This document shows positions 1-64,000 of a DNA stretch of 64,000 nucleotides, piece after piece. Position numbers and translations under genes: made by a program. Source of the DNA: Morinoia aosen (Eukaryota; Arthropoda; Malacostraca; Amphipoda; Talitridae); assembly GCA_030386875.1 (NCBI GenBank), contig CM059567.1, forward strand, positions 79,849,130-79,913,129, given 5' to 3'. How positions within the stretch are numbered: the first letter of the stretch is position 1; every line of letters starts with the position of its first letter. Under the pieces are notes generated by a model. The model saw nothing but the letters and a program-made list of their open reading frames with translations. It ran no database searches and was not told where the DNA came from.

Positions 1-690
1 TTCCACAGTCTGTCTCTATCAGTCTCATCACTATTTATAACCATAACCTTGCTTTTGTCGGCACCGAAGTTCATCTTGAAATCTGTACTATATCCGTTCA
101 CAATGTCAAGCATCCCTTGCAGTTCATGTCCACATCCACTAACCACAACCACATCATCAGCATACAACAAACAGCTCAGTCTCTCATTACCAACTTTCAG
201 TCCTAAGCCACTCCTTCTCAGTCGAACTGCTAATTCTTCTGTGTACAATCCAAACAACAGGGGAGACAGAGTACAGCCCTGTCTCACTCCTCTAACACTC
301 CTCACTTGCCCCGTTTCCAAATTTCCTAACCTGTATATAGCGCTTGTGTTCTCATACAGACTTTGTACAATTTTTACTATTTTTCTGCTAAACCCAACTT
401 TTCTCAAAACTTCAAAGAGCCTAACCCGATCCACTCTGTCATACGCTTTTTCAATATCCAGGAATGCTAAATACACCTTCTTATCATCCTTCCTCATTCG
501 CTCAATTATTTCACTCACTACAAACAGATTATCTTCCCCTGTTCTATCCTGCCTAAAACCATTCTGTTCTTCGCCTAGGACTCCTAATTCCTCAACTAAA
601 TTTTTCATTCTCTCATTCAAAATACCACAAAATATCTTACATACAGTGTCACCCAGTGCAATTGGTCTGTAATTTTTAAGTTCTTAAAAA
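1..690 (-). mobile_element. Non-LTR retrotransposon (LINE) reverse transcriptase fragment
   Basis: Read on the reverse strand, this stretch gives a nearly continuous reverse transcriptase segment. In order it shows NYRPIALGDTVCK (finger region), LAFLDIEKAYDRVD (first catalytic aspartate block), GVRQGCTLSPLLF (template-binding block) and LLYADDVVVV (the YADD catalytic box), followed by the thumb start. These are standard blocks of LINE RTs, which copy element RNA at a nicked chromosomal site. The left end runs out of the window. The homology stops near 690, so the fragment lacks its upstream endonuclease half. I cannot assign a clade. The forward-strand open frame over the same bases is only its antisense shadow. 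Confidence 0.85.
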
Positions 691-1029
691 GTTCAGACTC
701 AGACCATACTCAAATAACTCAGTCTGATTACAGAAGCACATGCGTCCGAATTTTCAAAATTGTGAGTTACGGAACAGTTTGTTCCGAGCATTCCCGGTTT
801 TCTGCAAAAGTTTGTTCCTTTTGCAAATTAGAACGGTTGGATCAGAAGTTTGTTTAAGCTGTTTAAAAATTTTATATTCCGGAATTTGTCCCCAACTCCA
901 CTTCGTACTTTTTGTCTTCACAATGCTTACCGATTGCGATCAAAGTTTCTCATATTTTTTCCGGTGTATTTAGGCTTCCGAGATGATTCCATACTGTGCC
1001 ACACCCTCAGGGTTGTTGAAACAAACAAA
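691..1029. other. Unrecognised intergenic DNA
   Basis: About 340 bases between a LINE fragment and a SINE. I see only short overlapping open frames with no motif, and no repeat partner elsewhere in the window. Confidence 0.5.
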
Positions 1030-1579
1030 AAAAACATCGGCATCTTTGGGATGCTTTATTTCCAATCAAGCCTGATACATATGATCTTAAGCATTGGTTT
1101 TTTAAATGTCTTATAACCTATATATAGGACACCATGACGGTTCCCCCGTAAAGCCAGTACCCATTTCCGACACCTGGGTTGAAGGGGGTATTGTGCTTGA
1201 GCTTTCCCTTATACCAACGGGGAAAATCTCCGCGCCAGCGCCGGGATACGAAAAGAAAAGAAAGAAAAAGAAAAACGTTTATTTTCTAAGTTGCCACATG
1301 AGATACGTGTCAACATATTGGGTTTTAAAAAGTTTCTTAACATAGGACGTCCTAAAAAAAAAGTTCCATACGAGGAGTACTAATTGAAAAACCATCAGAG
1401 GTGTACAAATAGAAAAGCCATACGAGGCATAATATTTGACAAACTATACGAGGTGTACTAATAAACAAACTATAAGAGGTGTACTAATAGATTGACTATA
1501 CGAGGCATATTAATGGACACGAACTCTCGTCTCCAACATACAAGGCTGATCCCTTAACCACTGTGCCACGGAGAGCACC
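1030..1579 (-). mobile_element. tRNA-derived SINE, split by an insertion
   Basis: The reverse strand matches the complete SINE at 50277 over its whole body: the promoter head near 1579, the body, and the 3' end with the shared GGCTTGATTGGAAATAAAGC block around 1065. The head holds an A-box-like TGGCACAGTGG. SINEs of this type are transcribed by RNA polymerase III and moved by LINE machinery. The copy is interrupted by a separate 266-bp element at 1253-1518, which splits the region around the B box. The tail ends in a T/A-rich run near 1030. Confidence 0.8.
1253..1518 (+). mobile_element. Short element with 26-bp array, copy A (6 units)
   Basis: An A/G-rich start (AAGAAAAG...) is followed by about 110 bp of unique sequence and then six 26-bp units of the form CCATACGAGG-N16. 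It lies inside the SINE and is flanked on both sides by ACGAA (1248-1252 and 1519-1523), which looks like a 5-bp target duplication. Closely similar copies occur at 9374 (8 units) and, inverted, at 12683 (about 2.4 units). I do not recognise the family. Confidence 0.75.
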
Positions 1580-2275
1580 TGCTCTTGATGGCTGCTCTAC
1601 AGTTCAATACCTAGGCTGAATGAAATTACAGTAGGTTTTTCTGTTTAGTGAAACTCTAAGAATTCACTCAACTTTCTGAAACAAGATTTCAGATGGTTTT
1701 AGTTTTTCTTGGAGATGATAACTTGGTAGAAACTCTAGCCGTTGCTCTAAGCTGAGATCCTCTGCGGGCTTTGTAAGGCATTATTAATGGCCTTCCGCAG
1801 TATGGGGAATTAGGCTGCTGTCAAGTAAATAGACTAAAAAGGCTATAAAACGAATAATAAGTGAATAACAGAGCAATGGTCGGGGTTCCTCACAACTTCG
1901 GTTCAAGCGTATTTCCTCATTACTAAAAATGCGCCTGCAATTTTCTTCCAAGTTCGAAGCCAATGCAATGGATTCGGAGGAAAGCCGATGTGTGCAGTCT
2001 TTCCGACTGCCACGCCTGACGGCTTCCGACCGCAGCCACGGGTGCACACAACTTTGTGCCTCGCAGGTCACCGGTCATCTTCCCCGCAACCTTGAAACCT
2101 TGCGTTCTTGGGCAGCCGGCTACAATGAAAAATTTGTTCATCTGAACAAGTAAATTTTCGAATGAATTTATTTGTTGCCTCCTTGTAGCCGGGAGGCATC
2201 ACAACTTACCATTATATTGAAAGTTTGTGTTTGGATGAGTTCTATATACGGGCCACCTTTAAATAAATTTTTCAA
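1580..2275. other. No recognised gene
   Basis: The segment 1920-2150 is richer in GC than its surroundings and is open in three frames on both strands, but none of the translations shows a domain. The remainder is low in information. I see no RNA gene here. Confidence 0.45.
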
Positions 2276-2597
2276 TCAGAGAGTTACATATAATATGACC
2301 AAGGGATTTTTCCTAATGGTACGTTCTGCAGTGCAGTAATAGCAGTAGCAAAATGTGGCCAACAGTTTTCTCAGCACCACAAGTACAATTAGGATCATCA
2401 ATAGTATTGAACTGGTTAGGGTGAGACCTCGGCCTTGAGTATCCAACACGTAGATGAGCAAGTGCTGTCTCAACGTAACGGATTTTGTGTACAGAAAACG
2501 GCCCCCTTCTAGTGTTATCTCTGATTTTCAGTGAATGGCGTCCTTTTCCCGTCAGTTGAGCCTGTTGTGCCCAGAAATAAAGCTTATTAATTTTCTG
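2276..2597 (-). mobile_element. LINE 3' end fragment (zinc-finger tail)
   Basis: The reverse-strand translation contains ETALAHLRVGYSRPRSH followed by DDPNCTCGAEKTVGHIL. This is the familiar C-terminal block of Jockey/I/R1-group LINE proteins: a thumb or RNase H-adjacent helix, then a Cys-x-Cys...His knuckle. Only the end of the protein is present. The fragment is cut off on its 5' side exactly where the LTR at 2598 begins, so the LTR element probably landed in an older LINE copy. Confidence 0.7.
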
Positions 2598-3610
2598 TGT
2601 AATATAGCGAGAAATGTAATTTCTATTTAGACAGACCAAAATTTGGCAACGCTCGTGACGGTAACAATGGCAGCCAATTCTCTATTGGTCTCAGGTCCGA
2701 AAACAGTAAATGTAGGCTGAGCGTGTGTATATAGATTACCCAATGTGGCTAAGTACTTATCCTCAACTACTTCTGTGGTGTTGAAGTGTTTGCCGCCGCA
2801 AGAGGGCACTGTAACGATGTGCGCTCCGCCACCGAGAGACGAAGATCTTGCCGCCGCTGCCGGACGGCTGCGGTGGGCCGGCTAAGCCCGGCTTCAGTGC
2901 GTCATTTGACAGTTGTGGATTGCAGACGTAACCTTCGTACCCGATTTTTACGTTGCGCCGCTGCTCAGTATTGTGAGCCAGTGTCTGAGCTAGTTAGTTT
3001 CTACGGAAAAACTAGAGTTTAGTGCAGTGAGGTAGCTGTGGAGTTGCTTCGAGGTGAGAGCATCCGACAACTGATAGGAGTGATCATCTTGCTCCGGGAG
3101 GGGTGACGGTTACCCTCTGAGCAGTCGTGCCTGTTGGCCCGGCCGGCATCGAGCGAGGACGAATGCGTGGAAGGTGAGTCCGAGTGCTGGTAGGCGCGCT
3201 ACCATCGCACTTGCAACTTTATTTTCCGGCTAAGGACCACAACTTCTAACTACCTACTACTAAATCTACTCCTACTCTTTTCTGTATATTCCACTGTGTC
3301 TTCGCTCTACTCTCACTGGCCACGTGTCTGTTAATTAAGCATACATGTAGCTTGGAGATATCCATGAGATAAGTGGCTATTTACTCCATATTTCATTATT
3401 GATGTGTCAACAATATTGCTATTGATGTACCATCGTGTCTACGGATGTGGATTACATTACTATGTCCATGTGGTGTCTATTCTATGCTGTGTCAGTGTTA
3501 TGTTAACACTGTGGTGAAGCCTAGTGTGGGGTTGTAATGCTTTGGGGCATAGGCTATCACAAATAGGTTACTTTACCACTGCTACTACTAATATTATCTT
3601 AGTCAGGATT
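2598..3610 (+). repeat. 5' LTR of the Gypsy element
   Basis: It begins TGTAATATAGCGAG and ends near TCAGGATTTGGTAT, just before TTGGCGACGAGGAT, the likely primer-binding region. The limits come from comparison with the second copy at 12372-13085. That copy starts and stops at the same places but lacks about 460 bp corresponding to 2785-3245, a GC-rich stretch. The exact 3' boundary is uncertain by about 10 bp. Confidence 0.75.
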
Positions 3611-3769
3611 TGGTATTGGCGACGAGGATTTTGGCAGAACTACTGGGAGAGACTAGACTAGTGAAGGAACTCAGAATTTATCTAGTGATTGTTTTATTTG
3701 TGCTGTGGATTTTTTTTCACAGGGTGTTAAACTGACTGAAATTAAATATACCGTTGATAGGCTCAATGG

Positions 3770-4600
3770 GAGAGTTTAATCCTTGAAAGGAAGAATTTGG
3801 AGACTACGAAACTAGATTGCACTGCTACTTTTTAAAAAACAAAATAGGAGACAGTGTGAAAGCCCCCACACTCATTTCACTAGTGGGTCCAAAAATTGCT
3901 GGGCTGATAAAAGACCTAGTGTCACCCGAAAGAATCTTAGATGCTACTTATGACGAGACTATGAAAGTGTATAGGCTGCATTTTAAGCCCACACGCAACT
4001 AAATATTCGAAAGGTTCCGGTTCCGTACGCGGAAACAGGAACAAGGGGAAAGCAGCGCTGATTTTGTCGCTAGCTTGAAAGCCCTTTCACACACCTGTAA
4101 TTTCAAACAGGAAGTGCTAGAAGAAACGTTGCCGGGCCGATTCATTTTAGGTGTGGCCAGAAGTGACATTCAAAATTGTTTGCCAAATGAAGCTGGCCTG
4201 ACATGGCAAAAAGCCGTGGATCTAGCTACTGCCAAAGAAACCCAACTGAGAGAAACAGTGGTGTTGAGACAACCTTACTCTATTTTGAATGCTGGTCAGA
4301 CTAGAGTGCAACACACTGCTATCAAGCCTCAGGGCAAGACTCAGGCACAAGCTAACCCCAAATCAGCATGCAGCGGCTGTGGTAATTTGCACTGGCGTAG
4401 AGATTGCCCCTATAAAGACAGTGTTTGTCATTGTTGTGGCCAAAAAGGTCATCTAAAAAAAATGTTGCTTCAAACTAAAAGGGCAAACAATCTGCTAAAG
4501 GCAACAAAAATAATTTGGTGCATGCTATGCATGGAAAAAGGGGGAGGGAACACCATCCTAATCCTAATAGAACTAGCAATGCAACCAGTGTAGACTACCC
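3770..4600 (+). pseudogene. Gypsy gag region (fossil)
   Basis: This codes for parts of a Gag capsid/nucleocapsid precursor. The segment with SLVGPKIAGLIKDLVSPE resembles the capsid start of K02A2.6-like Gypsy elements. Further on, CSGCGNLHWRRDC and CHCCGQKGHLKK form one complete and one partial nucleocapsid zinc knuckle. It is degraded and not expected to make a product. Confidence 0.7.
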
Positions 4601-4879
4601 AGTTGCTAATCAGGGTTGCTATGGGGAGATATTTGCCATAGCCGAGGAAATGAATCCCCCTATCAGAATAAAATTGTTGTTGAACAATACTCCCCTGGAA
4701 ATGGAGTAGGTTGCCCACCAAGACAAGACCCGAGTTGAGACCTTCTGATGTTAATTTTAGGACTTTGGTGGAGCTGAACTAGTAGTTTGCGGGGAGATTA
4801 GGGCTAACATCCAGCTTGAAGCTAAGGGCTCCTCAGCTAGCAACTACTGTAGTTGTAGACAGGGAGGGACCAGCCTTGC

Positions 4880-6437
4880 TGGGTAGAGACCTGATTGACT
4901 CCCTAGGTTGACTATAGTAGCGAACAATGTGCATAAGCTTGTTACCCAGCCCGAAGGGCTAGTAGAAAAATTTCCCAACCTTTTTCGACCAGGCCTAGGT
5001 TGCTTTAAGGGAAGGAATTTCAAAATTAAGATTGACCCCACAGTAGCACCAAAATTTTGTAAAGCCAGGATGTGCCTTACTCACTTAGACCTAAGGTGGA
5101 GGCAGAACTAGATAGACTGGTACAGGAAGGTATTCTCACCCCTGAACAGTACTCTAGAACAGTACCCAGAACAGTACTCAAAGCATCCGAATATGTGGTG
5201 ACTATAAATTAACTGTAAACTTCGCCTCTAGGCTAGATACCTACCCTATACCCAGGGTAGAAGATTTATTTAGCAGGTTAGCGGGGGGAGTTATATACTC
5301 CAAGCTAAACATGTCTCAAGCGTGCGCCCAACTACCTTTGGACGATGAATCTAAGGAGCTCACAGTGATCAACACCCACAGAAGTCTGTTTGCTTATAAT
5401 AGACTGAGCTTCGATATAGCTTCGGCCTCCGGAATCTTTCAGCGTGCTATGGAAGGACTATTACAGGGCTTCCCAGTAGTGTTCTGCTACCTCAATGATG
5501 TACTCGTCAGTGCAGCTAATGAGCAAGAACACTCCAAGCGTCTCCATCAAGTCAAATCTAAACTACAAGAGGCAGGGCTAAAACTGAAAATGGATGAATG
5601 TCAAATAGGAGTATCACAGGTATCCTACCTTGATTATCAGATTGACAAGGATGGGTTGCATCCCACTGCAGAGATGGTAGCAGCAATCTGGAAGGCACCA
5701 GCTCCTACTAATGTGACTCAGCTGAGAGCTTATCTGGGGTTACTCAATTTCTACAGAAAATTTCTAAAATCATCTGCAACTGTATTGGAGCCCCTAAATG
5801 CCTTACTGCGGGATAAAACTCCTTGGAAATGGGATGCAAGTCTGGAGAAGGCATTCCAGAAGTCTAAGAAAGCCCTCCTAGACTCCCAGACTATGACCCA
5901 TTTTGACCCTAATCTACCCATAGTGGTTATGGCTGACAGTAGTGCGTAAGGTTTGGGAGCGGTGCTGTGTCACCTTATTGTTGGAATTGAACGCCCCGCC
6001 TATTTTGCCTCCCGAACTCTAAAACAGCAACAGAGCGTAACTACTCTCAGACTGAGAAAGAAGCCTTGGCCATGGTTTTTGCTCTCCGAAAATTTCATTG
6101 CTACCTGTGGGGACAGGACTTCACGGTGATCACCGACCACAAACCCTTACTAGGACTATTTGGTCTGGGTAGGAACATCCCTCCGATGGCATCCGGGCGC
6201 ATTCTAAGGTGGGCTCTACTGCTGCAGTACCACAAGTTCACCTTGCGTCACCGGTCTGGCGTGCTGTTGGGCACGGCTGATGCTCTCAGTCGTTTACCTT
6301 TGACAACTCTTGAGGAAGCCACGCCCATTCCAGCGGAATGGACGTCCCTAGTAAACTTCTATGAGTCAGCTCTGGTCACTAGCACCCACATTCGCGACGG
6401 CACCCTAACGGACCCAGTACTTTCGAAAGTATACAAA
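4880..6437 (+). pseudogene. Gypsy pol: reverse transcriptase and RNase H (fossil)
   Basis: Recognisable RT blocks are followed by the region FQRAMEGLLQGFPVVFCYL with the active-site box just after it. The connection NFYRKFLKSSATVLEPLNALL is next, and RNase H shows VITDHKPLLGLFG and ADALSRLPL. The order is the usual one for Gypsy pol. The region is broken and ends at the solo LTR inserted at 6438. Confidence 0.82.
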
Positions 6438-8125
6438 TGTCACGAAACAGATGCGGCTGACGCCTACACTGTATTCGTAGTGAGGAATTTAAACCTCATA
6501 TTAGGAGTGAAAATGAAAGCACAGGGCGGAAGAAACACAGAATGGAGAAATGATAGAACAGGGGGGAAAATAGAGAAAAGTAGCTACTGATCCGCTCATC
6601 CACATCAGCTCCCAGGTCAACACGAAAAAATGAACCACACACTTAATAGAACATCATTGATTAATTTATTTAAGTGAGCTAATGGACACGTGAATTCGTA
6701 CGTTGATTTTATGACAAGTATATGACGAAACAAATGCAAGAAGCTTCCACTGATGCGATGCCCAACCTTTGCGTTACAGTCAACGATATGCAGGAAGAGA
6801 CACAGAACTACTCACAAATATCGCAAGCGCGCTCAACGAGATGAAAACACTTCACCGCTTCTCATAGTTAGCTCCTTGCAATATAGCCTCTGATTGCAAT
6901 ATAGCCTCTGATGGCGCCTGCACCGCCCGGCCAGCAACTTCCCTGTACGTAGATTGCTGGCTGGTCCCCATTTTGCGCACAGAGGTTTCACGACGAGCCC
7001 CTCTGCTCGCGTCATCGTGACGACAACTCGATGTGCCACCAAACGATTGGGGGATAACGTCTCCATCATCGTCATTCTTGTATCACTGCGATGCAGTCCC
7101 CAAGCCGCAGAGACTTCCCAGCTGCAGAGAATCCCAACCCTCCTCAGAACAAGGAACATTTTAAGTTTTCCCCCTTAATATGCCGGTTAATAACCCCTGA
7201 AAATTTCACGAGATCCCCCGCTAGATTCCTACCGAACATAATTATTTTTATCCGGATACATAATGAAAAACACAAGGAATCATTGATATAAGTTTAGTTT
7301 TATAATTGAGTTTACTTTACAGACAAAATCGCCTTTCCCCAAACAATGAATCGTTTAGCTGACTTAACGCATCTCATTCAACATGAATTCCCTCTGCAAA
7401 ATAATTAAATAATTATTCTACCCCCATATTAAATAAATGAAAATCACAGCGCCCCGCTTGACAACAACAATTGAATAAAAATACACAAATGCTGCCCTTC
7501 AATACGAACACGAATATTCTGATTCCCATGCATGCAAGTCACAGCGCCCCGCTTGAGGGCACCAATTGAATAAAAACATGAAGACTGCACTTCAATGACA
7601 CTTTCTAATTCACAACAGTATGCTTACCTCCCCTACATCTTGCACGGAACCCGCAGAAATAGACCAGCTCCTACCCTTGCTAACCATTTATAGTCCCCGC
7701 ACAAAGGACTCGCACCATGGGCTGTGCGGGATACCCGCCAAAATCCCTGATCTCCCATTGGTTCGATCTTGAGCGTCACTTCCTTTCTGCTATGTGTCCC
7801 CCACTTCAATCTAATATTACTACGCTCATCCCTCTAAAATACATAGATCCCTAGTTTCCTTACTCGTAGATCCCGAAATTTAAGCCTATGTTTTCTATGC
7901 TATTTATTTATGTTACAATAGCTCCCTTATGTACTCTGTTTTTTTTTCGCACTAGCTCTCAATATAGCTCCTATCCCCTACGTACTCCCCAATTTCTTTT
8001 GGTGTAGCCCATCCCTATTCCCCTCTCGGTCCGCTGACCCGCTCTCTCGCTGATTCTCGGCGCGCTTTTCGTTACGCATATTTACAATGTATCAATACTA
8101 CGCATATTTAAAATATATTATCACA
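6438..8125 (+). mobile_element. Solo LTR of a second LTR family, inserted in the Gypsy element
   Basis: This 1688-bp block starts TGTCACGAAACAG and ends ATATTATCACA, the TG...CA pattern of LTRs. It is bracketed by CAAA on both sides (6434-6437 and 8126-8129), as expected for a 4-bp target duplication. It contains no protein domain I can recognise. A solo LTR is what remains after recombination between the two LTRs of an inserted element. Family unknown. Confidence 0.72.
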
Positions 8126-9373
8126 CAAATACTGCCAGGTAGGCTGGCCTCCGACGGTAATTGGTGACCCTGATCTCGCTCCGTACACTAGGAGGAGAGA
8201 CGAATTGTCCACACAAAATGGCTGTGTGCTCTGGGGAGCAAAAACAATTGTGCCCCAAGCCCTCAGACAAGCTATTGTGGATGAAATTCTCTCTGGCCCT
8301 GCAGGATCATCCAGGATGAAGGAACTAGCCCGCAGCTACGTGTGGTGGTCCCTTCTGGAAAAAGATTTAGGAGAAACGACTAAGTCATGCAGCGAGTGCC
8401 TGAGCACTCGAACTGCACCGACGAAAGCTAAACTCCATCCGTGGGAATGGCCGCGAAGCCTTGGCATCGCATACACATCGACTACGCAGGCCCAATGGAT
8501 GGAAAATACTATTTAGTGATCGTGGATGCACACTATATGTGAGTTGAAATTTTTCAAACAAATACTACAACCTTTATCGAAACGATCTCGTGCCTGAAAC
8601 ACACTTTTGAAACGTTTGGATTTCCGGTAACAATTGTGTCGGACAACGCAACGTGTTTCACATCGGCTGAACTCCAAGAATTTGTGAAGGCATGTGGTAT
8701 GCGGCATATCACGAGCGCACCATACCATCTTTCAACTAATGGACAGGCAGAGCGCATGGTACAAACGTTCAAGAAGAATATACGAAAGTCAACGGGACCC
8801 CTATGCCTAGCACTGGACAGGTTCCTGTTCAACTATCGGCTAACACCCCACACGACAACGGGTGTTACGCCCGCCGAGCTGATGTTAGGCAGGAAAGTTT
8901 GCTCTCGTCTTGATCTACTTTGGCTGTCAGAAGCAATCGCTTCCAAAGTCGCTCAACGCCAGGACGCTCAGAAAAGATACCACCCAGGGTCTCGCGAGGT
9001 TGAACTTCCGCTGGAGTCACCTGTGATGGTCCGTCAATACACTCCGAGTTCCCCAAAATGGTCCCCTGTTACCACCGTTGAGAAAACGGACCCGGTGTCC
9101 TACAAGTGCCAACTGCAGGGGAGAGAGGTCGTTCGTCGACACCAGGACCAAGTTATTACCTGCTCGAACGCCATCCCAAAACCTATGGAACAACCTACTG
9201 AGGGAACCGTGTTGATTCCACAACCTACTCGAAATGCATACCCACCACCTCCGAATAAAGAACCTGACCCAGAAACACCTGACTACTCGATTCCCACCCA
9301 GGAGGCAAGGATGCGCGAGCCTCTAAGTGCTAGCATCTCAAGCAGGTCTAACCGGGCTCGGAAGCCTGTGGTG
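8126..9373 (+). pseudogene. Gypsy pol: integrase region (fossil)
   Basis: It holds the end of the HHCC-type zinc domain (SCSECLSTRTAPTK), catalytic-core segments (DNATCFTSAELQEF and YHLSTNGQAERMVQTFK) and NYRLTPHTTTGVTPAELM, then a C-terminal domain. These are typical of Gypsy integrases, which insert element cDNA into chromosomes. Degraded; part of the fossil described above. Confidence 0.82.
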
Positions 9374-9690
9374 AAAAGAAAAGAAAGAAAAAGAAAAAAT
9401 GTTTATTTCCAAGTTGCCACATGAGATACATGCCAACATATTGGCTTTTAAAAGTTTCTTAATATTGGACATCCTAAAACAAATGTTCCATACGAGGAAT
9501 ACTAATTGACAAACCATCCGTAGTGTACAAGTAGATAAGTCATACGAGGCATAATAATAGACAAACTATACGAGGTGTACTAATAGACAAACTATCAGAG
9601 GTGTACAAATAGATAGACCATACGAGGCATATAAATAGACAAAATACACGAGGCGTACTAATAGACAAACCATACGTGGCGTGCCAATAG
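9374..9690 (+). mobile_element. Short element with 26-bp array, copy B (8 units)
   Basis: Same organisation as copy A: an A/G-rich start, about 110 bp shared unique sequence, then eight 26-bp units. The first two units match those of the other copies best, and later units vary. It sits at the right edge of the Gypsy coding region. Confidence 0.75.
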
Positions 9691-9794
9691 TCTATCTCTG
9701 TCAAGGGTAGTTGAATGAGAAATAAAAAATATACCCTAAAAATATGCAAAGCCCTATCACCATCAAAAACATATTTCATATCTTCTCGATATTC

Positions 9795-9960
9795 ACCACA
9801 TCATCCGGACATGGGTACATGGGATAAAATGGAGATACAGTGTAAGCCGGTTACCACTCATGATTGACAAATATCTACAAAATATTGGCAGAAGTGGGTA
9901 AACAAACATATACTCAACATCAAAATTCATAGCTTGTACAACATACAGACAGAAAGATAA
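9795..9960 (+). repeat. Divergent direct repeat, copy 1
   Basis: It shares GTACATGGGATAAAATGGAG and similar following sequence (ACAAAAT-TGGC, GTAGGTA/GTGGGTA) with 10446-10590. Together they look like two old copies of one dispersed repeat of about 150 bp. Confidence 0.55.
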
Positions 9961-10445
9961 TTTTACCACGGTTCATATGCTCAAATTGCACTTCATTTCA
10001 TTAATTATATTTGTCATTAATCCGATTCACAGGAACGCCTTCTGGGGAAGTGATAGATCTATTTTTGAATCATTTCGCTAGTGCAATATAATTTATTAAC
10101 CGGATGGATTATGCGTAAAGAAATGAAATAGAAACATGTATTTCTATTTATGTAGATACATATATATACCTACACACGTTCACACACATATTAATATATA
10201 TACTTATTGAAAATGAAATAAAAGAAAAAAAAATATCTTTATAAAATAAAATAAAAAGATAAAAACAACCAACCATCTACTACACAGAAAATGACAGTCG
10301 AGCTCACTGTAATTCTAAGAAATTTTTCGCAAAAAAAAGGAAAAGAAGACTTCGAAAACATAGAAGTAAACTGGTTTTTAATTTCTTCATAGAAATTTTT
10401 AAGAGAACTCAGGTTACAGTCAATAAACAACACAACTCTTCAGCA

Positions 10446-10590
10446 TTATACGGACCTGTGTACATGGGATAAAATGGAGTAACATTGTGGTCGGATATCA
10501 CATCTGAGTGGAGAATATTCACAAAATTTGGCGCATATAGGTAGATTAGGCAATGATCCAAAGTGATAATTTTAATTACAGAAATTTAGA
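10446..10590 (+). repeat. Divergent direct repeat, copy 2
   Basis: Partner of the repeat at 9795. The core GTACATGGGATAAAATGGAG is identical and the downstream similarity is patchy. Family unknown. Confidence 0.55.
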
Positions 10591-11089
10591 GTTTTTCCCT
10601 ATTTGAAAGTTCAGTGCTAGTGTGCGCTGAACGCACGCAAAAAAATAAAAAATAAAAAGACTAAATGAAATGCTTAAATTACCCCCTCCCCCCAGCTCAG
10701 CCGAAAATCGATTGAAAACATCTTCGGGAATGATTTTGAAATAGCGAGACAACGTTAGCCAAAATTTAATTCATTAAAAACTTTGCACAACCCTCACATC
10801 TATAAACCTGTTTATTGGTGTACACACAAAATATATTTCATGGTATATATGTCATACGGACGTTAAATATTAATACAGAAAATAGAAAGAAATAACAGTT
10901 TATAGATGAGGAAATATTCCTAATTATGGAAAGAGCGTTCGTTCTGCTGCATTGAACTGACGGCTGTGGTGCTCACTGTTGTCAACAGAAATAAGTAAGA
11001 TGAATATACGAATGGCTTAGCTAAGGTAAAATATAATAGTTTCTAATTTTCTAACAGAAATTTCAGGAAAATAAAAATTTCTGATAGAT

Positions 11090-12290
11090 GGGAAGTTCAC
11101 ACCGAAATGCTGCAGGCCCTATGACCGAGATGAAAAATGACGTGACACATTTACTCTAAATTCTTTTACAGTTTTAGAGTTTTCGATATGCTGGGGAAGC
11201 TTGTTCCACAAAAAAGCTCCAGAAACTGAAAGGGCTTTTTGTCCCACGTTAGATGAACGGTAACTGACTAAATCATCGTTCCTCCGATTTGGTCTTTTGT
11301 TTGGGATATTAGATGGAAGAAATTTCACCACCTCTGCATTACCTGGGGGAGGTACAGAGAGGAGAATACTCGTCGAGCTTTTTGGATCATGAATCTGTTC
11401 GGTATTGGGATCCAGTCGAGTTTTCTTAAAAGAGGGGTGACATGACCGTATTCATTGAAATTTCCTTTGCATACCATTTTGGCGGGGAAGTTTAAACATT
11501 TTTGCAACTCTTCCTGATGACATTGAGGTAAATCTCCCCTCACAAGACTGCAGTAGTCCAGACGCGATAAAACTAAAGACTGAATCACTAATAATCTAGG
11601 TTTTTCGTCAAGTGTGTTCTTAATGCGATGAAAGAACATTAAGGTTCCGTTAATTTTGTTGCACATTGTTTCGACGTGTGAATTGAAAGCCATATTTTGG
11701 TCAAACCAAACACCCAGATTTTTAACCTTATTTACTGGTTCAATTGTATAGTCTCCAAATGTTACCTTGAATGGTGGTAAATTTTCAGTCGCATTCTGTG
11801 ATACAAAAATAATGCATTGCGTTTTACTTGCGTTAAGTTTGAGGCCATTATGGTCATACCACAATTTCAGATTTCTCAGAAGGTTTTTAGCGTTGGCTTG
11901 TGTTTCTTTTAAATCCGCTGTTAGCTTGTCATGGCAATTTGTACGTCATCAGCATACATTGAGATTTTTGTGTTTGCCGGCTTGGTGGGGAAATCATTGA
12001 TGAAAGTTGAAAATAGGAGTGGGCCGATGATTGAACTATGAGGAACGCTAAAATTATTTGGTATGAATGATGACATTTTGTTATTCAAGCACACTGCATG
12101 AGAGCGGTTTAGTAGGTAGCGTTCAAACCACTGAGTGTCTATTCTGAGGTTTTAAATTTTTTGTAGAAGTTTCTTATGCTCAATACTGTCGAAAGCTTTG
12201 GAGAGATCAAGCAATAGTAAGAGAGTTAATTTTTTTCGTCAATATCGTTGTAAAGTTTTTCTGTTATGTTTAACAGAAAATGGAGATGGA
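11090..12290 (-). mobile_element. CR1-like LINE fragment related to the OTU LINE
   Basis: The reverse-strand protein (NGLKLNASKTQCIIF, VKNLGVWFDQNM, KINGTLMFFHRIKNTLDEK, QSLVLSRLDYCSLV, and the C-terminal GQKALSVSGAFLWNKLP) closely follows the second half of the RT frame at 21901-24870, although many residues differ. The copy is truncated at its 5' side near 12290, just upstream of the first catalytic aspartate block, and the frame is broken in several places. 5' truncation is normal for LINE insertions. Confidence 0.85.
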
Positions 12291-12371
12291 CCTTTAGGAT
12301 TGACTAGATCAAATAGGGGGTAGGGTGACAGGGGGGGTTTCTAATTAAGGAGGGAGGGGTTTAATATAGCG

Positions 12372-13085
12372 AGCAAGGTAAATTCTATTTAGACAGACCA
12401 AAAGTTGGCAACGCTCGTGACGGCAACAATGGCAGCCAGTTCCCTATTGGTCTCAGGCGCCCGAAAACAGTAAATGTGGGCTGAGCGTGGGTATATAGGT
12501 TACCCCATGTGGCTAAGTACTTCTCCTTAACTACTTTTAACTACCTACTACTAAATCTACTCCTACTCTTTTCTGTATATTCCAATCTGTCTCCGCTCTA
12601 CTCTCACTGGCCACATGTCTGTTAATTAAGCATATATGTAGCTTAGAGATATCCAAGAGGTGAGTGGCTATTTACTCTATATATCCTCGTATGGCTTATC
12701 TACTTGTACACCTCGGATGGTTTGTCAATTAGTACTCCTCGTATGGAACATTTTTTTTAGGATGTCCTATATTAAGAAACTTTTAAAAGCCAATATGTTG
12801 GCATGTATCTCATGTGACAACTTGGAAATACACATTTTTTCTTTCTTTCTTTTCTTTTTTTCATTATTGATGTGTCAACAATATTGCTATCGATGTACCA
12901 TCGTGTCTACGGATGTGGATTGCATCACTATGTCTATGTGGTGTCTATTCTATGCTGTGTCAGTGTTATGTTAACACTGTGGTGAAGCCTAATGTGGGAT
13001 TGTAATGCTTTGGGGCATAGGCTATCACAAAATAAGTTACATTACTACTGTTACTACTAATATTCTCTCAGTCAGGATTTGATAT
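12372..13085 (+). repeat. Second LTR copy of the Gypsy family
   Basis: It matches the LTR at 2598-3610 from its start to its end but lacks about 460 bp internally and is interrupted by a 26-bp-array element at 12683-12860. It is either a solo LTR or a displaced 3' LTR of the element to the left. The intervening LINE fragment and unique DNA make the first reading simpler. Confidence 0.75.
12683..12860 (-). mobile_element. Short element with 26-bp array, copy C (about 2.4 units)
   Basis: Inverted relative to copies A and B and the shortest of the three. The insertion point is clear from the uninterrupted LTR at 2598: sequence resumes with TTCATTATTGATG on the right. It ends in a T/C-rich run, the complement of the A/G-rich start of the other copies. 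Confidence 0.75.
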
Positions 13086-14256
13086 CTGATAAATCATTGT
13101 CTTTAAAAATCCAAAGTTCTTTTCCCCCATCCTTCTATATTTCGCCCCAACATCCTGTAATGCCTTCTACATTCGGTTACACTTCATATTTATTCATGCT
13201 CCACATCCGCTTAAAACCCACATCTGGTCAATCGTTTTAATATAAGGCATCCCAACGACATTTGCAGCCTACTCAACCGCAGCTCCCTCCAGCAAAAGCA
13301 CTTTTATTAGTGTCCTGCTTCGAAGATTGCCTGGGTAAGTTATATTCGTGCATACTATTGAATTATGTGATTTGACAGAACTTGTAAATGTGTTCATAAG
13401 GATGTTGTGTAGATAAATGATGTTCATTGTCAACGAGCTAAATTTTCACATTGTAATTTTATGTTGACGGAAAATGTTCTTGTGTTAAATATCACCAAAT
13501 TAATCGCAATATTGCGTAATGAGATTTGAATGCATTTTGGAACAAGCATGTTCAAGAAGCGTTATCTATTTAGCTGAATGATGCTCAAGCTCGATATTTA
13601 CTTCAAGGTATCTAGTGAAACTCATAATTACGTTGAATTACGTTTTGTACTTGATTAACCTAAATCATCCATGTCCTAATTATGGACTCAGATAAGTCAG
13701 TTCATTTTACCTTTTGTTCCTTCGATTAGTTCATTCAACTGGTGAGCCGTTAGTCTCTGTATCAGTAGTATTGTTATCCTTCAAACGTATTGCTTATGTT
13801 CTAGCCAATCATTTACCCTAGTTTTAGAACTATTTTAAGTAGGAGGAGGAAAACGATTACCCCACACACATTACTAAACACTGAAATGTATTACACTACC
13901 TCCTTCTCCTACCCCATTTAGCCCCCTTTATCCATTCAGTGTTCCAGTTTAATTTGAAAGCTTCACATACGAGACCTTTCGTTTCTTCATAAAATACGTG
14001 CGGTACCACAGCATCCGTTCATCTTTAGCTGTGTCATCTGAAGCCTCATTACCGGAGACACCTTTATGGCCTGGTGTTGTATATTTAAATATGCATCGTT
14101 ATAATGTGGCACTGGTTTTGTGGGTAAGAGCTCCGGAAGCTGTTGTTACGCTCCTCCTTTACGAGCTCCGGAAGCTGTTATTACGCTCCTCCTTTACGAG
14201 CTCCGGAAGCTATTGTTACGCGCTCTTGCTTGACTTCCGGGCATTGCTAGTGTAAT
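13086..14256. other. No recognised gene
   Basis: AT-rich unique-looking sequence with short open frames only. The only structured part is the 35-bp minisatellite at 14128. Confidence 0.5.
14128..14232 (+). repeat. 35-bp minisatellite, 3 units
   Basis: Three head-to-tail units beginning GAGCTCCGGAAGCT start at 14128, 14163 and 14198, nearly identical to each other. Confidence 0.85.
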
Positions 14257-15039
14257 GGTGGGTTCACATTGACACTCTTTTCAACACACTGAGTGTCACT
14301 TCGACGGGCACATACACTGTTGCCGGGCTAGCAGGCGGGCAAAGTGAGGTTCACTTGGACATTCTCCCTAGCCATTCTTTGCTGCAGTCTGCCCGTCAAT
14401 CACTCCATCTTCAGTCCGTGTCTTGATGCGTGGAGGGAGTATATATGGAGGGAGCATAGTGGTCTGTGAAGAGGACCAGATTTTGAGTTTTCTCTTACGT
14501 CTGAAGTAACCAATAGCAGTCTCGCTAGTGTGACGTCAGCACGGAAGTCAGTAACCTACTGACTACGGTGGAGTGCGCACACGCTCGCTGAATACTCTTC
14601 TAGCTGTTGAGTTAATTGCACAATCGTTAATCATTAATTTGGGATTCTTAGATTCCGAAAGAATGTTTCCTCACTTGAGGACTCTTAATAATATCAAAAT
14701 TACTAGCAAAGATAAATTAAGAGTTGAAAACTCTAAAGATTACAGGCCCGTGAATATAAAAAAATACAGAGCGATTTGCACGAACACCTCACTCGTTAAG
14801 TTGTTGCGGGGTACTAATCTTGCCTTGGAAAATAGGAGACAGAGTTGTAGAGGAGGTGGGAGGAGCAAACTTCAGCCAAGCGTCTGTGGTTGGCTCACGT
14901 GTGGGGCCTTGGGTATGCCCCAGGCTCTCAACTTTTGCAACCAATTTGAATCCGATTGAAAGCCGCTATGCTCTCTCCAGTAATTCTAGCTCCATGTCTT
15001 GATGTGGTGGAGAGTGGTTGATGAGCCGTAGCCTGCAGC

Positions 15040-15432
15040 ATGTCATCAGAATACGTTTGGGCACGCCCAGGTATTGAGAGACTCATAGAGCTCTACCGCA
15101 ACCACGAATGTTTGTGGCGAATCTCGAGTAAAACGTACAAAAACAGGAACATTAAAGAGAGAGCCATCGATGACATACGAAACAAATTATTAGAACTTCA
15201 ACCGGGAATTGATGGCGACAAAATTAAAAATAAAATTCAAACAATTAGGAACCAGCATCGCAGGGAGAGAAATAAAGTGAAAATGTCGAAGAAATCTTGG
15301 TCAGGCGCTGAGGACATCTACGTGCCATCACTTTGGTGTTACCATCTATTGAAATTTCTGGACGAAATAGAAGAAAAAAGGTCATCTGCTTCTTCTTTGG
15401 ATAACACTGAACAAGTAAGTAATAAGTTATGA
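15040..15432 (+). CDS. MADF-domain protein of a PIF/Harbinger element
   Basis: A short protein of the MADF (Myb/SANT-like) type. ERLIELYRNHECLWRISSKTYKNRN at residues about 9-33 gives the hallmark helix with its conserved tryptophan. The section KLLELQPGIDGDKIKNKIQTIRNQHRRERNK covers helices 2 and 3, with a basic end and then the WYHL-like LWCYHLLKFL. PIF elements use such a protein to bind transposon ends and assist the transposase in the nucleus. The start is an ATG. At the 3' end the sequence CAAGTAAGTAATAAG could be a splice donor, so the last residues of the open frame may be intronic. The domain is undamaged. Confidence 0.75.
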   Translation: MSSEYVWARPGIERLIELYRNHECLWRISSKTYKNRNIKERAIDDIRNKLLELQPGIDGDKIKNKIQTIRNQHRRERNKVKMSKKSWSGAEDIYVPSLWCYHLLKFLDEIEEKRSSASSLDNTEQVSNKL

Positions 15433-16029
15433 GTACGTATTTCGTTTTATATATTCTCACGTGCATCTTTCTATAGCATGTACAGCAATTTCATTCGTTT
15501 TCACTTTCTGAGCTATTTTCGGTTAGATTGCGTCATTGAATGTGCAAGAAATAACATTTCTTCGCGTATATAACTTTAGCACAAAAACTTTATGAACAAA
15601 TCAAGTACAATGCTGTTTTTACTCTTTGTGTATCACGTCCAAATTTCTATTATGTTATAAGTTAAAACTTTTATATCTTACCTGAAGCGATAAGGACTAT
15701 AAAAGAAGTCATAGCGCGAGCGAAGCAAGTGATCCAAACAAAACACTGTCCAAGCCACAGCCTGCCAAGAGAAAACGGCACTAGCTGCAAAATGGCTAGT
15801 TTATAGTACATACTTCAAAAAACGATAGTTCAAGAGCTATTCATTGAACATCAATCACAATACGTGCATTTTCTTTCCGGCGCACTGTGTCATCATTTCC
15901 TGTTGTTGAATGCATCCTGTTGTCCCCACCTCTTCCCTTAGATTTAGACAATGGTATTAATAACAAGAATCACATAAACATAATCCATTTATTGATTTAA
16001 TGAATTACAAAGGATTACATCTACTTATA

Positions 16030-16172
16030 GATGGTCTCAACGATTTTCTTGCCATGGAATTGATCCCTCTCCGATGAAGTATTCTGTAAAAAGTTTTCTA
16101 ATTTCTTTAGCGTCAGTGTCCTGCCTTCCTCGCCTCCACTCCAAATAAAAGCGACCTCCACAGGAATCATTT
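16030..16172 (-). pseudogene. PIF transposase C-terminal end
   Basis: The reverse-strand reading gives AKEIRKLFTEYFIGEGSIPWQ followed shortly by a stop. This is the characteristic end (YF...G.vpWQ) of ALP1/PIF-type DDE transposases. Downstream on the same strand, the complement of 15960-16020 holds an AATAAA polyadenylation signal. The catalytic part is absent: similarity ends at 16172, where a forward-strand piece of the transposase N-terminus begins. Confidence 0.65.
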
Positions 16173-16175
16173 ACT

Positions 16176-16406
16176 ATGGAGGATTTCGTGAGTATGGTCC
16201 TATTGCTCGACGGCAAGAAGCAGGCACGGAAACACTGGGTCCATCCCACCACTATGAGGAGAGATCGCCATGGAGATTACCACTATCTCTTCAAAGCCCT
16301 GAGGAGAGATGAACTGCAATTCTTCGAGTATTTACGGATGAAACCGGTAACTTTAGATATATTACTATCCCTTATAGAAGGGAAAACTTCCAACGAGATA
16401 AGATAA
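16176..16406 (+). pseudogene. PIF transposase N-terminal fragment, inverted
   Basis: It encodes MEDFVSMVLLLDGKK, then HWVHPTTMRRDRHGDYHYLFKALRRD and FFEYLRMKPVTLDILLSLIEGK. This is the N-terminal segment of a PIF/Harbinger transposase before the DDE core. It is nearly the same as the reverse-strand segment at 45336-45565, and both stop just after SNEIR at the same point. It lies back to back with the C-terminal piece of the same kind of protein, so an inversion with loss of the middle seems to have occurred. It is not a functional transposase. Confidence 0.75.
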
Positions 16407-16639
16407 ATTTACTATTCTTTTGAACAATTTAAACAATTTATTTACCACAGGAGATACAGAGGTAGAATGTTTCTTAAGTTCAATACAATGGTCAAATATG
16501 AATATAGCTACCTGTGGGCCCGAATAAGTTCAGCGACTTCTGGGGCATCCTACCATCAACGTTATTCCAAGGTGTACAATGATGTATAACCTAAATCACT
16601 TAACCTAGTTTCGCTTTAGACTAACCAGTGAGATAATTT

Positions 16640-18205
16640 ACTCGATATCAGATATTTCATATTACGATATAGGTCATATGGACTATATTTAACAGTATAT
16701 TCGATAAACGATTTAACAGTAGACTGAAGATCGGCGATATTACCCATGGCAAATTACATTATTGAAAACATTCATGCAGGAGACAAGATTTGACTTGGTG
16801 ATCTTACACGACTAGTATTCCGATAGGATGTGAGACTCAAGATTTCTTTTGAATACCTTGTAAGAATTACTATCAGGGATCTCCGCAGGTATTGAGTTCC
16901 AAGTTTTAGTTCCAACGAAGAGGATACTGTGTTGCGACCGGGCCTTTGAATAATAAGGAAGCAAGAATTTACTTCTATTTCGGGTTAAATTGTCGTGATG
17001 ACCAGTTTTCGCAGTTAAGAATTGTTTTAGGCTGTTGTTGCCATCATTTGTTAATGTTTTGTATATGAAATTGCAAATGGAGATTTTGTAGAGTTTCGAA
17101 AGTTTAAGTATTTGTAAATTTTTGAATGAATCATTTGTGTGAGCATTATATTGTAGATTCTTCACCGCTCTAATGGCTCTATTTGGAAGAGTGAAAATTA
17201 TATTGGTTTCATTTTTATCAGTTCCGTTCCATGCGTCTATTCCGTATTGCAAGTATGGTGATATGAGCGTTCGGTAGAACATTCGTATAGCTGTTTCAGG
17301 CAGGTAATTTTTAACTTTATTCAGGATTCCGATGGGTTTTGATAATTTAGAATTAATATGAGCGATGTGCTCTTTAAAGGTCAGATGTTTATCTATTATG
17401 ATGCCCAGAAACTTGCATGAGTTGGTTTCTTCGATTTCACCTTCGCCAATTTTTATGCGCGGAAGAGATATATTTTTCTTGTGTTATCGATGTTTAGGCT
17501 TATTTTATTTGCTTTAAGCCATAGTAAAACCTTATGGAGTTCATTAATTATACTCTCCGCAATCATAGCGTGTTTTGGTTCGGAAGGACCGCAAAGAGTT
17601 CGGCAAAAAGTATGAATTTGAAAAATGATGTAAGTTTGATAATATCATTTATAAATATCAGAAATAGGAGAGGCTTAAGGACAGATCCTTGTGGAACTCC
17701 ATGGCTAATTGTCTGTGGGTCTGATTTTGAGTCGTCAATGACAACGTATTGCTTCCGATTTGTTAGGTATGATTTGAACAAATCATGGGCAATTCCTAGA
17801 ATGCCATACCAGTGTAGTTTCGAGAGTAATATGTTATGGTCCACACAATCGAATGCTTTTCGAAAGTCAAGAAATACGGAGAAAAAAAGCTTTCCTTCAT
17901 CTATATTGGAGTAAAGGTACTGCAAATGATTTATACAGCTTGTGTCGTTGATTTTTTAGAAGGAAAACCGTATTGTCTGTCGTAGAGAAAAGATTTTTGT
18001 TCAAAATACGAATACACTTTTTTATTCACAATTTTTTCAAATATTTTGTTAATAATTGGCAGTACAGAGACAGGTTTATAAGTATTAATGTAATTTTTAT
18101 CACCATTTTTAAAAATAGGGGTCACTCTGGCAGTTTTGAGAGAGTTGGGGAAGATACCTTGAGAAAGTGAATGGTTGATGTGAATGTATGGTGATATGAG
18201 CGTTC
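16640..18205 (-). mobile_element. LINE (CR1/L2-like) reverse transcriptase copy
   Basis: On the reverse strand the RT appears in order: [43 protein letters not shown], then [22 protein letters not shown], and the C-terminal region RTLISPYLQYGIDAWNG to the end of the frame near 16812. The YADD box region reads [10 protein letters not shown] and so is mutated, and the frame shifts at least twice. The copy lacks the endonuclease (5' truncation). Its 5' edge near 18186-18205 repeats 20 bp found inside the element at about 17253-17272. A similar upstream RT segment occurs at 26510. Confidence 0.8.
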
Positions 18206-19251
18206 AGACGTGTGGTCTGTCACCGTGAACGCACGCTCCATGCCACCGGAGCTAAATTGTTTCAGAATGTGAGGGAAGGAAAACTCCACGAAGTACGAAA
18301 TTAGAACTGAGTGTCCGTGAATGTGCCGTCTACCTAACTAAATGGTAAAAGTGAACTTTCTGTGTTTCGGTGATTCAATTATGATCATTTTAACAAGTAG
18401 ATCAGACCGGCGAGATGTGAAAACTCTGTATAGCCCTCGCAGTGCCGGTGAGGAACAGCGCGGACATGCTCACCCCTACCCCCTCCATCCCCCCTCCATC
18501 TCCGCTCCATCCCTTCAAAACACCCCAACTCTTAACGTGAAAGAACAAGTGCCGTTATCTCCAGAAACAAAATGGAAAGTGTGCTCTGTCAAACTCGCAT
18601 CTTTTGGAAAATAATGGTGACCATTTTTTTGTGAACTACTTTTTGTTACAATAGAGCATGAATGTTGAAAATTTCTAATGTACTCATTCAATTTCTGATT
18701 AAAAAAAAAATTAGCTTACCTTATTATCATGTTCTTTTGATGGACAATTTTGGTTAACTATTGACGTTATATGTGAGAAGGAGAAAAAACTTCTTCTTCT
18801 TTGAAGGAACTTTTAAATATAAAAATTAAATAAACTTGATCCAGCAACTTCGGAAATAATTTACCATGTTAAACATAGTAAGCCTGTGTTCACAGACAGA
18901 GCATAATTCCACAATGTGAAGTAAATTTGAACAATACGACGTTTCTCGAATAGTTCACCAAAGCAATCTTCTGATGGAAAAGTTGAAGTTCTTTTTTTTC
19001 TTCTCCCTTTTCTTCCCCAAGCAGGACAGCAAGCAACGCTGCTCTGCTCTGCCGACCGCAAGCATCCTGCCCCCTCCTCCCGCTCACACTCTGTCCTCCT
19101 CTGGCTTACACCCCAAGCCCCCCCCCCCCCCCCTTCCTTTCCTACTGGCAGTCTCTCTTTATCTACCTTTAAAAGGCGAGGTCTTCTACTTTAACCCAAT
19201 GAACAAAATTTAATTTTTTTTTTTTTTTTCTTCCTTTCTATCAACGTCACA
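18206..19251 (+). other. Probable PIF right end and LINE 5' leader
   Basis: The first 30 bases resemble an inverted PIF terminus. The rest leads to the LINE ORF1 start. It contains a C-rich segment ending in a run of about 16-18 C near 19118, a T run at 19214-19229, and an open frame at 18342-18614 with no domain. Where the LINE begins is not visible. Confidence 0.4.
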
Positions 19252-21900
19252 ATGTATCAATATAGAACTCGTTCAACTACTCGGAAGGTTGCCCAATCTG
19301 AAAAAACAACATCCTCCAGTACAGCTTCGTACGAAAAGCTCAGTAAAAAGCGCAAAGCATCAGCCATAAAGCGGAAAGGCAGACCTAATAAATCCGCCCC
19401 TGTAAATCCATCAGCTCAAGGTCCTCAAACACTCAAAACGAAAAATGCTTCTCGGACGTTCGTGAAGTCTGGTATCAGCAAGTGTTTCTCAGCCCCTGAA
19501 GCATCACTAATGACTGCAAAATCTGAGTCATCTGACACGGGCGAAAATCTCTCAGGCGCTGCTTGTAATAATTCAGCTCCCAGTAATAATTCATCTTCTC
19601 AAGTTCTGAAACCTGCTACTGGCACACCCGAAGCGAGTTCAAGAAATTACGTACAAGCAACACTCGACTCGCAACCCCACGCTTTGGACTGTGTCCGAGA
19701 AGACTCATCGTCCACAAAGCCGAGATTCTTCAGTAAAGAAGATACCGCGTCACTGGCGGAATCTGCCACAGCACTGAGAGCTCCTTCGTCTCGCCAAAAC
19801 GGTTGCGTCATGGCGACGTCGCCCCTGCCCTGCGTCACTGAGAAGGCTCAAAATCGTTCACCGCCGGCGGAAACACCAACGTCATCGTTAGAACGCGATA
19901 AAATTTTGGAAAGTAAAAGGGGTAATTTTAATTATAATTTTAACGATAAATTGTGTGTAGACCTTTCAGGTGGCGAAGTTATGTTTGAAAATGCATACGA
20001 AGCAGCTAATACTGGCAGTAAAATACCTCAGAGCGTAAACTGCGAGGATAACGTAAGATTTTCAGTGGAGAACAATACAAACGGACCTGTTACCGCTTTT
20101 GAGGGGTACTTACATCCTCTCCAAATGACCAGTTCTCAAACTATTCACGAAATAAATAACACGCTGTCTCTTACAGCTGCATTTCTCAATAAAGCTTTGA
20201 GACAAAATCGTCCCCCAAGCCCAGCGTCGATTTCTTCCACTGTATCAAATATTCAAGTGATTACAGAACAGCTTTTTGCTTTAAATTATCGTATCAGCGC
20301 TCATGATTTTACGCCGGTGGTAGCTGTGAGTAACCATCCTTATGCGAAACCCCCTTTAGACACTTTTCTCGTTGGAGACAATAGTCTCACAAAAATCAAC
20401 AGAGATGACATTGATAGTGCATGCAAAATTCAAACCATAACTTCGGAACGTCTCAATGATCTCTATGGTGAGATTGAACGCGCACCTCCTTTCAGGAACT
20501 ATATAATTAGTTTCAAAGGTTTGAGCCTCTCGTCCCAAAATCTCACCAAGTTAAAAAATCTGATCATGACAAAGAATCTTCTTTCTCGTATTTATGTGGT
20601 GAGTGCCTGCAGTGGGCAGCAATTGTACATGGCATCGAGCCTGTGCAGAAAAATAGGTCTTAAACTGATCCCGCTGCGAGCAAATGTAAAAACCGTTACT
20701 GTTAATGAAGCTTACAACAACGTCCGCACTTGGCCTGTTACGCGAGAAGACACGCATCATTTTCTTCAACAAATCGCTCTAAGATCACCTTTGAGACTAA
20801 CTTCACATTTTATCTCCTGTGTCAGAAACTCCCATGACCTGAATGAAGAAATTGAATACTCTAATGATGATGCAAAACAGCAAAATGAGTTGAATGATTG
20901 TTCTAAGTTGACCGCCTTTCCACGTGAAACCCTCGGGAGCATAAACCGATGTTTGCCTTCATATAAGAAACCCTCTCCCCCCCTCTCCTCCCCATGTTTG
21001 CCCTCATATAACAAGCCCTCTCCTGCATCTGCCACAGACAATTGCGGAGTGCCTACAAAAAATAGGTTTTCATTGCTATACAATGCTGATGCAGGGGATG
21101 AAAAGCCCCTCTTAGACACGAGTATAAACCAACATCCAATCACATACTCGGAAGCAGTGAAATCAACAGGAAGAGAGAAATCGCTGCAAAATTGCAGTCG
21201 ACAATCAATGGAAAACCCACAACCCAACTGTGTTCACAATCATCGCCAGAAAAATGGAATTGAAACGAGCATTTCTCAGTTCTATGCAAATCCCCATACA
21301 AGAATTCACCACAGCCCGCCCTTTCAGAGCCAGAAAAACGTAATTTCCCCGCACCTCTCAAAACCTCTTAATGACGTAAAAAGTACGCAAAAAAACGTCT
21401 CCAGCCCTATTTGTGAACGCATGAATTCCACAATGGAGGAATTGAAACGATCATGGAACATAAAACTGATTCCCACCAAAGCCGATGGACACTGCCTCCT
21501 CCATGCAGTAGCTCATCTACTTACAAAACAACCGGCATCAAATTGGAATTACAATTCCCTAAAGGCTGCAATCAAAACAGAGAGTAAAGCAAACTATAGC
21601 ACATATGCTAAGTTTTTCGACAAGAACAGTGGCGACATGCAAAACCTCATAGATAAATACATTGACGACAAACATTTTGATCAAGCTGTTGTAGACCTTA
21701 TACCACTAATCATTTCAAATGTGACACGCCAACAACTTCTCGTCCTGGATGAAAAAGACCATTGTGTTTTGAAAATACCAGTTAATCCCTTTTCAGAGTT
21801 ATCAAATAATAACCCTCCACTACTGCTCCATCGTAAAAGCGATCACTACAGTGCTCTTGTCACACAAGGCAAAAATCAGACCGGGATCACCCCATCTTGA
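19252..21900 (+). CDS. LINE ORF1 protein with C-terminal OTU-like cysteine protease domain
   Basis: 882 residues from an ATG placed after a T-rich tract. Residues 1-60 are basic (KKRKASAIKRKGRPNK, likely RNA or nuclear binding). Residues 60-280 are Ser/Pro/Thr-rich. Residues about 285-530 form a conserved block also present in the copy at 30276. It includes FLVGDNSLTKIN near 372, faintly like the first block of the SGNH esterases found in other CR1 ORF1s, but without the serine. Residues 725-880 resemble an OTU deubiquitinase: KADGHCLLHAV carries Asp745 and Cys748, and SDHYSALV carries His865, the expected catalytic set. A role in cleaving ubiquitin or processing its own protein is inference. 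The frame ends in TGA, directly followed in phase by ORF2. Confidence 0.8.
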   Translation: MYQYRTRSTTRKVAQSEKTTSSSTASYEKLSKKRKASAIKRKGRPNKSAPVNPSAQGPQTLKTKNASRTFVKSGISKCFSAPEASLMTAKSESSDTGENLSGAACNNSAPSNNSSSQVLKPATGTPEASSRNYVQATLDSQPHALDCVREDSSSTKPRFFSKEDTASLAESATALRAPSSRQNGCVMATSPLPCVTEKAQNRSPPAETPTSSLERDKILESKRGNFNYNFNDKLCVDLSGGEVMFENAYEAANTGSKIPQSVNCEDNVRFSVENNTNGPVTAFEGYLHPLQMTSSQTIHEINNTLSLTAAFLNKALRQNRPPSPASISSTVSNIQVITEQLFALNYRISAHDFTPVVAVSNHPYAKPPLDTFLVGDNSLTKINRDDIDSACKIQTITSERLNDLYGEIERAPPFRNYIISFKGLSLSSQNLTKLKNLIMTKNLLSRIYVVSACSGQQLYMASSLCRKIGLKLIPLRANVKTVTVNEAYNNVRTWPVTREDTHHFLQQIALRSPLRLTSHFISCVRNSHDLNEEIEYSNDDAKQQNELNDCSKLTAFPRETLGSINRCLPSYKKPSPPLSSPCLPSYNKPSPASATDNCGVPTKNRFSLLYNADAGDEKPLLDTSINQHPITYSEAVKSTGREKSLQNCSRQSMENPQPNCVHNHRQKNGIETSISQFYANPHTRIHHSPPFQSQKNVISPHLSKPLNDVKSTQKNVSSPICERMNSTMEELKRSWNIKLIPTKADGHCLLHAVAHLLTKQPASNWNYNSLKAAIKTESKANYSTYAKFFDKNSGDMQNLIDKYIDDKHFDQAVVDLIPLIISNVTRQQLLVLDEKDHCVLKIPVNPFSELSNNNPPLLLHRKSDHYSALVTQGKNQTGITPS

Positions 21901-24870
21901 CTGAGTGCCGCTGCCCAGCCAAATAGTAGACTTTCTTACATAGCAGAAGCTGGGCCAAACACCCTGGGCAACTTAGACAAAATCGATAAATCCCCTGAAC
22001 GATCCCATCGAAATAGTAACTTTGCTACCGTCAAAAAGAGTGCTAATATAGGTAAAATCAAAATTAAGCATGTAAATGCTCGAAGCCTGAATGGTAAATT
22101 GGATGAAATCAGAGTAATGTTGGTCACTGAAGAAATTGACATTTTGTGTGTCTCAGAAACATGGTTTGATTCACGAACCCAAAGTTCATTTTTTAACATT
22201 CCTGATTACGTGTTGTACCGCTACGATGGCGCTAAAACCAGCCGAGGTAGTGGATCTTGTATTTTTGTGAAAGAAATGTACTCAACATCTTCATTATTAG
22301 CGAATAAAGTTTGCGAAGGCATTGAAATGGTTTGGCTAGAAGCGCAAATAAATAAACACAAATCAATCATCATTGGCAGCCTTTACCGGCACCCATCGTC
22401 TCCCCTAAATCTAACACTAGATTTCATTGAGGAAACCTTCACAGAAATCCTTCAGGCAAAAAAATCATTCTTTGCTTTCGGAGATTTTAATGTTGACCTA
22501 ACGGACAAAAACAATCAGCTAAGCAAACTATTGTATAAACTAAGCTTATCACAAATGGTCAAAGAACCGACTCGCATCACTAAAGTCTCTGCAACTCTCC
22601 TCGATCTAGCAATCACAAATAATCCCACTGCAATACTTAGTACAGTAATATCACCTTCTATTTCCGATCACCACTCTATAGAATGTGAAATTAATATTGC
22701 AAAGGAAAGACAAAAATACCACTTAATGACCTATCGCTCGAAAAGGCACTATTCAGTAGAACTATTTCAAGAAAAACTTCTCGATAGGTCCACCGAATTC
22801 CAGAAAATGATGCAAACTGACGATGTTGACATTCAAGTGTCAATCTTCAACGAGAACTTCACAGCAGCTCTCAACGAATGTGCACCTTACGTTACCAAAA
22901 AAACCAAGCCAAAACGAACTGCTTGGATTACTGACGAAGTGAAAGATATGAGCAGAACAAAGAAAGCTAACTTGCGAGAGTACAAAAAAAATAGATCAAA
23001 CAGTACCTTGTACAAGAGATATAAAGAACATGAGAAAATTCTTCGAAAGAAAATCACTGAAGCGAAACAAACTCACTTCCACCGGGCACTGATAACGGCT
23101 AAAAATAACCCGAAACGAACTTGGGAAATCATTAGTGAGGTAGCCCCATATAAAAATCTAGATCGCAAAAGTAAATTTGAAAATCCCTTGGCAACAGCCA
23201 CAGATTTCAACACATTCTTTTCAAAAGTAGGGGCTCAAGTTTTCAGTGAGGTGTGTACCAATCCAGATGAAACGACAATTGAAAATTCATGCCCCACTGC
23301 ACCCTCGAGGACTGATGTCAAGTGGAGACCACGCCCTGTCGATTTACCGGAGTTACGAAACATCTTATACTCACTAAAACACACAAAGGCAGTTGGACAT
23401 GATGGTATCAGTCTTCAATATATCAAAGACAGTTTCCCTGTTACAGCACCATGGATTCGTCTGATAATTAATACATCAATAGCAACCAACATGTTTCCAA
23501 ACCAATGGAAACACTCCATTATTAGACCATTGCATAAAAGTGGTGACCTAAATACAGCATCAAACTACAGGCCCATCAGTCTTTTGCCTGTCATGTCAAA
23601 ACTATTAGAGAAAGTGGTGACGAATCAACTGTCGTTTCACCTGGACGAGTCAAATCTACTCCACCAAAATCAATATGCCTATAGAAGAAATACTAGCACT
23701 CAAGACGCTCTGCTCAATATCTCTGAAAAAATATACAGTGACATCGATCAAAAGAATGTAACACTCTTGCTGCTACTCGATCTCTCTAAGGCGTTCGATA
23801 GCGTCGAACATAATAGACTTCTACGTAAAATACTGAACTTGGGAATAGACACGCAATGGTTTGAAAGTTACTTGTCAAACCGATCTCATGCAGTCCGCAT
23901 AGAAAACAAATTGTCCCCATTCATTCAAAACAATTTTGGTGTTCCCCAAGGATCAATTCTTGGTCCGCTACTGTTTTCTATTTTCATAAATGATTTCCCT
24001 CCAATGCCTTCTAACACACGGATCTCGATGTATGCAGATGATGTTCAAATTGCAATAACAAGTTCTGTATCGGAAATACCACAGACGCAAATTAAAGCCG
24101 AAACTTTACTGACTAGCCTGAAATCATGGTACGACCGAAATGGTCTTAAATTAAATGCTAATAAAACACAATGCATTATTTTTGGATCCAAAGATGCAAT
24201 TAAAAAAACTTCAGATCTTACTCTTGCAGTTGGAAATGATAAAATAAATGCATCAGAAAAAGTTAAAAATCTAGGAATCTGGTTCGATAGAAATATGTCC
24301 TTCAAATCTCACGTTGAGACTACTTGCAACAAAATCTACGGAACTTTAATGTTTTTTCATCGTATAAAAAGTATGCTAGACGAAAAATCCAGATTATTAG
24401 CAATTCAATCCCTTGTGTTATCACGCATTGACTACTGCAGCCTAGTATGGGGAGACTTACCTAAATACCTTCAAAGGGACTTACAAAAGTGCATGAATTT
24501 TGCAGCGAAGGTGGTATGCAACGGTAATTTCAAAAGAAGTGACCACGTAACCCCTCTCCTCAATAAACTCGGCTGGATTCCTATCCAAGAAAGGCTCCTC
24601 TTGCAGAAGGCCCAATACGTATTCTCCTCGTTATATCTTCCTCAGAGCAATGCTGAGATAGTGTGTTTCCATCCACCCACTGCAACCAATCAAAAACCGA
24701 ATAGAAACAAAAATGTCTTAGTCAACTATCGTTCATCTCGCTTAGGGCAGAAGGCTCTGTCCATATCAGGCGCTTTACTGTGGAACAAACTTCCCCTGAG
24801 TATTAAAGTCCCTCAAAGACCGAGAGAATTTAAAGCCAAAATAACTCGTCATCTAGCGTCTCAAGAATAA
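21901..24870 (+). CDS. LINE ORF2: endonuclease and reverse transcriptase
   Basis: This frame continues ORF1 in phase after its TGA and is open for 989 codons. The APE-type endonuclease begins at HVNARSLNGKLDEI (near 22069) and shows CVSETWFD, GSLYRHPSS, FGDFNVDL and SDHHSIE. The RT follows: YRPISLLPVMSKLLEKVV, LLLLDLSKAFDSVEH, FGVPQGSILGPLLFSIFIND, then MYADDVQIAI with the catalytic YADD at 24031. The C-terminal part ends SGALLWNKLP...HLASQE. There is no RNase H domain, as in CR1/Jockey elements. The first in-frame ATG (22117) lies after the conserved endonuclease Asn, so translation probably depends on reading through the TGA. Start given as the first codon after that stop. Confidence 0.9.
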   Translation: MSAAAQPNSRLSYIAEAGPNTLGNLDKIDKSPERSHRNSNFATVKKSANIGKIKIKHVNARSLNGKLDEIRVMLVTEEIDILCVSETWFDSRTQSSFFNIPDYVLYRYDGAKTSRGSGSCIFVKEMYSTSSLLANKVCEGIEMVWLEAQINKHKSIIIGSLYRHPSSPLNLTLDFIEETFTEILQAKKSFFAFGDFNVDLTDKNNQLSKLLYKLSLSQMVKEPTRITKVSATLLDLAITNNPTAILSTVISPSISDHHSIECEINIAKERQKYHLMTYRSKRHYSVELFQEKLLDRSTEFQKMMQTDDVDIQVSIFNENFTAALNECAPYVTKKTKPKRTAWITDEVKDMSRTKKANLREYKKNRSNSTLYKRYKEHEKILRKKITEAKQTHFHRALITAKNNPKRTWEIISEVAPYKNLDRKSKFENPLATATDFNTFFSKVGAQVFSEVCTNPDETTIENSCPTAPSRTDVKWRPRPVDLPELRNILYSLKHTKAVGHDGISLQYIKDSFPVTAPWIRLIINTSIATNMFPNQWKHSIIRPLHKSGDLNTASNYRPISLLPVMSKLLEKVVTNQLSFHLDESNLLHQNQYAYRRNTSTQDALLNISEKIYSDIDQKNVTLLLLLDLSKAFDSVEHNRLLRKILNLGIDTQWFESYLSNRSHAVRIENKLSPFIQNNFGVPQGSILGPLLFSIFINDFPPMPSNTRISMYADDVQIAITSSVSEIPQTQIKAETLLTSLKSWYDRNGLKLNANKTQCIIFGSKDAIKKTSDLTLAVGNDKINASEKVKNLGIWFDRNMSFKSHVETTCNKIYGTLMFFHRIKSMLDEKSRLLAIQSLVLSRIDYCSLVWGDLPKYLQRDLQKCMNFAAKVVCNGNFKRSDHVTPLLNKLGWIPIQERLLLQKAQYVFSSLYLPQSNAEIVCFHPPTATNQKPNRNKNVLVNYRSSRLGQKALSISGALLWNKLPLSIKVPQRPREFKAKITRHLASQE

Positions 24871-26509
24871 TTCTTAGTTACAGAACACACAAAATAAGTC
24901 CTGTCGAATCTCATTTGCCTGGTATCTCCATTGCTCAAAAATCTCCCTCGCTTATTGTTTTATAATACAAGATATCACAAAACAGTTTTAGAGTAAGCGT
25001 AGGTAGTGTGATTTGATCGCCTATACGCTGCCGTCTGCAAACATGCTTACTTGAATATGTGTGTACGTATATAGGTGTATGTGGGCATATGGGTGTGCAC
25101 ATGTGCACGTATGCACCTGTGTGCACTAGAGTAGATAAACCAATCGAAGGTTGCATTTTATGTCATTCCTCTCCATTTCTGTGCAAGCATCAAACTAGAC
25201 CGTCATGCATGGTACCTATGTGTGTGTGTGTGTTTATCAATTGCAGACATTCTGCACCATACTACAAAGATATTGTGATTTACTCTCTAATTTGAAATTG
25301 TAAAGCAACCATGTATAAAAAGCAATAAATTCGTTGCGTGATCACCCACTTATACTGCAGTATTATGCTTATAGTTATATGCTTATAATAATGTGATTCC
25401 TATGTCTGTTTATCAATTGCCGACAATTTGCGCCATATTTCAAAGATAATGCGATTTTCTTTTCTAATATGAAACCTTTATAGGACATTAATGTTTTCTT
25501 TCTTATTCACATCCCAAAATCGTTTTCATGTTTCAGACTTAGGTAGACTGTTTTGTGCCACTATTTGTAGTACGAAATTTTATAAAATTCATGCCATAAT
25601 AAAAGATATTTTCTCCGTTTCCCTCGATTGGAATTTCTGGTTTATAATGACTGGTTTTACACTGATATTCGCGCACATGCTTACTTGTATAAATCTGTAC
25701 GTGTGCACGCTGTGCGTATGACACTAAATAGAATGCGTATGTATTGCTTCGATGAATAGAAATGCATTTGTGTATCCTTACGAGTTTGGTGTAATTATGT
25801 GCGTGCATGTGTATATGTATATATTTGCGTGTATATGTGCACACATGTGTGTACTAGACTGACAACTAGCATTTTACTGAAGATAATGGTCTTTTTTCTG
25901 TTTACTCTCAACTTGTAACATTACCTTACTCGTCTTGTCTTTATTATTGTAAAGCATTCATGTAAAAACTATACATTTGTTGTGCGATCATCCACTTTTT
26001 GTTTAAATAAAATGCTTATCAACTAATGACCGCTATGTTAAAATTGTTGGATTAGAAATACAAAACTTATTATCTTCTTGGTCCTCATGCTTATGTGTAC
26101 GTGTATACATGTATATGTATGTGTGTATATGTACATGTATGTATATGTATGAATATATATGTGTGTGTATATGTATACGGATGTATATTTATATATACAT
26201 ATATTTTTTCATGCTTCCTCACAATGACACTTTTGAACATTGGCCGAAACAAGCGATTCATGTATTATTTCCTGGCTTCAAGAATTGCGAAGTTTTATGT
26301 CATGTACATGTAAACTGTCAAAAATGTTTTCACCTCACAATGAAAATGCATCGTCCATGAAATTGTGTTGTCTCTTATAATTATCATTACATGTATTATC
26401 AAATGTAGATTAAGCAAGATTAGGAGTACATTGCCCTCAATCTTTCTTTTCGACTAGTGACACGAGTTTTACAATACTCGTGTGTGTGTATCATCTAAAT
26501 GTATTAATT
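24871..26509 (+). repeat. Degenerate long tandem repeats
   Basis: Blocks recur along this stretch. ACATGCTTACTTG occurs near 25041 and 25676. A block with TTTATCAATTG, GACA and CACCATA/CGCCATA occurs at 25228-25300 and 25402-25474. A block with TGTAAAGCA, CATGTA, CGTTGCGTGATCA or TTGTGCGATCA occurs at 25292-25380 and 25948-26020. They suggest an old array with units of roughly 650 bp. No gene is seen. Confidence 0.55.
26090..26205 (+). repeat. TATG/TGTA microsatellite
   Basis: Simple repeat of TATG, TGTG and TATA steps. Open frames through it are trivial low-complexity translations. Confidence 0.85.
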
Positions 26510-27010
26510 TTAAGAGATTTTAAAAACCAATGATGGTACTTTTGTACCATCTATATTGGAAATATACTGTTTTTCTTTTTTTTTTTTTTTCTTTCTTTCT
26601 TTGATAATATTAAATATGCACGGTGCTATTATATCAGCTATAGCCTTAATAACTTTATCTGAGAATGTATTTAATCCATTTGATTTACTTTTCAAGTTGT
26701 TTATGCACGTAATTACATCGGAAGGATTAGTTGGCGTGAAAAGGAAAGAGTTGTGTTCACGGACATGGTCCATGTATTGCAAGTGGTCTGTAGGTTCACT
26801 TACGAGACTATCGGCTATATTTTCCCTATATTTATAAAAAAGTTGTTAAACACTGCTGCAATATCTTGTTTATCGTGACATTTTACATTTTCGTGAACGA
26901 TGGACTCAATTGATTTTGTATCATTATTATTCGATCTATAGCATGAATTAAGCAGGCGCCAAGTTTGTTAATATCAGTTTTGTATTCAGTAAATTTGCGC
27001 GTAAAGTAGT
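26510..27010 (-). mobile_element. LINE fragment, segment upstream of the RT core
   Basis: The reverse strand gives FNNFFIKYRENIADS (upstream of the listed frame) and TNPSDVITCINNLKSKSNGLNTFSDK, then IIAPCIFNI. This is the region just before the first RT motif in CR1/L2-like LINEs. It is the part missing from the 16640-18205 copy and may be of the same family. The open frame ends in a T/C-rich run at 26575-26600. Confidence 0.7.
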
Positions 27011-27039
27011 TCAGTAATTCAGTAATAATTCACAAATTT

Positions 27040-27240
27040 TTATTAAGGATACATGTGAAGCAAAGTAGTTTAATCAAAATTAAAGTCTTTACACAAAGGT
27101 TATATCATTTAATAAGACTACAGGTTTTCGTAGTCTTATGACTTCTTGGGTGACTTTAAGGTGAATGCAAGTAAAAAATTACCTTCAAAATTTAGTGTTG
27201 GCCCAGAGAAAGCTAAGTGAACAATACTGACAGATACTAA
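27040..27240. repeat. Fragment shared with the PIF derivative at 44416-45649
   Basis: This block corresponds in inverted orientation to 45105-45330. Shared runs include CACAAATTTTTATT, GGATACATGT, AGCAAAGTAGTTTAA and ACTACAGGTTTTCGTAG. It is a decayed piece of the same PIF family without coding content. Confidence 0.7.
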
Positions 27241-27339
27241 CTTTTCCTGCCGAAAAATCCTAAAAATACCGACATGTCTTCCGTTAGTATTTGAAAAAAT
27301 CACTCAATCTCATAATATTTTGTGTATTACGATACCCAA

Positions 27340-27715
27340 ATAATAATATGGGTATTACGATAACCATGTATGAATAGCAATTAAAAATCTAAATCATTTG
27401 TTTCAACACTTAAAATGGGTATTACGATAACCATGTATGGATAGCAATTAAGGGTCTCTATGCTAAGGTATTTGAATACGTTCTTCGCTTTTATTTCAAA
27501 ACATGTGCGCACTAATGAAAGTGTTTCTCAAATGAGCGTCGCGAGGAATGTGTTCTCTTAGTTACTTATATTTAAATGCACTGTCAAATTCAGATTAGGC
27601 AAGGAAGGAACTAATTTTTGTTTTGCTTTCTATCAATCATTTTTTGTTTCAACGTTTTACACGGGTACTACGGTACCAATGTGTTATTATCAGTTGAGGA
27701 TGTCAACGTTAAGGG
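27340..27715 (+). repeat. Short direct repeats of about 62 bp
   Basis: GGGTATTACGATAACCATGT occurs at 27354 and 27416, followed by similar sequence, and a more divergent copy (GGGTACTACGGTACCAATGT) occurs at 27663. All are preceded by TTTGTTTCAAC in the later units. Confidence 0.7.
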
Positions 27716-28439
27716 GTTTTAAAAACCAATGTATCAACATTTCATGTTATATTTTATTGAAAATAAAATGTTTTTCTTTCTTTTATATCAGTTCACTCGT
27801 AGGCATCTACATGGGTGGTCGCTTGCAGCCCCGCCCAGCGTTCGGCTCCACGCTTGCATAGACCACGATTGGGTTTTGTGATAAGTACGAGCCGTAAAGG
27901 CTCATTAGTATAGGATTGTTCAATCATATCAGGGGAATGGTATAAAAACTTTCATGTGAAACTGAAAAAAATATTCCTTTATATTTTTACCGTGTTTGGA
28001 ACGTTTTGTAACACACCCTTTATAACGAAACTATTACAAAAGCGCGGGAAAAAGCGGTGTTACATCAGAGTATAGGGACTTTTTCCGTCGAACGGGAAGG
28101 AGAGATGAAAAAGTGAAGTGTGGGGATACTTCCTTAAGACATACTTTATGGTCATAGTTGGAATTCGAAGTATGGGTAACACAATTTCAATTGCAAATTG
28201 AAGGGTACATGGTACTACGGGATAAGGGCAATAGATGCGTACGCTAATCTAGATGTTCACGCGAAGAAATGGTGAGGGCTTTTCGAGGGTTAGTCAAAGC
28301 TCGGAAATAGGCGTCGGTCGTTTGAGAAGGATCAAAAACAAGTGGATGGTGAGGAATATAAGGTGGTGCCTAACAACATAGGTAGCTTTTGATACTTAGA
28401 AATGCCAAAATACGTACAGTTAAACGTTGGCCAGAATTG
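27716..28439. other. No recognised gene
   Basis: It contains a T-rich run near 27766, a GC-richer patch at 27805-27870 with short complementary segments (TGGTC/GACCA), and otherwise AT-rich sequence. I cannot identify an RNA gene in the GC-richer patch. Confidence 0.45.
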
Positions 28440-29020
28440 GACAAAATAATGGAAACACCTTGACAAATCAACAAAAATATATTTCACATGGTGTTGGTCC
28501 ACCTTTTGCGCCTTTCAAAGAAGATTTTTTTTGGAAACTGGGTTTTGTTAGTATTCATTGAGCTCTACAGTGATTTTAGGAGTCGTGGTCTTGCGATCCT
28601 CTCTAACAATTCGATTTAGAGTCCGCGGTGTCTCTCAGACAACTTCACCTTTCGGCCGGACCTGTGTTTTGCTGGGGACGCTTTTCCTTCTCTTTTGAAG
28701 GCAGTCAACACTTTTAAGACAGTAACTTTTGAAATGCCAAGCATTCGGGCAGTCTCTGTTACACTAGCCTCTGCCATACGAGCACCTACAATTTGACCTC
28801 TTTGAAAGTTCGAGACGTCTGCAATTTTTTATAAATGGCAGACTAACGCTTTTTAAATATCTCTTAAAGTCAGTCATTTCAAATGACTGTATCAATAACA
28901 ATAATAATAAAAAAAATGTTAAAATATTTCACTTTTTGATAGTTCAAAACATGTTCAAAGCTTATGATGTCAAAATATTAGGTGTTTCCATTATTTTGTA
29001 TGGGTTTCCATTATTTTGTA
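28440..29020 (-). mobile_element. Tc1-like transposon, internally deleted
   Basis: It is bounded by inverted copies of CAAAATAATGGAAACACC; the right end carries this terminus almost twice in tandem (28984-29000 and 29004-29020). The reverse strand encodes remnants of a Tc1-type transposase DNA-binding domain: MAEASVTETARMLGISKVTV is a helix-turn-helix, followed by LTAFKREGKASP and SGRKVKLSERH. The catalytic DDE half is missing, so it could only move with help. A TA target duplication is visible on the right only. Confidence 0.82.
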
Positions 29021-29369
29021 TAACCCCTACAATGTCGTGCTTTTCAATGCTGAATAATTATTGTGAGGGGAACGTCCCCATGTTAAACGCATTTCAGAAT
29101 GCAATAACTTTTATTTTCGGAGGAGTAAATCAAAAAGAGGTTCAGCTCTGTTTGTCACTGGCATTCAGTGCGCCACTTTTCGGAAACGATGCCATAGCGT
29201 AATGAACATCAATGCTTGGAGGCCTCAATCTTAAATAGTAAACTTTCATAGTTTTTTAAGTTTACACATTCACTCATTCATTCCTAGCAGTCCAATGCTA
29301 ATGAATTAGTATGAAACAAGTGAGAATGGATTAATTTATCAATCACAATGTGAGCAAACTAAAATTTAT
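29021..29369. other. No recognised feature
   Basis: A short stretch between two transposon remnants. One open frame at 28936-29202 crosses the Tc1 end and has no motif. Confidence 0.5.
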
Positions 29370-29705
29370 TATAAGGAGTACTGAAAAGTTCTGTCCTCTT
29401 TTCTTTAATTAACTAAACTTTAAAACGTAAGAATAAGTCCAAACAGCTGTTTGCGATCAGATGTCAGATGTTCAGTTAAAGTTCATATTTGATTGAATCT
29501 ACTCCAGGTGATATTTTAAACACATTTATCGATTATGGAAGAGAAAAGTTTCAAAGCGAATCACATGCGTCATTGTATGTTGTATGAATTTCAGAAATGT
29601 AGCAATCTAACAACAGCTGTGAGCCTGTAAACAACATAAACGCTGTCTATCCAAAAGATGTAAGTTTTAGAATCTACTGTAGAGGGTTTTTTAAATTTAA
29701 AGATG
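29370..29705 (+). mobile_element. Mariner-like transposon 5' fragment
   Basis: An inverted-repeat-like start (GTACTGAAAAGTTCTGTCC) is followed at 29535 by an ATG and MEEKSFKANHMRHCMLYEFQ, which matches the start of mariner transposases (..HIRHVLLFEF.kG..A). The frame is broken soon after by two stop codons and a length change. No 3' half is present. Confidence 0.65.
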
Positions 29706-30104
29706 GCTATTTCGATTGTGACCGCATTTCTATATTATTTGGAGAGAGCTCATAAGGTAGGTACCCAGACACCCTCTCTACAGATGCTCCTGAACAGTAG
29801 ACCAACGTGCATTAAGTCTGCAGAACAATGTTATGATTATTTTTCGAAGATCATTTTCACTGTGGCTTCCAGAAGTTCATTATCCAAATTACAGGTTCTT
29901 CAGTTCGATGCTCATCAGGGAGCATCGAAATGCTTTACGGAAGTAAGATGCCTGAATTACCGGTTCTCTGATAATGTTATAAATCCTACTAACATTTTTC
30001 ATAATGTAAGAAAAATATCACCGAAGTTATAGGATATTTAAAGGATATAAACATATTGTTTTAAGTTCTAAATGATCGCAAAACATTACTTTCTGAGGTA
30101 AGTA
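29706..30104. other. No recognised gene
   Basis: The open frame at 29703-30032 has no domain that I recognise. No repeat partner was seen elsewhere. Confidence 0.4.
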
Positions 30105-30275
30105 TTAAAGCTACCAATAACATGGATGCTTTATTCCAATCAATCAAGCCTGAAACATATAATTTTGTACGTTGGATCTTCAAATGCCCAATAACTAACA
30201 CCAGAATGCGATGATGGTTACCCTGTATCAAGCAGATACCCATTTCGGACGCCTGGGTGGAGTGGGGAATTGAAG
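30105..30275 (-). mobile_element. tRNA-SINE, 3' half only
   Basis: The reverse strand shares CCCACTC-ACCCAGG, GAAATGGGTA, AACCATCAT and CAGGCTTGATTG with the SINE at 50277. The promoter head is missing and the copy is strongly diverged. It abuts the LINE ORF1 fragment on its right. Confidence 0.7.
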
Positions 30276-31345
30276 CTCAGTTCTCCTCTTTCCCAGAGGT
30301 CATCAATACGCCCAGAGGGAGCAATTTGGAAACAACACGAACGATCGAAGTCCTTCCTTCTAATTGTGCTTAGAATATTGTAACCTAGCAGGAAAGTATT
30401 ATAAGGTTTTCTAAAATTAGAGTCGACTTCAGAAGAAATAGTGGCAGGTAACAAAGGTGCAAAGTCTTGAGAACTTGTATGTGAATTTAAAGCAAAAAGT
30501 TGCTCCGTTAAGATCTGAATGTTTAATACTAGAGAAAATCGACGACGGGCTTGGAGGCTCACGTTGTCTTAGTGGTTTATCGAAAAATGCTGCCGTTAGA
30601 GACAGATTGTGAATAATTTCATGAACATTTTGACGGCCTGTTATTTGAAGCGGGTGCAAGTATCCATCTACTCTAAGTGTTTTTTCTATTGCTCTGTACT
30701 GAATATTTTCCTTTGTTCTGGGAGCTTTCGCTCTAGAGTATTTTACTGTCAGTATCTGGTTGTGCGCGAATATTATCGAACATATCATCTGGAGAATGAG
30801 AAGAGTCTACCACGCTTGAAATGCCTGGACAGGATTCCTTAATATAAATAACAACTATTCTGTCCTGTACCTCTGATGAGGATGGCTTTGGTGCGTGTCC
30901 CCGTCGCTGATGGACAATTCAGAGCGTTGTTGGTGACGCAGTGTTGGGGAGCTGACGTGCTGTTTTGCTCGTTGAGATGAGGCGCAGTAGGTGGTTGTGG
31001 TGCTGCGGCTGAGATTTGACTGCTTAGATTAGAACCTTCAAATGATTGCTGGAGGCTTGGCAGATTTGTTTTACCTCATCGGGCGATATTGGTTGTGTAG
31101 TGTTCACTGACGTTGCTTTGGAAGGTAACATACATCTTCTGACGGGAGTACTGGCGGCTGTTTGCGAGTCTCCTGTCATTTGAGTACTAAGATCCAATAG
31201 ATGTGAGGGTGAAGGTCTCCTACTTACAGGCATTGTGCTTGGAAAGGATATATTTTTGCCTTTGAAATTTTTTTTCGGGATGTCTTGGAGGGCATCATTT
31301 GTTTAGGTAATACTACTTTCCTAGCTGCGAAGCGAGTCCCGTAAG
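30276..31345 (-). mobile_element. ORF1 fragment of an OTU-LINE relative
   Basis: The reverse strand matches ORF1 of the LINE at 19252 in the block GYLHPLQITGRQNVHEI, NLSLTAAFFDKPLRQREPPSP, ILTEQLFALNSHTSSQDFAP and YNTFLLGYN. A weaker match to the ORF1 N-terminus (YGTRFAARKV against YRTRSTTRKV) appears near 31320. It covers about the first 430 residues and lacks the OTU part. Several frame breaks. Confidence 0.78.
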
Positions 31346-34300
31346 GAAGTAAGGAAGAACGTTATTTGTGTAGAGCTATAACAACTGTATTCTGAGAACG
31401 AAGTAGCTTTTGTATATATATCGGTGATACTGATTTGCTAATTTTTACCTTGCTCTTTAAGTATTTTATGAAAGTGAAAGCTGGGAGAAGATAGGGTTGC
31501 CTTTTATGCTGGAGGAAGGAGGCGAGGAACAGGAAGAGCAGCGGTCGGCCGTGAACAACGACGTCTTCATAATGAAGGCTGGTTACGCTCAGTGGTGCTC
31601 TGAATTCAAGATGTCTGTTTCTTAAAATTGATTGTACGTAATTTCCTATTTTGTACGATCAGGTCACAGTCTCCGACGCGAGTCCTGATTATTTTTAGTT
31701 CACCGAGAGTTTCTTCCTGTTTGAAGGACGCTTTAATTATTCAACAGAATAAAATCAGATGCAAAATTTGAAATGAAATATTGAGGGATAGCGCATTTAT
31801 TAAATTTTTGTCTCAATGATTATACAAGAGACGTAACGCAGTGTGCATTTACATCTTCATTCTTTTCCTTCGTTCGGACAGGCTTCCTCTCGCACTGCAG
31901 GAATTTTGTAAGATCAGTAGAACCATATCGTCTGTAGGATGACTAGCGCTTTGAGCGAGAACATATTTAAATTGCAATTCGAGATAAGTGTCACTTTTTA
32001 TCCTATTTTCCCAGCTGATTGTGAATGTTTTTCAGTTTGTCGTTCACCCGTTATTCTTATTGAAATACGTAGCTCACTTTAAACTATCGGTGTCGGTAGG
32101 AAACGGTGGTGCGAAACACAATAATTTTTACTTGCACATTTGCCGTCTTGGCAGCCTAGGAAGTGAACAAAAAACATCACTGAGAGCTTAGACATTACCA
32201 AAATTTATCAAATCAAAATAATTTCTTTGGTTACTTGGAATAAAAAATTCAGGATTTCCCACGCTCTGAACGGTCACAAGAAGGTAGGGATGGACAATTC
32301 AGAGCGTTGGAGTATACGAACTCGGTGAGGGAAGACTGAGGGAATGACACTTCAGGCAGACCTATTGTTTTGAGACTGTGGCGATCACACCATTACACAC
32401 TTCTTACCAGCACTGCTTTGTTGGCTTTGCATATAAATTTCACAGATTTAAGCAGAATAAGAAAACAGTTATTTTTTCTTTATGCAGTTTAACGGGTAGC
32501 AAACACATTCACTGATAGTGTGATTTTTGCGCTTGGATCGATTATTTTCCCCTTGCATTTTAAACGATTACTGCACCCTTTTCCCCTCACATTCGACCGC
32601 GACCGAGTCTACCTACCGAGTTCTACTGAGATAGAGTGAATGTCGTCTCTCGTTTACAAACTAACACGAACTGAGGAATAAATTTACTTGCAGATCCCCA
32701 AGGTATTTTGAAACCATACTTACTCACTAACAAATCTTTACACTCTCCTTGAGTGATTTTTACCATCGTCAATATGATGCTGGCATTTTAAGGTGTCTTG
32801 TTGGTAGCTGTTTTTGTTGGTCCTTCCCCCGATCTCTAGCCTGGTCAGTTTTTAGTACGTTATCTTGAACACCAAAAAGTAATTCATGGATAAAGTATGC
32901 TGAAAACAAAGTTAAATTCAGAAAACAGTAGATTATCAATCAGTGCATTCAGCCTAGAGCACTGCATAAGTATGGCACTTGCTGTGTTAGTCTCAGGCGA
33001 CATTCAATTTCTGATATGATGCAGCTGTACGAAACAATTTCTTCGAAATGATCTGAAAAGTTAAGATGTACGTAGGGAACAACGACGCCTTCATAAGAAG
33101 ATAGAGCCTTTGCGTACCCCAGCTGTCACCTTCTAGTTGGTACTGAAGAGATAAGCTGCCCTTGAGTTAATTTGATTGCGAACGTCATTTTCTTACGTGT
33201 ACGCACATTTGTCTCTCCCGCCCTCCTGAGGACAAAGTATGATTGTTATCAACTCCATAACTATAGCACCTTCTTGTGGAATTTTTTTAGCGATTGCAAA
33301 CTTCGATAAACTGATAATTCAATTCAGAAATACTGGAAATACAATAAATATAATTATTAGTTTATAAAAGAAATTTCTAATTAGAATTACATTCTAGATT
33401 TTTAAGCAACATTTAACTATTTATGTTTTCTTTACCTGAATGTTTGCAACCTAGAAAATACACTCAATTGTAAATAGAGAAGAGAGACATTCCCAGTTAT
33501 CGTTAATAATTAACTAGACATTGAAACTGAAATCTGAGCAGAAAACATCAGACAAACAAACGCCTTGACGTTTGACTTTGGTCCGAGGTGGTGTCTCTAT
33601 GCTCCCTGATTACAATGAAGTGTGTAAAGGAACTTCGCCCGTCCGCTTTTCTTGATAGTTTTTTATTATTTTCCGTACCGGGCAACTTTATTTTTTCAAT
33701 TATGGCCTGGCAACATCGCCCAATCATCCGTGAGCCTGTGAGCCTCGGCACGCGTTACTGTGTCTCTCGTGGTTCTGATCTAACAGGACTTCTTTTCTTG
33801 AGCCACCGGTATGTTATGTGTAACTTTTATGACTCTTGTGTTTTGCTTTGTAGGGAAACTTTCATATTTTGTTATATGTTTTCAAACTGTTCATTGTGTG
33901 AAATCTCTCGTTCTTTTTTCTGACTTAACTGTCAGAGTTCTAACTGCTCTTCGGTGCATGTGACAGTAGGGTGAATAATTATTATTTAACCATGAGACTA
34001 GCTTTCCGCGTAGTTTTATTTAGTGCTTCGCGCCGCCACAGCTTCATCATTAGCGGCCGCAGCACAAGAACTCGTGCCCAAGCTGAAGGGATAACTCTCT
34101 TGTAGGTACGCGGGTGAGCCCGCTTGGGTACCATGACTCCGTGCCCTTCGAAGTTGAGCTCGACTGCGTGACCACGCACGAACCTGAGCCGTACTGGAGC
34201 GACGATACTCCTACCCATTTCTCCCGGGATCTGCACTCACGCCACTTCAGAAGTTGAGTCACTTGTTGCGTGACTCTGGACTCTGGGTGTGGTCGAACCT

Positions 34301-35069
34301 GAGCCGAGCAGCCAACCTAATTTTTCCGTATTTGTGATATCAATTATTGTATGTTTAAGTCATTAGTATCCATCATCCGTTACTATTTAAAATTTGTCAA
34401 CTGCGTACATTAAATTATGTTATTTGCCGAGTCTTCATTTCATCCTTGTGATTGCGTCTCTCGTGTTCTCTTGACAAAGTGCTATGATAATATCGTAGAA
34501 GTGGTATAGTTGTACAAATTCGCTCCACTATATTATAGCCCCTTCATGCAACTTGTGTCTCCTAATCCACTTATGAGGCATAAATAGTCAATGTACACGG
34601 CGTATATATTTCAAAAAAGCTCCATTGTGAAGATGGTTAGACCATAGCTTCTTCCGCACCCACGTCCCGGCTCAGGTACCCATGCAGGAATGCGGGAACA
34701 TCCGTTGCTCTCTCACGCTGCCTAAGTTGACGCCGTGACCCTCTTATCCTATTCAGAAGCTTCCCTCCAAGTTTTTAGACATTCGTGCGTGCATATATTT
34801 CCATAAATTTATATAGTATAGCGTGTAGCTGTTGTGTTCGTGCATTATTACCGAAAATGATTGTGTTCATCATATATTGATCGCGAATTGTTCATTAAAT
34901 TGTACTTTTACGCCTGTATTCGTCGTATTTCGCGCCGGAGTAACACGTCCCACTCTTCCTCAGAATGCAGCAATATCTACGTAACCATTTCTTGCAGTTT
35001 TTCTAATACAAGAAATTTACTGATGTAATATTCACAAAAACCTCGAACGAACTACGTAATTTGATATTA
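31346..35069. other. Unrecognised DNA, about 3.7 kb
   Basis: I find no domain on either strand. GATGGACAATTCAGAGCGTTG at 32287 also occurs at 30912, a shared 21-base stretch. Near 33980-34320 the sequence is GC-richer and open on the reverse strand (33982-34236, 34050-34262), but the translations show nothing known. Other frames are short. Confidence 0.4.
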
Positions 35070-35071
35070 TA

Positions 35072-35646
35072 CCGTTTGGACCATAAAAAAGTAAAACCAA
35101 ATTTAAATGTTAATATCTTTGGATTTATATATTTCAGTTTCATTTTTTGAATTACACACAGAGATATACATCCTGACTACAAAGCTTTACACTTATGATA
35201 TGTATCCTTTACACAGAGCACTAATCGATAAGAATTATTAGCAAGCTAAGTTTGGAAGAAGAATAAAACTTGGCCATCACATTGAATGGCCACCCAGGAG
35301 CCCCGACCTCACACCTTGTGATTTTTTCTGCGTGGCTAGTTGAAGAATAAAGTATATTCCTCACCACCTCAGAATTTGGAAAAATTGCGGGATCGAATTA
35401 TAAGTGAAATAGACATAATAGAATAATATTACATATTGACCCTTTAACTCTTGTATCATTTTTGACCTCATTAAAATGTCATTTACAACTCACATTTTAA
35501 CAACTATTAGTTATCTCATTACTGATACAACCAATGCTAATGTGACTTTAAATAAATGTGACTTTTAATGTTGAATTAAATTATTTTCATTCACTGTAAA
35601 TTTATCAGCATTTAAAGTAAGATTTACTTTTTTATGGTCCATACGG
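35072..35646 (+). mobile_element. Mariner-like element, internally deleted
   Basis: Its ends are inverted copies of CCGTTTGGACCATAAAAAAG (one mismatch) flanked by TA. Inside, 35265-35405 keeps the C-terminal catalytic region of a transposase: HHIEWPPRSPDLTPCDFFLW, then KNKVYSSPPQNLEKLRDRII. This resembles the intact DD41D transposase at 59848 but clearly from another family. The N-terminal two thirds are gone and one stop interrupts the remnant. Confidence 0.85.
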
Positions 35647-35649
35647 TAT

Positions 35650-36792
35650 ATCATTGAAATGATTTTTTGTTATAAATTTGTGTGCGTAAAAGTACAAATT
35701 TTCTTCGTTTCTCCATTAACCATTCGAAAGATAATTTGACGTCCGATGTTTGATACATATTACACTTTCGAAATGTGTTGTAAAAATGAAAAAATGTAGA
35801 TGAGTTGCCTCCTTTGTAAAATAAACGTACAATTTGTGAGTTAATATTATTCATGAGATTATCAATATTCTACGGCAATCTTGCGAGTAAAATTCTAAAC
35901 GATCATTTTTAAAACATTCTCCGAATACATCTAATAGATTTTATCGGAAGACCTTTTTGCAGTTAAGGCCACCATGCCGTATTTTCAGTCAAAAATCATT
36001 GTTTTTTTATTGCTTAAAAAGGCTCTCGAAGATGTTCCCGAATAACTGTAGAAATATTAGGAACGTCTTGCAACTCCAGCGCCTCCCAGAAGGGGGGGAA
36101 GTGGTGTTAGTCAGAGATAAATTGTAGGCAATGCGGCACAGCCGTATTTGTACGCCTATCTTCGTGTAATAATGTGTACATTTCAATGGTAAATCATTAT
36201 CTAATTGAAAGTATATAACAGTAGTAGTTTAGAAAGATCAGCCACAAACCCCCCCCCCCCCCCCCCTCCCTCCTCCCTCCTCCGAAAGGGAAGCTGGGCA
36301 TTGTGGGTAGCAGTTGGGATAGAAGGGTGTTCATCGGCTCGTAAAGCAACTAAGTAGTGTTTATGAAGTGTATATTTTCATGAGAAATACGTTATTTATC
36401 TAGGTAAAACTATATTGCAGTAGTCCATGAACTATTTTCAACCTATTGTTGGAAAAATTGATGTTTTTCCACCGCGAATTTTGGTGAATCTTTTCCATGG
36501 TCAAAATTGATACTGACAACTCCCTGCTAGCCTCCCACAAGCCCCTGCTTATGTACCAACTCCCGCTTCAGTGTGTCACCTGCCAATTCTAAGCAGAAAC
36601 TGTACATTTGGATAACACAATTCACTACTTCTGCTATAACAATTCACTCGTAAATTTTTTATAATAAACACATTTTGTTCATTCAAAATATGAGATTGGT
36701 AAAACGTTTTTCTCATTTGCTAATCACAGGCGGGTATGTGATACCAGAAAGAAGATTGACTGTATCCCTTTATTCTTTTTTTTTCGTGCTTC
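35650..36792. other. AT-rich DNA with a poly-C run
   Basis: No gene recognised. A run of about 17-20 C with interspersed T lies at 36249-36282. Confidence 0.5.
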
Positions 36793-37345
36793 GATCGCGC
36801 TTCTGTGATACGTAAGTTTTCAACACTGACACGCACATTTCCCCTCCAACTTTATAGCTATATTGATGCGGTTTGTTGCATATGAAATTATAATGTGTGC
36901 TCTAAAATGACTACTGGTTTGATTTTCGAAAATTTGTATGTTACATTTTTTACGTAGACTTTCTAACTTCAATCGGCGCTCTTGTAAAATGTAAGTTTTC
37001 AAGACATTCGTTTCAATTTATCCGAAATTTACATAGCTAGAGCAATGTGGTTTGCTGCATTTGAAACTGAAATGTGTGCTCTAAAATTCAATCGCAGTTG
37101 ATTTTCAAAAATTTTTAAGTGAAACTTTTCCCGTAGACTTTTTATCCTAAAATTATAACTTTTACCAAACCTTTTTCGACAAAAATTTTTAAATTAGGAA
37201 AGAATTCAAATTCAAAAAACGGCGCGGAAACATTTTGGAGCACACATTCTACTTTCAAATGCAACAAACCGCATTGCTCTAGCTTTGTAAATTCCGGAGA
37301 AATAGGAACAAATGGTATGTATAAATATTTTTTAATTATCATGAA
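36793..37345. repeat. Three copies of a 170-bp repeat, the third inverted
   Basis: Units at 36793-36960 and 36976-37143 are direct copies sharing GTAAGTTTTCAA, GCGGTTTGTTGCAT or GTGGTTTGCTGCAT, AATGTGTGCTC and the final GTAGACTTT. The unit at 37170-37345 is the reverse complement of the same core. The arrangement could fold back on itself and recalls a foldback MITE. Confidence 0.75.
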
Positions 37346-37679
37346 TAACTCATTTTCTATGCCCTAATGCAAAAAACTTGTTTAATAAAAGTTGTTAGGA
37401 ATCTGAAGATCTGGTAGTCTGCATATTTTTATAGACTTAAGTCCAATAGAAAAAATCTACTGCTGAAAATCCATTTCTGGGCCGACCGGTGAGCATGGTC
37501 CCCTTAACGAAAAACACGATAGGCCTTCTAGCATGATGCATGACCATCGAATTACCGACATCTCTCTGATGCCTCATGTGCTACAACATTAAATCATCGC
37601 CAAAAAGTGATTTAACTTACTAGCCAAATTTGAATTTCACGAGATCATCATTGCAAAGATGATTCATCAATCAGCTTTT
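37346..37679. other. No recognised feature
   Basis: AT-rich sequence; no open frame of note. Confidence 0.5.
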
Positions 37680-37985
37680 CGGTGTCAGTGTGCGTCTTGC
37701 CAGCATTCCCTTCATATATCGTGTGTTTTGAAGTGCGGTGGCTAAGATCAAGTTCGGTTCGATCCTAGTGCTCTGGCGCTCTCACGCAGGCATGACTTTC
37801 GATCCCATGTGTTGGCCCATGTGCAAACTGTAGGCCCATGTGCCTGCAGTTTGCACATCTGCATCACCAGAAGGCCTACTCGATTTCTAAATATTAATCG
37901 CTAGCAGGATTGGAGCTAGCTTATTGGTGATGCTAATGTTGGTTGAGCACCATACCGGCTACCACTCGACTAGTAACACTTAAAA
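37680..37985 (-). mobile_element. Possible second tRNA-derived SINE
   Basis: On the reverse strand TAGTCGAGTGG (37966-37976) fits an RNA polymerase III A box and GCTCCAATCC, about 45 bp later, resembles a B box with two mismatches. The body downstream contains a hairpin around GTGCAAACTG. It is a single copy here, so the SINE call is tentative. Confidence 0.35.
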
Positions 37986-38460
37986 CTTGCTTAAATGCTT
38001 AACGAAAATTTATTCCTATCTTAAGTGCATAACTAAAATTAAAATCTTGCCTAAGAGCAAATTTGCCAAAGAGCAGCAGCTGAGGGCGAAGAAATGGTCG
38101 GACGTAGAACGCCTTATTTTCCTCCAGCGCAACTGAAGCTTATCAATCGCTCCTGTTTCCCGGGGGTCGGCGGATTATGGAAATCGCCCGAATTTGCTCA
38201 TGGCAAATTTATTTTCATTTTTCAACAAATTTAAATAGCTCAGCTGTTACCTACTGCAGAAGCTGAAATTTCCAGAGCTACTCCATGGAGATCAGTAAAG
38301 TTATTCCTCATTTTTAATTTCAGGAAAGTCATTGTTTTCAATCAAACGGTCACTTGAAACTTGGAAACGAAGAAGATGGAACGTTCTGATGCACTTATTG
38401 AAACTTTACCTTTGTTTACCTTTATAATTGATTTTAATATAAATTTGAATGATTTTAATT

Positions 38461-38592
38461 GATTTTTTTAAAACGTAACGGACGAAAACTAAAGAAACTT
38501 AGACCCATGCCAGTAAACGTATCTTTTCTATAAACAGAAGGGCAAAATGTGTTATTTGTGTACCAAACAATCTAACCCAGTTAAAAATTTTA
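38461..38592 (+). repeat. Left arm of a 3.9-kb-spaced inverted repeat
   Basis: It matches the complement of 42092-42329 almost base for base (TTAAAACGTAACGGACGAAA, AAACTTAGACCCATGCCAGT, CCCAGTTAAAAATT). It may be one terminus of a transposon that contains the protein remnant at 39382-40215. No target duplication is clear. Confidence 0.75.
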
Positions 38593-39381
38593 GATGTTTT
38601 CAAGTAGCTTCTATGCTGCGGTAGGCAAGACTTCTAGCCGTATATTATTCGGAAAAGCAGTAGTTTTTTGGGCGCCATGACCACTTTATATGGCAGTAAA
38701 AAAAGACTTCAAAACCATTGAATTTCCTTTGCAGCTTTTCCTAAATTTCCACTTCTATCGGCTACGTATCGACTTTTTACGCACCTAAACGGCCACGCGC
38801 CGCGTCGTTCCGAACATCCTGCCGCATTATTTCGACCTTGCCCGAACTCAATTACACCGGCCTTCCGTACACATACGTGCACACACACGTACACACACAC
38901 ACACAGACGGACACGTACACACCCACACACACAAAACACACACGTACGCACACACGTACACAAATATGTAGATGTACACATCGTTCATCACCTGCCAGAA
39001 GGTCCTTAATTCAATTCAAGAGTTGCTGAAGACTGGCCGGGGAGAAAGTCATGCTTCGTTTCTATTTTTTGTTTTTCTGTGTGTGATGCTTTAATTGCCT
39101 TCTCTACAAGACCCACCACAACGATGAATTGTCATATATATCCATTCACCGAAGCCGTGAGACTAATAGTTGGGCTCTTGCCTTTATTTGTGCTTTCAAA
39201 TTGTAAACACTAGCTTAATACTACAGATGTTTGCAGTCTAATCTTCTTCAAGTTGTTGCAGTCCAATCTTCGTGGTGCAGTTGCTGGGTTGCGACGATTT
39301 ACGTATGACCTCAATTAGGGAGTAAAGTGAATGTCCTGAGCTGATAACGTCTAAAACTTTAAAAAATGATAAATTGAATAA
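38593..39381. other. Inner region of the inverted-repeat unit
   Basis: No gene seen. It includes the CA-rich microsatellite at 38875. Confidence 0.45.
38875..38968 (+). repeat. CA-rich microsatellite
   Basis: Imperfect ACAC/GTAC repeats. Open frames through it on both strands are low-complexity artefacts. Confidence 0.9.
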
Positions 39382-40215
39382 CTATGCTTGGATTTTAACG
39401 AATGCTTGGATTTTAACGGTCACAAGTTTGCTATTGATTAGAATTCCTTCGCTAAGCAAAGGTTTTAAATCCTGAACAAATTTTTTGAAAAAAATATTTA
39501 CATCTGGCATTTTATTGGAAATGTTTCTTTCTGACACATAGATCCCTGCACAAACAATTTTCGATGGAATGGAGCAAATTTTGACTAATATTGGATACGC
39601 GTGGTGCCTTCTACTATCGTGGAATAACGGGATCCCATCACAATTTATATCTAACGTAACACTGTCACTGTCGAATTTTATGTACTCTAAGTACGTTGTG
39701 ATATTCTTTTTCCAGTCGTTTAAATGAGCGTACCGACCACAATACATTTCTATGTATTCAATTTCACTATTTATTTTCATCAACGTAGCAGCTGAAACTA
39801 CTGTACTTGGGAGAAAACGTGCATGTGTTTTAGAAGGCCTGTCACAGCAAGCTTTGGAACGTTTGGAAAATCAATAAGCCAGTTTGTCACGGCGGTTTTA
39901 ATTTTTGTTTCAACGGATAATTCAAGGTTATTATGAGCATTCTCGCTCTGTTCATGCTCTTGAAATGTTGCCTCTGAGAAGCAGCATTCTACGTCGCTTT
40001 CACCGCTTGTTTCTTCTGAAGAATCGTCATTTTCGTCAGAAGTCACGGGTCCAAACTCAACAACAGGCGAGATGTTTGAAGAAAACGACTCATTTTGCGC
40101 TTCAGCATCATTTTCTGAGGAAGCTCTTGCCAGACTAGCTAATGCAGCCAACCGCCGTTTTTTTGGCGCTTTGATAAAACTGAAAACGGTTTTCTTCTTT
40201 GCATGATTAACTCTA
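39382..40215 (-). pseudogene. Degraded transposon-encoded protein
   Basis: On the reverse strand, KKKTVFSFIKAPKKRRLAAL starts a basic N-terminus. An acidic Ser/Glu-rich stretch follows, then AVTNWLIDFPNVPKLAVTGLLK and, after a shift of reading frame near 39800, VTLDINCDGIPLF, YPILVKICSIP and VNIFFKKFVQDLKPLL. This pattern (W...fNi....l..LL, then iDGlPlf...wPIl...v..y...fv.El) is known from a family of animal transposon-associated proteins. I cannot name the superfamily with confidence. The strand, the frame shift and the flanking inverted repeat suggest a dead element. The C-terminal continuation is missing. Confidence 0.55.
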
Positions 40216-40639
40216 AAAGTAAATTAATTTTATCAAGGTTTTCTATTATTAAATGCTGAAAGTTTTCTCTTCCCGATGACGTCAATTAATGTTAAAATAC
40301 TTGAAGACTTATGGTTTCAAATTACTAATACGATGTGTAACAATTTGAACAAGTGGCTTTTTTCGAAGTCACGGCTATTCAGTTTTCTTCACACTTGTTT
40401 TCTACTCGAGCGATTGAGAAAAACGTCAGGCTGTGGAGTGTTGAGGAGTGACTCATGCAATTATATCTCCATTGAAAACATCTCTTCTGAAAACAATGTA
40501 AATTATAGAAAACATTGTATTGTTCTTAAATCATACTGGAACTTAGAAGCTTGAAGCCTAAACACTCACTGTAAAATAATAATGGAATTACTAGTTAATG
40601 AACATACACTTTCAATGCTTAATTATGGATGGTCTATAA

Positions 40640-40760
40640 TTTGGAACATCCTGTTCATAGAGACCTAAATAATTTGTTTTTTTTATCTCACTGTAAAAGT
40701 TTTTATCTTTTTTAAAACAAAACAGCCAAATTTCAGAGAAGCTTTTCTTTTATAAAATGC
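40640..40760 (+). repeat. Direct repeat, copy 1
   Basis: It shares ACATCCTGTTC-TAGAGAC and TCACTGTAAAA, then TTTTATC...AAAACA and AAATTTC-GA-AAGC, with 41585-41700, about 945 bp away. Confidence 0.65.
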
Positions 40761-41584
40761 ATTCCCTCATGCAGCACTTGATTCACACTATCCAGTTCTA
40801 ACGTCATCAATGGAATTAAAAACTTACGTGAGAGCGAACATCTTATACCTTGTGGTACAAATTTATTCCAAAAAAATACACCCTCACGTACTAAACACTC
40901 GCACTGATACACTGATATGCACTCTAACATTACTTGAAACTTAAATAAATGAAACACGTTCAAGACACCTGTCTGCCGCTCACAACATCAAGGTGAAAAC
41001 TGGCGGGAAATTCAGCGTCTCAGGGCGACCAACATCTCAGTGTGTTTTACCCTCAACTCGAATGCAAAGAAAAAGAATTGACTCAGCTGAACAGCGGAAT
41101 AGTATTATTCATAATAAACTGGCAAAAAATATTAAATTGACATTTAAATTTCGAATAACATAAAAACTATCCATAAATTAAAATTTTTAGGTTTATTAAC
41201 CAATGTTGTAGATGGCAGCTCTGACTAGTAATTACGTTTACCTCGGAAACTATGGAACTATAATTTGATTTCATGGCAAAAGAATTTTGCTTAGGAATGT
41301 TAGCATGTACGATTTTCCCTTGAGAATGTTTTATTCTTTCGTTCGAGAGTAATTTGAACTCCATTGACGCATTATTTCGATAGATACGAGGGGATGAACT
41401 GATGTGTAATGGCGGCGCTCGAGGCGGATAGATTTATCCCGAAATTTTTTATTTATCCAGAAATACATGTTTTTAAAATGAATCTTCTCATTCGCTTGAA
41501 TTATGAAGTATTTTTCTCATATGAGAATTGCACGTATAACTTTTGTGGACATTTATGCATATTTGTAAGGCTTTAAAAGAATAA

Positions 41585-41700
41585 AACATCCTGTTCGTAG
41601 AGACGTAAATAACATAATTTTTTACTTCACTGTAAAACGTTTTATCATTTGTAAAACACAACCGTGAAATTTCTGAAAAGCTATTTCTCTCATTCATTCA
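41585..41700 (+). repeat. Direct repeat, copy 2
   Basis: Partner of 40640-40760. Similarity is about three quarters over 115 bp. Confidence 0.65.
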
Positions 41701-42091
41701 AGAATAAAGGGGTTAGTAAACCAATTTTATTTTTTATTGGAATGAAAATTTCTTAGAATTTGTTAATTACATATTATAAAATAAATATGCCAGGGAGTAA
41801 CAATAATTGTTCTACGCGGGCGCTGTGTGAAAGTGCACTGGAGAGAAATTAGTCGAAGTATATATATACCGGATGCTTCCCGGTCGTTAAGTCGACCGCA
41901 GGCCGACACTGTAGCTTGAAACCGCCCTTGTGAAAGAGCTCGATTATTCCGGCTTGTAACGTCCAATTAGATTAGCTAATATAGCCGTCGAACGGTAAAT
42001 TTGGGTCGAGAGCGGCCGACAAAGAGATATTTTTGCCTTCTGCTGCCATGTTTCACTATGTTCGGCTACCTGTCGCTCTAAAAACGGCATG

Positions 42092-42329
42092 AATTTTTAA
42101 CTGGGAATAAAGGTAACCAAACAATCTAATAAAGGTAATTTATAATTGATTTAAAATTTAAAATCAATCAATATTATACCTTTTACCTTACCTTTATAAA
42201 TTACCTTTATTAGATTGTTTGGTACAGATCACAAATAACACATTTTGCTCTTCTGTTTGTAGAAAAGATACGTTTACTGGCATGGGTCTAAGTTTCTTTG
42301 GTTTTCGTCCGTTACGTTTTAAAATCAAT
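42092..42329 (-). repeat. Right arm of the inverted repeat, with a palindrome insert
   Basis: It is the complement of 38461-38592 but carries about 110 extra bases (around 42106-42215) between two points that are adjacent in the left arm. Confidence 0.75.
42106..42224. repeat. Palindrome (hairpin) of about 119 bp
   Basis: ACCAAACAATCTAATAAAGG near 42114 pairs with CCTTTATTAGATTGTTTGGT ending at 42224. The middle is AT-rich. The left arm of the larger repeat shows the state without it. Confidence 0.8.
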
Positions 42330-42479
42330 AGTATCAAGACGTTATTGTTCCGGGCATATGAAATTAGTTAAACTTATTTATCACTGCATAATGAACATGC
42401 ATTTCTCAAACAATTTTTTTTGAACAATAGCTATCCGCTTCATTTACTCAATAGATGTAGTCGGCAACTGATAGAAACC

Positions 42480-43145
42480 AAATGTAATTCTGCTACGATG
42501 CCGCCGACAGTAGAGAAAAAGAAACTGTACGTGTCGATGCCGTTCTTTGGTTTTCAGTCCGAGAAGCTGCAGAAGGAATTACGCTCTCTCACAATGAAAT
42601 ATTTTACGTGTGTTGACCTCCAGATTATATTAGTTAACAATTTTTGAATCGGTACTCTGTTTTCATTCAAAGATAAACTACTTATGTCTATGCTCTCCTC
42701 TATCGGGTATAAATATTGTTGCCCACTATGTGGGTCTGTGTATGTTGGTTCTACCACACGCGCACTAAAATGTAGAGTATTTGAGCATATTGGTAGGAGT
42801 TTCAGAACCGGTAATCCACCAAGTAAGCCAACTCATTCAGCTGTACGAATTCATTCAGATCAGTGTAAATCTCCCGTTCTACAGCAAGACTTTTCCATCT
42901 TAAGTTCTGCTAACTCTGTCACTGATTTACGTATTATTGAATCCCTCTTCATTAGCCGCTTAAAACCCGATCTAAACGATATGCAGTCGTCCCACCCCTT
43001 AAAAATAGCTTCTGTTTAAAGTTTTTTACCATTGTTATTGTTTGTATAGTTTTTTCTTCAATTATGATTGTTTATTTTCCGTGTGTTTTTCAGACATCCG
43101 CTGATGATGACCTTAGGGGTCGAAACGTTCGTTCTTAACAAAAAT
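42480..43145 (+). mobile_element. Penelope-like element: RT tail and GIY-YIG endonuclease
   Basis: At 42510-42650 the protein KLYVSMPFFGFQSEKLQKEL resembles the linker after the RT of Penelope-like elements. From 42684 the GIY-YIG endonuclease follows: YCCPLCGSVYVGSTTRALKCRVFEH with the zinc-binding CPLC before the YVG motif, then HSDQC, FSILSSANSVTDLRIIESLF and ISRLKPDLN. This endonuclease nicks target DNA for element insertion. Only the 3' end of the element is present and the linker and endonuclease are not in one clean frame, so it is a dead fragment. Confidence 0.85.
43101..43134 (+). ncRNA. Hammerhead-ribozyme-like core
   Basis: CTGATGA is followed by GACC-loop-GGTC (stem II) and GAAAC, the conserved core of a hammerhead ribozyme. 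A very short third stem ACG/CGT is possible. Penelope-like elements are known to carry such minimal hammerheads. Pairing of stem I is poor here, so activity is doubtful. Confidence 0.4.
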
Positions 43146-44239
43146 GTCTTTTAAATCGATAGTCTTTGCTATTACCTTCATTTTGATGTATATCAGTCGC
43201 ACGCTGAAATGGGTCAAGGGACACAGTAATCGGACAGAAACACATTGGGAAAGTCACCAAAATGAATCTACAATGCGCTATCATAGATTTTTGGCCTGCC
43301 GAGCAAAACTATGGTTCTAGTTTAATCAACGGCACTGTTTTGTATTTGCAAAGATAACTAATATATATATAATTAATCATATGTGCAGGTAATCGTCTTA
43401 TGCGTATTTCAAGATATCCATTGTAATTTAGAACTTGCCTACGCTGCAGAAAAATATCAGTCGGTATTGAGTGGAATTCATGCCTTCGATGTTTTTGACC
43501 GTTAATCAGTCAAATATTATTTTGAAAGTAAATCTGTCAAATTTTTGTTTGACAGCTGCATCAATTGCTGACAAAGACAATGCGAACGTCAGAAAGGGGG
43601 ATAGAAAAGTTCTGGCTGGTGGCGTGATGAACTTTCGAGGCATCATCATTGCAGAAGGCTTTCATAGCTTGATTTGCGGCACCCACAATTTTGAGTAAAC
43701 TCGTAGCATAGCCAGTTTGTTGGTAAGTTACTTTGGCAGTTTCTTCGGATCGTATGCTTCAATGGCAGTCTTAGTGCATAACTTGATGAACAGTGGGGAG
43801 TATTAATATCTGCTCAGATGGGAATGAAAAAATTAACGTTGTGAATTTGGGGAGCAGCAAATCTAGGGAGAGAGAAGTGTGAGCGAAAAGGCAAATTACT
43901 GTGGAGGAGTGCTGATGTATTTCGGTAGAAGTTGAGCTAGAGTACATTATAAAAGAATGCAGTGCCTGGTAGCCCTAATTCTGAGGGCGGGCGATGGCGA
44001 AGTGCTAGAATTGCGTTACGATGAAGTTGAATGGAGTACGTCGGTAGTTTTCAATGATGCACTGAGAATATCAGTTGGGATTTGGTGTATAGAAGTGTGT
44101 CTTTGCTCTGAATGTATTAGTAATAATTCAGTGATTAAATGACTGAAAGTGTACATAGGTAAGGAGTGCGTGAGTAGTGACCTTTTAGTCTATTGGTTTT
44201 GTTTGTAGGGTGCTTTGGTAGTGAACTCAGAGCGTCTGG
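43146..44239. other. No recognised gene
   Basis: Unique-looking DNA with short frames (43471-43698, 43957-44142) that show no domain. Confidence 0.45.
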
Positions 44240-44412
44240 CAGTGGGGAAGGAAAGCGTAGTAGTGAGCATGGAATGTGCGACAGTGAGTGTGGAAAATGA
44301 TGAGGGTCAGTGCAAAGAGCGCAATAGTGTGTTCGACTGTGATGGCGTTTTGCATGGAATGTGCGACAGTGAGTGTGGAGTGTGATGGCTGTGACCGAGC
44401 AGTGCGTGACAG
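44240..44412 (+). repeat. Minisatellite, left part
   Basis: Imperfect units of roughly 40-45 bp around GTGCGACAGTGAGTGTGGA and GTGTGATGGCTGTGACC. The array continues at 45653 after a transposon insertion. Confidence 0.8.
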
Positions 44413-44415
44413 TAA

Positions 44416-45649
44416 GGGTGCGTTCACACTACGAGCGGAGCGGCAATAATGTTTGTACAGGTTGAATGCAGAAACGCTTGGCTGTTCACACGACAAGCGG
44501 AGCGGAGCGGCGTGGCGCGGAGCAGAGCGGAGCGGCACGCTCGGGAAATTCGTTGGGATTTTTTGACGCTCCCGTCGAGCGTTTCTCCTCGGCTCTGCCT
44601 TTGGATCGTCATATCTTACAGGGGTAGAATTGTCGTTTGGATTAAAAAAATCTAGTATATAACTATTTATTTGTACAACTAATCATATAAAAATTATAAC
44701 TGATAGTGTAACATGTAATATTTTAGTGTAATTTCACCCATTTGGGTTCATTAATCATTTATTTCTACTTTCTTCTGCTTTCTCTGATAAGTTATTTTAT
44801 TATTGCTTCAGTTTAAGGAATTTATTTTGCTTTTCTCGTGATGTAGTTTCATCTTTCTTGTGATGCTGTGTATTTTATTATATGATCTTGATTAAAGTGT
44901 AATTATGTACGATTTTTTAATAAAGTTATCATTTTTTTTCCGTAAAATGGGAGAAAAAGGAGGCCGTATGATGATGAGGAGGACTCAATGAGTGTCAAAT
45001 ACACAATAAGTTGCAAAATTTTATGAGCTTGGGTGATTTTTTTCAATACTAACGGAAAGCATATCAGTGTTTCGAGAACTATTTGGTCAGGACAAGTCAA
45101 TATTTGTCAGTATTTTTCACTTAGGTTTCTCTGGCATAACCCTGAATTTCTGAAGGGAATTACTTTACGTTCACTCACGTTTAAGTCACCACAAGACTTT
45201 TTTGTTCGTACTGGCCTACGAAAACCTGTAGTAATATATGTGATACAGCCTATATGGAAAGACTTTAATTTTGCTTAAACTACTTTGCTTTACATGTATC
45301 CTCAATAAAAATTTGTGTATTGCTAAACAGCAAATTTATCTAATCTCGTTGGAAATTTTTCTTTCTATAAGGGATTGAAGTACATCAAAAGTTGCCGGCT
45401 TCATCCGTAAATACTCGTAGAATTGTGATTCATCTCTCCTCAGTGCTTCGAAGAGATAGTGGTATTCTCCATAGCGATCTCTCCTCATGTTGATGGGATG
45501 GATCCAGTGTTTCTGTTTTGCCGTCGAGCAACAAAAGCGCATTCACGGAACGCTCCATAGCGACTGATGCTTGTGTAGGTCGCTCTGCTCAGCTCACATG
45601 TGAACACACGCGCCGCGCCGCTCCGCTCCGCTCGTAGTGTGAACGCACC
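44416..45649 (-). mobile_element. PIF/Harbinger deletion derivative with TAA duplications
   Basis: 1234 bp bounded by inverted GGGTGCGTTCACACTACGAG (extending through repeated GGAGC motifs) and by TAA on both sides (44413-44415, 45650-45652), the target preference of PIF/Harbinger. The reverse strand retains the transposase N-terminus next to the right terminus (45336-45565). The catalytic part is gone, so it could only be moved in trans. A segment at 45105-45330 is shared with 27040-27240. It inserted into the minisatellite listed on either side. Confidence 0.9.
45336..45565 (-). pseudogene. PIF transposase N-terminal fragment
   Basis: On the reverse strand the start ATGGAG near 45565, the LLLLDGK block and then HWIHPINMRRDRYGEYHYLF, EALRRDESQFYEYLRMKPAT and LIERKISNEIR match the fragment at 16176-16406. 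A small deletion after DGK shifts the frame. Both fragments end after SNEIR with TAA at the same place, so they share the same internal deletion or exon boundary. Confidence 0.8.
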
Positions 45650-45652
45650 CTA

Positions 45653-45846
45653 AGTGTGGAGTGTGATGGCTGTGCCCGTGCAGTGCGTGACAGTAAGTGT
45701 GGAGTGTGTTGGCGGTGACCGTGCTGTGTGGGACAGTGAGTGTACGTGGAGTGTGATTTCAGTGACCGTGCAATGCACGATTCTAAGTGTTGAGTATGAT
45801 GACGGTGACCGTGCTGTGTGCAACAGTGAGTGTGGAGAGTGCCCAG
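45653..45846 (+). repeat. Minisatellite, right part
   Basis: Continuation of the array at 44240, with units such as GTGTGGAGTGTGATGGCTGT and GTGCGTGACAGTAA. Confidence 0.8.
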
Positions 45847-45973
45847 GCAGCAAAAATTATTTGGAAAATGTTGTGCCACTTCTGGGACTCAGCATTCGGG
45901 CGGTCTTGGTAACCAAAATTGTTCCCATGTTGGGATTTTAAAAACCGGGAAAATATAGGGAATTCATATGGGG

Positions 45974-46115
45974 ACGGAATTGGTACTCCAAACTGGGGGC
46001 GGAATTGGTACTCCAAACAGGGGACGGAATTGGTACTCCAAACTGGGGACGGAATTGATACTCCAAACTGGGGACGAATTGGTACTCCAAACTGGGGACG
46101 GAATCGGTTCACAAA
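45974..46115 (+). repeat. 25-bp minisatellite, about 5.5 units
   Basis: Tandem copies of GGGGACGGAATTGG followed by TACTCCAAACT; one unit is a base shorter. Confidence 0.9.
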
Positions 46116-46470
46116 ATTGAAATGAAATTGGTTCCAATTATATCAGACACAGGATATAGTCTTAAATATTTTTCACTGGGCCAGCAAATGAAATAAATAT
46201 TTTAATGTTATCACAGAAGAGCTAGAATCACATATATGAATACCCTCAGGTATTAAATTTGTTTGCAAGCATTATTAAAACAGAGCATCAAATAAATGGC
46301 AACACATGCATTCAAAATCAACAACAATCAAGCAACATTTTATTTTAATGACATCAATTCAGTATCAAATTAATTGAAAAATGCTTTGTGCCAGTAAGTA
46401 GTTGATAAAAATTAATTAACTACTGCATTGCTAATTACAACTAATAGTCACTTGCGGTATGATATAGGAA

Positions 46471-46544
46471 AGAGCCTACAGGGATTTGAACCCCAACCTT
46501 TCACTCATTCAGAGTGAACGCTCTTCCGTTAAGCTATAAGCTCC
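46471..46544 (-). tRNA. tRNA-like sequence (anticodon GAA by position) or SINE head
   Basis: The reverse strand folds as a cloverleaf of about 74 nt. It has a six-pair acceptor stem (GAGCTT/AGGCTC, one G-U), a D arm in TAGCTTAACGG...AGAGC and an anticodon stem TCACT/AGTGA around the loop CTGAATG. The T arm GGGG-TTCAAAT-CCCT follows. A box TAGCTTAACGG and B box GGTTCAAATCC fit the consensus. The sequence is not a typical animal tRNA-Phe, so a tRNA pseudogene or SINE promoter is more likely than a working gene. Confidence 0.5.
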
Positions 46545-47039
46545 ATGACAGTCATTGCGCAAGTAACATTTTTGTAATAATTTGCAAATAATTAAATTGC
46601 ACTGCTAATTTCTAGCACACTGCAAACATATTATTCAAACTTACCTCAAATGCTATCAATGCATCCGATACTGGCTGAACATGAAACTCTGAAGAACTTG
46701 GTGTATGTTGTATTCCAGCAGCCACCGAGTCCGTGGGACCAGATATGCGAATTGACTGGGGATCAACTGAAAGACGAAAAATACTTCAGAAAAGTATGGA
46801 TTGATAAATGTACTATGTACATGGAAATACAAATATGTTGAGAATAGTCCCAACAAATTCAAGGAGCATTTCCACCAACTCCTTAGGCAAAGGAATTGTT
46901 TATGTCCAATGCCATGAGGCCTCCTTGATGGTTGGTCGCTGACCCTTTGGCCGGAGGTTTCACCGTGGCAGAGGCAATAAAGTTGCTCATTAATGGCTCT
47001 ACCACAGTCCTAGTATAACCGCATACATATGCACAAATA
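46545..47039. other. No recognised gene
   Basis: The frame at 46650-46841 shows no domain. No repeat partner was noticed. Confidence 0.4.
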
Positions 47040-47530
47040 CATGCTTCTTTTGATATCTATAAATCTATTTAGACCACTGCTTCCAACTGACTAAAACTAA
47101 AGTTCAGTGAAAAATTTCACAACTTGAGATTAGTTCATATAATACGTCTCTATTCAATATAACTTCCTTTCATAACTTTAAATCTATTTAAACTGTTGCT
47201 TTCCGTTGACTAAAACTAAATTTCTGTGAAAAACTTCACAACTTAAGATTAAGTTCATATAATACGTCTCTATTCAATATATCTTCCTTTGATATCATTA
47301 AATCTATTTAAACTGTTACATTCCGTTGACTAAAACTAAAGTTCAGTGAAAAACTTCACAACTTAAGATTGAGTTCATATAATACGTCTCTATTCAATAT
47401 ATCTTCCTCTTATACCTGTAAATCTATTTGAACCGTGGCTTTCCCTTGACTGAAAATAAAATTCACTGAAACACCTTCACGACTTGAAATTTAGTTCATA
47501 AAATAATTTGCTACCCATTACAACTTCCTT
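47040..47530 (+). repeat. 120-bp tandem array, about 4 units
   Basis: AATACGTCTCTATTCAATAT recurs exactly every 120 bp (ending at 47160, 47280 and 47400), with AAATCTATTTAAACTGTTGC and CACAACTTAAGATT in each unit. The first and last units are more diverged. Satellite-like. Confidence 0.92.
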
Positions 47531-48174
47531 CCTTTCCATTGAGTAATCTAAATAATTCATTGCGAAAGAATATTAGCCTTAAAATTAGCTTCATCTAAAC
47601 TAGCTAGCTACTCGCAGGCTACTCGAGGAATTTCCCCTCTTTCACAGTACTTTTTTCTTCCGGCAATCCGATCTTTAGCATATGTTAGATTCAGTGCAAT
47701 TATCATGTTTACTTCCGATGCATGTGCAGTTTTGCCGGCTGGTGACCTCAAAGCAGCTTCTGCAAAAACCAACCAGTGGAAATGCTCATTCAATGTAGTT
47801 CAAATGAGCTATATTCAATAAACACAGAAAATGAGGTGAATATTTCAAATTTCTTATTCTCCTTCAAAATATGGCATAACTTTTAAATTTTTTCTTGTAA
47901 AAAAACAAGCACTCCGTTAGATTCAGCGAGTCGTTTTACATCCAAAAACACTCAATTTGAAATTTTTTATCATACGTAGAAAAAAGGCCCGAGTTCTGAA
48001 AGCATTGGAACTGAAAATCTAGAGATTTTTACGCATCATATCAAGAAAATTCAAATGGAAAACAAATAAATAAAAACAATTTTAGAAAGTTCAAATATGT
48101 TCTTATCCTTCATATAAATTTCATTTATGTGCTTGCAATAGTAATCACACAAGAAGGTTGGCAGAGGTGAACCA
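47531..48174. other. No recognised gene
   Basis: AT-rich; the frame at 47608-47793 has no motif. Confidence 0.45.
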
Positions 48175-48425
48175 TGCTGTTTTTTTTTAATAAAAACATG
48201 TATTTTTTTTATAAAAAATCATGACTAATAAACATTGCTATTAATAAATTTTATGGGACCAAAAAATCATGCCATTTTTCTAAAACATGTTTTTCTGCAG
48301 AAAATCATGACTAAAATCATGGATATTAACATATTTTATGGGACCAAAAAAAAAAAACAGACAAACTTAACAAAATTTGAGTGTGTGCAAAAAAAACACA
48401 TAAAAAACATGTTTTTTTTGCAAAA
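48175..48425 (+). repeat. AT-rich direct repeats
   Basis: The blocks AAAACATGT, AAAATCATGACTAA and ATTTTATGGGACCAAAAAA recur two to three times with a period of roughly 95 bp. Confidence 0.7.
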
Positions 48426-48576
48426 AAACTGCCATTAAATGAAACCGTTTTTTTGCATCACTAGATACTCCTCAACTGAAAACAGAAACACGCAGGCAGC
48501 ATTTTTTACACTCTGTTTTGTACAGTAGAACTTCATACACATCATTCAAAAGAATTGATGCATTAAAATCTAGTCG

Positions 48577-49460
48577 CTAAACAGAAGCAATGCACAATGA
48601 AAGGTACGTACCACGTATGCAGGAGCAGAGCTTCAACCCTATGAACTGCCGTTTTGTTCCTTTACCATGCATGGAGAACTGGACTGCTACTTCATTCTTT
48701 AAAACTTTCTTCATAATTTGATGCACAGTTGAATTCATACCTGCACCACTAAAGTTTGCCGGCATGATAATTAAGCTCTGTTTCTGAACATCATCATTCA
48801 GAATTGCTTCAAAATCTTTTACATTCTTCATTGGTTCAAGTGGTAATTGAGGAATTGTGTTTGGGTCAGTGATAGAAGTAACGTTTGCTTTATGTACTCT
48901 TTTCAGTAATTTTATTTCTTCTTTAAGGTCAAGAATGCTCTTGTGTAATTTTCCATAGGCTTCCACTTGTTTTTCAAAACACTTTTCAAGTTCCTTCACA
49001 ATTTGTGTATTACTGCCTTTCAATTCTTCATCAAAGAAAGCTTACATATCAGTAACATTCAATTTAGCTTCTTTTTTAGAAGGTCTAAACTGTTCTCTTT
49101 TTCTGATTTTTTGGGGAGGCTGGGGCACTTCATCGTCACTACTGGTGTCGCTGCAAGCACTAATTGCACTTTCAAGAAGTTCACCACCACTGTAAGGTTC
49201 TGTAGCACTTTGGTCTGAAGCCTCTTTTGATTTCTGTTTACATTCTTTGTAAGTAGATGCCGCTGAAATAACTCAGCACTTAATACAGCACCACTCATTT
49301 GATGGTGGTTCACATTTTTTGATCTTTTAAATCATTTTGGACATTTTATCCATGGATTTGTTTTCAGGCCAACGACAATACTGTTCATTATCGAGTTTTT
49401 GAAGCCAAGAAGTTGGAACACCTTCTACAGTGTTTTCCTTCTCAAAGTACACAATTGAAT
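48577..49460 (-). pseudogene. DUF4806-type protein, degraded or exon fragments
   Basis: On the reverse strand, IVYFEKENTVEGVPTSWLQ near 49430 is the start typical of DUF4806 proteins (v.F......vvp..Wl.....yWP). A Glu/Ser-rich linker and a likely coiled coil follow (LEKCFEKQVEAYGKLHKS, LDLKEEIKLLKRVHK). The DUF4806 core comes last: LPLEPMKNVKDFEAIL, IMKKVLKNEVAVQFSMHGKG and FIGLKLCSCI. The core ends at a possible splice donor (GTACGT). The N-terminal part has in-frame stops that introns might not explain. Such proteins occur both as host genes and inside transposons, and function is unknown. Confidence 0.55.
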
Positions 49461-50276
49461 ATATTTTAAAAATTCTAATAAATCAATGAAATCCAGCTGT
49501 CTTTGAATAAAAATTGAACAAAAAAATTCACATGACCCACAAACTGCAGTGTGAATGAAATTATAACATAAAAATTTATGTCAGGAATATGGGAACCTAA
49601 CTAATGCACAAAATGAACACAAGAACATAAGCTTGAAATGAACAAAGCACATAAAAGACTAGAACATAGACATCAACATTCATAGAAGAAGAAGTACAAT
49701 ATACCTTTTTTTGAAGGGTAGGATCAAACATTTCCTATAGATGTTGTTTCTTTTGATAATTTTGGTTTCAGAACTTTTGCTAACAATAAAAACATCAAAG
49801 AGTGAGGAAGAAGTTGGATATTTGGCGGCAGGTTTTGGATATTTGGATATTTGGCAGCCATAACTCTCGACAGAAGAATGTGTCATGTGAAATATTGTTA
49901 GCATCACCGTAGAGTTTCATTACGGTGTTTTGAAAATGAATGAGTTGAATTCTCTCCACTCACTTTCTTAAAACTGGCTCAACGTGACGCACAGGCGAAA
50001 ATTCTTTCTTTTTTAGGACTATTGGAAATCCTTCACAAAAAACTACAAAAACCTAATTTTCCAATAAATGCGTTATACCACTTTCATTGCTTGGTCTGTT
50101 CAACATTAACGAGAAATCACTGCGATAGTATAGAAGTCAGTGGAATATTTTGGTGAAAAGTACATAGTGCCTTAGTCACCCCTCAACTCAATGACTATGC
50201 CAATCCTTTCTAGTTTAATTATCCCTAAAATTCCATCAAGTCACTCAAGTGTTCAGTAAATGTCAGATGTACCATT
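49461..50276. other. No recognised gene
   Basis: AT-rich DNA. GGATATTTGG is repeated three times near 49818-49855. Confidence 0.45.
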
Positions 50277-50565
50277 GTGCTCTCCGTGGCACAGCGGTTA
50301 AGGGGTCAGACTTGTATGCTGGAAGTCGCGGGTTCGTAACCCGGCGCTGGCGCGGAGATTTTCCCCGTTGGGTATAAGGGAAAGGTCAAGCACAATACCC
50401 CACTCAACCCAGGTGTCGGAAATGGGTACCGGCTTTACGGGGGAACCGTCATGGTGTCCTATATATAGGGTTAGTTATAAGGCATTTGAAAAACCAATGC
50501 TAAGATCATATGTATCAGGCTTGATTGGAAATAAAGCATCCCAAAGATGCCGATGTTAACCTAAC
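50277..50565 (+). mobile_element. tRNA-derived SINE, full length
   Basis: It starts GTGCTCTCCGTGG. The A box is TGGCACAGCGG and the B box region is GGGTTCGTAACCC, one mismatch from consensus. The body shares all blocks with 1030-1579 and its 3' half with 30105-30275. The tail is a TTAACCT-type repeat from 50555 rather than plain poly-A. It is non-coding and would be transcribed by RNA polymerase III. Confidence 0.85.
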
Positions 50566-53500
50566 CTTTAACCTGATGTTAACCTTTGTAAGTTTTGTTA
50601 CTCAATAGATCCGTCTTCAACTCTGTGTATCAACCTTACGCACCTCAATAGAAGAAAATGTAAGATCGGCATCATAGCATGCGTAGAACTATAGATCGCA
50701 AGCCATCGACTCACAGGACGTCTACCTCGAGTACACGTAAGGCACGATCTTCAAACAGTTGCCCTAACGACACCATGGTGCCGATAGCATCCAAAGATCC
50801 TACCAGTACATTGAAAACTAAATATCCAAATCACTTCACATGACCCTCAATTTTTTCTAAAAAAAATTTGAGTTCATAACTATTTTGGGAAAGCGTCTAA
50901 TAAATTTATGTGTACCTAGTACATTATTTCATCGTTACTTATGCATAATGTTTTTCAATCTTTATGTCCTTAGATTGGACAGTTCTCCAGTTGTTTACTT
51001 GAAAGAAGAGAACATGATCAGCTCAGCAGCACTTTTTCTTTTAGCACAACGTGATCGCAACGATCGTTGAACACTTACGCTTGCTGAGTTGGTGAAATAA
51101 CCGTTGAAGAGTGGGTGAAAACATCGATCCTGTGTTGAGGCTTGTGGGACCGGGCACCTTACCCACGTAGGTTATGCGGAGACAAATTCAGGATATCTTG
51201 TTATGATTGGCAGTTACTGTCAGCATTGACTACCGAAGTCGACCCTCGACCACCCTCATTTTCATTCTTGAACACTTCATCGTCGGCCGCACCTGTGCGA
51301 CAGCCAAAATTAACAAAAGATACTACGGTTTGAAAAACTTGATTGCACTAAATTTGTGGATGTAGAAAGATATGATATTAATATTCGAAATATAATTAAT
51401 GAAAATTTACACTAAAATTGCTATAAGATCATTGCTCGAACAACTAATGATCGCCAAGCTCTTAGACATTGTTGAAAAGAAAAAATGCTTCTATCAGATC
51501 CTGTAGATCACTCATCGTCCACCTCACCAGCTCCATTGCATTTCTCTGCCCCACCAGCTTGAGCTTGGAGGTAAGCTTGACGTTGAACATGAACTTAAGC
51601 GTTGATAATTACAAAGTTTACAAGGACGCTAACTGTCAGGTGGTAATATCACACCGTTGATGATGAGCTCCGCAATGAAATAAGGGTCAATAACACCTGA
51701 ACGCTGAAACAAGCGTCAATAATGCAGCGTTTCAAGCAATAAGCTGTACCCCATCGGTGACGCCAAGAACGCTTTTGGTAATAATGAGTTGGGCAAAATC
51801 AGTGAGATAACTACGGCTTCGAACGACATCCTGAAAAACAGTAGTAACATGAGCAATATCCTGATCAATAACTTGTGCCAAATGAACCCCATGGCAGCGT
51901 TGCTTTGGAGACCAACAGCGCCGAGACCGGGTCCAAGAAGAGGTGAAGAAAACCTTTCATTGGCCCCAGCCGAGCAGACCACCTCCCCAGCCCAGCAGAC
52001 CGCCTTCTCCACCTCTGAGGATGGGCCGAGAAGACTACTAACGAGACCATAACCGCGTAGAAAACTTTCAAGCAAACCATCACTTTGTCCACCCAGTAGC
52101 CTGTGTCCTCTTTTATCGAAGGACAGAATTAGAAAAGCACGCCAATTTTTTTGTAATTCAACTTTAATCGATTAACATGTAAGAAGGTATAAAATTCACA
52201 AAACTTCAAATCAAAATTCAGTAATACTTAATAAGAAACGCATCTTGGAAGTACAGCAAAAGCTGATAGAGCAACCCTTCATACACACTCCATTCAAGGC
52301 AATCTAAGAGATCCAAGTGGGGCGTGCTTGTGCCAAAGGATTGGGTAAGAAGTGAACAAACTTGACTTTTGCGCCAGATAGCGATAACTTCGAATGCTAT
52401 ACGGATAACTTTGACGCTACTCACATTCCAACATATTCGGCAAGGCATGATCTCTGTCGAGAACAACTTCCAGCTAAATTACTTTTTTGGAAAATTAAAG
52501 ATCTGGATAACATTGTATGTCATATTTCTCTGCCGCAATATTGTTCGAAAGTTCTAAAACAACATGCGTGTTTACAAAAGGTTTTATATTACTATAAAAA
52601 ATAATGCTTGAGTAATAGTACTAAAAGTCAGCAAAAACGTTCAATCACGTTCTCATACTAGTTATTGCGTTGAAATTTTCATAATTATGAGAACACCATT
52701 TGTTAGAAATGCGTGTACTCGCTAGAGCCCTTGTGTGAGCTACTTTACTTTGTAACTGTAAAGACACGAGTGAATACTGAATGGATTTATATTCCAATGA
52801 TTTCACAAAGTTAACAATTATTTCTATGCTATTTAAACTTACTAAAAAACACCAGCGAACTCAATGAAAAAGATACATGCTGTCAGAATACATGCAACGT
52901 CAACAGTTTAGATGTCATCAACCCTGCACAAATGTCACAAGATAATTTTGCGATCAGAAATTTAAAAAAATTACAGATTGTTCAGTGAAGATTCGTCCAA
53001 TGCACCCAAAGTGATAAACAAAAAATTTCAAGTAAATTTGATGCATAATATCATGAGTGGTGAGAAGCCCGAAAGCAGTGAAAATCCTCCTCACTTTTCC
53101 CAAGGCGGTACAATTAATGTCACAGGTCGCATTGAAGTACTGCCACCGTACTGGTAACGTTCATTGAATGTTCAATTGGTGGAGTACGAACCAAAAGATT
53201 AAACGTATGTCAGCAAGGCTTAACATTCTTATAAAATTTTGAAACAAAAATGGTTGTTTGACAATCTCTGTGGTCATTTTACACCCAATTTGTGGTCTCC
53301 GAAAGTACTAGATTCAGAAAAAGCCCCAAGGATTATAACGCGTTGAGGCCTTGTGTATGAGAGACTTATCTCTACGCTCACCACACCGTTTTATCCCTTA
53401 GGGCAGCCTGGTGCAGGTGACTACTGCAGGGAATTGGGATCACAAAGTGTTGACGGCTTCGTTACGTCTCTGAAGTCGCAAAATATGTGAACAATGCAGC

Positions 53501-54019
53501 TGTAGAAGACTCGCCTCGGTCACATTTGTGTTGGTACCGTACTGTACAACGATAGTTGTACTTACGCCTGAAAATTCTAGTCCAGGCATACGAGAATAAC
53601 ATGTCAAGTAAACAGCCGAGGTTTTCCGATGATTCGGTAAGAAGCATGTTTAACGTTTAAGAATTAAATTGCAATTAAATAAATGTTTCGTTTTCAGTTA
53701 TTTAGAGTATTGACTTTATTGTCTCACGAAGTTTCGTTTAGTTATGTAATAAGTATTTGTACTATTCACATCGAAATTCATTTGTTCAATGTTTTTTCTC
53801 TACAGAAAAAAGTATTAATAAACGGAAACTATCGTCTTGAATCATCTTCAAATTTCCAAAAACAGAAAATAAAAAAAATAGTTTTCTACAGCAGCTATTT
53901 AAACAGATATTTTTGAAACATTTGTAGTAATATTATGCACACATTCAGGGATTTCATTGTGTATGAAGCTGCACTGAAATGCTCATTGAACTCTGTACGC
54001 ACATTAGACCCGTTAATAC
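50566..54019. other. Unrecognised DNA with decayed coding-like stretches
   Basis: Between about 50.9 and 53.5 kb the forward strand shows several protein-like pieces in different frames, for example around 51.8-52.05 kb and 53.1-53.4 kb, in a setting richer in GC than the flanks. The pieces are broken many times. I could not tie them to any known family, so this may be an old inserted gene or element. The flanks show nothing. Confidence 0.35.
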
Positions 54020-54027
54020 CTGTGATG

Positions 54028-54200
54028 CAGGGTTGCGGAGTCGGAGTTGGGAGTCGGAGTCGCCGGAGTCGCATGTTTTAGGGTGGGGTCGGTTTCGGAG
54101 TCGCTTTTCTGAATGTGTGTGGAATCGAAGTCGCTTTTCCGAATGTGGTGGAGTCGGAGTCGGAGTCGTTCATTCGGATAGTGGCGTCGAGGTTGGAGTC
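54028..54200 (+). repeat. hAT left end and GTCGGAGTC repeats
   Basis: The terminal inverted repeat is followed by irregular copies of GGAGTCGGAGTCG. Translations across it are low-complexity. Confidence 0.8.
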
Positions 54201-55934
54201 GCTATTTTTTGGTGTCTTCGATTCAAGTTTTTGCAAACAATTATTCATAATTGTTCAAAACCGTAAGTAAACAAATCAGATTTAAAATACTTTACTTAAA
54301 AGTTAAAAAATACGCAATTTTTTTATTAATTAATTTGTTCGAGGTTCGAAACGACGTATTTATACCTATCACCTAATACGGTCACTGCATGATATCTATT
54401 CATTGTGGGTTTGCACACATTTATATATATGTGATACCTACGAGCGCGAAGTATAATTTTCGTACGGGACAATAATGAATATATTACAGTGAAGCCGGAA
54501 CTAATTACCGTGAAGCCGGAACTAATTATAGTGAAAAAAGTCGGAATTGGTTATTGAAAGCATTGCAAATTCATTCCGTTTGTTTCTGTTACTCTCATTC
54601 CCCCCTTCAATTAATACAAAGGATCTAGAAACTAGTAGTTAATGTGTTGAAAGTTACTTGCAGAAAAGCTCAGCTGATGTAATACATTGTACTCGCATAA
54701 AGAGTCGTAACTATCTACGCTCTTACTCTGTCTATATTCTATACCAGTGGTTCCTTATAACGACTCTTGCTCATATTTCTTTTGGTTATGCTTTCTTGTA
54801 TTCTTGGATAATGACTAGTCTTTGCATTAAACAAAAGTTATGATGTAATCATTAACATTTCTGGTCTTTAGGATGTGATATATTGATAATGACTAGTCTT
54901 TGCCAAAACCTGCAGCCAGGGCCTGATAAATAAAGAATTCTAGTTTTCAGGTTACGTAATCGCTACTGATAATGAAAATATAATTATCTTATTTTGATGT
55001 TAACAACTGTAATATTTGTAGATCTTTTTAGCTATATGTAGTACCTATGTACTTCAAATTTATTTTTTGGTTTTGTTTACTTCCTTGTCTTTAGGTTAAG
55101 TTAACATGCATTAATAATGAAAATTTCTGCTCATTTCTAAAGTTATTTCTTGAATTTTGTTTGATTCTTCAAGAGTTATTATGTGTGTTACCATTTCATT
55201 TCCATGTTTAATTTTTATCTTCGGATCACTCTCCAATTTTTAAGTAAGCATACACTGAAATGGAGATTTTTATAATTATGTTTTCACAATTTCAAAAACC
55301 GAAAAAGTGTCTGTTTCTCATCATTATATAATTAATGACGTTTTCTTATGAAACTTTTAGAAATGTTGTAGGGTAATCAAAATAGGTATTTGGACACTTG
55401 AAAAAACAAAATACAATGTGAAAGAGCTGCAATGAAAATAATACCACAACACTAGCAAATATTTCACTTAGTCACACGCATGTTGTAGCTGAAAGTAATG
55501 CACTATCTCAGTATCAATGATTGTTGCATTTATGTGATAGTACAAATTTTCTTGCTGACAACGTACCAAGTTTTCCTAAAAATATAAAATGAAAAGAACG
55601 TAGACATTTCTTAAAATAAGAAAGTGTCAAATACACAGTAAAACGTCCGAGAATAAGAGACAGTATCATATTACACACGTAAGCTAAAAGTGGCTTTTAT
55701 TCGTAATCAAAACGTTCTGAAACCGCCTGACCCCTGCAACGAAAGGTGAACAACTTTTACCTATTATAGCCAAGATGTAAAATAGCGTTGAGCTATAAAA
55801 TGTCCCCTTTTCTGCATTGTTACCCCGCATATTGTAGGTACAGAAACGAAAAGGCGGTGTGCAAATCTTGCCTACCTTATCTGTACATGTGTGTGTGATA
55901 TATCATAATTTTGGGATTTTGAGCATAGTAATTG
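54201..55934. other. Interior of the hAT-type unit, no gene
   Basis: AT-rich sequence. GTGAAGCCGGAACTAATTA occurs twice near 54491-54530, and GATAATGACTAGTCTTTGC twice at 54808 and 54885. Confidence 0.45.
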
Positions 55935-56268
55935 AATGAACTATTGTAATTTCGTTGAATCGGAGCATACTTAGGAATAGGAAAAACTATTGATCTTATC
56001 TATGCTTATCAGGGTATGCACTGCCTACTCTGCCTCCTCAGAAGACACCTGGCATAAATATATATATAAAATATATATTATATATATATATTATATGTAT
56101 ATATATTATATAACATATATAAATATATCTTATATATATATATTTATGACAGGTATCTTCTGTGGAGGCAAAGTAGGCAGTGCATACCCTAATAAGCATA
56201 GATAAGTATCAATAATTTTTCCTATTCCTAAGTATGCCCCGATTCAACGAAATTTCAATAGTTTAATA
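55935..56268. repeat. Long hairpin with 130-bp arms
   Basis: The left arm (55937-56068) reads CATACTTAGGAATAGGAAAA and GGGTATGCACTGCCTACT. The right arm (56138-56265) is its complement with few mismatches. A TATA-rich loop separates them. A foldback MITE is likely. Confidence 0.85.
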
Positions 56269-56269
56269 T

Positions 56270-58310
56270 ATATATATATAATAGTTGAGTGTACACGACC
56301 TGTCATAAATGACGGGATTCGATATTGTCGTTAAACAAATCTTACAGATGTGGATTAGGGCGGATCGTTTTTCAACTTTTTTTTATTTTTTTGTTCCTAT
56401 AGTAAAAAAATGTGTCTCATGGGTGAGAAAAAAATATTTACAAAGTTTCAGGTGTCTGCGATGATGTCTTCTGCCTCCCCACAGAGCTTGAAAGTCAATT
56501 TCTGAAGTTGAAAATCACTTATTTATAAATATTTTTATTTTATTTTATGCGCTCCTATAGTGATTAACTATCTTTAAGTGGTGTATTCAGCTCCTATTAT
56601 TAATGGGAACGTCTCAAGTCTTTATCTTCTGCCTCCCCAAATGGTGTGAAATATTAGGAAAATGCAGAAAAACTTGCCTAATTTTAAAAAGTTCCCATAA
56701 ATAAAATATCTAATGTTTACATTTCCTATACAACAGAATTATTTGTACTGGCCTCCAAGTTCATGTAATATTGATAAAAACGAAAATAATATTGGTAAAA
56801 ATATTGATAAAAACGTGATTTTTAACTTCGAAAATTGACTTTTAAGCTCTGTGGGGAGGCAGAAGACATCATCGCAGACACCTGAAACTTTGCAAATATT
56901 TTTTTATCACCCATGAGACACATTTTATCACTATAGGAACCAAAAAATAGAAAAGTTGAAAAACGATCCGCCCTAAATTGTGGATGGCAAATAAATAAAT
57001 CCATCCTAATAGAAGCCGCGATTAAAACAATCTTGTGCTTGTGCACTGATGAAACTCTTATCACAGATACGATCATTTAGCATCCTTTGAGAGCGTGATA
57101 GGGACCAACCAAGACGGAGCCACCAATTTTATTTGTTCAATACTGAATTGAACATTGTAATAACATAGAAGTTATGCACAGGAAATTTAAGGAGACACTT
57201 TGCTTTTTATTTGATAAGAATAATCAACCTTATATAGGGTTTTTTCTGTGCGGACAAATTTCAATCTTAGATTCAAAAACTCAAAATAAATCGATTTTCA
57301 CTAATTATAAAATGCCAAAACGCCTTAGTTTTCGAGTTATAAGGACTTAAAGAAACTACAAAACTCAAAGTAGGAGGCCTCGTGCGCGCCAATGTTAACG
57401 CTTGTCCTGATAATTCCGACCGCACTAAAGCATTATGATAAAAATTTATTTTTATTGTTACGACAAGACCTGCAAGCATTTTACGATTACGAAAAATTAC
57501 GTTCGCTAGGAAATTAGCACTAAGTTATCAATGATAAACTTCAGTAGCTATTTCATTAAATTAATAAAACGTCAAACATTATTTAATGCTTAATAGTTTG
57601 AAACTGCAGATACTTTTCTCAACCGTAAAATGCTTTCAGTTCTTGTTGTAAAAATATCACAAACCTGTTTTAGTGGGTAGGAACTTCAAGGCTTCACCTT
57701 CACCTTTTTCACCTTGTCACCCGTCAAAACTTCACTTTTTTCACTTCAAATCTAAGTCAAGGTCAATTTAATTCAAGTCAAGATCAGTTTAACCCAAGTC
57801 AAATTTAAATTAAATCAATCCTAAGTTGTGTTAAGAATTGACGTAATCACTCGTTAATATGAGCGTTTTTTGTATTAAATATGTCTCTATTGTATGTAAT
57901 GAGCAAGACAATCGTTTTTCTTTTCAGCAAGGAATACATAAAAGTTTCGCCGGTGTTGCAATCTAAAGACAAGCCGTCGTAAAATGGGCTAATTATCCAG
58001 CATCAGGAGGCAGAATGAGATTCAGATCTTTGACCGGCGTAAAAGATACAAGTCAATTATGAAAATTTCTCATTATGCTTCTCACGAAATTTCTGTTCTT
58101 TAAAATTCTACTTTTATGTCATTTTGCTTTCATTCAAATATTTTCGTTCAAAAGGTAATTTTATGTTACACATACATATAGAAGTATCGAGGAATTATTT
58201 ACACTCAAATAGAGATTGATATGCGCGAAATTTTACTTTATCACATGCTTGAAAGCATATATACATGCTACTACATAAAATTATCATTGGACGATATGTA
58301 GATATAATAT
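56270..58310 (+). repeat. Giant palindrome, left arm
   Basis: It pairs with 58555-61585 in reverse complement. Matching blocks include GTGGATGGCAAATAAATAAA, CAGATACGATCATT, CGCGCCAATGTTAACGC, repeated AAGTCAAG...TTTAA motifs and GGACGATAT near the centre. The left arm carries a TA-flanked MITE (56358) and about 320 bp (57400-57720) absent from the right arm. Confidence 0.78.
56358..56973. mobile_element. TA-flanked MITE with 170-bp inverted repeats
   Basis: It starts GGGCGGATCGTTTTTCAAC and ends with the complement, with TA on both sides. The arms are 56358-56522 and 56814-56973. The middle is AT-rich. No coding capacity. The TA target points to a Tc1/mariner partner. The opposite palindrome arm lacks it. 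Confidence 0.82.
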
Positions 58311-59247
58311 ATAAAAAAATGTTGCAATGAAGTCCTTTTTTCGCTCGTCCAAACGATTTTCGTAAAAAGAACTTTCTATTTATTTCATCGAAATAGATGA
58401 TATATATGCCTTGGCGTATTAATTTGAAGGGAGGGCAACACTTGTATTGCTAATGCAGGAATGTATGAGTGTGGTAATTTACTCTTTTCAAATTGTATTC
58501 AAACGGAATCGTACATAAATACTCAGTGAATCTCATTTGTATATTTCTTTTAAAGAATATATTGAAATATCGTCCAGTAGTTATCTATTTGCATGCATAT
58601 GATTTCATACATGTGAAAAAATGAAATTTAACGCATGTAAATCTCTAAATGAGAATAAATAAATCCCCGAAGCTGCTATGTGTAACATAAAATTACCTTT
58701 TGAACATAAATATATGAATATACGCATACTATCATTAATACAGAATTTTAAAGTAACTTCAATGAGTATTACTATACAAAGTGAACTGGTTATATTTTAT
58801 ATATGAATGGTGTCTTTTACGCCAGTCAAATATCTGAGTCATACTCTGCCTTCTGATTCTGGATACTTAGCACATTTTACGACAGCTTGTCTTTAGATTG
58901 TAAAACAGGCGAAAGTTTTATGTATTCCTTGCTGAAAGGAAAAACGATTGTCTTGCTTATCACATCCAATAGAAACATATTTAACGCAAAAATGCTCTAC
59001 AAAACGAGTGATTGTGTCAATTCTTAACTCAACTTAAAGTTAGATCAATTTGAATTTGACTTGGATTAAATTGAACTTGACTTGGATTAATTTGAACTTG
59101 ACGTCAATTAATTCGAATTTGACCTGGATTAAATTGAACATGACTTGGATTAAATTGAACTTGACTTAAATTAATTTCAAGTGAAAAAGTTAGCGCTAAC
59201 ATTGGCGCGAACAAGGTATCATACTTTAGGTTTCAAAGTTTCTTTAA

Positions 59248-59468
59248 CACTTTGACTGCGACTACTAAATATTAAGTTCAACAACAAACTCAAATTTAAT
59301 GTCAATTGTAGTAAGCTATTTGGAAAATACCAAACGTGAATTGGATCTTGCTTTTATTTAGCTTTGATTAAACATTTATGAATATTGAGTTTCCGACTAC
59401 TGGCCGGTCAGAAGCACAATGAAAATTACCTCCGTGTACCACCGGTGGCGCAAGTCACAGTCAAAGTG
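59248..59468. mobile_element. piggyBac-like MITE in TTAA
   Basis: 221 bp from CACTTTGACTGCGACT to its near complement, with TTAA directly on both sides (59244-59247, 59469-59472). The left palindrome arm has the uninterrupted site GGACTTAAAGAAAC, with a single TTAA. No coding content. Confidence 0.85.
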
Positions 59469-59592
59469 TTAAGTCCTTATAATACCAAAATTAAGGAGTT
59501 TTGGGCATTTCATCATTCATAAAATTTAATTTGTTTTGAGTTTTTCAACCTATGGTGGAAATGTCTCCGCACAAAAAAATACCCTATATATA

Positions 59593-61082
59593 CAGGGTGT
59601 TTCAAAAATACACGGCATAATTTCAGGTATGTATTTCCCACATGTAGACAATCAAAATAGTTCATTACAACATATGTCCGGAAATGCTTCATTTCCGAGT
59701 TATGGCCTTCACAACATTGAAATTCACCGGAACGTTTTTCTTTCCGCAGGTCGTTGCCGTCAAAGGACACATTAAGAGGGCACTCTGACAGATCATTCCT
59801 AGGCGAAGGTTAAATTCAGTGTTGTGTTTGGCGTTCGACTGTGTGTCATGTACACAAATCAGGAGCTGGCAGAGATGCACTTGATCTACGGTAAGGCAGA
59901 CGGCAATGCTGCGCTGGCTCGTCGTTTGTACCAGGAGAGGTACCCACAGCGACAATGTCCAGATCGGAAGACATTTGTAAGTCTCCATCAGCGTCTGTGC
60001 GAGTATGGAAAATTTGACTCTCCTGGATTGGGAAGGGGACGACCAAGATCTACAACTCCAGAAGAACAGGAGGAGATTCTGGAGATTGTGAACAGAACTC
60101 CTTCTATCAGCACACGAAGGTTAGCGTTGCAAGTGAATGTTCCCCATACGACTGTCTGGAGACTGCTGAAAGAGTATCAATTGTATCCTTACCATTTGCA
60201 ACGTGTACAGGCGCTGTCACCAGCAGATTACCCTGCACGAGTTAGGTACTGTCAGTGGTTCTTGCAGCAATGTGCTGCAAATCCGAACTTTCCTGCCTTA
60301 GTATTATTTACAGATGAAGCACAGTTCACACGAGATGGCATAACAAATCTCCACAATCAGCATGTATGGGCGTATGAAAACCCAAATGCAACTGTTGTAT
60401 CTCATCACCAGGTGCGGTTCTCCCTCAACATGTGGGCCGGTATCATTGGTGATCGGTTAGTTGGACCCCATGTACTTGTAAACAGACTTACGGGGCAGGC
60501 GTACACAAACTTCCTGGAAAACATCATACCTGATGTTTATGACGACACTCCACTGATCGATCGTCAGCACGCTCACTTCTTGCATGACGGCGCTCCTGCA
60601 CACTTCAGTCGTACGGCTCGCCGGTACTTGGATCGAAGATTTCCTGATCGATGGATAGGTAGAGGTGGCCCAATTGCTTGGCCTCCACGCTCACCTGATC
60701 TGAACCCTCTCGATTTCTACTTGTGGGGCCATTTAAAATCATTGGTTTATTCGTCTCCGGTGCCTGATTTGGAATCCCTTCGGAATCGAATTGTGGCACG
60801 CTCTGAGGACATACGCAACATTCCTGGAGTGTGGGATCGTGTTCGCAGGTCAATGAGACATCGATGTGAGGTCTGTATTCAAGCAGGAGGTGGTCATTTT
60901 GAACATCTTCTGTAATGGCAACGACCTGCGGAAAGAAAAACGTTCCGGTGAATTTCAATGTTGTGAAGGCCATAACTCGGAAATGAAGCATTTCCGGACA
61001 TATGTTGTAATGAACTATTTTGATTGTCTACATGTGGGAAATACATACCTGAAATTATGCCGTGTATTTTTGAAACACCCTG
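59593..61082 (+). mobile_element. Intact mariner-family (DD41D) transposon
   Basis: 1490 bp with perfect 166-bp inverted repeats (59593-59758 and 60917-61082) starting CAGGGTGTTTC and a TA duplication at both ends. It encodes one uninterrupted transposase. Perfect repeats and an open gene suggest recent movement. It inserted in the right arm of the giant palindrome. Confidence 0.93.
59848..60915 (+). CDS. Mariner-family DD41D transposase
   Basis: 355 residues from the first ATG (MYTNQELAEMHLIYG). The frame is open a little further upstream but without an ATG. Residues 1-60 are the DUF4817-type helix-turn-helix that binds the inverted repeats. Residues about 65-125 form a second helix-turn-helix with GRGRPRSTTPEEQ (GRPR hook) and VPHTTVWRLLKEYQLYPYH. 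The DDE core has LFTDEAQF (Asp156), LHDGAPAHF (Asp247) and SPDLNPLDFYLWG (Asp289). There are 41 residues between the last two, the DD41D spacing of rosa-like elements. It cuts and pastes the element at TA sites in the nucleus. No damage seen. Confidence 0.93.
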   Translation: MYTNQELAEMHLIYGKADGNAALARRLYQERYPQRQCPDRKTFVSLHQRLCEYGKFDSPGLGRGRPRSTTPEEQEEILEIVNRTPSISTRRLALQVNVPHTTVWRLLKEYQLYPYHLQRVQALSPADYPARVRYCQWFLQQCAANPNFPALVLFTDEAQFTRDGITNLHNQHVWAYENPNATVVSHHQVRFSLNMWAGIIGDRLVGPHVLVNRLTGQAYTNFLENIIPDVYDDTPLIDRQHAHFLHDGAPAHFSRTARRYLDRRFPDRWIGRGGPIAWPPRSPDLNPLDFYLWGHLKSLVYSSPVPDLESLRNRIVARSEDIRNIPGVWDRVRRSMRHRCEVCIQAGGGHFEHLL

Positions 61083-61721
61083 TATAATGAAACGCTAGGT
61101 ATCTCCATCAATTTATAAATAAATATGTGTTTTTGTGTGCAATTTCCCCTAAGATATTACAATGCAAATCAACTTGATTGGATGGTATCATAAATACCAT
61201 TAAAATAATATGAAAAACTTGGCATCTGCTCACTTTTGTTTATAAGTAAAAAATTTTGCTTGAAAATTGAATCTTTTGGTGAGAAAATGCAGCTTATCGT
61301 GGCAAAAAGTTATGTCAAATTTGTTGAAAACTTCTTTGCTAATAATAATTTGAAATATACTACACAGTTGATGCTTGCTTGGTTGGTGTGTGCGTCTGCG
61401 ACGTTCATAAGAATGCTCAATGACCGCATCTGTGATATGAGTTTCACCAGTGAACAAGTACAAGAATATTTTAATCTTGGATACGGTTAGGGTGGATCTA
61501 TTTGTTTGCCATCTATATCTTGCGACTTTTTTAAAGGAAACTATTGAATCCCGTAATTTTTGAAGAATCATGTACACTAGTAGATATATATATTAGTAAA
61601 ACTTGATTTTTAGCATTCTATTGCCAATTTAGAAATCGTTCATAAATAAAGATCACAATAACCATATGAACAGGTTGCAACACCTGCAAGCTGTAATATT
61701 CATCTTGTAAATTGTGAATAG

Positions 61722-61970
61722 GTGGAGTTGGAATCGCAAAATTCTGGAAAGGTGGAGTCGGAGTTGGAATTGCAAAATTCTGGAAAGGTGGAGTCGGAGT
61801 CGAAATTGCAAAATTCTGGAAAGGTGGAGTCGGAGTCGGAGTCGCTAAATTCTGGAAAGGTGGAGTCGGAGTCGGAGTCGCAAAATTCTGAAAAGGCGGA
61901 GTCGGAGTCGCAAAATTCTGAAAAGGCGGAGTCGGAGTCGCAAATTTATTTCTCCGACTCCGCAACCCTG
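61722..61970 (+). repeat. hAT right end with 30-36-bp GTCGGAGTC repeats
   Basis: About seven units of GGTGGAGTCGGAGTCG followed by AAATTCTGGAAA precede the terminal CTCCGACTCCGCAACCCTG. Confidence 0.85.
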
Positions 61971-61978
61971 CTGTGATG

Positions 61979-64000
61979 TACGAGGCCTGCATAAAATTAT
62001 CCAAACTTAGCCTTGAAAATTCAGCCATAATTCTTATGCGACCGGGTCAGGACCCTAGTCCATTCAGTGTAAGCCCTTTATGTCAGCGCCGACTCAATCT
62101 ACTCATCCTTCACTGCAGAAAAACTTCTTTCTGCTTTCATTAATTGCAGTTTTTTGCTACCGCTTTTTGTATAAACTTTTCACTCTTTCAAAATGGAAAG
62201 TTTTTACAGGCTTCTCCAAATTCTGGAGCTACAGAAAAAAGCAAAGAAACTTGTCTGAAGAACAGAGAAGCTGACGAATGCCTTGAATTCACTGTTTCGC
62301 CCAGAAATTCTAAATCTAAGGCGGGGAATCAAAACCTGGCTGCTGCATTATAACGACGTTGCGAGTCATTCAACTCACTTGATCAATATGAATCAATCAT
62401 CGCCGTCTTTACATTACATAAGTTTTGTGAGTAACTTTTCTGGCGTTCGTCCTGTAACAGTTTTATTTTAAGCAATGAAACATTTTTAAAAAAATATCTA
62501 TTATAACCAATACGGCAATCTAAGTAAAAAATTCGCACTAGCACAAGAACTCTCATTTGAAATTACATGATAAGTAACAAAAGACGGCAGGCCAGTGAAT
62601 ATTTTCTACGTAGGTAACCTCAAAGTTACAGAAGGAAAAGAAAATTTATTATCAAGAAATTTTCCGTCATGATTAAGAAAATGTAGATAATTATTGCAAA
62701 TTATTATTATTTGTAGGTAATTCATTTTTCGTAGAGTATTTTATATGTACTTGAAATTTGATAAGCTCTGTGCAGAAATGTTTTATCACGTGATTTGATA
62801 TAACTTTTGTTTAACAAATTGAAACTTTCCCCTCCTCCCGTAACTTCAAGATACCCAAGCGCAGCATATCTATGTATGATATCAAAGAATAAATGCATTG
62901 CAATGTAAGTATAGTTAGAACGGTTTTAGTTTTAAACTAACTAATGCGCTAATCCTGCGGTAAGTAATAACGCTCCTACACTTGAACGCAGCCGAAAGCT
63001 AACTTTATTTCTCGGTGGCGGCGGTGTATTCTTAAGTTAAAATTTACGTGAAAACTACTTCGTCTTAGCCAAGCAAGGGGAGGTCTCGGACAGGGCGATG
63101 CCCATTTTTTGATTTTTAATCGAAATTTTCATGTTTTCTTTTCAACTTATTATTTATAGTTTCTCTTTCCTAAGATTTGAGAGAAGATGACGCTTCTTAA
63201 AAAATTGTTTCCATTGTCTGTCGAAATCTGCAGTTCGAGGATTTCAAACAAAACTTCACTATGATTTTCAAAATTTTTTTACATTTCCTAAACAATGCTG
63301 GCGGTATTCTTTCAGGGACAAGAATCCTCCGGTAAAAGAAAATTTCCAACAACACATAAAAGTGAAGTTATATACAAAATATCGAGTCAGAACATCGCCT
63401 AAAGCGCGCTGCACCGCACACCACTGAGCGCACTGCACACACACACACACACGTTCACACCATCAGGAGCCAAAGGCTACTGTAGTGACTGTACCTGCAG
63501 GCTGCAGCGTTGGTGTGACCTCATGGAAGTTTCTTAATTATTTAAAACATGGTCGTTTGATTTTCCTGTTCTCATTTACTTAATTTATTCAATAAAGCGT
63601 CATGTGAAGACTATAATTATGGACGAATTATTATTTAATTAAGGAAATAAAAAACGTGAACGAGCTTCAATGCTCATGTATTTTTTCCTACACGTGGTGT
63701 AAGAGAAGAGTCACAATTTACAGTCATACAATCACAGTTTTATGACAGAAGAATTACGATAATAACAATTTTTTCTCAAAATTCTATCCATGCAGTAGTA
63801 GGCAGGAGCGCGCCTCTCGGTGGGAGCACTTCAATGTGAACATTTTAATTTTACTGCGTGAAACTTAATTTTACTGCGCCGCATTTTTAGCTCGTAATGT
63901 CCCTGGGATGAAATTTTAATTCTAAAATATATTTTGTTCTAGAAACCTCCATTTAAGATGTGGAGTCTTATTTGAAATCTTCTCTAATTGGCTCTCGCTG
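61979..64000. other. No recognised gene
   Basis: Short frames at 62080-62353 and 62283-62471 show no domain. A CA run lies at 63434-63452. The rest is AT-rich. Confidence 0.45.

Follow-up and report, generated by a model that had tools for sequence, protein, structure and literature searches.

How LINEs translate their second open reading frame is poorly settled. SART1 and L1 carry two ORFs on one RNA, with the endonuclease and reverse transcriptase (EN-RT) in ORF2, and ribosomes are believed to gain access to this ORF by reinitiating at an AUG or close to one (PMC5972666). The Group 3 LINEs of Paramecium have ORF1 and ORF2 in one frame and readthrough of the ORF1 stop has been suggested as the way to ORF2, so that the idea of readthrough at a LINE ORF1 stop is itself already known from that work (PMC5405496). 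In some retroviruses, readthrough of the gag stop sets the ratio of the products (PMC5009743). Stops in the context UGAC are known to be leaky, and viral readthrough sites commonly have a 3' structure some 8 nt past the stop (PMC3542737). A LINE family with a conserved UGA between two in-phase ORFs, and with no AUG ahead of the endonuclease, provides a clean natural test of readthrough versus reinitiation, and the element described here belongs to such a family.

The copy under study lies within a 64,000-nt stretch of contig CM059567.1 of the amphipod Morinoia aosen (hereafter the window, whose numbering is used throughout), on its + strand, as do all the parts of the element given below. Matches to other genomic copies placed the 5' end of the repeated unit at about 18206-18228 and its 3' end at about 26573-26608, and the extent common to other copies, 18212..26605, was taken as the whole LINE copy (about 8.4 kb). 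The preliminary description had delimited the element as 19252..24870, an interval which does contain both ORFs but covers only part of this larger unit. A 5' leader of about 1.0 kb (18212..19251) precedes ORF1 (19252..21897; 882 codons, ATG at 19252), a TGA follows (21898..21900), and ORF2 is then open for 989 codons (21901-24867) up to its stop at 24868-24870. Downstream lie a 3' UTR (24871..26569, about 1.7 kb) and a T-rich 3' tail containing TTTC repeats, not poly(A) (26570..26605). A second tandem unit of about 0.5 kb from the 3' end (window 26075-26573) adjoined 6 of the 40 copies scored (C21:87780142, C2:37868995, C12:44487988, C14:60465458, C6:17158575 and C27:17498947) and a shorter tandem piece of the 3' end was seen in 2 more of the 40; the tail may have been copied more than once to give these units. 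Elsewhere in the window we noticed broken pieces of an LTR-type retroelement (5158-9424, + strand), with matches to RT, RNase H and an integrase core spread over three ORFs, a Tc1/mariner-like 370-aa ORF (59803-60912) with transposase-like matches (DUF4817, HTH_Tnp_Tc3_2 and DDE_3), and an Rfam tRNA match on the - strand (46471-46543).

ORF2 starts with an open 54-codon linker devoid of ATG (21901..22062) and encodes an APE-type endonuclease (22072..22671; PF03372, Exo_endo_phos, E 8.6e-06) followed by a reverse transcriptase (23542..24282; PF00078, RVT_1, E 7.5e-38), both above the Pfam cut-off. This order of APE-like EN and then RT is the one expected of APE-type LINEs, as are dispersed copies, many of them 5'-shortened, with a common 3' end (26573-26608): all 39 copies fetched reached the 3' end of the query, and the matches of 15 of them started inside it, at positions from 19008 to 21573. 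The element is a young, high-copy APE-type LINE (non-LTR retrotransposon). Comparison of ORF2 with the sequences of solved structures returned RT matches only (best 8c8j), and these do not settle its clade, CR1 or other. Two claims made previously about the coding frames held when re-examined: ORF1 and the 989 open codons of ORF2 share one phase and are parted by the TGA at 21898, and the first in-frame ATG of ORF2 (22117..22119, codon 73; ATA in copy L048) lies downstream of the endonuclease asparagine in HVNARSL (codon 59, 22075-22077).

Close to the TGA, the C-terminus of ORF1 contains a weak OTU-like cysteine protease domain (21478..21858). The Pfam OTU model (PF02338) matched below its cut-off of 23.3 bits, whether whole ORF1 (17.5 bits, E 0.006) or its C-terminal 170 aa (20.5 bits, E 7.3e-4) was compared. 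Within this region we found a candidate cysteine (DGHC, 21493-21495) and a candidate histidine (HY, 21844-21846); cysteine and histidine are the catalytic residues of OTU proteases. Against solved-structure sequences the region showed weak similarity to VCPIP1 and EschOTU, and the best match of whole ORF1 had an E value of 0.57 and an unrelated name. In the fused ORF1-OTU-EN-RT plan named earlier, the EN and RT parts have above-threshold matches and the OTU part a match below threshold. No LINE with an OTU domain appeared among the matches listed in a literature search that reached few subscription journals and no repeat database.

Conservation of the junction was studied in a genome of 2.0 Gb (29 contigs), in which 40 copies were scored out of 1569 candidates, showing 98-100% identity over 601 bases and including the window copy. 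The junction codon was TGA in 40/40 aligned copies, and the codon behind it was CAG in 37 and CTG in the remaining 3 (window, L009 and L010); a longer pattern placed this CTG subgroup at 3 exact genome places. The context TGA CTG A, given before as that of the element, is therefore correct for the window copy and a minority variant of TGA CAG A in the family. A CTG right after the stop was discarded as a general non-AUG start, this position being occupied by CAG in most copies. Two minority bases of the window copy, at 21657 and 21733, were each found in 3/40 copies, which may be the same three. The ORF2 frame was complete in 35/40 copies, at least 882 codons were open before the TGA in 24/40 and both frames were open in 23/40; these open-frame counts ignored the ORF1 start codon, and matches starting inside the query were those of 15/39 fetched copies, as noted above. 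Such numbers of full ORF2 frames and of copies with both frames open indicate that TGA-bearing copies have spread recently. Genome-wide, the exact flanks with any codon at the stop occurred at 679 places, 674 of them with TGA (the codon of the other 5 fell outside the matches listed), and when up to 3 mismatches were allowed, 1143 places were found, with TGA in 100/100 among the matches listed. These patterns demanded CAR after the stop, and the CTG subgroup is outside all three counts.

Relatives were then sought with a degenerate OTU pattern that excluded the codon used by the family itself. It found 18, and after fetching the 18 junctions four were dropped for giving no alignment there (L049, L050, L055 and L065). 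TGA-CA was present in 13 of the 14 alignable relatives, the exception being the decayed L061. The lineage of the window accounted for seven of the 13 (92-96% identity). The other six formed a sister lineage, with 53-68% identity over 361 bases, which in some copies run into unlike flanks, and about 37% divergence from the window in the linker. A sister-lineage pattern occurred at 433 places, where 95/100 among the matches listed had TGA, 2 CGA, 1 TGG, 1 TGC and 1 AGA. The sister linker also served as a protein query, for which 150 of 2032 candidates were scored; the longest open frame among the 150 rows was 992 aa, reached in 9 of them, which fits an ORF2 limited by an upstream stop. One of these 992-aa-frame copies, L067, read over 801 bases, had TGA-CAA and no ATG before the endonuclease, and three further copies picked from the 150 rows had TGA (2) or CGA (1). 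The sister lineage therefore keeps an in-frame TGA-CAA/CAG. The sense codons seen at the junction (5/100 sister places listed, L069 and L061) all differed from TGA by a single base, the pattern that decay would leave. In the sister lineage an ATG overlaps the stop (ATGA), but it was rejected as a start, lying in another frame that closes soon and being missing in L068. A search for a third lineage with an EN pattern gave no match and no relative was confirmed in viral contigs or other genome contigs; the lineages sampled are these two.

In the copies read from both lineages, UGA-C, a common phase and a 54-codon linker with neither indel nor stop were found, with no ATG ahead of the endonuclease; related elements thus retain an in-phase UGA between their ORFs, as in programmed readthrough. 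The preliminary description had set out that a conserved TGA with conserved flanks would speak for readthrough and a sense codon in most copies for one fused ORF, and the alignment across the junction gave the former, with no sense-codon majority. It had also named an ATG-started or frame-shifted ORF2 as the contrary outcome; none of the junctions read had an ATG-started ORF2, and frame breaks were confined to decayed copies.

To what extent the linker behaves as coding sequence was judged by comparing the two lineages. In its 162 nt, 59 differences separated L011 from L067 and 60 separated the window copy from L067, without any indel or in-frame stop, and codons 1-72 of ORF2 contained no ATG in either L011 or L067. 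The NG86 dN/dS was 0.15 in the endonuclease part, a clear constraint, and 0.67 in the linker, a weak one, with 0.28 for codons 1-21 and 1.11 for codons 22-54. In simulations, neither amino-acid identity nor third-position excess was significant for codons 1-21 (P 0.69 and 0.087) or for codons 1-30 (P 0.32 and 0.089), and selection on codons 1-21 was accordingly set aside as a proof of translation. Eight comparisons among decayed copies yielded 8 indel events per 193 substitutions, a rate at which the missing linker indels are suggestive only.

A possible 9-bp RNA stem was found past the stop, with its 5' arm at 21910..21918, beginning 9 nt after the TGA, and its 3' arm at 21964..21972. Both lineages are able to form it, with 8/9 pairs in the window copy and 9/9 in L067. 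A choice of five of the available junctions was subjected to codon-column shuffling (n=1000): a common stem with at least 8/9 pairs starting 6-13 nt past the stop arose in 7/1000 shuffles when two sequences were used and in 2/1000 when all five, which are related, were used, and the consensus-fold energy was matched in 2.1-7.2% and 0-0.4% of shuffles, respectively. The arms were also better conserved than the remaining linker positions (2/18 versus 57/144 differences, P 0.019). Across ten chosen junctions 88.9% of the cells pair, yet no two-sided compensatory change was observed; the stem is broken in L064 and L061 through indel or decay, the minimum-energy fold of the window copy itself uses another hairpin, and single-sequence fold z-scores were weak (-1.44 and -0.58). 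A stem about 9 nt downstream of the stop may help readthrough. As its 3' arm also contains the conserved CUG at 21964 (codon 22), conservation of this codon can be read either way, as part of a stem or as a start codon.

Several explanations must be weighed against each other. Under the earlier suggestion of a recent nonsense change in a single long ORF, the window copy would be a broken fusion, which would fit the shared phase and nothing else; TGA in 40/40 copies, at 674/679 exact-flank places and at 95/100 listed places of the sister lineage refutes it, leaving its probability negligible. Equally hard to credit is selenocysteine insertion, for which the codon is indeed UGA but no Rfam SECIS family reached the gathering score within the window. 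A change at the RNA level, whether A-to-I editing that turns UGA into UGG or a splice that spans the stop, has nothing direct in its favour beyond stop editing being known in other systems (PMC3542737), and an element copied by its own RT from edited or spliced RNA would leave TGG or deleted copies behind. TGG was found at only 1/100 sister places listed and at 0/100 of those listed among the 1143 places with up to 3 mismatches, and we consider this explanation very improbable.

The main rival of readthrough is termination followed by non-AUG reinitiation in the linker, which would yield an ORF2p free of ORF1; the most plausible site is the CUG of codon 22, located 63 nt beyond the stop. CTG GGC AAC at this position is identical in L011 and L067, and the bases at -3 (A) and +4 (G) constitute a favourable start context. 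Reinitiation has been described for SART1 and was proposed for L1 with a spacer of 63 nt (PMC5972666). Reinitiation, though, leaves unexplained why the two ORFs keep a common phase and why, in either lineage, codons 1-21 have remained open and without indels, modest as these signals are, and the linker past codon 22 is not more constrained as protein (dN/dS 1.11, see above). We therefore hold it to be unlikely.

Readthrough of the leaky UGA-C at the ORF1 stop is the best explanation for EN-RT expression and, in our judgement, a probable one. It accounts most simply for the phase common to both ORFs, for the UGA being conserved and for the missing AUG, and the open linker and the recurrence of the whole arrangement in two lineages favour it as well; a precedent against it is the LTR element Tca2, for which a similar prediction of readthrough failed in a reporter test (PMC7175516). 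Most ribosomes would terminate on reaching the UGA, so that ORF1p is released together with the OTU-like tail, while a minority would insert an amino acid at this UGA-C and go on to produce an ORF1-linker-EN-RT fusion, possibly aided by the stem some 9 nt further on. The sequence arrangement itself is observed in both lineages; the occurrence and frequency of readthrough, the part played by the stem and what becomes of the fusion are inferred from it. EN-RT would then be tied to ORF1p and made in a set ratio to it, as with retroviral gag (PMC5009743). A more elaborate, virus-like version of readthrough, in which the stem aids decoding of UGA-C and the minority ORF1-OTU-EN-RT polyprotein is processed or deubiquitinated by the adjacent OTU-like protease, appears quite doubtful as a whole; if true, it would likewise fix the ratio of ORF1p to EN-RT in the manner of gag readthrough in some retroviruses.

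Set beside the described systems, the family shares with SART1 and L1 the placing of EN-RT in a second ORF, but the AUG at or near which ORF2 translation is thought to reinitiate in those elements (PMC5972666) has no counterpart here ahead of the endonuclease. Among other mobile elements, helentrons are reported to carry both an AP endonuclease and an OTU-like protease, but they are rolling-circle DNA transposons and not retrotransposons (PMC6431247). The Group 3 LINEs of Paramecium also have ORF1 and ORF2 in one frame and differ in belonging to a ciliate and to a distinct clade and in the zinc finger of their ORF1, with no OTU domain mentioned in the available text of that study (PMC5405496). 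In the stop region itself, the likeness is to viral type II UGA readthrough sites, such as those of alphaviruses, and lies in the UGA-C, in an enzyme-bearing extension and in a 3' structure some 8-9 nt past the stop, a possible one in the present family (PMC3542737). At viral type II sites the next triplet is CGG or CUA (PMC3542737), whereas in the present family it is CAG or CAA, or CTG in 3/40 copies, the structure is a predicted one and the carrier is a LINE instead of a virus.
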